From Pilibacter termitis (GTDB taxonomy: Bacteria; Bacillota; Bacilli; Lactobacillales; Streptococcaceae), in the NCBI RefSeq assembly GCF_900167335.1, contig NZ_FUXI01000027.1:1-34711 (forward strand): a stretch of 34,711 nt of DNA, in the 5' to 3' direction. Of this stretch, positions 1 to 34,711 are shown one piece after another. Position 1 is the stretch's first letter, and every line of letters begins with the position of its first letter. The notes below the pieces were generated by a model. It made no database searches. It worked only from the letters and a program-made list of their open reading frames with translations, and was not told the DNA's origin. A program made the position numbers and the translations under genes.

Positions 1-232
1 CTGGAACCTGAATCACTCGCTTATTTGCGATAGTTCCATGTTTATAGTAATCTGCTGAGCTCTGAAATAGAACCCCACAACTCTCGCAATGCGTAGGAAC
101 TTTCGCATATAGCCCATCAATTCTGTTGAATTTTCTATTTTTCTTATCTACCCCTCTAGAAAACCAACGGTCCTTTTCAAATATCAAACTTTCATCTTGA
201 AATCCTAGTAATTCTCTTGTACACTTATCCAT
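1..232 (-). CDS. ISL3-family transposase, N-terminal part (runs off window)
   Basis: The open frame starts at an ATG whose first base is 232 and continues past position 1, giving 77 visible codons. It has an AAGGAG ribosome binding site about 8 bases upstream. The visible protein begins MDKCTRELLG and has a zinc-finger-like CESC pair followed by a KHG segment and a VIQVP stretch. This arrangement matches the N-terminal DNA-binding region of ISL3-family transposases. A terminal-repeat-like sequence at 322-346 supports an insertion sequence. The catalytic domain is outside the window, so intactness is unknown. The family call is by motif resemblance only. Confidence 0.72.
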   Translation of the reverse strand, partial: MDKCTRELLGFQDESLIFEKDRWFSRGVDKKNRKFNRIDGLYAKVPTHCESCGVLFQSSADYYKHGTIANKRVIQVP

Positions 233-234
233 GA

Positions 235-286
235 AGACATCTCCTTTACTGTTGGGTTAGGCACTTACATTGTAAACGAGATGTCT
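235..286 (-). promoter_or_regulatory. Hairpin that would sequester the transposase ribosome binding site
   Basis: Positions 235-249 and 272-286 are complementary at 14 of 15 positions, with a 22-base loop. The 235-249 arm contains the AAGGAG ribosome binding site of the transposase. A transcript entering from outside the element would fold it away, whereas one starting inside the loop would lack the second arm. Comparable protection against read-through expression is known for other insertion sequences. Confidence 0.6.
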
Positions 287-300
287 TTTTTTATGCAAAA

Positions 301-346
301 AAATCGCATGGAATTTTTGTTATTCCACACGATTTAGTATAGAGCC
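301..346. mobile_element. Terminal region of the ISL3-like element
   Basis: Read on the minus strand, 346 to 322 begins GGCTCTATACTAAATCGTG, which resembles ISL3-family terminal inverted repeats. Positions 301-314 and 322-335 pair at 12 of 14 positions, forming a second hairpin at the tip that could block incoming transcription. The outer boundary is placed at 346. The other end is outside the window, so the target duplication cannot be verified. Confidence 0.6.
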
Positions 347-365
347 AAAAGATAGTGCCAAAGAA

Positions 366-995
366 TCAAAAATACGGATTATACAATTTCTCCGCTCCAA
401 TCGTTGTGACGTCGCCGTGTCCTGCAAGGACGGTTAAATTTTTATCTAAGGTGAAAAGTTGTGTGCGAATGCTCTCAAGTAATTGTTCCTTATTGCCTGT
501 TGGCAAATCCCAGCGACCAATACCGCCTTTGAACAACGCATCCCCTGAGATGACAAACTCGTCAAAGACAAAACTCACGCCACCAATCGAATGTCCCGGT
601 GTCGCCAAAACTTTGAACTCCATTCCGCCAAGCTCATAAATTTTGCCGATTTCAAACTCAAATTCCGCAGGTTGCACCACTACATTTTCCATATCGTCAT
701 GCCGTGCCAAGCCTGAAAGATTCAACTCTGGCGTATAAAGCCAGCTTTCCTCCTCATGCGAAACATAAAGGGGAATCCCAGAATATTTCGCACGAACTGC
801 CTCTACGCTCATAATGTGGTCGTAATGCGTGTGAGTCAACAAAATCGCAACAGGTGTACGATTTATCTCTTCTATCGCACGCAAAATCTGCTCCGTATCA
901 CTTCCCGGGTCAACTAAAATAAGGTTTTCGTCATTGTAAATATAGTAGGTATTTTCATACGCAACTGCGTTCAACGTTTTCGATACTTTTGGCAT
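366..995 (-). CDS. MBL-fold metal-dependent hydrolase (glyoxalase II-like)
   Basis: This 209-residue cytoplasmic protein has the metallo-beta-lactamase metal ligands: THTHYDH at residues 54-60 (His55, His57, Asp59, His60), TPGH with His135, SGD with Asp152 and GHGD with His193. That is the complete two-metal set of the hydroxyacylglutathione-hydrolase-like branch, and the length is normal for short bacterial members. Physiological substrate is not evident. An AAGAGATGAAG ribosome binding region precedes the ATG. The gene stands alone, separated by about 100 bases from DUF1634 and lying 20 bases from the insertion-sequence end, which may have removed its original downstream neighbour. Confidence 0.85.
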   Translation of the reverse strand: MPKVSKTLNAVAYENTYYIYNDENLILVDPGSDTEQILRAIEEINRTPVAILLTHTHYDHIMSVEAVRAKYSGIPLYVSHEEESWLYTPELNLSGLARHDDMENVVVQPAEFEFEIGKIYELGGMEFKVLATPGHSIGGVSFVFDEFVISGDALFKGGIGRWDLPTGNKEQLLESIRTQLFTLDKNLTVLAGHGDVTTIGAEKLYNPYF

Positions 996-1092
996 AATAC
1001 TTCATCTCTTTCTATTCTTTACAAATTCTTCTACTGAAATTTTAGCACAACTCTATGTTTTTTACGTTAATTCTGCTTATACCAAAAGAGGC

Positions 1093-1458
1093 TTACCCAG
1101 CCCCTAACATCATCGCAAATAGTAAAATACACAACACCACAATCGTAATTCCTACATAAAGTTTGTCACGCTCACGTGCAAATGAATAAATAGAGACAAC
1201 TACACGCAAGATAGGTGTTAAAATCAATAAGAAAAGTCCTGCCATTAGAAAAGCGAACGGTCGAATTTGGGTGATTCCTTGAAAAATGCTTGAAAGTTGA
1301 GTGGGAAATTCATCTCCTTGGTAACCACTTTTTCCTGTTATCAAAAAAAGTAAAAAGCCAAAAATCATTACCGCACAACTAATGCCCACACCAATACGCA
1401 AAATTTTGCCAATGACTTCTTCGATATGAGCCATTTCCAATTTTTCCTTCTCTGTCAT
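1093..1458 (-). CDS. DUF1634 membrane protein
   Basis: A 121-residue protein with three predicted transmembrane segments (about residues 15-38, 68-90 and 98-119). It matches the small DUF1634 family, which is typically encoded beside TauE/SafE permeases. Its start overlaps the end of the TauE/SafE gene by four bases (ATGA), so translation is probably coupled and the two proteins may act together at the membrane. The biochemical role is unknown. Confidence 0.75.
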   Translation of the reverse strand: MTEKEKLEMAHIEEVIGKILRIGVGISCAVMIFGFLLFLITGKSGYQGDEFPTQLSSIFQGITQIRPFAFLMAGLFLLILTPILRVVVSIYSFARERDKLYVGITIVVLCILLFAMMLGAG

Positions 1459-2318
1459 TTGAAAAACACCTCACTTCCACGGTAAAGCATTTGCAAGGCA
1501 ATAATTGCCAAAACTGGAATGAAGATTTTCCTAAGTGTTTTCGCCGGAAGTCTTGGCATAATGCGACTACCAATCGTGGAGCCAACAATAATCCCAAGAG
1601 CAAGTGGTACGGCAATCACTGGCTGAATAACGCCTTGAAAGAAATAAACGACCGCACTTGCTGCTGCGGTAACGCCCATCATCAAATTACTTGTTGCACT
1701 TGACGGTTTTAGTGGCATCTTCATCGCTCCGTCCATCGCCATTACTTTAAACGCACCGCTCCCAATACCTAAAAGCCCGCTCGCAATCCCTGCTCCAAGC
1801 ATAATCAAAGAGCCTTGTGGCACTTTTTCCACTTGATAAACCACTTCTTCATTTGTCGCCTTGTCAAAATAACTGCTGTTTAATTTCAGTTTTTCAGACA
1901 ATTTATCCGCCTGAGCATGATTTAACACTTCTTCTCCTGCTTTGAGTTTTTTATACATATTAAAACATTGAAACGCAAGCAAGCAACTGTATAGCAAGAA
2001 TAAAAACGTACCGTTAAATACACCTGCTAAAACGGCTCCAATAATTCCACCAATTGTCGTAAAAATCTCTAAAAACATTGCCACCCGAAGATTGAGCAAA
2101 TCGTCCTTTAAATAGGCAATCGTAGCCCCTGAACTTGTCGCAATCACTGCGATAATGCTTGCACCTATCGCATATTTTATATCCACACCAAACAAAAGTG
2201 TCAAGACAGGTGTAACGACAATACCCCCACCAAGACCTAAAACTGCTCCCACACACCCTGCCACAACTCCAGTTACTAGCATAGAAAGAGCAAATTCCAC
2301 TAAATTTATTCCATTCAT
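1455..2318 (-). CDS. TauE/SafE-family permease (sulfite/organosulfonate exporter family)
   Basis: A 287-residue polytopic membrane protein made of two related halves. Glycine-rich signatures of the family are visible near the start (VGAVLGLGGGIVVTP, about residues 23-37) and again in the second half (ASGLLGIGSGAFKV). TauE/SafE proteins move anions such as sulfite, sulfonates or sulfoacetate, but the substrate here cannot be read from sequence. It overlaps the isochorismatase-like gene upstream and DUF1634 downstream by four bases each, forming a tightly coupled three-gene set. The hydrophilic insert at about residues 128-165 separates the halves. Confidence 0.85.
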   Translation of the reverse strand: MNGINLVEFALSMLVTGVVAGCVGAVLGLGGGIVVTPVLTLLFGVDIKYAIGASIIAVIATSSGATIAYLKDDLLNLRVAMFLEIFTTIGGIIGAVLAGVFNGTFLFLLYSCLLAFQCFNMYKKLKAGEEVLNHAQADKLSEKLKLNSSYFDKATNEEVVYQVEKVPQGSLIMLGAGIASGLLGIGSGAFKVMAMDGAMKMPLKPSSATSNLMMGVTAAASAVVYFFQGVIQPVIAVPLALGIIVGSTIGSRIMPRLPAKTLRKIFIPVLAIIALQMLYRGSEVFFK

Positions 2319-2908
2319 AACAACTTCTCCAACACTTCATCTGTCGTTCTCACACGTGCAAATTGAGGAAACATTTTCTCTACGATTTGTGTATGCAATT
2401 CTCCGTCAAAATCTGTAATAGCATCTTTGACAATCACTTGATTGAACCCACGCTGAAACGCCTCACGTGCTGTCGTATCTACTCCGTAAGCTGTCGCAAC
2501 ACCTGTCAAGATAATATTTTCAATCCCACGTCTGCGTAGTTGAAGTTCCAAATCCGTGCCATAAAACGCACCCCAATTGTGTTTGTTGACGACAATAACA
2601 TTTTCCGCCTCCTCGTCATGAGCCACCTCAAGCAATAAATCGCTAAAATTCTTCGGTGGAAAACCGTTTGTCTGAGGTAAATGGTCGGTCAACGGTGAAA
2701 GACGCTCCGCACCATAGTTTTTCACACGCACCAGTACAATCAACGCCTCAGTATTTTTCAAACGCTTGGTCAATCGCTCATTTTGAGCAATCACTTCTTT
2801 TGCAGAAAATGGTGCCAAATCCTCACGTTTCGCACTTGAAATCCCCTCTTGTAAATCAATGACCACAAGAGCCGTTTTGGATAGTTCTAGTTTTAAATGA
2901 TTCATCAT
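2315..2908 (-). CDS. Isochorismatase-like hydrolase lacking the usual catalytic cysteine
   Basis: A 197-residue protein of the isochorismatase/nicotinamidase superfamily. It has the N-terminal VVIDLQ motif (Asp18), the lysine in VVNKHNWGAF (Lys109), and the GV-TAR motif near residues 136-148. The position normally holding the nucleophilic Cys is Gly142 (AYGVDTTAR). That is seen in a subset of the superfamily, including isochorismatases proper, and argues against nicotinamidase-type thiol chemistry. The start is one of two adjacent ATGs (2908 or 2905) behind GGAGG. The 3' end overlaps TauE/SafE by four bases, suggesting a shared pathway. Substrate unknown. Confidence 0.8.
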   Translation of the reverse strand: MMNHLKLELSKTALVVIDLQEGISSAKREDLAPFSAKEVIAQNERLTKRLKNTEALIVLVRVKNYGAERLSPLTDHLPQTNGFPPKNFSDLLLEVAHDEEAENVIVVNKHNWGAFYGTDLELQLRRRGIENIILTGVATAYGVDTTAREAFQRGFNQVIVKDAITDFDGELHTQIVEKMFPQFARVRTTDEVLEKLL

Positions 2909-2923
2909 ACCCCTCCAAAAAAA

Positions 2924-3463
2924 TTATTTTTTCTCTCTTTTCGAGTTCAAATCAATGATTTTAGATTGTTTCGGTGTAGCTTTTTTCATTAAATGAGGTT
3001 CATCAAAAAAATCCTCTTCTCCAAATAATTCATCATGCAAATCCATTTCATTAGATAAATCCATTTGCATTAACAGTAAATGAGCGAACATTTCTGCTTC
3101 TGTTAACGGAATTTCTTCCTCTTTCGCCAACGGTTCTGGATAGACAGAAAGACTTCCTCTCATGTTCAAATAAGAACCAAGATATTGAATTTTATTCGCC
3201 GTTTGCTCTCCAAGCACTTGCAACCCTTTATCCAAATTATCAATTTGTTCCCCTAAAACTTTCATATTGGTCAGATTATTTCCTGAAAAAGCATCTGGTG
3301 AAAAGTGCTTGTCCACAATTTCATCAATTTTTCGTTGATAAACCTTTTTTAAATCTCCGTTTTTTGTATAACAATCCAAATCTGCATAATAAGCCAAATT
3401 TAAACGTAAAACGGTTGTGTCACTCATTACTTCTAATTCAATGTTACCTGCTTCTTTCGTCAT
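2924..3463 (-). CDS. Hypothetical protein, 179 residues
   Basis: I do not recognise the family. The protein is soluble, with no signal peptide or transmembrane segment. The N-terminal half is mixed beta/alpha with several Tyr and Asp residues. Around residues 105-160 it becomes acidic (PLTEAEMFAHLLLMQMDL, then ELFGEEDFFDEPH), and it ends in a strongly basic tail (SKREKK). It lies 22 bases downstream of the O-methyltransferase and 15 bases upstream of the isochorismatase-like gene on the same strand, so it is probably in the same operon. Coding potential is supported by the spacing and by an AGGAGG-type site (GGGAGG) before the ATG. Confidence 0.7.
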   Translation of the reverse strand: MTKEAGNIELEVMSDTTVLRLNLAYYADLDCYTKNGDLKKVYQRKIDEIVDKHFSPDAFSGNNLTNMKVLGEQIDNLDKGLQVLGEQTANKIQYLGSYLNMRGSLSVYPEPLAKEEEIPLTEAEMFAHLLLMQMDLSNEMDLHDELFGEEDFFDEPHLMKKATPKQSKIIDLNSKREKK

Positions 3464-3484
3464 TTTTTCCTCCCATTCTTTGCC

Positions 3485-4195
3485 CTAAATCTTTGGCAAA
3501 ATAATCTCATCGTCATCTTTTGTAATCAAAATCACGCCATCGCCAAGAGGTAAAATCGTACTTGTCAGCTGTGGGTGTTCGATAACCGCATCAAAAAATT
3601 GATTTAATCCACGATGAATTGCTCGCTGATTTCGTTTGATGTCTTGAATATCCTTTAACACATCACCCGCTTGGAAAATGTCATCCACCATAAGCACCGC
3701 ACCACGTTTCATAATGCGTAAAATATCTGGTAAAAAGACAATGTATTTAGACTTTGCCGAGTCCATAAAAACAAAATCATACGTGTCACTTGGCAAAGTA
3801 GACAAAATATCGACTGCCTCTCCCTCTAAAAGTGTCACTTTCTCTTGCAAATTCAAGCGTTCATACGTTTTTTTCGCTGCCGCGATCATCATATCATAGC
3901 GGTCAATCGTTGTCACGTGTGAATTTTCTGGTAAACAATTCGCCATAAGGCTTGATGAAAAACCTATTGCCGCTCCAATTTCCAGTACGTTTTTTGGCTT
4001 GATTTGTTTCAAGAAAAATTCTAAAAATACCGCCGTTTCATGAGGAATAATCGGCACACCTTTCTCTCTTGCCTCGCTGGCAACACGTCCAAGTTCGCCT
4101 GCCGTCTGCTTTTGTCTTGTTCTAAGGAAATGCACAATATCCTCTTGTACAATTGGACGCCTCATCATTGGATTGATTCTTTCTTTCTCTGCCAT
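3485..4195 (-). CDS. SAM-dependent O-methyltransferase (family 3-like)
   Basis: A 236-residue class I methyltransferase. The SAM-binding glycine motif is LEIGAAIGFSS (residues 71-81), the acidic end of strand 2 is Asp98 in TTIDRY, and FVFMDSAKSKY (Asp145) with LMVDDIF supplies the metal/SAM-binding acidic residues typical of catechol-type and TrmR-like O-methyltransferases. In Bacillus the related TrmR methylates tRNA wobble uridine derivatives, and a tRNA or small-molecule substrate are both possible here. It is the first gene of the cluster running down to DUF1634. It is preceded by a poorly defined leader that carries a fragment of repeat family 2. Confidence 0.85.
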   Translation of the reverse strand: MAEKERINPMMRRPIVQEDIVHFLRTRQKQTAGELGRVASEAREKGVPIIPHETAVFLEFFLKQIKPKNVLEIGAAIGFSSSLMANCLPENSHVTTIDRYDMMIAAAKKTYERLNLQEKVTLLEGEAVDILSTLPSDTYDFVFMDSAKSKYIVFLPDILRIMKRGAVLMVDDIFQAGDVLKDIQDIKRNQRAIHRGLNQFFDAVIEHPQLTSTILPLGDGVILITKDDDEIILPKI

Positions 4196-4240
4196 TTTTA
4201 CTTCCTTTACTAAAATAAAGGGTACTTCTTAAAGGTACCT

Positions 4241-4489
4241 CTAAAATTTTAAACTCGCATGAATTTTCGCTGCTTTTATTTTCCTTTTACAAATTGTTTT
4301 TATCACAATCAAAGCAATTGTTAAAATCAATAGAATGATACCAAAAGGAATCATCGTTGCATTGATAATTGTTTTATCGCTTGTTTGTTCAAATAAAAAC
4401 AATAGCCGCACGAACATTGATAAAATCACTGCAATGTAAACAATACCTGAAATTAAACTCAACATTCTTAGTTTGCCTATTTCGTCCAT
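4241..4489 (-). CDS. Small two-TM membrane protein
   Basis: An 82-residue protein with two transmembrane helices (about residues 10-31 and 43-64) and a basic C-terminus (KTICKRKIKAAKIH). I chose the ATG at 4489 because AAGGAG lies 7-8 bases upstream. Longer readings would translate the palindromic repeat. The stop codon falls inside a short fragment matching the end of repeat family 2 (4234-4246), so the C-terminus may have been reshaped by a repeat. The family is not recognised. Three tandem repeats form its upstream region. Confidence 0.6.
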   Translation of the reverse strand: MDEIGKLRMLSLISGIVYIAVILSMFVRLLFLFEQTSDKTIINATMIPFGIILLILTIALIVIKTICKRKIKAAKIHASLKF

Positions 4490-4502
4490 TTTTTTGCTCC
4501 TT

Positions 4503-4624
4503 TGTCTAGCTGTGAGGGGCAGGTGTTGGGCAACTGTTCGCAACAGCACTTGAAACTAAAGTTTCAAGCAAGTAAATGCTGTGGCTCACTGTTGCAAACA
4601 CCTGAACGCCCCTCTTAGCTTTTC
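4503..4624 (+). repeat. Palindromic repeat family 1, copy A
   Basis: A 122-base imperfect palindrome. In order it contains a constant TGTCTAGC end, GAGGGGC, stem word AGGTGT, stem word GCAAC, constant internal loop TGTTCGCA, stem word ACAGCA, and tip stem CTTGAAAC/GTTTCAAG. The complements GCTGT/TGCTGT, GTTGC and ACACCT follow, interrupted by the opposing constant loop GGCTCACT, and then GCCCCTC and AGCTTTTCT. It is the copy nearest the small membrane protein gene, whose ribosome binding site follows the CTAGACA end directly on the minus strand. No coding function seen. Confidence 0.9.
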
Positions 4625-4626
4625 TT

Positions 4627-4750
4627 TGTCTAGCTGTGAGGGGCTGAAGTTTGGTGGCTGTTCGCAGTACCGCTTGAAACTTACGTTTCAAGCAAGTAAA
4701 CGGCACGGCTCACTGCCACAAACTTCAAATCGCCCCTCGTAGCTTTTCTT
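4627..4750 (+). repeat. Palindromic repeat family 1, copy B
   Basis: Same framework as copy A but with different stem words: GAAGTTT/AAACTTC, GTGGC/GCCAC and GTACCG/CGGCAC (one mismatch). The constant TGTTCGCA and GGCTCACT loops are kept. It lies head-to-tail between copies A and C. Confidence 0.9.
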
Positions 4751-4872
4751 TGTCTAGCTGTGAGGGGCAGGTGTTGGGCAACTGTTCGCAACAGCACTTG
4801 AAACTAAAGTTTCAAGCAAGTAAATGCTGTGGCTCACTGTTGCAAACACCTGAACGCCCCTCTTAGCTTTTC
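4751..4872 (+). repeat. Palindromic repeat family 1, copy C
   Basis: By eye identical to copy A over its whole 122 bases, although the divergent copy B separates them. Its far end abuts the stop codon region of the YhfI-like gene (4880), so it also forms that gene's 3' flank. Confidence 0.9.
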
Positions 4873-4879
4873 TATTTCC

Positions 4880-5623
4880 CTAAATCTCAAATGTTTTCCG
4901 TTTTTTTGCTAGTTCGACGGTTACTTTTTCTCCTGCTGCCTGTTGAGCTTGTTTGTGTAATAAGTTCAAATCTTTTTCCTGTGGCAAATGTGTGAGGACT
5001 AATTTTTTCACTTGTGCCACTCGTGCAATTTCTCCTGATTCTTTGCTTGTGAAATGTGCATGATGTCGCTCTTGTCCCTCAAATAAATAAGTATCTGCTA
5101 AAAATAAATCTGCATTTTTTGCAAACCCCTTAAACTCCTCCATATAGCCAGAATCCCCTGTAAAGACAAACACTTTCCCCGTTTTTCTTACGGTAAAACG
5201 CATCGCATAACAAGGAACAGGATGAATAGTTTTCATAAACGTTACATCAAAAGGACCGAGGCGAAGGGTTTCGTCAGGGTTATATGCTACCCCTGTGGAT
5301 ACATTTGGCAAGGTCAAATCATTAAAACGGTTCTTATCCTCCGTATGACCATAAATCGACAAATTCATACCGTCCCAATCGTCCTTGTCCCAAAGCTGAC
5401 GGTAATATTGCAACACCCCTAAATCAGCGATATGGTCATGATGATAATGGCTCAATATCACCGCATCCAAGCATAACGGACTAACAAAATGCTCTAACTC
5501 CGTCACCGCACGACTTCCACAATCAAGCAATAAATTGTAACTCCCCTCTTGCAAAAGGTACGCACTCGTCCCCTCGTCATTATGCGGAAACCCTCCAAGA
5601 CAACCTAAAACTGTCACTTTCAT
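4880..5623 (-). CDS. MBL-fold hydrolase, YhfI-like
   Basis: A 247-residue metallo-beta-lactamase fold protein related to ribonuclease Z-type hydrolases and to Bacillus YhfI. Visible motifs are LLLDCGS (residues 31-37), SHYHHDH (residues 58-64, with the HxHxDH ligands His59, His61, Asp63, His64), TGDSGY and, near the C-terminus, LTHLPQ. The intervening HHAHFTSKESGEIA segment matches the conserved region of this subfamily. Cytoplasmic; substrate unknown (phosphodiesterase-type activity is the family expectation). It is separated by 66 bases from nrdG, transcribed in the same direction, and its 3' end runs into repeat copy C. Confidence 0.85.
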   Translation of the reverse strand: MKVTVLGCLGGFPHNDEGTSAYLLQEGSYNLLLDCGSRAVTELEHFVSPLCLDAVILSHYHHDHIADLGVLQYYRQLWDKDDWDGMNLSIYGHTEDKNRFNDLTLPNVSTGVAYNPDETLRLGPFDVTFMKTIHPVPCYAMRFTVRKTGKVFVFTGDSGYMEEFKGFAKNADLFLADTYLFEGQERHHAHFTSKESGEIARVAQVKKLVLTHLPQEKDLNLLHKQAQQAAGEKVTVELAKKRKTFEI

Positions 5624-5689
5624 TTTCTATACCTCACTTCTCTCGTTCATATTACTCATAATGTCTATTATAACATTTCAACCATACAA

Positions 5690-6292
5690 TTAAATCAATT
5701 TATCCTTATGAATTTGTTCAAATGTATTTTTGCCGTCATTGAGCTTTTCCCAAATAACTACTTCACCTTTGGCAAGAGATTTTTTCACATCAATAATTCG
5801 TTGGTTGCTACTGCCACGAAACTGGAGCATTAAATTTTTCTTTGACAACTCAAAACGACCGTCCACTAAAATATCAATTTCATTTAAAAGCTCTAGTTTA
5901 TCTTTTGTCTCAAGCATTAATTCTTCCCAAGTGTAACCTGTCCAACTCCAAATATCTTTCGTATCGCCAAATTCCTTGCGTAATCGCCTCACAAGCGTAA
6001 GGCAAACTTCTGTATTTAAAAATGGCTCCCCACCTAAAAGCGTCACTCCTTGCACATACTCATGAGCGGTATCTTTTACAATTTGATCCTCTAGTTCTTT
6101 TGTATAAGGAGTGCCGTAGCGAAAATTTTGTGCCACAACATTGTAACACCCCTCACAAGCAAAAGGACAACCCGACACATAAATCGAATTGCGTACTCCC
6201 TCGCCATCAACAAAATTAAACGCCTTATAATCAGCAATATAACGTTGCGACAACTCCGAACTCTTCCACTCTTGCGGTTTCGGATTTTTCAT
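5690..6292 (-). CDS. nrdG: Anaerobic ribonucleoside-triphosphate reductase activating protein
   Basis: A 200-residue radical-SAM activase that generates the glycyl radical on the class III reductase NrdD, allowing anaerobic deoxynucleotide synthesis. The 4Fe-4S cluster motif CPFACEGC (Cys42, Cys46, Cys49; spacing CxxxCxxC) is intact, and the SAM-binding LLGGEP follows at residues 85-90. Length is slightly above that of short family members, with a C-terminal extension rich in charged residues. The start is supported by AGGGGGG a few bases upstream. Its usual partner nrdD is not adjacent: the upstream neighbour is tRNA-Arg. Confidence 0.92.
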   Translation of the reverse strand: MKNPKPQEWKSSELSQRYIADYKAFNFVDGEGVRNSIYVSGCPFACEGCYNVVAQNFRYGTPYTKELEDQIVKDTAHEYVQGVTLLGGEPFLNTEVCLTLVRRLRKEFGDTKDIWSWTGYTWEELMLETKDKLELLNEIDILVDGRFELSKKNLMLQFRGSSNQRIIDVKKSLAKGEVVIWEKLNDGKNTFEQIHKDKLI

Positions 6293-6331
6293 CTTGTTCC
6301 CCCCTTGTAGTATTCATTCTCTTCATGTTTT

Positions 6332-6357
6332 ATTATACCTATGGGTACCTCTAAAAA
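6332..6357 (-). promoter_or_regulatory. Probable nrdG promoter overlapping a solo end of repeat family 2
   Basis: On the minus strand TATAAT lies at 6337-6332, about 40 bases before the nrdG start. Immediately upstream (6343-6357) is a 15-base match to the terminus of repeat family 2 (GGGTACCTCTAAAAA on the plus strand), which occupies the -35 spacer region. No good -35 hexamer is visible. Confidence 0.4.
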
Positions 6358-6374
6358 ATCTTTGATTCTAGTGT

Positions 6375-6404
6375 AAAAAAGAGACACTGAAATCCCAGCG
6401 TCTC
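6375..6404 (-). terminator. Rho-independent terminator after tRNA-Arg
   Basis: On the minus strand the arms 6404-6396 and 6389-6381 (GAGACGCTG and CAGTGTCTC) form a 9-bp stem with one G-U pair. A run of six T follows at 6380-6375. Confidence 0.8.
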
Positions 6405-6410
6405 CAAAGA

Positions 6411-6484
6411 TGATTCAGGAGGGATTCGAACCCCCGACCGTTCGCTTAGAAGGCGAATGCTCTATCCAACTGAGCTACTGAACC
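6411..6484 (-). tRNA. tRNA-Arg (anticodon TCT)
   Basis: A 74-base cloverleaf. The acceptor stem is GGTTCAG/CTGAATC, the D arm begins GCTCAGTTGG, the anticodon stem is TTCGC/GCGAA around loop CTTCTAA, and the T arm contains TTCGAAT. The anticodon TCT reads AGA and AGG codons. CCA is not encoded. A terminator follows immediately. Confidence 0.95.
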
Positions 6485-6618
6485 CAACAAGAATAATTAT
6501 AGAGAAATTTGCTCAGAGTTTCAAGTAATTTGAGAAAAAATTTTCCATTTTTATTTATTCTGTTGTTTTTTTGTTGATATTCTTGAGTTTCAAGCCATTT
6601 TGCTTGCTCAATAATTAT

Positions 6619-7491
6619 CTATAAATTTACCAATAATTCTTCCAAAACATCTTTATACGTGTACGTGCATTTTGCTCCTTCTTGAATAAGATGATGACAC
6701 CCGCTACTTCTGCCCGAGAGTATTTCACTTGGAACGGCAAATACTTCTCTCCCACTCTCCATTGCCCGTTCACACGTTATTAGCGACCCACTCCTCATTT
6801 TCGCCTCAAACACAACTGTACCTGCACTCAAGCCAGCAATAATTCGATTTCGCTCTGGAAAATGATGTTTGCGTGGAGAAGTGCCTGACGGATATTCACT
6901 CAAAACTAAATGATTTTTTGCAATATGTTTTTGAAGTAATTCATGATGTTTTGGATAGAAAACGTCAAGTCCCGTTCCAATTACTGCGATAGTTCGCCCA
7001 TTATTTCCAAGTGTTACCTTATGAGCAATGCTATCAATTCCTGTCGCAAGACCTGAAACCACTACAAAATATTTGGTCAAAGGTGACAAAATCATATTGA
7101 CACTTTTCACTCCCAGCTCACTCATATCCCGACTTCCCACGACAGACAGACAAGGACGAGCAGTTAGCGAAAAATCTCCACGAAAAAATAACACCGTTGG
7201 CGGATTATAAATTTCCTTTAACATCTTTGGATATTGGGGATCTAAAATACTCACATATTGCTCCAGTTTTTCTTTTTGCAACAATTCTTCGATATTTAAT
7301 TGCCTAAAACTTTCAAGAAACGTTGCCGTAGAGTCTTTTAATTCAGCAAAATGTGCCAGTTCTGTTGGACTAAATTGGAAATTTTGAGCTTTAAGTTTTT
7401 TGATGTTTTCAATCAACTTCAACACTTGTAAATTACTGATTCCCTTTGTGTGTTTAAAAAGAAATAACAACTCTCGATTTAATTCATACAT
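6619..7491 (-). CDS. dprA: DNA processing protein DprA
   Basis: A 290-residue DNA-processing protein that loads RecA onto incoming single-stranded DNA during natural transformation. The Rossmann-like core is clear: VVGSRDMSELG (residues 117-127), VSGLATGIDSIAH (145-157), IGTGLDVFYP (171-180), LSEYPSGT (197-204), FPERNRIIAGLS (211-222) and SGSLITCERAMESGREVFAVP. An N-terminal helical region of about 80 residues precedes it. The start lies just behind AGGAGG. The order ylqF-rnhB-dprA is a conserved Firmicute arrangement, but topA, which normally follows, is absent here and tRNA-Arg and nrdG follow instead. Confidence 0.93.
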   Translation of the reverse strand: MYELNRELLFLFKHTKGISNLQVLKLIENIKKLKAQNFQFSPTELAHFAELKDSTATFLESFRQLNIEELLQKEKLEQYVSILDPQYPKMLKEIYNPPTVLFFRGDFSLTARPCLSVVGSRDMSELGVKSVNMILSPLTKYFVVVSGLATGIDSIAHKVTLGNNGRTIAVIGTGLDVFYPKHHELLQKHIAKNHLVLSEYPSGTSPRKHHFPERNRIIAGLSAGTVVFEAKMRSGSLITCERAMESGREVFAVPSEILSGRSSGCHHLIQEGAKCTYTYKDVLEELLVNL

Positions 7492-7544
7492 AAAAAATCC
7501 TCCTGCGACCTTTATAGTATAAAGATACGCAAAAAAATTGAATT

Positions 7545-8309
7545 TTACACAAAAGATTTGATTGGCTCAAAACTTTTTCGGTGAATAGGGGTAATCCCAT
7601 GTTCTCTAATTCCCTCAAGATGAGCTTTCGTGCCATATCCTGCATTGTTTTCAAACGCATAATAAGGATATTTTTTGGCATATTCTTTCATCATATTGTC
7701 ACGTGTAACTTTTGCCACAATACTTGCAGCGGCAATTGAATTGCTTTTCATGTCGCCTTTGATGATTTTTTCCTGTTCAATTGGCAAATCAAGTGTGAGA
7801 GCGTCAATTAATAGAAAATCTGGCGAAATCGTAAGTTTTTCTATCGCTTGTTTCATCGCCAATTTGGTCGCTTCCAAAATATTGATTGTATCAATGACCT
7901 CTGGAGAAACAATGCCTATACCAATGGCAAGTGCTTTTTCTTGTATTTCAGCAAACAACTCTTCACGTTTTTTCTCTGACAATTGTTTGGAATCGTTTAA
8001 GCCTAAAATCTGGCTTTTTTCGTCCAAAATGACCGCACTTGCTACGACAGGTCCTGCTAATGGTCCACGTCCTACTTCATCAATTCCTGCGATAAACTTC
8101 GCACCGTTTGCTCGAGCGTTCTTTTCATAGATATTTTTTTCCTCGAAAAGTTGAGCCAAACGCTTTTGTGCATTTATTCTCTTTTGAAAAGTATTCACCG
8201 CCTGTTGCACACCTTTTCGCTCGTCTGTGAGAATTTCTGTAAGTCTTGGGTCGCTTTCGTCTTTCATCTCGGCAAGTAACGCTTTGATTTCTGCGATTTT
8301 TCTACTCAT
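7545..8309 (-). CDS. rnhB: Ribonuclease HII
   Basis: A 254-residue endonuclease that cleaves the RNA strand of RNA-DNA hybrids and removes misincorporated ribonucleotides. The signature AGIDEVGRGPLAGPV (residues 74-88) carries the Asp-Glu catalytic pair (Asp77, Glu78), and further catalytic positions lie in LLIDALTLDLP and SNSIAAASIVAKVTRD. The N-terminal 65 residues form the helical extension seen in Firmicute enzymes. I chose the ATG at 8309 because AGGTGG sits about 5 bases upstream. An in-frame GTG at 8318 is possible. The start overlaps the ylqF stop by 8 bases, indicating coupled translation. Confidence 0.94.
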   Translation of the reverse strand: MSRKIAEIKALLAEMKDESDPRLTEILTDERKGVQQAVNTFQKRINAQKRLAQLFEEKNIYEKNARANGAKFIAGIDEVGRGPLAGPVVASAVILDEKSQILGLNDSKQLSEKKREELFAEIQEKALAIGIGIVSPEVIDTINILEATKLAMKQAIEKLTISPDFLLIDALTLDLPIEQEKIIKGDMKSNSIAAASIVAKVTRDNMMKEYAKKYPYYAFENNAGYGTKAHLEGIREHGITPIHRKSFEPIKSFV

Positions 8310-9159
8310 CACGACCACCTATTTCTTCATAGTTATCTAGCGTAAAACGTCCTAATTTTCCACTTCGCACTTCATTGACAATCATTTCACTTGCTCGGTC
8401 GTAATCATCACGAAAACCACGAATTTGTGAAATTTTCATCAGCAGTTCTGGATAAGGGAGAAACAAATCATCATCATTCAATTTATAGCGTTCCTTCAAC
8501 TGCTCTGGGTAAAAACGTGCCAGCACTTCAAGAGCGTAAATCGCTAAATCGTCAAGATGAAGTAACTGATCTTTGATCGCCCCAGTCAACGCAAGTTTTT
8601 TCGCTACTTCTTGGTCTTCAAACTTCGGCCAAAGAATCCCCGGCGTATCTAAAAGTTCCAACTCCGCATTGTGTCTCAACCACTGCTGCCCTTTGGTAAC
8701 CCCCGGCTTATTGCCTGTTTGGGCGATTTTTTTCCCTACCAAACGATTGAGCAAGGTCGATTTCCCAACATTTGGAATCCCTATTACCATGGCACGAATG
8801 GCACGAGGTTTCATGCCTCTGCCCTTTTCTTTTTCAAATTTTTCCGCCAACACTCGTTTGCTTTCGGCAACAATTTTCTTCGCATCACGATTTTCTTGTG
8901 CATTAATCACAAGTGCCGAGTAGCCAAGTCGTTCAAAATAACTTTTCCATTTCTGGCTTTGCACCGTATCCGCCAAATCACCTTTATTCAGCAACACCAA
9001 GCGTGGCTTTGATTGCAAAATATTGTCAAGCATTGGATTGCGACTACTCAAAGGAAGTCTCGCATCAACAAGCTCAAAAACAATGTCAACAAATTTTAAT
9101 TTTTCCATTACCTCACGTCTAGCTTTCGCCATATGACCCGGGAACCATTGGATTGTCAT
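8302..9159 (-). CDS. ylqF: Ribosome biogenesis GTPase YlqF/RbgA
   Basis: A 285-residue circularly permuted GTPase that acts late in 50S ribosomal subunit assembly. The G motifs occur in permuted order: G4 LNKGD (residues 57-61), G1 GIPNVGKST (127-135), then G3 DTPG (171-174). The opening QWFPGHMAKA is the diagnostic N-terminus. A C-terminal helical domain completes the family length. It begins the ylqF-rnhB-dprA series. The interval upstream (9160-9383) contains only AT-rich sequence and a terminator-like hairpin. Confidence 0.95.
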   Translation of the reverse strand: MTIQWFPGHMAKARREVMEKLKFVDIVFELVDARLPLSSRNPMLDNILQSKPRLVLLNKGDLADTVQSQKWKSYFERLGYSALVINAQENRDAKKIVAESKRVLAEKFEKEKGRGMKPRAIRAMVIGIPNVGKSTLLNRLVGKKIAQTGNKPGVTKGQQWLRHNAELELLDTPGILWPKFEDQEVAKKLALTGAIKDQLLHLDDLAIYALEVLARFYPEQLKERYKLNDDDLFLPYPELLMKISQIRGFRDDYDRASEMIVNEVRSGKLGRFTLDNYEEIGGRDE

Positions 9160-9283
9160 AATAATTACTCCTCGTTCTTTTGGTTTTCTGTTTATGCTCT
9201 ATTTTAGCATTTTTTTTGAGGTTTTGCTTTGGGTGGGGAATTTTCGGTGTTGTAAAGGATAAAAAATCCTAAAAAAGAGACTA

Positions 9284-9347
9284 GAACAAAAACAGAAAAA
9301 CCACAGAAACTTCATCCTCTCAAATGTTGACTTTCTGCGATTTTTCT
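9284..9347 (-). terminator. Probable terminator after the CPBP gene
   Basis: Arms 9332-9347 and 9294-9309 pair along nearly all of 16 bases (two mismatches or wobbles), followed on the minus strand by GTTTTTGTT. A second very small hairpin (AGGAT/ATCCT) lies at 9257-9270. Confidence 0.5.
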
Positions 9348-9383
9348 ATTTTTACTTTTTTTAAATTTCGTTCCTATCTCTCT

Positions 9384-10049
9384 CTACTGCAAATACCCCA
9401 AAACAATCGCCATCGTATTCCAAAGCATATGCGTTGCCACATTGACCTCTAAACGTTCGCTTTTTATATAGACGAAAGCTAAGGAAAAACCGATTCCTCC
9501 GTAAATCAGCCAACTGCCTAAATTCGTCGGGCTATGAACAAAGCCGAACATAAGACTGCTCACAATTAAACCGAGCATTTTCTTATTGGGAAACAACCCT
9601 TTCATGATTCCTGCACGAAAAATAGTTTCTTCCATAATTGGAGCGGCAAATCCTGCTAAAAGCCACATTAAAACTGGTGGCACACTCTTCATCACTTCAT
9701 CTACGGCAACTTGATTGGCAGTATTGTCTTCTCCTCCCATGATTAAAAGACTTCCTCCAATCATGCTGAAAACAAAACAGCCCAACATTCCAAGTGCTAC
9801 ATATCGCCATTTTCCACGCATTCCCTCCAATGACCAAGTCGCAAATCCTCGTTTTTTCGTCCAATAAATAAAAATAGCAAGTATCACAAAAATCGCTATG
9901 GTTACAATCATTCCTTGAAAAATGGAGAAATCTTGTTTCTTTAGCTTATTCTGCTCTCCAAAAACGAAGGCAATTCCTATCGGAATATTGTCTAGGAAAA
10001 ATAAAGCAATCATCACCAGCAAAGTTAGTAAAACATTTTTTATCTTCAT
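9384..10049 (-). CDS. CPBP-family intramembrane metalloprotease-like protein
   Basis: A 221-residue membrane protein with six or seven transmembrane segments. It has the CPBP/CAAX-protease motifs: EETIFRAG (Glu140, Glu141, Arg145), FGFVHSPTN (His172) and a late WNTMA (Asn211). Members include bacteriocin immunity proteins and prenyl-protein protease homologues, and the actual role here is unknown. The catalytic-type residues are all present. An AAGGAG site lies 7 bases before the ATG and belongs to a copy of repeat family 3 that fills the upstream interval. The gene follows the acyltransferase fusion on the same strand. Confidence 0.85.
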   Translation of the reverse strand: MKIKNVLLTLLVMIALFFLDNIPIGIAFVFGEQNKLKKQDFSIFQGMIVTIAIFVILAIFIYWTKKRGFATWSLEGMRGKWRYVALGMLGCFVFSMIGGSLLIMGGEDNTANQVAVDEVMKSVPPVLMWLLAGFAAPIMEETIFRAGIMKGLFPNKKMLGLIVSSLMFGFVHSPTNLGSWLIYGGIGFSLAFVYIKSERLEVNVATHMLWNTMAIVLGYLQ

Positions 10050-10058
10050 AAATAGCTC

Positions 10059-10161
10059 CTTTCTGCGAAATCCCTTCAGGATTTCTTAAAACTTGACTTC
10101 CGCTATCGCTCCAGCCAAGCGGGGTCATTCGCGAACTAAAGTCCGCTCAAAGTCTTTTCTG
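10059..10161 (-). repeat. Repeat family 3, full copy
   Basis: This interval shares GTCC-GCTCAAAGTCTTTTCTG (10141-10161) and TCCTTTCT-CGAAAT (10059-10073) with 16781-16818, where the middle is deleted. It contains internal hairpins (GAAATCC/GGATTTC and CCGCT/AGCGG). One end supplies the AAAGGAG ribosome binding site of the CPBP gene, and the other encodes the last residues of the fusion protein. Only two copies are present, so the family assignment is tentative. Confidence 0.5.
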
Positions 10162-12840
10162 TATTTTATAGAGAAATTCTGTCGCAAATAACAATTTCGT
10201 TACGTTAAAATTTCCTTCTTCACTCTCTACTGGAAAAAGAAAATAAGAATTATCAAGTGTGGAAAGTACAATCGCTTGCCCTTTTCCTCGATAATCATAC
10301 TCGGTGTGAAGTGAAGGTGTTGTGTGAGCTTGAAAAAGCATTTCTTTTTTTCCTTCGTAATTTTCCTCATGAAATTGCAAAACAAACCCTCTTTTATCAT
10401 GAAAAAGCGTACCAACACCCATTGGAATAAAGTTTTCTCCATTCGGCAAAGCCTCTATTTTGACAAGACATTTGAAAAAATAACGTTGCTCTTTGATTTC
10501 TTTTTCCACCATTTTTCTCTCGTGTTCATACCAGTCTGGTATATGAATAGCCGTCATTTCTTGATTCTTTGTCTGCAATTTTCCATAGTCATCCATGAAA
10601 AAGACTTCTCCACAATTTTTACAAATCAATTTTTCATCACTTGAAATCATTTGAAACTCCACTTCACAAGTCAAACATTGGTACAATACAGTTTCCAACC
10701 CTTCTGCTCTCTTTTTATAAGAAATTTTCATCTTCTTTTCAAATTGATACGCATACTCATCATAGGTCAAAAACTCCTGAATGGTCTGATGAATTTCTGT
10801 AATTTCACTTTTCGCTAATTCTTCTTTATTGTATAGACATTTCAATTCCGCTTGCAATTGCACACCTTTTCGTTTGTGTAAATTCCAAATCGGTGATTGA
10901 AGGTAATTACCTTTCATGTTCAAAGCTACTAATGGTACGTTGAGCATTTTCGCCATTTTAGCAACAGAAATAGGAATTTCAGAATTGGTGCCGACATTGG
11001 CATACCTCGCCTCTGGGTACAAAACTAAAATATCGCCACGTTCCACAACTTTTTTCATATTCCGAATAAGCGAGAGGTCGTTGACAAATTTCCGCGTACC
11101 TAAACAGCCTATTTGCCGATATTTCCATTCCCCAAACGCCTCAAAACCTTCGAGTTCAGAAATATAATTGGCTCTATGCGGAAAGAGTGCAAGAGGGGTG
11201 ATATAAAAATCCATAAAACTGTGATGTGTGGCAATCACAAAGTAGGGTGGTTGAATGCCTGCCATATTCCTCTTTTGAATTTTTCCCAACTTCCCTGACC
11301 TTGTCATGAAAAACGAAACGAGCCAGATAATCGGTAAAATAAAAAAAATTTGACGTGGAGGAGTTTTTTCTCTGTCGAATGGTACAGCATGAAAGGTTAC
11401 ATCTTTCCTATCTTTTAACAAATAACGCCGAACAACTGGCAACTTACTTAGCAAACAATATAAAAATAGTGTTCCAATAAACGAAAACCCTGTCGGTGTC
11501 AGATGAAAAAGAAATAGATTGTGTATTTCTTCTGTTACAGGATTATAAATTGCAAGGCTCATCAACATTCCTGCGAATACGCAAAAAATACCTAAAAGGT
11601 TAAATCCTTTTGTATATTGATAATGAGAATGTCCTTTTAAGAAAAAAGCAGACCGCAAATCTATTTTTCCTTTCCGAACGAAGAAAAAATCAGCAAAAAG
11701 AAGTGCAGCAAGCGGAGCATAAATACAGGCGGAAATCGTTAGGAATGCACCGAAATATTCCGTTACTCCTCCCCATATTACAAGAAGAGTCACATAAATG
11801 GCAAGAAGAATAATCAAATTTTTATACTTTTTCTTACCAAAAGAGGATTTTAACACGACACCATAAAGGTACAGTCCTAGTGCTTGTGTGCCGATATTGG
11901 CAAACGCAACGAGAAACAAGGAAAAAATTGCCATTGCGGGAAATCCTAGTGTGGCTAACATGAGCGTTGGGTCGTCAGTTACTTTTCCTGTCAAATGTTG
12001 CATGGCGATTGACATAACCGCACCTACCACAACAAAGAGCGAGCCTGAAATTCCTTGCCCAAATACGCCTGCAAAATAACCTGCCCGCTCTGTTTTCGCA
12101 AGCCGAGGAATCCCAGACATTCCGCCAAACAATGTGATAACAAATGCAAAATTTGCCTCTATGCTCATAATATAATAAGCGATATTCGGTTTTTCGTTCG
12201 CTTGGTGATGTGGCAAATAATCCCAAATCACGTGAAACGGTACTCGAGTAAATGTGATGAAAATCACGAATATACCAAGCAATAGCAAAATCGGAACTAA
12301 TATTTTCGTTGTACGAGTAATCACACCAATCCCTCGCCACGCAAGAGAGACCCCTAGCAGTACGCAGAGAATTGCTAGGAAAACGTGCGATACCCTTCCA
12401 TTTAATACATTCATTCCACAAAGTTTAAGTAAATTTTGCATGGAGGAAGAAAACAACTCTGCACAAACGGCATACCATGGAAAATTAATCAAAATCAAAA
12501 GGACGGAAAGAGCAATCACTCCATTTTTCCCAAGAGTTGCCCGTAACCAAATCCAACTATCAATTCCGTACCTTGTCGAAAGAATGACAGGTAATTGATA
12601 AATCAAGAGCATGAAAATCGCTCCAAAAAACGTTCCAATTAAAAGTTGTTGAAATCCTACTAATGTCGTCAGATAAACTCCTTGTGTATAGCTCCAAGTC
12701 GCAATACAATAGCCAGAAAGCACTAAAAACGCATCTAAAAAACCGTATATTTTCTTTTCTGTTGCAACAGGGAGAGTCCCTAAAAATGCCTCTCTTTGAA
12801 TTTCACTCTCCAGATCGCTTTCTTTTTCACTCATTTTCAT
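10147..12840 (-). CDS. NCS1-type permease fused to a PlsC-like acyltransferase with zinc ribbon
   Basis: An 897-residue protein. Residues 1 to about 470 form a 12-TM-type permease of the nucleobase:cation symporter-1 (CodB-like) family, seen from the N-terminal LPVATEKKIYGFLDAF, the WIWLRATLGKNG segment and the helix pattern. A further hydrophobic stretch (about 498-511) leads to an acyltransferase domain with HHSFMD (an Hx4D motif, residues 539-544), GCLGTRKF and YPEAR (608-612). A four-cysteine zinc ribbon (CLTC...CKNC, residues 722-743) and an unassigned soluble domain follow. Each half is recognisable, but the combination is unusual. The start is the ATG in a TGATG overlap with the small upstream gene. 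Substrate and direction of transport are unknown. Confidence 0.8.
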   Translation of the reverse strand: MKMSEKESDLESEIQREAFLGTLPVATEKKIYGFLDAFLVLSGYCIATWSYTQGVYLTTLVGFQQLLIGTFFGAIFMLLIYQLPVILSTRYGIDSWIWLRATLGKNGVIALSVLLILINFPWYAVCAELFSSSMQNLLKLCGMNVLNGRVSHVFLAILCVLLGVSLAWRGIGVITRTTKILVPILLLLGIFVIFITFTRVPFHVIWDYLPHHQANEKPNIAYYIMSIEANFAFVITLFGGMSGIPRLAKTERAGYFAGVFGQGISGSLFVVVGAVMSIAMQHLTGKVTDDPTLMLATLGFPAMAIFSLFLVAFANIGTQALGLYLYGVVLKSSFGKKKYKNLIILLAIYVTLLVIWGGVTEYFGAFLTISACIYAPLAALLFADFFFVRKGKIDLRSAFFLKGHSHYQYTKGFNLLGIFCVFAGMLMSLAIYNPVTEEIHNLFLFHLTPTGFSFIGTLFLYCLLSKLPVVRRYLLKDRKDVTFHAVPFDREKTPPRQIFFILPIIWLVSFFMTRSGKLGKIQKRNMAGIQPPYFVIATHHSFMDFYITPLALFPHRANYISELEGFEAFGEWKYRQIGCLGTRKFVNDLSLIRNMKKVVERGDILVLYPEARYANVGTNSEIPISVAKMAKMLNVPLVALNMKGNYLQSPIWNLHKRKGVQLQAELKCLYNKEELAKSEITEIHQTIQEFLTYDEYAYQFEKKMKISYKKRAEGLETVLYQCLTCEVEFQMISSDEKLICKNCGEVFFMDDYGKLQTKNQEMTAIHIPDWYEHERKMVEKEIKEQRYFFKCLVKIEALPNGENFIPMGVGTLFHDKRGFVLQFHEENYEGKKEMLFQAHTTPSLHTEYDYRGKGQAIVLSTLDNSYFLFPVESEEGNFNVTKLLFATEFLYKIQKRL

Positions 12841-13013
12841 CAATCTCCTAACCTACTTCCCAAAAGAATGGCTCCTAAACAAAGGAAGGAGAGGAAAAAT
12901 ACTACTAGAAAATCAATTGCTGAAAATTTCCGAGGAAATTGAGTGTTTTTGCTTTCCATTTTCTTGATTGCCCTCTCTACTTCTGTTTCATAATCAAATT
13001 TTTCCTCAGTCAT
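12840..13013 (-). CDS. Small single-TM protein coupled to the permease/acyltransferase
   Basis: A 57-residue protein with an acidic/basic N-terminal region (TEEKFDYETEVERAIKKM) and one C-terminal transmembrane helix (FLVVFFLSFLCLGAILL). I chose the ATG at 13013 because GGAGG lies 5 bases upstream. Its TGA overlaps the next start as TGATG, and apbE ends 16 bases upstream. Probably an accessory subunit of the fusion protein; no family recognised. Confidence 0.65.
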   Translation of the reverse strand: MTEEKFDYETEVERAIKKMESKNTQFPRKFSAIDFLVVFFLSFLCLGAILLGSRLGD

Positions 13014-13029
13014 ATTACCCTCCATTCCG

Positions 13030-14109
13030 CTATTTTCCTAACTGAAACTCTGACTTTTTATTCAGCGTAAAATTCTCTTTCAAATTGTCCGTCAAGTAAA
13101 CTTTTTTATCGTTCGTAATAAACAATGCCTTGATGTCGCCTTGCTCATTTGCATAAGCCAAACCTTTTTCTAAGCCCATGTCATACAAAGCGTTCGATAG
13201 AGCGTCATCTCTCACATAGTCCTCACCAGAAATCATGACTGCAAGAAGATCATTGTCATACGGATACCCAGTCGCTGGATCCATTAAATGTGAATAAACT
13301 TTGTCGCCAATCACTAAATAGCGTTCGTACATACTTGTTGTGATGTAATCGCCACTTCCTCCTGAAAGTTTGCCGACAGATGTTTGAGAGTTGTCCTGCC
13401 CTGTTGAAGTTTCCTTGCTCGGATCTTGCATACTCACAATCCATTTTCCGTCTTCCGTCTTAGGATTTTCTCCGATCACAAATACATGACCGCCAAAATC
13501 AAGAATAGCAGTCGTAACACCGTCATTTTTCAACGAAGTCATCACTTTTTCAGCAATAAATGCTTTTCCGATACCACCTAAATCAAGTTTCATTCCTTTT
13601 TTCTTCAAAAAAACGCTCATGTCCGTGTCGTCTAACTCAATGTCTTGATAACTTAATTTATCTAACAAAGGAGTAATTTCTTCATTTTCTGGTTTTTTCG
13701 CATCAGAAAAACCAATATGCCAAAGTGAAGTAATCGCACCAATTGCTGGTTCGTACATTCCTCTCGTTTGTTCTGCATATTCTTTCGCCTCACTAATAAG
13801 GTCGAATACCTCTTTTGAAACTTTGACAGGAGCAACACCAGAATTTTCATTAATCAAATCGACTTCTGAAACACCTTCTTCATTGACTTCGATTTTCTCC
13901 TCCAAATCTTGTACGAGAGTAAAAACCTTATCCAATGCTTTTTCTTTATCCTTATCATAAATCTTAATCGAAACATACGTTCCCACTTGAAATTCTTGCC
14001 TGCTCAACGGTTTATCCAATAATTCTGCTTTTTTGTCACCACAGCCAGATAAAAATGAAATTCCTGTAAATAAAAAAACGCCCACAATAAACATCTTTTT
14101 CTTCATCAT
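13030..14109 (-). CDS. apbE: ApbE-family FAD:protein FMN transferase, lipoprotein
   Basis: A 359-residue lipoprotein that would flavinylate extracytoplasmic proteins by attaching FMN from FAD to Ser/Thr. The signal peptide has the lipobox FLSGC (Cys23) after a basic-hydrophobic N-terminus. Family motifs follow: GMYEPAIGAI, LDLGGIGKAFIAEKV, LDFGGHVFVIG, SHLMDPATGYP and a DALSNALYDMG acceptor-binding segment. A Ser/Thr/Gly-rich linker (about residues 230-255) is longer than usual. The start is one of two adjacent ATGs at 14109/14106. It heads the operon containing the small membrane protein and the permease fusion, but no FMN-binding target motif is visible in either. Confidence 0.9.
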   Translation of the reverse strand: MMKKKMFIVGVFLFTGISFLSGCGDKKAELLDKPLSRQEFQVGTYVSIKIYDKDKEKALDKVFTLVQDLEEKIEVNEEGVSEVDLINENSGVAPVKVSKEVFDLISEAKEYAEQTRGMYEPAIGAITSLWHIGFSDAKKPENEEITPLLDKLSYQDIELDDTDMSVFLKKKGMKLDLGGIGKAFIAEKVMTSLKNDGVTTAILDFGGHVFVIGENPKTEDGKWIVSMQDPSKETSTGQDNSQTSVGKLSGGSGDYITTSMYERYLVIGDKVYSHLMDPATGYPYDNDLLAVMISGEDYVRDDALSNALYDMGLEKGLAYANEQGDIKALFITNDKKVYLTDNLKENFTLNKKSEFQLGK

Positions 14110-14189
14110 AAACCCTACTTTCTCAGTTAATAATTTTATAGTCACCCCTAAATTCGTTTGTAGAGCAAACCATATACTCGCTTTCTATT

Positions 14190-14198
14190 ATTATAACA
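14190..14198 (-). promoter_or_regulatory. Extended -10 promoter, apbE operon
   Basis: The minus strand reads TGTTATAAT at 14198-14190, a TGn-TATAAT extended -10 element about 80 bases before the apbE start. No consensus -35 is visible. Confidence 0.5.
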
Positions 14199-14279
14199 AA
14201 CCAAGAGATAATAGAAAATAATTACTGATACAAAAAAATAATTTAATGAAAAAACACGCTATATATAGTCGCATAAGTT

Positions 14280-14288
14280 TGATATAAT
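14280..14288 (+). promoter_or_regulatory. Extended -10 promoter, DUF2130 gene
   Basis: TTGATATAAT (TGn-TATAAT) occurs on the plus strand, ending at 14288. Transcription from it would start just before repeat copies D and E, giving a leader of nearly 290 bases that contains two large hairpins. Confidence 0.5.
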
Positions 14289-14289
14289 T

Positions 14290-14304
14290 AGAAAAGCGAG
14301 CGGT
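14290..14304 (-). repeat. Fragment of repeat family 1
   Basis: GAAAAGCGAGCGG matches the terminal segment of truncated copy G (reverse complement of 32367-32380) and adjoins complete copy D. Interpreted as a remnant of an additional unit. Confidence 0.4.
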
Positions 14305-14321
14305 TCTTAGTTAGCAAAAAC

Positions 14322-14442
14322 GAAAAACGGTGAGGGGCGAGCTGGAGTTTGTCGTAGTGAGCCTTGCTATTTACTTGACTGAAGCAAGGCTTCAGGTGGC
14401 ATTGCGAACAGCGACCAAACTCCTGCCCCTCGGAACTAGACA
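14322..14442 (-). repeat. Palindromic repeat family 1, copy D
   Basis: Minus-orientation copy with stem words AGGAGTTT/AAACTCC, GTCGC/ACGAC and TGCCA/TAGCA and a distinct tip stem CTGAAGC/GCTTCAG. Constant loops TGTTCGCA and GGCTCACT are present. In tandem with copy E. Confidence 0.85.
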
Positions 14443-14444
14443 AA

Positions 14445-14566
14445 GAAAAGCGAAGAGGGGCGGTTTGAAGTCTGCAACAGCGAACACTGTCGTTCATTTA
14501 CTAGAAACGTAAGTTTCTAGCGACATTGTGAGCAGTTGCCAGACTTCAGCCCCTCGCAGCTAGACA
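14445..14566 (-). repeat. Palindromic repeat family 1, copy E (internal loops swapped)
   Basis: Minus-orientation copy with stem words GAAGTCT/AGACTTC, GCAAC/GTTGC and tip CTAGAAAC/GTTTCTAG. Unlike all other copies, the GTTCGC-type loop lies on the distal arm and the GCTCAC-type loop on the proximal arm. Its CTAGACA end is followed after two A by the AAGGAGG site of the DUF2130 gene. Confidence 0.85.
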
Positions 14567-14582
14567 AAAAGGAGGAAACACC

Positions 14583-16046
14583 ATGCACGAAATCAAATGT
14601 CCACATTGTCAAAAAGTCTTTCAAGTCGATGAAAGTGGGTATGCAGACATTGCCACTCAAATTCGCAATCATGAGTTTGATAAGGAGTTAAAAGAAAAAT
14701 TAGCGACCGAAAAAAAATTATTGGATAATCAAAAGGAAAAAGAATTGTCCGAGTTACAAAATGAGTTAGAAAAACTGAAAATATCTCAAAAAAACGAACT
14801 AGAACTTGCAAAAAATGACAAAGACAAAGAAATTGACTTGCTCAACACAAAACTTGAGAGTCTTACTGAAAAAAAAGAATTAGAAATTCAAAACGCTCTT
14901 ACTGAAAAAGAAAAACAACTCGCTGATTTGAAAAATGAAATGGAAAATCTTAAAACTTCCAAAGAAAACGAACTAGAATTTGCAAAAATTGACAAAGACA
15001 AAGAAATTGAACGGCTCAAAGCTGAACTGGAAAAATTAACCGAAAAACAACCGTTAGAAATCCAAAATGCTTTGAGCGAAAAGGAAAAAGAGGTTGAACA
15101 ACTCAATCATAAAATGGAAACATTGCGTTTAGACTTAGAAAATAAAATGACTTCTTCTCGTGCAGCACTTGAAAAAGAGCGAAATGACTTGGAAAATCAA
15201 CTCATTTTATCTGAAAAAGAGAGAGAACTTGAAAAACAATCTTTACAAAAGGAGTATGAAACTCAACTAAAAGTCAAAGAGGAAGAAATCGCATTTTACA
15301 AAGATTTTAAAGCAAAACAATCTACGAAAATGATTGGTGAGAGCTTGGAAAATTACACTGAGCAAGAATTTAACAAATTAAGAGCGACTGCTTTCAAATC
15401 TGCATATTTTGAAAAAGATAACGATGCGAAAACAGGGTCAAAAGGAGATTTCATCTTCCGTGATTACGAAGGAGAGCTAGAGTATATTTCGATTATGTTT
15501 GAAATGAAAAACGAACAAGATACAACGGCGACAAAACATAAAAACCGTGATTTTTTCAAAGAATTAGATAAAGATAGACGGGAAAAAAATTGTGAATATG
15601 CTGTACTTGTGAGTTTGCTTGAGAGTGAAAATGAATTTTATAACACTGGCATCGTCGAAGTGAGTGAGTATGAAAAAATGTATGTCGTTCGACCGCAATT
15701 TTTCATTCAAATGATTAGCCTTTTGAGAAATGCTGCACTAAATTCTCTTGCCTACAAACAAGAGTTGAGCGAAATCAAAAATCGTGAGATTGATATTACA
15801 AATTTTGAAAATGATCTCAACATTTTCCGAGATAACTTCATGATTACAGCAAAAAATTTCAATGGAAATTTAGAAAAACTTGACAAAAATTTAGAAGATA
15901 GCATTAAAAAATTAACAAATGCACGAGATGAGTTGCGAAAAGCAATGAAAAATCTTGGTACCGCTGAAAATAAACTTGAAGGGTTATCTGTAAAACGTCT
16001 TGTAAAAAATAACCCTACGATGAAAGCAAAATTTGAAGAATTATAA
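14583..16046 (+). CDS. DUF2130 coiled-coil protein
   Basis: A 487-residue cytoplasmic protein. The N-terminus has a CPHC knuckle (residues 6-9). A long charged coiled coil (about residues 28-250) contains near-repeats built on KEKEIDxLNxKLExL-type heptads. A C-terminal DUF2130 domain follows (from about MIGESLENYTEQEF to MYVVRPQFFI), and a final helical region completes the protein. DUF2130 contains an endonuclease-like fold by family knowledge, though activity is not established, and a role in DNA or phage-related processes is only a possibility. The AAGGAGG site lies 8 bases before ATG. The long repeat-filled leader suggests post-transcriptional control. Confidence 0.85.
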   Translation: MHEIKCPHCQKVFQVDESGYADIATQIRNHEFDKELKEKLATEKKLLDNQKEKELSELQNELEKLKISQKNELELAKNDKDKEIDLLNTKLESLTEKKELEIQNALTEKEKQLADLKNEMENLKTSKENELEFAKIDKDKEIERLKAELEKLTEKQPLEIQNALSEKEKEVEQLNHKMETLRLDLENKMTSSRAALEKERNDLENQLILSEKERELEKQSLQKEYETQLKVKEEEIAFYKDFKAKQSTKMIGESLENYTEQEFNKLRATAFKSAYFEKDNDAKTGSKGDFIFRDYEGELEYISIMFEMKNEQDTTATKHKNRDFFKELDKDRREKNCEYAVLVSLLESENEFYNTGIVEVSEYEKMYVVRPQFFIQMISLLRNAALNSLAYKQELSEIKNREIDITNFENDLNIFRDNFMITAKNFNGNLEKLDKNLEDSIKKLTNARDELRKAMKNLGTAENKLEGLSVKRLVKNNPTMKAKFEEL

Positions 16047-16056
16047 TAATATCTCT

Positions 16057-16101
16057 AAAAAAAGCCGCCAAGCGATTTTTTCCACTTGGCGACTTTTTTT
16101 A
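16057..16101. terminator. Bidirectional terminator
   Basis: GCCGCCAAG (16064-16072) pairs with CTTGGCGAC (16085-16093), with A-runs before and seven T after. It serves both the DUF2130 gene and the convergent nucleotidase gene. Confidence 0.9.
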
Positions 16102-16767
16102 TAAAATCCCTACTTTATAACGATAATCATAAATTTTTGCATCACGATTATAAGGTGCTGACACTAAAACTGCTTTGGTTCTAGTGCTACTTTCCTTGAT
16201 TTTTTGAATGGTTTCTGCTTTGTCATCATAAAACCAATCAATATTCAACCCTGTAATCAGCGGAATTTTATTTTCTGTAAAATACAATTTGTCATAGTAA
16301 ATCCCAAAACGGTTCAACGCATCAATCGTCTCCTTGGCATAGTTGACATGACGAGCTGTAATCAGCACGATTTCAGAGCCACTCAGATGTTCTTCTGCCA
16401 AATCTTCCACCATTTTCATATTTGGCATACTTTCTTTGATAATTTTCTTTTGGATATTGTCGTCCATTGTGGCATAGTAAACAATCTCATAATCCGTTGG
16501 GCTCATGGTATGGAGCGAAATTTTCGTGCCGAGTTTCTCGTTCGTTAGCTCGATTGCCCGTTTTATCGAGAAAATCACACCGTCAAGGTCGTAGCCCATG
16601 ACTTTTTTTCTTGGTAAATATTGCACATGACCTGTGTCACTTCTTAAAAATTGCATGGTTACATTTACCCCCTCTATTTTTTCAAAACTATGCTGCGGCG
16701 ACCGCTCTACTATTTCTCTTTTCAATTTTTCAAGCAAGGCAAGTTTTTCTTTCTTTTCCGTCATCAT
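16099..16767 (-). CDS. 5'-nucleotidase (NT5C-type HAD phosphatase)-like protein
   Basis: A 222-residue protein of the HAD superfamily, similar to deoxyribonucleotidases that dephosphorylate nucleoside monophosphates. Motif I is YDLDGVI (Asp60 nucleophile, Asp62), motif II is VLITARH, and the late acidic motif is WFYDDKAETI. An N-terminal extension of about 55 residues (basic, helical) precedes the catalytic domain and is unusual for the short phage and bacterial members. The start is ATG 16767, preceded by AAAGGA belonging to a shortened copy of repeat family 3. The second of the two adjacent ATGs would also work. It lies downstream of the HAD gene. Confidence 0.78.
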   Translation of the reverse strand: MMTEKKEKLALLEKLKREIVERSPQHSFEKIEGVNVTMQFLRSDTGHVQYLPRKKVMGYDLDGVIFSIKRAIELTNEKLGTKISLHTMSPTDYEIVYYATMDDNIQKKIIKESMPNMKMVEDLAEEHLSGSEIVLITARHVNYAKETIDALNRFGIYYDKLYFTENKIPLITGLNIDWFYDDKAETIQKIKESSTRTKAVLVSAPYNRDAKIYDYRYKVGIL

Positions 16768-16780
16768 CTTCTCATCATTT

Positions 16781-16818
16781 TCCTTTCTACGAAATTCGTC
16801 CGTTCAAAGTCTTTTCTG
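16781..16818 (-). repeat. Repeat family 3, internally deleted copy
   Basis: The two ends of the 10059-10161 element occur here joined together: TCCTTTCT-CGAAAT and GTCCG-TCAAAGTCTTTTCTG (20 of 21 bases). The end again carries the AAAGGA ribosome binding site of the next gene. Confidence 0.5.
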
Positions 16819-16881
16819 CCAAATCTTTTTTGTTATGCTGAAATGCTTAGTATTTCAACGTCACTTCAAACTTTTCTACTA

Positions 16882-17496
16882 CTATTCAATTTTCAATACT
16901 TCGCTCAAACTTTTCACCGTGAAATCAGCCTCTGGCACTTGTAAAAATCCATCTGGCGAAAACAAAACCGCCTTTACATTTGCATTTTTTGCAGCCAAAA
17001 TATCAAGCTCTCGATCTCCTATCATCAACGCTTTCTCACGCTCCACACCAAATCTATCAACCAAATAATCGACACTTTCAGGGTTAGGTTTACGTGCAAA
17101 ATGGTCATTGCTCGTAATGACATAGCTAAAATATTCTATCAAATGTGCATTTTCCAGAAAATCAACCACTTGCAAATCACGATGTGAAATAATATAATTT
17201 TTTCCACCTTTTTCCACCACGCTCTTCAATACCTCTGCCGTATCTTGAAAAGAGAGCGGATTTTCCTGCATAGGTCGCTCAATTTCGTGGTATTTTTGTA
17301 AAAAATCCTCTGCCAAATTCCCAACAAAAAATTTTGCCGCCTCACCCGTTGAAGTCTTTTTCAGCTGTTCATAAATCGCCTCATCACTTGCCGACAATTG
17401 AAAAATTGCCAATGTTTGCTGGAAAGCCCTCACACTTGTTGAAAGCGTATCAAACAATGTCCCACCTATATCCCAAATATAATATTTATAATTCAT
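16882..17496 (-). CDS. HAD-superfamily hydrolase, DxGGT variant
   Basis: A 204-residue protein with the HAD subfamily IA layout: motif I WDIGGTLFDT (Asp9), a helical cap domain, motif II TSND, motif III KPNPESVDYL and motif IV GDRELDILAAKNA. The second acidic residue of motif I (normally DxD) is Gly11, as in several lactobacillus/enterococcus homologues annotated as phosphoglycolate phosphatase-like. Substrate is unknown. The ATG at 17496 was chosen because AAGGAG lies 7 bases upstream. A longer reading would translate repeat copy F. Confidence 0.8.
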   Translation of the reverse strand: MNYKYYIWDIGGTLFDTLSTSVRAFQQTLAIFQLSASDEAIYEQLKKTSTGEAAKFFVGNLAEDFLQKYHEIERPMQENPLSFQDTAEVLKSVVEKGGKNYIISHRDLQVVDFLENAHLIEYFSYVITSNDHFARKPNPESVDYLVDRFGVEREKALMIGDRELDILAAKNANVKAVLFSPDGFLQVPEADFTVKSLSEVLKIE

Positions 17497-17514
17497 GAAG
17501 ATTCTCCTTGTTTT

Positions 17515-17637
17515 TGGTCTAGCTACGAGGGGCAGGAGTCTGGTCGCTGTTCGCAATGCCACCTGAAGCCGTGCTTCAGGCAAGTAAATGGCATGGCTCA
17601 CTGCGACAAACTCCTGAACGCCCCTCTACGCTTTTCT
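17515..17637 (+). repeat. Palindromic repeat family 1, copy F
   Basis: Stem words GTCGC/GCGAC and ATGCCA/TGGCAT, tip CCTGAAGC/GCTTCAGG, outer words AGGAGTCT/AAACTCCT. One end abuts the ribosome binding site of the HAD gene, and the other encodes the last residues and stop codon of the nucleotidyltransferase. Confidence 0.9.
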
Positions 17638-18455
17638 TTTCCACTTATACTTATTGTACCATTTTCTTCGATATATTTTCTTGTTTTTCTTGCATATTCT
17701 GGTATGGGAATTTTCATTTTCTTTAATGTTTCCTCAAATTTTTCTATTGCCATCACTAAAGAAGAATGAAGTTGTTCTAAAGTTGAAAATCCGTAGTATT
17801 TTTGAGGTATTTCTTTTTCTATTTCAGCTAACCTTGACCATTCTTTTCCTACATTTTCACCTATAAAATAACACCAGCTCATCAAACGAAACAACTCAAC
17901 TCTCACAATTTTTTCAAAATGACCTGCGGCATAGAGAAAATCTCCTCGCTTTATTCCTTTAAAAACATACGTTGACACCCAATAAAATTCATTGATACAT
18001 TCTTCTAACTCCTCTGGAGTAGGAGGTTTTACATGGTGTATTACGTCACTCGTTGCACGTTTTTCTCCTCCCCAAACAATCGTATTCAATGTATCTGCCT
18101 CAAGATAACGCATTTTTTCACTTGCAGGAATGATTTTCAAATCAATCCGATTGCCGTCCTCAAACAAACTCATACGAGTGTACGCAAACTTGTTACATTC
18201 ATGATTTTCAAGAAAATTCTCATGTAACACTTGTGTGACAATCGTCTTTCCCCAGAGTGTTTCCCAGTCTAATTGTTCAAATCGAATAATATCTTGTTCA
18301 TTCTCCACAAAAAATGTCACATCAAAATCTGTAAACACATCTTCTTCTTTTTCTGGATTGTTCCGACTTCCTTCTGTTCCAATCATCACAATTTCTGGGT
18401 GGTCATGAACAAATTCCATAATCATCGCCCAAATTTCTTCTTTCGTTCTTTTCAT
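17598..18455 (-). CDS. ANT(6)/AadK-like aminoglycoside nucleotidyltransferase
   Basis: A 285-residue protein resembling aminoglycoside 6-adenylyltransferases, which inactivate streptomycin by AMP transfer. Motifs include GTEGSRNNP (residues 26-34), FTDFDVTFFV with the metal-binding DxD (Asp43, Asp45), FEDGNRIDLKIIP and the C-terminal-domain signature NEFYWVSTYVFKGI. Length matches the family. Chromosomal homologues may have other roles, so resistance is not shown. The ATG at 18455 is preceded by GAGGT. Its final dozen residues (about KRRGAFRSLSQ) come from repeat copy F, so the natural C-terminus has been replaced or extended. Confidence 0.82.
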   Translation of the reverse strand: MKRTKEEIWAMIMEFVHDHPEIVMIGTEGSRNNPEKEEDVFTDFDVTFFVENEQDIIRFEQLDWETLWGKTIVTQVLHENFLENHECNKFAYTRMSLFEDGNRIDLKIIPASEKMRYLEADTLNTIVWGGEKRATSDVIHHVKPPTPEELEECINEFYWVSTYVFKGIKRGDFLYAAGHFEKIVRVELFRLMSWCYFIGENVGKEWSRLAEIEKEIPQKYYGFSTLEQLHSSLVMAIEKFEETLKKMKIPIPEYARKTRKYIEENGTISISGKEKRRGAFRSLSQ

Positions 18456-18494
18456 TGACAAATACCTCGACTTATCACTTTACATTTTATTTTA

Positions 18495-18503
18495 TGTTAT
18501 AAT
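18495..18503 (+). promoter_or_regulatory. Extended -10 promoter, prenyltransferase gene
   Basis: TGTTATAAT on the plus strand gives a TGn-TATAAT extended -10 about 60 bases before the chosen start at 18562. The expected transcript start near 18510 supports that start over the upstream alternatives. Confidence 0.5.
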
Positions 18504-18561
18504 TTTTTTATTACTTTTGCCAATGTTAGCAAAAGAAAATAAACACGGAAAGAGAAGTACC

Positions 18562-19521
18562 ATGACCATATCAACATTTTTTAAATTTATTAAAATCGAA
18601 ACCAATTTAACAAGTGCGTTGCCTGCTATTTTAGGTTTTTTATTCAGCTATTGGTATTTTGGCAATCTAAAATTTTTGCCGAGTTTGTTATTTTTCATTG
18701 CTCTCATGTTTGTCTCAGCTTTTGTAACAGCGTGGAACTCGACAATGGACTATGTGAAAGCGACAAATGACGAATACAGACTTCAGCACAATCAACTTTC
18801 CGTTTACAAAATTCCGCTAAAAACAGCATATCTGACCTGTGGAATTTTAATAGGATTGGCACTTATTTTAGGGATTTTCCTGATTTTTCTCACCAACTGG
18901 CTACTACTTTTGATTGGCGGTTTGTGCGTTTTAGTTACCATTTTTTATACATTTAGCCCTTTCGCCTTTTCACGTATGCCTCTTGGAGAAATTTTGGCTG
19001 GTCTTGTTGAAGGTTTTGGCTCATTCTGGCTTGCCTGCTGGGTCAATAATTGGAACAGTGGCTATCTGCTCTTGGATTGGAACGTCGCAAGCGGAGAATT
19101 TTCCATTCATGGAAATTTATGGACATTTCTTCTGATTGCATTTGCAGGTATTGGAACGGCGGTGTTTAATTTTAACATTATGCTCTCTGACAATATTTGC
19201 GATTTAGAGCAAGATATTCGAAACGAACGATTTACCTTGCCTTATTATTTGGGCAAAAAAAATGCAATAAAATTACTACATTTTATGTACTGGATACCTT
19301 TTGCCTTGATGATCTTAAGTATTTTCCTTGGCACCATGCCAATTTTTAGTCTCATCGTCTTTCTTGCGATTCCTTTTATCAAAAAAAGGGTGGACGAATT
19401 TACTAAGCGGCAAGTAAAATCTGAAACTTTCCCCCTTATTATTCAAAATCTCCCTATTTTTGAAGGGCTTTGGATTATGGGAATGACGATTGCTTGCGTT
19501 TTGAAAATGATTCAAATTTGA
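18562..19521 (+). CDS. UbiA-family prenyltransferase, MenA-like
   Basis: A 319-residue integral membrane prenyltransferase (about eight or nine helices). The first Asp-rich motif is WNSTMDYVKATNDEY (Asn59, Asp63, Asp70) and the second is DLEQDIRNER followed by FTLPYYLGKK, matching 1,4-dihydroxy-2-naphthoate prenyltransferases that make (demethyl)menaquinone. Another isoprenoid acceptor cannot be excluded. The start at 18562 is preceded by GGAAAGAGAAG. ATG 18523 is an alternative. No other menaquinone gene is nearby. A family 2 repeat and a bidirectional terminator follow it. Confidence 0.8.
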   Translation: MTISTFFKFIKIETNLTSALPAILGFLFSYWYFGNLKFLPSLLFFIALMFVSAFVTAWNSTMDYVKATNDEYRLQHNQLSVYKIPLKTAYLTCGILIGLALILGIFLIFLTNWLLLLIGGLCVLVTIFYTFSPFAFSRMPLGEILAGLVEGFGSFWLACWVNNWNSGYLLLDWNVASGEFSIHGNLWTFLLIAFAGIGTAVFNFNIMLSDNICDLEQDIRNERFTLPYYLGKKNAIKLLHFMYWIPFALMILSIFLGTMPIFSLIVFLAIPFIKKRVDEFTKRQVKSETFPLIIQNLPIFEGLWIMGMTIACVLKMIQI

Positions 19522-19528
19522 CAATAAC

Positions 19529-19691
19529 TATAGGGCACCTCTAAAAACTCACACTTATCCAAAATTGCTAGTTTTCCGATTTTCTTCGTCAGTCTCCTCA
19601 ACCTATGAACCACATAGTTTTCGTCGATTTCCTCGAAAATCAAAAAACTATCTAATTTTGGCTTAACCGGAGTTTTTAGAGGTGCCCTATA
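19529..19691. repeat. Palindromic repeat family 2, copy 1
   Basis: A 155-base core (19533-19687) with terminal inverted repeats GGGCACCTCTAAAAACTC. Its inner arms are also complementary, and a small tip CTATG/CATAG sits near the centre. Direct TATA repeats flank it on both sides. Noncoding. It lies between the convergent prenyltransferase and ABC permease genes. Confidence 0.85.
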
Positions 19692-19728
19692 AAAAAACGG
19701 TCTTTTCATGAAAAATAGACCGTTTTTT
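19691..19728. terminator. Bidirectional terminator
   Basis: AAAAACGGTCT (19693-19703) pairs with AGACCGTTTTT (19717-19727), flanked by A and T runs on either side. It serves the convergent prenyltransferase and ABC permease genes. Confidence 0.85.
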
Positions 19729-19731
19729 ACT

Positions 19732-22425
19732 TTATTCTATCGACTTCAACGCTGCAATCATGTCCACTTTTTTCAGTTTTCTACTCATCAAAAGCATAAC
19801 AATCATGGAGAAAAAGATCGTGAGAGCCGCACTATATAGAAAACTAACCGGATAAATCGTCGTCACAAACATCATATTGTCTAGCTCGGCAGTTTTCAGC
19901 ACAAAACGATGTAGCAATACACCGAAGAAACTCCCAAAAAGAATACCAGCTATTGTCAGCAAAATATTTTCCCGATAAACGTAAAGCGTGACTTCACTCG
20001 GATAAAATCCTAGCACTTTAATCGTTGAAAGCTCTCGTATGCGTTCTGCAATATTGATATTCGTCAAATTATACAGCACAACAAATGCCAATAACCCTGC
20101 CGAAATAATCATCACCCACATCACAACATCTAAACTTTCAATCGAAGTGTTGAGTGCATTGCCCATCTTGCTTACAAACGTAACATTGAGAATGTCCTTG
20201 TTTTTCATTAATTTTGTCGCAAATTGATTTTCTTGACGATCGCTCATTTTTTGTGTATTAACAAAATAAGTATTCACTTCGGCTTTTTGGTCAAACTTTT
20301 CCTTGTAATATTCTTCGGAAGAATAGAGAACATGCCCTGCATAATTCTCGAAAATACCCGCAATTTTTAGCTTAACTAAATGATTGTCAGAATCTTGAAC
20401 AGTTAACGTGTCGCCTACTTTTTTCTTATACAAAAGAGCAAGTTTTTGGCTTAATAATATCCCATTATTTGTAAGTTTTAACTTTTTATTGCTATTTGGT
20501 TCATGCAAATTCATAAATTTATCCAATTTCGTCTCTTTATTTACTACACAAACATTCACTTGTTGCGTGCTTTTACTTGTTTCCTTGACTTGTTTGTTCA
20601 TCAGATAAAGAGGTAAAACTGCTTTCACCTGTTTTTCATTTTTCAAACTTTCCTCGATAGAAAGTGTCCCTTTTTTGACTGTTACAATCGTTTGATAATG
20701 ATTTAGCTCAACCAATTGTTTTTCTGGAATTTCCGAAATGGAATTTCGCAAACCAAAACCTGTAACAATCATCGCCATACACCCTGTTACACCAATCATT
20801 ACCATAACCATACGACCTTTATAACGAAATAAATTTCGCAATGCAACTTTTTGCAGAAAGCTCAACCGTTCCCAAAAGAACGTGATTCTCTCAAGTAAAA
20901 TACGTCTGCCTGATTTAGGTACTTTTGCAAGCATGAGAGTTGACGGAAAACTTTTTAAATCTTTTCTCAAAGTCAAAAAACACGCACCAATCGTACAAAA
21001 CAGACAAGCAATCACCGCAATTACTAAAAATCCAACTTGAAATTGCATGTTTAGTGTTGGCAAATTATACATTGTTCGATAGGCGTTGAAAATAATCGTT
21101 GGGAAGAAAAATGTGCCTACAAAAATCCCCAATAGACTAGACAAAACAGCTGTCACAATAGAAAAAAGCAAGTATTTTATTGAAATGTCTCCTCTTGTAT
21201 AGCCTAACGCTTTCAGCGTACCTAATTCCATACGGTTTTCATCCACCATACGTGTCAAAGTTGTAAAACAAATCAATCCTGCAACCAAAAAGAAGAAAAT
21301 CGGAAATACCGTAGCAATTTCACTCAATCGTTTGGCATTTTCCTTGTATTCTGAATATCCTTGACTCTCAAAACGATTGCTCACCATTACTTTTGCCTTG
21401 GCGAGAGAATGAACTTTCTCCTGTGCTGTCGCAATTTCCTTTTCACCAGAAGTAATTTTCGCAATTCCCGCCTCAATCTCTGTAAGTCCTGCATTCAACT
21501 GAGCAAGTTGAGTTTCCATTTCACTTGACAATCCACCAAGCTGACTTATAATCTGCTCGATTGCCACTTTGCTCTCTACTAATTCCTGACGTTTTCTTGT
21601 CAACTCATCCTTTTGTGTTTCTAACTCTCTTTTCTTATCCGACAAAAGATTCAGTTGTTTTTCCTTTTCTTTGTCCACACGTTGTTGTACAATTGCCAAT
21701 GCTGATTTTTCAAGTCGCTTTCCTTCTTTTTTGACTATCTTTTCATAAGAATTTGCATAGGCTTCTACTCCTTTTGTATTCGTCAAACAAACGTCTACCT
21801 GCGTATAAAACTCGCTTTTTATAGCCTTTGGCAAGACAATCCCGAAAAAATCAACCGAACCTTTGCCCACATTTGTATTGCCACGAGCTATTTTTTCAAT
21901 AAAATTAGGCAAATTCGCAAACCCGACAACTTTAAACGATGTGCTGGATAATTTGTCCTCTACGTCTTTTTCCGTCTGAATGGTAAGAGTATCTCCTAAT
22001 TTTATTTTTCTTACGTTTTTTACACGTTCATCTAAAAGAATTTCCTGCTCATTTTTGGGCAGACGACCGCTAAGAAGATAGGGTTTATCTATATTTTCAT
22101 CATATGTTATAAGTTGCAACACTTGATTTTTATCTGTCAAAGGAATGGGTAAATTTTTTCGAGGAGCTACTTTTAAAACATCAGAAAGTTGCTTGATTTC
22201 ACTCACATCTTCCTTGTCAAAACCAACCGTTGAAATAAGGTGTAAATCACTCATTTTCTGCTTTTCGTAATAACGATTTGCCGAATAAAGCATATCAGGT
22301 CCCACACTTGAAATGCCGACAAAAAAACTTACACCAAGAAATAAAATGCCGATAATTGAAAAAAATCTTCCTTTGTTACGCAAAATCTCACGCATCGCCA
22401 TTTTTTGTAATGCTTTTTTCTTCAT
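19732..22425 (-). CDS. ABC transporter permease, FtsX-type with coiled coil
   Basis: An 897-residue membrane protein with an N-terminal helix, a MacB-PCD-like extracellular region, a coiled coil (about residues 235-345, RVDKEKEKQLNLLSDKKREL onward) and two FtsX domains (about residues 375-490 and 770-890). A second soluble region lies between the FtsX domains. This layout is that of large Firmicute exporters which move lipids, peptides or antimicrobials or transmit mechanical signals, but the cargo cannot be read. AAGGAG precedes the ATG by 8 bases. The ATPase gene lies 49 bases upstream in the same operon. Confidence 0.88.
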   Translation of the reverse strand: MKKKALQKMAMREILRNKGRFFSIIGILFLGVSFFVGISSVGPDMLYSANRYYEKQKMSDLHLISTVGFDKEDVSEIKQLSDVLKVAPRKNLPIPLTDKNQVLQLITYDENIDKPYLLSGRLPKNEQEILLDERVKNVRKIKLGDTLTIQTEKDVEDKLSSTSFKVVGFANLPNFIEKIARGNTNVGKGSVDFFGIVLPKAIKSEFYTQVDVCLTNTKGVEAYANSYEKIVKKEGKRLEKSALAIVQQRVDKEKEKQLNLLSDKKRELETQKDELTRKRQELVESKVAIEQIISQLGGLSSEMETQLAQLNAGLTEIEAGIAKITSGEKEIATAQEKVHSLAKAKVMVSNRFESQGYSEYKENAKRLSEIATVFPIFFFLVAGLICFTTLTRMVDENRMELGTLKALGYTRGDISIKYLLFSIVTAVLSSLLGIFVGTFFFPTIIFNAYRTMYNLPTLNMQFQVGFLVIAVIACLFCTIGACFLTLRKDLKSFPSTLMLAKVPKSGRRILLERITFFWERLSFLQKVALRNLFRYKGRMVMVMIGVTGCMAMIVTGFGLRNSISEIPEKQLVELNHYQTIVTVKKGTLSIEESLKNEKQVKAVLPLYLMNKQVKETSKSTQQVNVCVVNKETKLDKFMNLHEPNSNKKLKLTNNGILLSQKLALLYKKKVGDTLTVQDSDNHLVKLKIAGIFENYAGHVLYSSEEYYKEKFDQKAEVNTYFVNTQKMSDRQENQFATKLMKNKDILNVTFVSKMGNALNTSIESLDVVMWVMIISAGLLAFVVLYNLTNINIAERIRELSTIKVLGFYPSEVTLYVYRENILLTIAGILFGSFFGVLLHRFVLKTAELDNMMFVTTIYPVSFLYSAALTIFFSMIVMLLMSRKLKKVDMIAALKSIE

Positions 22426-22474
22426 AATAACTCTCCTTAAAAAAATTGGGTCGAATATTTTTTGTCTCTAATCT

Positions 22475-23176
22475 TCAAATTTCAATGTCTTCTACTTTCT
22501 TTGGCTGTTGATTTGTTCTGACATTTTCCACTTTTGCATCTCGAATCGTGATGACTCTATCAGCTGCTTCGGCTATTACGCTGTTGTGAGTGATGACAAT
22601 GACGGTTGTGTTCGTTTTTTTGCAAATGTCCATCAGTAATTTTAAAATCATTTTCCCAGTTTTAGAGTCCAATGCCCCTGTTGGCTCGTCGCATAAGAGG
22701 ACTTTCGGACGTTTCGCCACTGCACGAGCGATTGTGACACGCTGTTGCTCGCCACCAGAAAGTTGGGCAATGAAATTGTCTTTCCTATGTGCCAGCCCAC
22801 AAAGTGCCAAAACTTCTTCAGCATCCATTGCATTCGTAACAATTTGAGAGGCTAACTCCACATTTTCTTTCGCTGTAAGATTTGGTACAAGATTGTAAAA
22901 TTGAAAAACAAACCCTACATCTTCTCTTCGATAAGTCGTTAATTCACGCTCATTTAGTTTGGTGATGTCTCTATTGTCAATAAAAATATTTCCCGCATCA
23001 CTTGAGTCCATACCTCCTAAAATATTCAAAACCGTTGATTTTCCAGCACCAGACGGTCCTAAAATCACAACAAATTCGCCCTCTTCTATTGAAAAACTCA
23101 CTTGGTCATTAGCAATAATCTCCACTTCACCCACTTGGTATTTTTTGACTATATCTTTTACTTCAATAAAACTCAT
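22475..23176 (-). CDS. ABC transporter ATPase, LolD/MacB type
   Basis: A 233-residue nucleotide-binding subunit for the FtsX-type permease. Walker A is GPSGAGKST (residues 40-48), then the Q-loop [12 protein letters not shown], signature [16 protein letters not shown], Walker [14 protein letters not shown] and switch histidine VITHN. The sequence fits exporters of the MacB/LolD group. The ATG at 23176 was chosen because AGAGGAG lies 6 bases upstream. An earlier in-frame start at 23200 lacks a site. A family 2 repeat occupies its leader, between the promoter at 23487-23516 and the gene. Confidence 0.92.
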
Positions 23177-23215
23177 GTCCTTCTCCTCTCTGCCTAGCAC
23201 TTGGTGTTAATTAGA

Positions 23216-23378
23216 ATATGGGCACCTCTAAAAACTCGCACTTATCCTAAATTGCTAGTTTTCCAATTTTCTTCGTCAATCTCCTCAACCTATGAACCAC
23301 ATAGCTTTCGTCGATTTCCTCGAAAATCGAAAAACTAGCTAATTTAGTCTTAAGCGGAGTTTTTAGAGGTACCCATAT
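23216..23378. repeat. Palindromic repeat family 2, copy 2
   Basis: A 155-base core (23220-23374) almost identical to copy 1, with compensated changes in the inner arms (TAAATT/AATTTA in place of AAAATT/AATTTT). Direct ATAT repeats flank it. It lies in the leader of the ABC operon. Confidence 0.85.
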
Positions 23379-23486
23379 TTAAAACTCACCATTCTGCATT
23401 TTTATGTAAAAACACTACTTTTTTCAATATTTTTTTACAGCAGTTTCTTTTCTTTCTAAAAAATTTTCTAGCGTAAGTCGCTCTAC

Positions 23487-23516
23487 ATTATAAAGGCAAA
23501 ATGACAATTAAGTCAA
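23487..23516 (-). promoter_or_regulatory. Promoter of the ABC operon
   Basis: On the minus strand TTGACT (23516-23511) and TATAAT (23492-23487) are 18 bases apart, a near-consensus sigma-A promoter about 310 bases before the ATPase start. The resulting leader contains repeat family 2 copy 2. The rest of 23379-23787 is AT-rich and shows no gene. Confidence 0.65.
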
Positions 23517-23682
23517 AATTTCCTCTTTATTTTCGGATTATTAATTATTATTCCTATCTATTTTTACTCGAATGACAAAATATACGCTATTTTTATTATA
23601 CTCCAAAATGAATTTGTTTTCACTTTTAAGTAATAATGGGTGGTTTTTTGTGGTGGGTTTTATTGTTTTTTACAATAGTGTT

Positions 23683-23727
23683 TAAAAAAATAACAAAGCA
23701 CTTAACCAATATATTAGCTAAGTGCTT
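23683..23727 (-). terminator. Terminator after the acyl carrier protein gene
   Basis: AAGCACTTA (23696-23704) pairs with TAAGTGCTT (23719-23727). On the minus strand the stem is followed by TGTTATTTTTTT. Confidence 0.75.
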
Positions 23728-23787
23728 AAATTCTATGAATTTCTAAAAAATCATGATATGAAAATTATCTTTTTTTACATTTTCATC

Positions 23788-24024
23788 TTAGTCTTTCACC
23801 AAAAACTCCACAATCTGTCCGACTGTTGTTATGTTTTCGGCGTCCTCGTCTGATAGTTCAATCTCAAAAGTGTCTTCTAAATCTAAAACAAATTCCATAA
23901 TAGAAATAGAGTCTGCATTCAAGTCCTCTACAATATCTGTTTTTTCCGTTACGCTTTCTTGGTCAATGCCAAAGTGCTGAGCTACCAATGGTGCAATTTT
24001 TTCAAAAACCTCTTGTTTTTTCAT
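23788..24024 (-). CDS. acpP: Acyl carrier protein
   Basis: A 78-residue acidic four-helix carrier protein. The phosphopantetheine attachment serine is Ser39 in NADSISIMEF, a DSI variant of the usual DSL. Acidic helix II (LDLEDTFEIEL) is intact. It lies 112 bases downstream of plsX on the same strand. In Enterococcus faecalis the plsX-linked acyl carrier protein (AcpB) serves incorporation of exogenous fatty acids, and the same role is plausible here, though the main fatty-acid-synthesis carrier cannot be excluded. AGGAGG precedes the ATG. A terminator follows. Confidence 0.93.
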   Translation of the reverse strand: MKKQEVFEKIAPLVAQHFGIDQESVTEKTDIVEDLNADSISIMEFVLDLEDTFEIELSDEDAENITTVGQIVEFLVKD

Positions 24025-24136
24025 AAGAGCCTCCTGTTATTTTTATTCACTCTGTCTGGTCTTTGTTTTTGGGAAATCGTTCGTAGACCATGAGGGTATT
24101 TTAGCAGAATCTTTTCATTTTGACTAGAAACTCTAC

Positions 24137-25138
24137 TTAACGCTCCTCATCAAAATGTGCCACTAATTTTCCGACCACATCACTCTCTAACATCTTATGG
24201 ATTTGGCGAATAGTGTATCGAACTGCTTGTGCCTCTGTTGCTCCATGCGTTTTGACAACTGGTGCTTTAAGACCAAATAAAACTGCCCCACCAGCATTAG
24301 AGTAGTCTAACACTTTGGTCATCTCTTTTAAATCATCTTTCACAAGCAACGCACCTATTTTCCCTTTTAAACTGGCATTGCTTAACGTATTTTTCATCAA
24401 ACTCATCAAATTCAATGCTGTTCCTTCGATTGATTTCAACACCGCATTGCCTGTAAAACCGTCTGTTACCACGACATCTGCCACTCCATTTAGTAAATCA
24501 CGTGCTTCAACGTTTCCAATGAAATGAATAGACGGTTCATTGGAAAGTAAGTCAAAAGCTTTTTTGGTCACCAAACTTCCTTTGCTATCTTCTGTTCCAT
24601 TGTTTAACAAAGCTACTCGTGGCTCGACTATTCTTCGTACATTTTTTGCGTAAAAACTACCCAAAATAGCATATTGCAAAAGATGTTCTGCATCATTTTC
24701 AGCATTTGCTCCTAGGTCAAGCATATCAAACCCATTTTGTTCAGGATTATTTATTACCGGAAGTGTCGAAAGCAAGCCCGGACGAGCGATTTGCTTAATT
24801 CTTCCTACAATAAACAGTCCACTCGCCAACAACGCACCCGTATTTCCTGCTGAAAAAATAGCATCTGCCTCACCATTTTTCACCGCATGAGCCGCCAAGA
24901 CCATGCTTGCTGTTTTCTTTTTACGAATAGATTTTACTGGCTCATCATCGCTATTGATTTTTTCATCGGTATGAATAATCGTTACGTTTTTTTCATCTGT
25001 CAAATATTTTTTTATTTCCTCTTCTTTTCCATATAACAAAAATTCTAACTCTGGGAAATCCTGCTTGGCAAGATTTACTCCCTCTATAATTGCTTTTGGT
25101 GCATTATCTCCACCCATTGCGTCTACGGCAATTTTCAT
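24137..25138 (-). CDS. plsX: Phosphate acyltransferase PlsX
   Basis: A 333-residue peripheral enzyme converting acyl-ACP to acyl-phosphate, the first step of phospholipid synthesis in Gram-positive bacteria. Family landmarks are [14 protein letters not shown] at the start, [58 protein letters not shown] and [17 protein letters not shown]. Length is normal. AAGGAG lies 6 bases before the ATG. It sits 72 bases downstream of recG and upstream of the acyl carrier gene, the order common in Lactobacillales, and may be co-transcribed with recG. Confidence 0.96.
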
Positions 25139-25210
25139 AACGTTCTCCTTGTACTTTTTAAATTTTATTCATTTTACTATTCTATCATCTGAAAAGCAAG
25201 TTAAGGGTAC

Positions 25211-27247
25211 CTAATCAAATGCTTGAGTTCTACCATTTGCCCAATCGTCTGCAAGAAGTTTATATTGTGGTTTTTCCCACCAATTTTCCACTTGCCACAC
25301 ACGAGAGGCTTCCTCTCTTGCTACCTCTAAAATATTGAAATCTGCCACCATGTCGGCAACTAAAAAATTCGGCAAACCGCTTTGTTTCGTGCCAAAAACT
25401 TCCCCACTTCCACGCAATTCCAAGTCTTTTTCACTTAGCACAAATCCGTTGTTGGTTTCCGTCATGATTTTCATACGTTTTTTTCCGTCCTCACTTTTAG
25501 GATTTGCCACCAAAATGCAATAGCTTTTCAAATCGCCACGTCCTACACGACCTCGAAGTTGGTGGAGTTGAGCAAGTCCAAATCTGTCGGCATCCATAAT
25601 CATCATCACCGTTGCGTTCGGCACATTCACCCCCACTTCAATGACCGTTGTTGAAACCAAAATATCCATTTCTCGCTCTTTAAATCGTCGCATAATATCA
25701 TCTTTTTCTTCGTTTTTCATTCGACCATGCAAAAGAGCAACTCTTGCGGTATCTGCAAAAAATGATTGCAATTCTTCCGCCAAATCCGTAGCATTTTTCA
25801 AATCCATGACCTCACTTTCTTCAATCAAAGGAGAAATCACATAGATTTGATGCCCTTTGACAATTTCCGTATTCAGCCATTGTAAAACCGTTTCTAATTG
25901 TTCATGCTTTATCCATTTTGTCAAAATTGGAATACGACCTGCTGGCATTTCATCAATAATCGACACGTCCATTTCGCCAAATGCCGTAATGGCGAGCGTT
26001 CTTGGGATAGGAGTCGCTGTCATAAACAAAATGTCTGGATTGTTTCCTTTTTCACGTAAAATTTTCCGCTGATTCACTCCAAAACGATGTTGCTCATCTG
26101 TAATCACAAGCCCTAAATCATGAAAATCTACCCCTTCTTGAATCAAAGCGTGCGTGCCTACGACAATATCAATCTCGCCACTCGCTAATTCATTCAAAAT
26201 TTCTCTGCGTTCCTTTGCCTTCGTTGAGCCAGTTAAAAGTGCGATTTTCACCTCTTTTTGCTCGGACAACAAAGATTTCAAACTCTCTAAATGTTGTGTC
26301 GCAAGAATTTCCGTTGGCACCATTAACGCACTTTGCTTATTATTGGTAGCAGCCGCAAGCATTGCAATTGCTGCGATAACCGTTTTTCCACTTCCTACAT
26401 CTCCTTGCAATAAACGGAGCATATGTGAAGTTGATTTCATATCATTCAATATTTCACTTGTTACACGTCTTTGAGCATTCGTCAGTTCAAATGGAAGATG
26501 TTCGATAAAATTCCTCACACACTTCTCATCATACATCACACTTTGCCCTTGGCTCATGACTTTTTCTTGAAAACGTAGGGCTTGAATACGCATTTGAAAA
26601 TAGAAAAATTCCTCAAATTTTAATCTACGTTTTGCCCCTGTATGCTCTTTTTCATTTTCTGGAAAGTGCATGGCACGAACGGCAGAACTTCTATCTATTA
26701 AACGATATTTTTCACGTAAATACAACGGCAAATTTTCTGGCAAAACACTCAAATATCCCGTATCTATTGCCGATTTAATAAATTTTACAAGCTCATTTTG
26801 CTTTACACTTTTGTTTACATGGTAAATCGGTGAAAATTCTTTCTCGTCTCCACCACTACTCAAAAGTTTCATGCCTAAAATTGTCTGTTTATTGGCATCC
26901 CACTTGCCATATACCGCAATTTCTTCCCCAACTTGCACTCTGTTTTTCAAATAATGCTGATTAAAAAACGTCACCGCAATCACCGCATCTCCTACCATCA
27001 TGCGAAATAACAGACGGTTTCTCTTACCATAAAACGACACCACCGCCTCCGTTGCCACAATCCCTTTTAACGTTGTTTTCTCACCGTCTAAAAGTTCTGC
27101 AAGATTTTTTTCACTCAAATCATCATAACGAAATGGAAAATGAAACAACAAATCTTGCACTGTCACAATCCCAAGCGTTGCAAGTGCGTCAGATTTTTTC
27201 TCTCCAATCCCTCTTACATTATGTAAAACTGGTGCTATAATATCCAA
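25211..27247 (-). CDS. recG: ATP-dependent DNA helicase RecG
   Basis: A 678-residue branch-migration helicase that remodels stalled replication forks and Holliday junctions. An N-terminal wedge/OB-fold region is followed by the superfamily 2 motifs: LLQGDVGSGKT (Walker A), ALMVPTEILA, ITDEQHRFG (DEQH box), FMTATPIPRTLA, then the second helicase half with STTVIEVGVNVPNA and QLRGRVGRG. The length is full. The start codon is TTG at 27247, with AGAGGTGG just upstream. The downstream flank contains only a few bases resembling the family 2 repeat end. Confidence 0.96.
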   Translation of the reverse strand: MDIIAPVLHNVRGIGEKKSDALATLGIVTVQDLLFHFPFRYDDLSEKNLAELLDGEKTTLKGIVATEAVVSFYGKRNRLLFRMMVGDAVIAVTFFNQHYLKNRVQVGEEIAVYGKWDANKQTILGMKLLSSGGDEKEFSPIYHVNKSVKQNELVKFIKSAIDTGYLSVLPENLPLYLREKYRLIDRSSAVRAMHFPENEKEHTGAKRRLKFEEFFYFQMRIQALRFQEKVMSQGQSVMYDEKCVRNFIEHLPFELTNAQRRVTSEILNDMKSTSHMLRLLQGDVGSGKTVIAAIAMLAAATNNKQSALMVPTEILATQHLESLKSLLSEQKEVKIALLTGSTKAKERREILNELASGEIDIVVGTHALIQEGVDFHDLGLVITDEQHRFGVNQRKILREKGNNPDILFMTATPIPRTLAITAFGEMDVSIIDEMPAGRIPILTKWIKHEQLETVLQWLNTEIVKGHQIYVISPLIEESEVMDLKNATDLAEELQSFFADTARVALLHGRMKNEEKDDIMRRFKEREMDILVSTTVIEVGVNVPNATVMMIMDADRFGLAQLHQLRGRVGRGDLKSYCILVANPKSEDGKKRMKIMTETNNGFVLSEKDLELRGSGEVFGTKQSGLPNFLVADMVADFNILEVAREEASRVWQVENWWEKPQYKLLADDWANGRTQAFD

Positions 27248-27289
27248 AGTGCCACCTCTTTTCTAAAAAAATTAAGCAGTTCTCACAAT

Positions 27290-27298
27290 ATTATAGCA
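27290..27298 (-). promoter_or_regulatory. Extended -10 promoter of recG
   Basis: The minus strand reads TGCTATAAT at 27298-27290, an extended -10 about 45 bases before the TTG start. It lies in the divergent recG-hemH intergenic region. Confidence 0.5.
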
Positions 27299-27388
27299 AA
27301 GAAATGGTAAGATAAAGAATGAATATGTTCAAGAAAATAAAATTTTTAAGTGAACAAAAAAATCATAGAAAGGAATTTCCCACGTTTT

Positions 27389-28318
27389 ATGGAAAAAGGA
27401 ATTTTACTCGTCAACTTAGGAACGCCAACGGCTCCTACTACAAAAGCGGTGAAAGCCTATTTAGCAGAGTTTTTAGGAGATCCACTCGTCATTCAAAAAC
27501 CACGGTGGTGGTGGTTGCCACTTTTGCACGGCATTATTTTACAAGTGCGACCAAAGAAAAGTGCATTGCTCTATCAAAAAATTTGGACACCAAATGGTTC
27601 TCCGCTTTTTTACTACACGCAAAAGCAAGCTGAAAACTTGCAAGAAATTTTGCCTCAAACAATCGTGAAATTTGCTATGACTTACGGAAAACCTAGTATT
27701 TCTGACACTTTAAGTGAAATGAAAGCTCTTGGTTGCACAGAAATCATTGTTATCCCTCTTTATCCACAATACTCTGTGACAACGACAGAGCCGATTATTC
27801 GGCAAGTGGAGAAAACAAAATTTGAGAATATAAAAATAATCCATGATTTTTATCAAGAAAAAAATTATCTTTCTCTTTTGGCAAAAGACATTCAAAAAAA
27901 ATGGCAACAAAAGAACTATGACTGCTTGTTACTTAGTTATCATGGTATTCCTGTTGAATATGTGAAAAATGGCGACCCATACCAAATGCAATGCGAGGAG
28001 ACGACTGCAAAATTAAGAGAACTTTTACCTGAAATTCCGCAGATTTTCCATGCTTATCAATCCAAATTTGGTCGTGATGAATGGCTTTCTCCCGCAACTT
28101 GCGATACGCTGAAAAAACTTCCTTTGCAAAATAAAAAACGAGTATTAGTTGCTGCTCCTTCTTTTGTTTGCGACTGTTTGGAAACATTAGAGGAGTTAGG
28201 AATGGAAAATAAAGGGTGTTTTTTAGATGCTGGTGGTATAGAATATGATTACGTTTCTCCATTTAACGATGAAAAAGAATTTGCTTTTGTCTTGAAAACA
28301 ATTGTTGAATCCGTATAA
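27389..28318 (+). CDS. hemH: Ferrochelatase
   Basis: A 309-residue enzyme that inserts iron into porphyrin. Motifs are GILLVNLGTPTAPT at the start, LYPQYSVTTTEP, SYHGIP with the metal-binding histidine, NGDPYQMQCEET, QSKFGRDEWL and FVCDCLETLEEL with the late glutamates. The body reads like the ferrochelatases of Gram-negative bacteria and lactococci rather than the Bacillus type, so use of protoporphyrin or coproporphyrin is open. I chose ATG 27389. A GTG at 27350 is in frame but lacks a good ribosome binding site. No other heme-synthesis gene is nearby, consistent with organisms that take up or complete heme. Confidence 0.9.
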   Translation: MEKGILLVNLGTPTAPTTKAVKAYLAEFLGDPLVIQKPRWWWLPLLHGIILQVRPKKSALLYQKIWTPNGSPLFYYTQKQAENLQEILPQTIVKFAMTYGKPSISDTLSEMKALGCTEIIVIPLYPQYSVTTTEPIIRQVEKTKFENIKIIHDFYQEKNYLSLLAKDIQKKWQQKNYDCLLLSYHGIPVEYVKNGDPYQMQCEETTAKLRELLPEIPQIFHAYQSKFGRDEWLSPATCDTLKKLPLQNKKRVLVAAPSFVCDCLETLEELGMENKGCFLDAGGIEYDYVSPFNDEKEFAFVLKTIVESV

Positions 28319-28360
28319 AAAAACTCACGTTTATCCTCTTTTGATAAACGTTAGTTTTTT
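28317..28360. terminator. Bidirectional terminator after hemH
   Basis: Arms 28322-28335 and 28343-28356 pair at 13 of 14 positions, with A-rich sequence before and a T run after. It also serves the convergent tautomerase gene. Confidence 0.9.
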
Positions 28361-28378
28361 ATATTACTTTTATTACTT

Positions 28379-28561
28379 TTATTTCTTTTTCATTTCGCCC
28401 TCAGGATAATAAGTTCCTTCTGGCATATCGTTGATAAACACATGAACTGCCTCTTTTGGTGCTCCCGTGTGTTTTAAAACAACTTCTGTCACTTCTTTTG
28501 CAAGAGCTTTTTTCTGTTCCAATGTACGTCCTTCAAATAAATCAATTTTCACAAATGGCAT
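28379..28561 (-). CDS. 4-oxalocrotonate tautomerase-family protein
   Basis: A 60-residue protein of the 4-OT family, which forms small oligomeric tautomerases using the N-terminal proline. After Met removal the mature protein would begin PFVKIDLFEGRT with Pro1 as the base. The conserved Arg (GRT) and HVFINDMP follow. Many Firmicute members have no known substrate and are named by similarity. AAGGAG lies 8 bases before the ATG. It is monocistronic and divergent from clpE. Confidence 0.9.
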   Translation of the reverse strand: MPFVKIDLFEGRTLEQKKALAKEVTEVVLKHTGAPKEAVHVFINDMPEGTYYPEGEMKKK

Positions 28562-28727
28562 TTTATATTCTCCTTATATTATAAAATATAAAAACTCCGA
28601 CCAAAATTATCATTTTTGATGAATCATGAGTTTTTTACTGTTATATAATTAGCATACCACTAGAAACATAGAGTTACAACAAAAAAATTCATTTTTCCAA
28701 GTGTTTTTATTTCCATAAGCAATGTGT

Positions 28728-28756
28728 TTGTTTTTATAATAAAGAATAGGTAAAAT
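28728..28756 (+). promoter_or_regulatory. Promoter of clpE
   Basis: TTGTTT (28728-28733) and TAAAAT (28751-28756) are 17 bases apart. The predicted transcription start falls next to the CtsR site. TATAAT at 28735-28740 is a second possible -10. Confidence 0.5.
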
Positions 28757-28764
28757 AGAATAAA

Positions 28765-28781
28765 GGTCAAAGTTAGTCAGA
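28765..28781 (+). promoter_or_regulatory. CtsR operator
   Basis: The sequence GGTCAAA-GTT-AGTCAGA fits the CtsR heptad direct repeat (RGTCAAA spaced by three bases) with one mismatch in the second half. It overlaps the likely transcription start of clpE, as expected for repression. Confidence 0.75.
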
Positions 28782-28810
28782 CCTGTTCAAAAAAATCTAG
28801 GAGGTGTCCT

Positions 28811-31105
28811 ATGCTTTGTCAAAATTGTGGAGTAAATGAGGCAACAATCCATTTATACACCAATGTAAATGGAAAGCAACAACAACTTGACTATTGTCAA
28901 AATTGTTATCAAAAACTAAAAGCACAAAACAATGGTGAAAACAATCCATTTTCGCCTGTCAATAATAGCGAGGAGAGTCCGTTTAGTTTCGGAACGCTTG
29001 ATGATTTATTTAGAAATTTGAATGAACAAATGAAACCAAATGGAAACAAATCTGATGTACCGCCTACTCAATCGGGGGGAGGAAATCGTCCGCCACGTGA
29101 CAATATTGGAGGGATTTTCAATATGGGACGTATGCCGAAAAATCAACAAAAATCTCGCTCGCTCTTAGATGAATTTGGTATTGATTTGACTGAAATGGCA
29201 AGAAGTGGAGAAATTGATCCTGTTGTTGGTCGTGATGAAGAAATCACACGTGTGATCGAAATTTTAAACCGTAGAACCAAAAACAATCCCGTTCTCATTG
29301 GTGAACCGGGAGTTGGAAAAACTGCTGTTGTAGAAGGGTTAGCACAAAAAATCGTGGACGGTGCTGTTCCGCAGAAATTGCAAGAAAAATCCGTTGTCCG
29401 TCTTGATGTCGTCTCCCTCGTGCAAGGAACAGGGATTCGTGGACAATTTGAAGAACGGATGAATAAATTAATTGAGGAAATTCGTGAAAAAGAAGATATT
29501 ATTCTCTTTATCGACGAAGTACATGAACTTGTTGGTGCAGGAAGTGCGGGAGATAGCAGTATGGATGCGGGGAATATTTTAAAACCAGCTCTTGCTCGAG
29601 GTGAGTTGCAAATGGTCGGTGCAACAACGCTCAATGAATATCGCATTATCGAAAAAGATGCTGCACTAGAACGCCGTATGCAGCCTGTACGTGTGGATGA
29701 ACCTACCGTTGAAGAAACGATTACTATTCTAAAAGGTCTGCAAAAGCGTTATGAGGATTATCATCATGTGAAATATTCTGATGAAGCACTGACTGCTGCT
29801 GCCACTCTTTCTAACCGTTATATTCAAGACCGTTTCCTACCAGACAAAGCAATTGATTTGATTGACGAAGCAGGTTCAAAAATGAATTTGACTTTGCAAT
29901 TTGTTGACCCAAAAGAAATTGAACGCAAACTACAATTTGCCGAGGAGCAAAAACGTCTCGCCTCTCAAGAAGAAGACTTTGAAAAAGCCGCTTATTATCG
30001 TGACCAAGTGGCAAAACTTCAAGAAATGCGAAACCAAGAAGTGACAAGTGAAAATACACCTATCATCACGGAAAAAGATTTAGAAGCGATTGTTGAGGAA
30101 AAAACAGGGATTCCTGTTGGTGATTTGAAAGAAAAAGAACAAAAACAACTCCTCTATCTTGCTGATGACTTGGCAAAACACGTCAAAGGTCAAGATGAAG
30201 CAATCGAAAAAGTGGCAAAAGCGATTCGCCGAAATCGGATTGGACTCGGAAAGACCAACCGTCCTATCGGAAGTTTCCTTTTCGTTGGTCCAACAGGTGT
30301 CGGGAAAACAGAGCTTGCCAAACGACTTGCTTTTGAACTATTTGGTAGCGTTGATTCCATGATTCGCTTTGACATGAGTGAATATATGGAAAAACATAGT
30401 GTTTCTAAACTCATCGGTTCTCCTCCCGGTTATGTCGGCTATGATGAAGCAGGGCAATTGACAGAAAAAGTTCGCCGCAATCCTTATTCTTTGATTTTGC
30501 TTGACGAAGTGGAAAAAGCACATCCTGATGTCATGCACATGTTCTTACAAATCCTAGATGACGGTCGTCTGACAGACGCACAAGGTCGCACGGTTAGCTT
30601 TAAAGATGCCATTATCATCATGACAAGTAACGCTGGAACTGGCAAAGTAGAGGCAAACGTAGGATTCGGTGCTGCACGTGACGGAGTAACAAAATCTGTT
30701 CTCAATCAACTAAGTAATTTCTTCAACCCAGAGTTCCTCAATCGTTTTGACGGAATTATCGAGTTTAAACCACTTGGTAAAGAGAATCTTCTCTCGATTG
30801 TCTCACTCATGCTCGAAGAAATGAACGAACAACTTCACGCTCAAGGTCTTTCGATTGATGTTCCAGATGTGGTGCGTGAGAAAATAGTGGAACTTGGCTA
30901 CAACCCTGCAATGGGTGCTAGACCACTTCGTCGCACGATTCAAGATACACTTGAAGACGGAATTGCTGAATTTTACCTAGAGCACCCAGAAGTCCACGAG
31001 CTAATCGCTAAACTTGATGAGGATAAAAATATTATTGTCGCAGAAAAAATAGAGTTGTCTCAGGAAAATAATCTCGCAAACGACAATGACGAGAACGAAA
31101 ATTAA
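28811..31105 (+). CDS. clpE: ATP-dependent Clp protease ATPase subunit ClpE
   Basis: A 764-residue AAA+ unfoldase. An N-terminal treble-clef-like zinc finger (Cys3, Cys6, Cys29, Cys32) and a Gly/Asn-rich linker replace the N-domain of ClpC, identifying ClpE. The first ATPase domain has [13 protein letters not shown] and the Walker [13 protein letters not shown]-like coiled segment ([17 protein letters not shown]) precedes the second domain with [12 protein letters not shown] and LLDEVEKAH. It would feed stress-damaged proteins to ClpP. TAGGAGGTG lies 6 bases before ATG. CtsR and a sigma-A promoter lie upstream, and a hairpin and the DUF1827 gene lie downstream. Confidence 0.95.
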
Positions 31106-31130
31106 TTTTTTGTAATAAAAGTAGATTGAA

Positions 31131-31166
31131 AAGCACTCGGGAAATTAAATGTTTCTCGAGTGCTTG
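31131..31166 (+). terminator. Hairpin after clpE
   Basis: AAGCACTCG-GAAA (31131-31144) pairs with TTTC-CGAGTGCTT (31151-31166), but the following sequence is not a clean T run. A second small hairpin (AATGGCT/AGCCATT) lies at 31172-31191. May attenuate rather than fully terminate transcription. Confidence 0.55.
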
Positions 31167-31217
31167 ATAATAATGGCTATTTAGAGCCATTTCCCTAGTC
31201 CGTCCTAGGATAATATG

Positions 31218-31232
31218 TTACAATAATTGTAA
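31218..31232. promoter_or_regulatory. Perfect 15-base palindrome upstream of the DUF1827 gene
   Basis: TTACAATAATTGTAA is a perfect dyad about 33 bases before the ATG, next to a possible -10 (TAATAT at 31211-31216). It looks like an operator, but the cognate regulator is not identified. Confidence 0.4.
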
Positions 31233-31264
31233 TATGAATGACGGGAAAAGGAAAGGTGATTGCT

Positions 31265-31561
31265 ATGAAATTGATAAATGTAACAAATTCTCATCGTCGA
31301 ATGGTTCAAAATCAATTAGACAATACGGACGCAACTTTAGTCGAGGTATTCTCAGCTGGAAATTCAACAGTTATTTTTGAGGAAGCACCTTTTCACAACG
31401 AACTCCTTATTATCAATAATACAAGAAATGTACGCAAAGATGAAATTGACGAAATTTTAAACTTTTTCCTCCGACGTATGCCGAAAAGCACTTACGACAA
31501 AGATTTTATTGACATGATACACATGGAAGGACTTGTGGAAATTACCATTCCAAAAATTTAA
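31265..31561 (+). CDS. DUF1827-family protein
   Basis: A 98-residue soluble protein of the DUF1827 family, found next to clpE in lactic acid bacteria. The opening MKLINVTNSHRRMVQNQL and the end LVEITIPKI are the conserved parts I recognise. Function unknown. I chose ATG 31265 with AAAGGTGA about 6 bases upstream. A strong terminator follows. Confidence 0.85.
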   Translation: MKLINVTNSHRRMVQNQLDNTDATLVEVFSAGNSTVIFEEAPFHNELLIINNTRNVRKDEIDEILNFFLRRMPKSTYDKDFIDMIHMEGLVEITIPKI

Positions 31562-31610
31562 AAATACGAACGCATAATCTTGTGAAAAATTATGCGTTCG
31601 TATTTTTTTG
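31561..31610. terminator. Strong bidirectional terminator
   Basis: Arms 31561-31578 and 31589-31606 are perfectly complementary over 18 bases, with a T run after. It also serves the converging gene at 31622. Confidence 0.95.
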
Positions 31611-31621
31611 TTACTCTTATA

Positions 31622-32122
31622 CTAATCTCGCTGTAAACTAGACAACACTTTCTGCTCACGTCTCATGCCCTCAATATCGTTACGTTTCAACATTTCCTCT
31701 GCACTTTGTATTGCCTTTTTCATTTCCGCAGTGTCTTCTGACGTATTATTCACCCACTCTTTACTGCTTGTGATAATTCGCTTGAGCAACTCTTTTTCAC
31801 TATGAAGTCTTTCGTCTTGCTCTGCTTTAATTTCATTCGTTGCTTTCGCCAGTTTATCTTGTGCATTTTTTATCTTTTTCGCACCATCTGCTACTTTCGT
31901 CTCCGCAACTTCTTCAACAATCTTCGTCAACTCATTTTTCTGAGTCGTTGAAAGTTCATTTTCCGTCGCAAAAAGTTTTTTCGCCTGAGCAATTTCCGTC
32001 TGCAATCCCTCATATTCCTTATATGCAAAAAATTTCGGATACACAATAATCGAAATAACACTACACACAACAATAACCAAGCCAAAGAATGAAAACAAAA
32101 CAACCTGCTTCCCTTTACTCAT
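31622..32122 (-). CDS. Membrane-anchored coiled-coil protein
   Basis: A 166-residue protein with an N-terminal transmembrane anchor (residues 7-28) and a long charged helical ectodomain with coiled-coil heptads (about residues 38-160). There is no lipobox. The family is not recognised. It could be a cell-envelope spacer or sensor, but this is conjecture. GAGAGGG precedes the ATG, with an extended -10 promoter at 32158-32166. A strong bidirectional terminator at 31561-31610 separates it from the convergent DUF1827 gene. Confidence 0.75.
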   Translation of the reverse strand: MSKGKQVVLFSFFGLVIVVCSVISIIVYPKFFAYKEYEGLQTEIAQAKKLFATENELSTTQKNELTKIVEEVAETKVADGAKKIKNAQDKLAKATNEIKAEQDERLHSEKELLKRIITSSKEWVNNTSEDTAEMKKAIQSAEEMLKRNDIEGMRREQKVLSSLQRD

Positions 32123-32157
32123 CTTCTCACCCTCTCTTCAATAACTAATCGTTTAAT

Positions 32158-32166
32158 ATTATATCA
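32158..32166 (-). promoter_or_regulatory. Extended -10 promoter
   Basis: TGATATAAT on the minus strand (32166-32158) sits 36 bases before the anchored coiled-coil protein gene and has the TGn-TATAAT form. Confidence 0.5.
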
Positions 32167-32257
32167 TTATTGAGACGAAATGGGTTTAAAAATGCTTTTA
32201 TATATTTTCGTTTTTCCGTAGTTACTTTTATCTAATATCAAAGAATTTTCCTTCAAC

Positions 32258-32287
32258 AAAAAAACTCTCCCAAGTCACCTTGAGAGA
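32258..32287 (-). terminator. Terminator after the PTS gene
   Basis: A stem of CTCTC plus AAG pairs with CTTGAGAG with a two-base bulge. On the minus strand it is followed by seven T. It lies downstream of truncated repeat copy G in the PTS 3' region. Confidence 0.7.
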
Positions 32288-32300
32288 ATCTATTGCTTAA

Positions 32301-32380
32301 TGTTCTAGCTACATGGGGCTGAAGTTTGGTAGCTGTTCGCTACATTAGTTGCAAACTTCAAACCGCCCCGCTCGCTTTTC
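32301..32380 (+). repeat. Palindromic repeat family 1, copy G, truncated
   Basis: Only about 80 bases: the outer arms GAAGTTT/AAACTTC and one CTGTTCGC loop remain. The tip stem and the GGCTCACT side are missing. It abuts the PTS stop codon and forms part of its 3' untranslated region. Confidence 0.8.
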
Positions 32381-34369
32381 TTATTTTACAATCACTTTCC
32401 CAACCACATCATTTGCTTTTGCTGTTTGATTGGCTTTTGAAAGTTCTACGTTTGAAATAGCGTCCATATTGGTGAAGGCGATGATAATATCTGTTTTCTT
32501 GCCTGCTTCTTTTACTTTTGACAAGTCCATTTCTGCTACTTTATCACCTTTTTTCACTACTTGACCTTCTTCAACTGCCAATGTGAATGGCTCACCTTGA
32601 AGTTGTACAGTATCAATTCCCATGTGAAGCAATACTTCTGCTCCACTTTCCGTTTGAATACCCATTGCGTGTTTAGTTGGGAAAATACTTGTGATTTTTC
32701 CTGCAACTGGTGTATAAACGGCATTACTCGTTGGGCGAACAGCATAGCCGTCTCCCATCATTTTTTCAGAGAATACATCATCTTCTACGTCGCTAATAGA
32801 GATAACTTCTCCATCAGCTACCGCGAAAAAATCGTCTTTTCCACCTTTTGTTTCACTTGCTTTTTGCTCAACAACAGGTGTTGATGTTTGAACACTCTCT
32901 AAACCAGCACCACCAGATTGCTGAATTTTTTTCATTTCATCTGCTACGAATTGTACTTCTGTTCCAACGATTACTTGCACATTTTTATCATCAAGCACAC
33001 GCATACCCGGTACACCTGTTGATTTAATAGCTGTTTCATTGACATTTTTACTATCTTTCACGATTAAACGAAGACGTGTTGTACAGTTGTCAATAGATTC
33101 TACGTTTTCAATTCCACCAAGCCCTTTGTAAATGCGAGAGGCAAGAACTTGGAATTTGTTGTCTGCTGTTGTATTGTTGTCAATATCAGGCATTTCTTCG
33201 CCGTCACCTTCTTCACGACCCGGTGTCATAAGGTTAAATGTGCGAATCATAAATGTAAACACTACATAATAAACTACTGCCATAACCAAACCTAAAACAA
33301 GTAACATAAATGGTTTGTTTGCAAGCGGAAGATTGAAACTCAAGATGTAGTCAATCAAACCTGCTGAGAAGTTAAATCCTGCTGTCCAATGGAATGTTGC
33401 CGCAATAAACATTGAAATACCTGTCAATATCGCATGCACAACGTATAATGGCCATGCAACAAACATAAATGAAAACTCAAGCGGTTCTGTTACCCCTGTT
33501 GTGAATGCTGCAACTGCTGCTGCAAGCATAAGAGAGGCTGTTGCTTTTTTCTTTTCAGGGCGAGCATTTTGGTAAATTGCTAATGCTCCAGCTGGCAAAC
33601 CAAACATCATCACAGGGAAGAATCCTGCTTGATACATACCAGTTACACCTTTTACACCATCTCCGCTCCAGAATTTTGCAATGTCATCAATTCCTGCAAT
33701 GTTGAACCAGAATACATTGTTCAATGCGTGGTGCATACCTGTTGGGATTAACAAACGATTGAAAAAACCGTACAATCCAGCACCTAGTGGACCCATTTTT
33801 GAAATGAACTCACCAAATGTTACCAAACCTCCATAAACAGCTGGCCAAACGAATAAAAGAATTGCTGATACCGCCAACATCACAAATGAAGTCACGATTG
33901 GTACTAAACGGCGTCCGCTAAAGAATGAAAACGCCATAGGAAGTTTCACACCACTAAATTTGTTGTACATAGCAGCACCAATAAGTCCTGCTAAAATCCC
34001 AATAAATACGTTTTTGTTGTTAATTGCACCAAATGCTGTTGCCACTTTTTCGACTTCAATTCCTTGGAACATTGCAACAGCTGCTGAATTTAAAAGTGTC
34101 ATTGGTACAAGGAAAGAAACTAAACCTGTAAGAGCTGCTGCTCCGTCCTTGTCTTTTGACATACCATAGGCAAGACCTACGGCAAACAAAATTCCTAAAT
34201 TATCAAGAATTGTTCCTCCAGCTTTAATTAGGAATGCTGCAAAAACATTGCCTCCACCCCAACCACTTGGGTCAATTGCGTAACCAATTCCCATAAACAA
34301 TGCTGCAACTGGTAAAGTTGCTACTGGTAGCATTAAGCTACGTCCCATATTTTGTAGATATGCTTTCAA
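32381..34369 (-). CDS. PTS glucose/N-acetylglucosamine-type permease, EIICBA
   Basis: A 662-residue phosphotransferase permease with fused domains. EIIC covers residues 1 to about 385 (MGRSLMLPVATLPVAALFMG near the start, and IPTGMHHALNNVFWF). EIIB has phosphorylated Cys429 in IDNCTTRLRL. EIIA covers about 515-662, with His567 and active-site His582 in LLHMGIDTV. It imports and phosphorylates a glucose-type sugar. The sequence style favours N-acetylglucosamine, but this is not certain. The start codon is TTG at 34369 with AAAGGA 9 bases upstream. The region before the gene is filled by repeats, so its promoter is not evident. Confidence 0.93.
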   Translation of the reverse strand: MKAYLQNMGRSLMLPVATLPVAALFMGIGYAIDPSGWGGGNVFAAFLIKAGGTILDNLGILFAVGLAYGMSKDKDGAAALTGLVSFLVPMTLLNSAAVAMFQGIEVEKVATAFGAINNKNVFIGILAGLIGAAMYNKFSGVKLPMAFSFFSGRRLVPIVTSFVMLAVSAILLFVWPAVYGGLVTFGEFISKMGPLGAGLYGFFNRLLIPTGMHHALNNVFWFNIAGIDDIAKFWSGDGVKGVTGMYQAGFFPVMMFGLPAGALAIYQNARPEKKKATASLMLAAAVAAFTTGVTEPLEFSFMFVAWPLYVVHAILTGISMFIAATFHWTAGFNFSAGLIDYILSFNLPLANKPFMLLVLGLVMAVVYYVVFTFMIRTFNLMTPGREEGDGEEMPDIDNNTTADNKFQVLASRIYKGLGGIENVESIDNCTTRLRLIVKDSKNVNETAIKSTGVPGMRVLDDKNVQVIVGTEVQFVADEMKKIQQSGGAGLESVQTSTPVVEQKASETKGGKDDFFAVADGEVISISDVEDDVFSEKMMGDGYAVRPTSNAVYTPVAGKITSIFPTKHAMGIQTESGAEVLLHMGIDTVQLQGEPFTLAVEEGQVVKKGDKVAEMDLSKVKEAGKKTDIIIAFTNMDAISNVELSKANQTAKANDVVGKVIVK

Positions 34370-34389
34370 TTTTCTAGTTCCTTTCTGAA

Positions 34390-34460
34390 GGGCACCTATA
34401 AAAACTCACACTTATCCCAAATTGCTAGTTTTCCGTTTTTCTTCGTCAATCTCCTCAACC
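34390..34460. repeat. Palindromic repeat family 2, half copy
   Basis: A 71-base left arm, matching 19533-19603 base for base apart from a few changes and ending just at the base of the tip hairpin. The right arm is absent, and family 1 copy H begins one base later. Confidence 0.85.
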
Positions 34461-34461
34461 T

Positions 34462-34583
34462 TGTCTAGCTACGGGGGCAGGAGTTTGGTCGCTGTTCGCA
34501 ATGCTACTTGAAACTTCGTTTCAAGCAAGTAAATAGCATGGCTCACTACGACAAACTCCTGAACGCCCCTCTTAGCTTTTCTA
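34462..34583 (+). repeat. Palindromic repeat family 1, copy H
   Basis: Stem words AGGAGTTT/AAACTCCT, GTCGC/ACGAC and ATGCTA/TAGCAT, with tip CTTGAAAC/GTTTCAAG. Part of the upstream region of the PTS gene. Confidence 0.9.
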
Positions 34584-34711
34584 TGTCTAGCTACGAAGTG
34601 CAGGAGTTTGGCAACTGTTCGCAGTGTCGCTCGAAACTAAAGTTTCGATGCTAGTCTTTCAAGAATCTTTGATTCTTAGAAAGACTGTATGCGAAACGAA
34701 GTGTAGCGGTA
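34584..34711 (+). repeat. Palindromic repeat family 1, copy I, interrupted and cut by the window end
   Basis: Begins like other copies (CTAGCTACGA, AGGAGTTT, GGCAAC, TGTTCGCA). After the CGAAACT/AGTTTCG tip it diverges into a second hairpin (34653-34686: AGTCTTTC-AGAATC with GATTCTT-GAAAGACT). The rest is outside the window. Confidence 0.75.

Follow-up and report, generated by a model that had tools for sequence, protein, structure and literature searches.

The window, by which we mean the whole stretch of DNA analysed, is one complete contig of 34,711 bases (G000:C49) from the draft genome of Pilibacter termitis, which amounts to 2.79 Mb in 59 contigs and is 98.67% complete. For its ClpE, the best among the matches listed came from Streptococcus, Enterococcus, and Lactococcus, at 70-73%. 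Nine copies or fragments of a long hairpin repeat, the number counted in an earlier sequence-only reading of this DNA, were located in the window (Table 1), and the stem words quoted in that reading are present in the copies. The repeat unit is rod-shaped and about 122 nt long; as written on the strand of that reading it runs from TGTCTAGC at its start to GCTTTTCT at its end. Within the tandem trio at 4503-4873 the start-to-start spacing is 124 nt, and the first and third copies are identical in sequence while the middle copy carries other stem words. Positions 14726-15073 form a direct tandem duplication of 174 nt, 75% identical, which lies inside the gene at 14583-16046.

Table 1. Repeat copies and neighbouring features in the 34,711-nt window (coordinates on the forward strand).
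Feature	Position	Strand	Basis
Repeat copy 1 of tandem three	4503..4625	- (RNA-sense strand given)	sequence, alignment
Repeat copy 2, differing stem words	4627..4749	-	fold -60.3 kcal/mol, z -8.21
Repeat copy 3, sequence as copy 1	4751..4873	-	
Sense gene upstream of the 4503-4873 array; stop codon about 7 nt before the array	4880..5623	-	ORF
RBS-like AAGGAG and ATG (4489) directly after the 4503-4873 array, for the next - strand gene	4487..4502	-	by eye
Repeat copy, first of tandem pair	14322..14442	+	
Second copy of the tandem pair, G.A module swapped; followed directly by the RBS and start codon (ATG, 14583) of a gene	14444..14566	+	fold -58.7 kcal/mol
Single repeat copy between promoter-like -10 and RBS of the gene starting at 17496	17516..17637	-	
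D2 carrier without repeat unit: empty site	19529..19691	.	sequence
D2 carrier without repeat unit: second empty site	23215..23379	.	sequence
Short repeat copy without inner hairpin; overlaps gene 32381-34369 by its first base, which completes the stop codon	32304..32381	-	limits by eye; partial match
Repeat copy within D2-type carrier repeat	34462..34582	-	
Long repeat variant, ended by the contig end	34584..34711	-	compare long copies elsewhere in the genome

The repeat occurs throughout the genome. A degenerate core pattern gave 463 matches in the 2.79 Mb compared to 2 for the reversed control, and a covariance model (R1) gave at least 150, since all 150 candidates scored among 1,819 first-look candidates matched. 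Examination of 97 genome stretches yielded 121 arrays with 244 full-length copies, 237 of them distinct. No array was of mixed orientation (0 of 121, with no strong opposite-strand copy). Fifteen long copies of 179-183 nt are extended by about 60 bases, which form an additional inner hairpin at the tip. Few copies are identical, which suggests that current activity of the family in P. termitis is slow. Contigs break inside the repeat both at 34584-34711 of the window and at the first bases of another contig (C58, locus L040). Copies were thus probably lost in the short-read assembly, and the count of 463 may be too low.

Stem pairing is strongly maintained among the copies. In an alignment of 53 copies, 96.9% of the stem cells were paired, and 27 of the 40 pairs had changes on both sides; when the partner was slid by 1-3 columns, only 33.3-41.3% of the cells were paired. 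Double-changed stem cells numbered 335, a value reached in none of 500 shuffles (mean 105.4). We then compared the covariation with 100 structure-free alignments simulated along the repeat's own tree, which for recombining copies is a rough null. At E<0.05 over 7,021 pairs, 6 of the 43 stem pairs were significant and none of the other pairs was; rescaling the E-values to the 43 stem pairs alone gave 14 of 43. The suggestion of the sequence-only reading that the folded structure is selected is borne out, as the covariation passes this phylogeny-aware null and the fold persists across genera at a median identity of 45% (see below).

The same reading had regarded the stem words as combinatorial, and this holds in part. 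Among the 237 copies, the word information common to both arms was 0.71-0.90 in helices H3-H6 but fell to 0.45 in the G.A helix and to 0.32 in the outer helix H2. The left arms of different helices had 0.18-0.61 in common, with the highest value for the adjacent inner helices H5 and H6 (0.61) and values of 0.18-0.25 for H2 with the others. As H5 and H6 are linked while distant helices are nearly unlinked, the shuffling of words is partly an exchange of concentric shells. Ordinary recombination that exchanges whole inner shells keeps the pairing for free and can yield this part of the pattern; the remainder is paired change.

Both strands of the repeat folded far more stably than shuffled sequence. 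For three window copies the strand opposite to that of the first reading gave -60.3, -58.7, and -64.0 kcal/mol versus -56.1, -53.7, and -56.6 kcal/mol on the reader's strand, with z-scores of -8.21, -7.49, and -6.65 versus -7.17, -6.69, and -5.71. The consensus fold of 113 copies differed likewise (-46.1 on the opposite strand, -33.3 on the reader's strand). The predicted fold on the opposite strand comprises an outer helix, a 4-nt bulge of the GUUC type, two helices, a short tandem-G.A helix, another helix, an 8-nt bulge of the UUUACUUG type, and the tip hairpin. Two elements previously described as loops, TGTTCGCA and GGCTCACT, are indeed unpaired on the reader's strand, but on the other strand GUGAGC pairs with GCGAAC through tandem G.A pairs. 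In this helix G38 and G86 were kept in 236 of 237 copies and A39 and A87 in all 237. A35, too, was kept in all 237 distinct full-length copies. The forms of the G.A module were GTGAGC/GCGAAC in 142 copies, the swapped GCGAAC/GTGAGC in 17, GCGAAC/GAGAGC in 7, and GTGAAC/GTGAAC in 17, so that GCGAAC is on the left arm in at least 24 of the 237 copies (17 opposite GTGAGC and 7 opposite GAGAGC). The module is nearly symmetric and its rotation keeps the shape, as selection on shape would allow. Among stem mismatches, G.U exceeded A.C in number (167 versus 71), in columns (22 versus 8), and in copies (100 versus 26); helix H5 alone ran against this trend, with 19 A.C and 14 G.U. This asymmetry points to one functional strand and fits RNA and single-stranded DNA alike. 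Taken together, selection acts on the fold of one strand, and this functional strand is complementary to the one first read and runs in the direction of the flanking genes.

Relatives of the repeat were reached by covariance models alone, as plain DNA similarity gave no match in 39 other genomes. Model R1 detected the fold in 6 of 195 other family genomes. Model R2, which was built from 14 matches in relatives, detected it in 10 of 294 other genomes, compared to none of 394 other genomes drawn from the order; with 9-18 candidates scored per genome, misses are likely in each of these searches. With 150 candidates scored, ten relatives had 54, 19, 13, 11, 9, 6, 3, 1, 1, and 1 copies, and an incomplete genome of the same genus had none. 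Sixty-six copies from seven relatives had a median identity of 45%, with 89.7% of cells paired, double changes in 38 of 40 pairs, and 909 double-changed cells versus 266 after shuffling, counts that lean towards structure because this alignment (A3) was fitted to the model. A35 was invariant in all 66, and the bulge before the tip read TTyATTnA in most. The exact tandem G.A was present in 14 of the 66 and was rejected as a cross-genus signature; A35 and the 8-nt bulge serve instead. Nine of 55 arrays in relatives were tandem and none was of mixed orientation. At orthologous loci of two species (L070 in G042, L071 in G019), one copy has an inner hairpin of about 60 nt more than the other, through either a loss between short direct repeats or the gain of a nested hairpin.

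These data bear on the idea that the repeat is an ordinary MITE whose palindrome is kept by arm templating (hairpin-templated correction or gene conversion) and exchange of central segments, with the fold itself unselected. The concentric linkage of the helices (0.61 for H5-H6 versus 0.18-0.25 for H2 with others) would be expected from such a process. Near-identical, recent-looking copies also occur in one relative (G047, L278-L285), where by eye the same three letters (AAT or GTT) stand on both sides in 7 of 9 copies, a possible target duplication. However, templated correction should erase mismatches, yet in nearly all 237 copies they persist at the A.A, G.A, and A.G positions, and the bulges are still unpaired. 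Neither the excess of G.U over A.C nor a fold shared between genera at 45% identity is expected from it, and we regard this explanation as distinctly improbable.

To describe placement we used simple ORF calls, and transcript edges were judged from ORFs, RBSs, and promoter-like motifs. On this basis, 22 of the 121 arrays lie in carriers of a second repeat type (D2, described below), 49 are flush with a stop codon, 32 end at an RBS without a flush stop, 17 are placed otherwise, and 1 is next to gaps. The 49 stop-flush arrays start -15 to 14 nt from the stop codon of the sense gene, and 19 of them also end at an RBS. At distances of -2 and -1 the first bases of the repeat itself complete the stop codon, as at position 32381 of the window. 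Outside D2, starts in this range occurred at 49 of 80 sense stops and 1 of 13 antisense stops (p 0.0004). Nine promoter-like -10 matches were found within 15 nt before the array in eight of the 32 RBS arrays, and the next 15-nt bins held 3, 1, and 3 (raw counts). The arrays lie in seemingly transcribed but untranslated gaps, beside stop codons, RBSs, and some promoters.

Between co-directional genes the pooled arrays were sense in 65 cases and antisense in 5. Outside D2, 62 arrays ran in sense and one (L051) in antisense, compared to 3 and 4 of those carried by D2 (p 0.0002), indicating that the sense bias belongs to directly placed copies. The bias within operons could be mere selection against polar antisense insertions, which is a counterpoint to a role as RNA. 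The antisense strand of the repeat would resemble an intrinsic terminator, a hairpin followed by GCTTTTCTTTG; a terminator scan covering stems of up to 20 counted pairs and loops of 3-8 reported no such site. Selection against polar insertions accounts less well for the convergent gaps: of the 11 non-D2 arrays there, 10 start at most 13 nt from the sense stop codon. Arrays of the relatives in co-directional gaps were sense in 31 and antisense in 10 cases, with 6 of the 10 in a single genome (G018, 6 of its 19 co-directional arrays), and were stop-flush at 27 of 37 sense and 2 of 16 antisense stop codons. By eye, copies in two genera (L159 in G018, L165 in G075) seem to share one intergenic position, between presumed purS and purQ, where they run antisense to the two genes, and a copy in a third genus (L168 in G062) lies in an rRNA-operon spacer close before the apparent 5' end of the 23S rRNA.

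The 32 arrays ending at an RBS without a flush stop, the 19 more with one, and the deep conservation of the fold would also suit a riboswitch-like regulatory RNA of the host that governs a regulon through tandem leader copies. About 460 copies, many of them directly after stop codons, and numbers ranging from 1 to hundreds among relatives argue against this, and we consider it very improbable.

D2 is a repeat family with long inverted ends (GGGCACCTCTAAAAACTC) that holds the rod at one fixed central site in 22 of the 121 arrays. It is present at 19529-19691, 23215-23379, and 34390-34461 of the window and at other loci. By eye it is flanked by TA; IS630-type MITEs are flanked by TA as well. The D2 sequence CAACCT/ATGAACC is unbroken near 19600 and 23300. 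It is split precisely by the unit at locus L048, while the junction at L032 is off by one base. Comparison of L048 with the empty site shows insertion without target duplication. In G018, five loci (L259, L260, L262, L263, and L264) have by eye D2-like outer ends (CTAAAAACC...GGTTTTTAGAGGT) around the rod core, as if the outer shell had been exchanged between element types.

Precise insertion without target duplication at L048 would fit a mobile element of single-stranded DNA, of which a recombinase or transposase reads one folded strand and whose sense placement results only from purging of antisense copies. The ends of IS200/IS605 elements and integron attC sites are read in this way as one folded DNA strand. 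The single functional strand, the conserved unpaired bases next to free stem sequence, and the joining of units in tandem agree with such an element, and Y-GA-R contexts form stable sheared pairs in DNA too. Against it stand the sense placement in convergent gaps, for which polarity selection accounts less well, and the result for the mobiliser: a RAYT/TnpA-Y1 transposase, considered in the sequence-only reading, was not recovered, with no match to PF01797 in the 98.67% complete draft genome and control matches in 5 of 14 genomes. We hold this alternative to be unlikely.

A reverse transcriptase was likewise not detected in the P. termitis genome (PF00078, no match; control matched in 3 of 14 genomes). 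PF13358 (DDE_3, IS630-type) gave three short matches, two of them over the cut-off, in open frames of 74, 58, and 69 aa (G000:C26:31509-31688, C17:16242-16370, and C50:33398-33499), which are probably remnants. For target duplications at 57 arrays, 5 of 36 tests of offset and length gave p<0.02 (one with 0 of 300 shuffles) in flanks that are A-rich and include repeated D2 flanks. The repeat ends are imperfectly complementary through the outer helix.

No known RNA family of Rfam 15 was matched by the repeat. At gathering score the window contained one tRNA and no other match, and under relaxed settings positions 4440-4900 yielded six weak matches, the strongest scoring 19.1 bits compared to a gathering score of 45. 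Plasmid and phage sequences held no match to the repeat, and exact patterns had none in genome_contigs or viral_contigs; records near the P. termitis genome may be left out of all four collections. A search of the open-licence literature found no description of the repeat, which may be in print elsewhere.

Based on these results we favour, with a probability of roughly 0.6, a BOX/bcr1-like family of small, non-autonomous, high-copy repeats that is selected for its fold on one strand and probably acts as RNA. The repeat would act as part of mRNA molecules, with the rod and its constant unpaired segments as possible contacts for an RNA-binding or RNA-processing factor of the host, for example one that cuts in the manner of RNase III or protects the ends of transcripts. 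Insertion into transcripts could thereby be tolerated as harmless or even be useful. Copies would be spread by an enzyme acting in trans, and arrays may grow by local duplication and exchange of concentric shells. A bolder version, which we put forward as doubtful, is a mobile RNA module. Several genera of one family would share a rod in which selection acts on the fold itself, namely on A35, the UUYAUUNA bulge, and the tip. A process coupled to transcription would set this rod in sense at transcript boundaries, and its outer ends would change between genera while the RNA core is kept. If true, bacteria would have an equivalent of a SINE, an element defined by its RNA and not by its DNA ends.

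Several known families resemble the P. termitis repeat in part. REP and BIME sequences are high-copy palindromes outside genes that occur in arrays; REPs are 20-40 bp long, BIME units alternate in orientation, and RAYT transposases are associated with them. The P. termitis repeat is similarly palindromic, extragenic, and arrayed in high copy, but its units are about 122 nt long, no array of mixed orientation occurred among 121 own and 55 relatives' arrays, and the Y1 transposase was not found. EFAR of Enterococcus faecalis, also in the Lactobacillales, is a palindromic, structured, intergenic repeat of about 163-170 bp and a mosaic of sequence types. Efa-1, likewise of E. faecalis, is described as a pair of adjacent stem-loops (PMC2267715). 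Judged by this description, the repeat studied here differs from Efa-1 in being one rod with an 8-nt bulge.

The bcr1-bcr18 repeats of the Bacillus cereus group are scattered over mRNAs, in their 5' and 3' UTRs and in gaps within operons; conserved secondary structures are reported for bcr10 and bcr18, the presence of bcr3 correlated with mRNA half-life, and all 18 families together number 165 and 155 copies (PMC3446304). The placement is similar, but in P. termitis a single family reaches about 460 copies, in another bacterial group, and tandem rods and the G.A module are not mentioned for bcr in passages of that source. BOX of Streptococcus pneumoniae and S. suis is described as small, modular, and high-copy, with a predicted RNA fold and a variable number of internal modules; it is built as boxA-boxB(n)-boxC, has inverted repeats at its termini and target duplications, is over-represented between convergent genes, often supplies the stop codon of the preceding gene (36 cases), and is thought to be parasitic (PMC3049150). 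Going by this description, both are small, modular, high-copy repeats of streptococcal relatives with an RNA-like predicted fold and a varying number of internal modules that can complete an upstream stop codon; the P. termitis repeat is set apart by whole 122-nt rods in tandem and by arrays that are mostly sense and between co-directional genes. Model R2 had no match in genomes of genus g5, which is probably Streptococcus, with 9 candidates scored per genome. The usual view of small interspersed repeats in bacteria is that of DNA parasites whose ends define them, whereas here several hundred copies, and those in other genera, have one fold and little common sequence and lie on one strand at seeming transcript edges. 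RNA-level selection on such repeats thereby becomes directly testable, with the copies serving as an extensive natural collection of mutants for a single RNA architecture.
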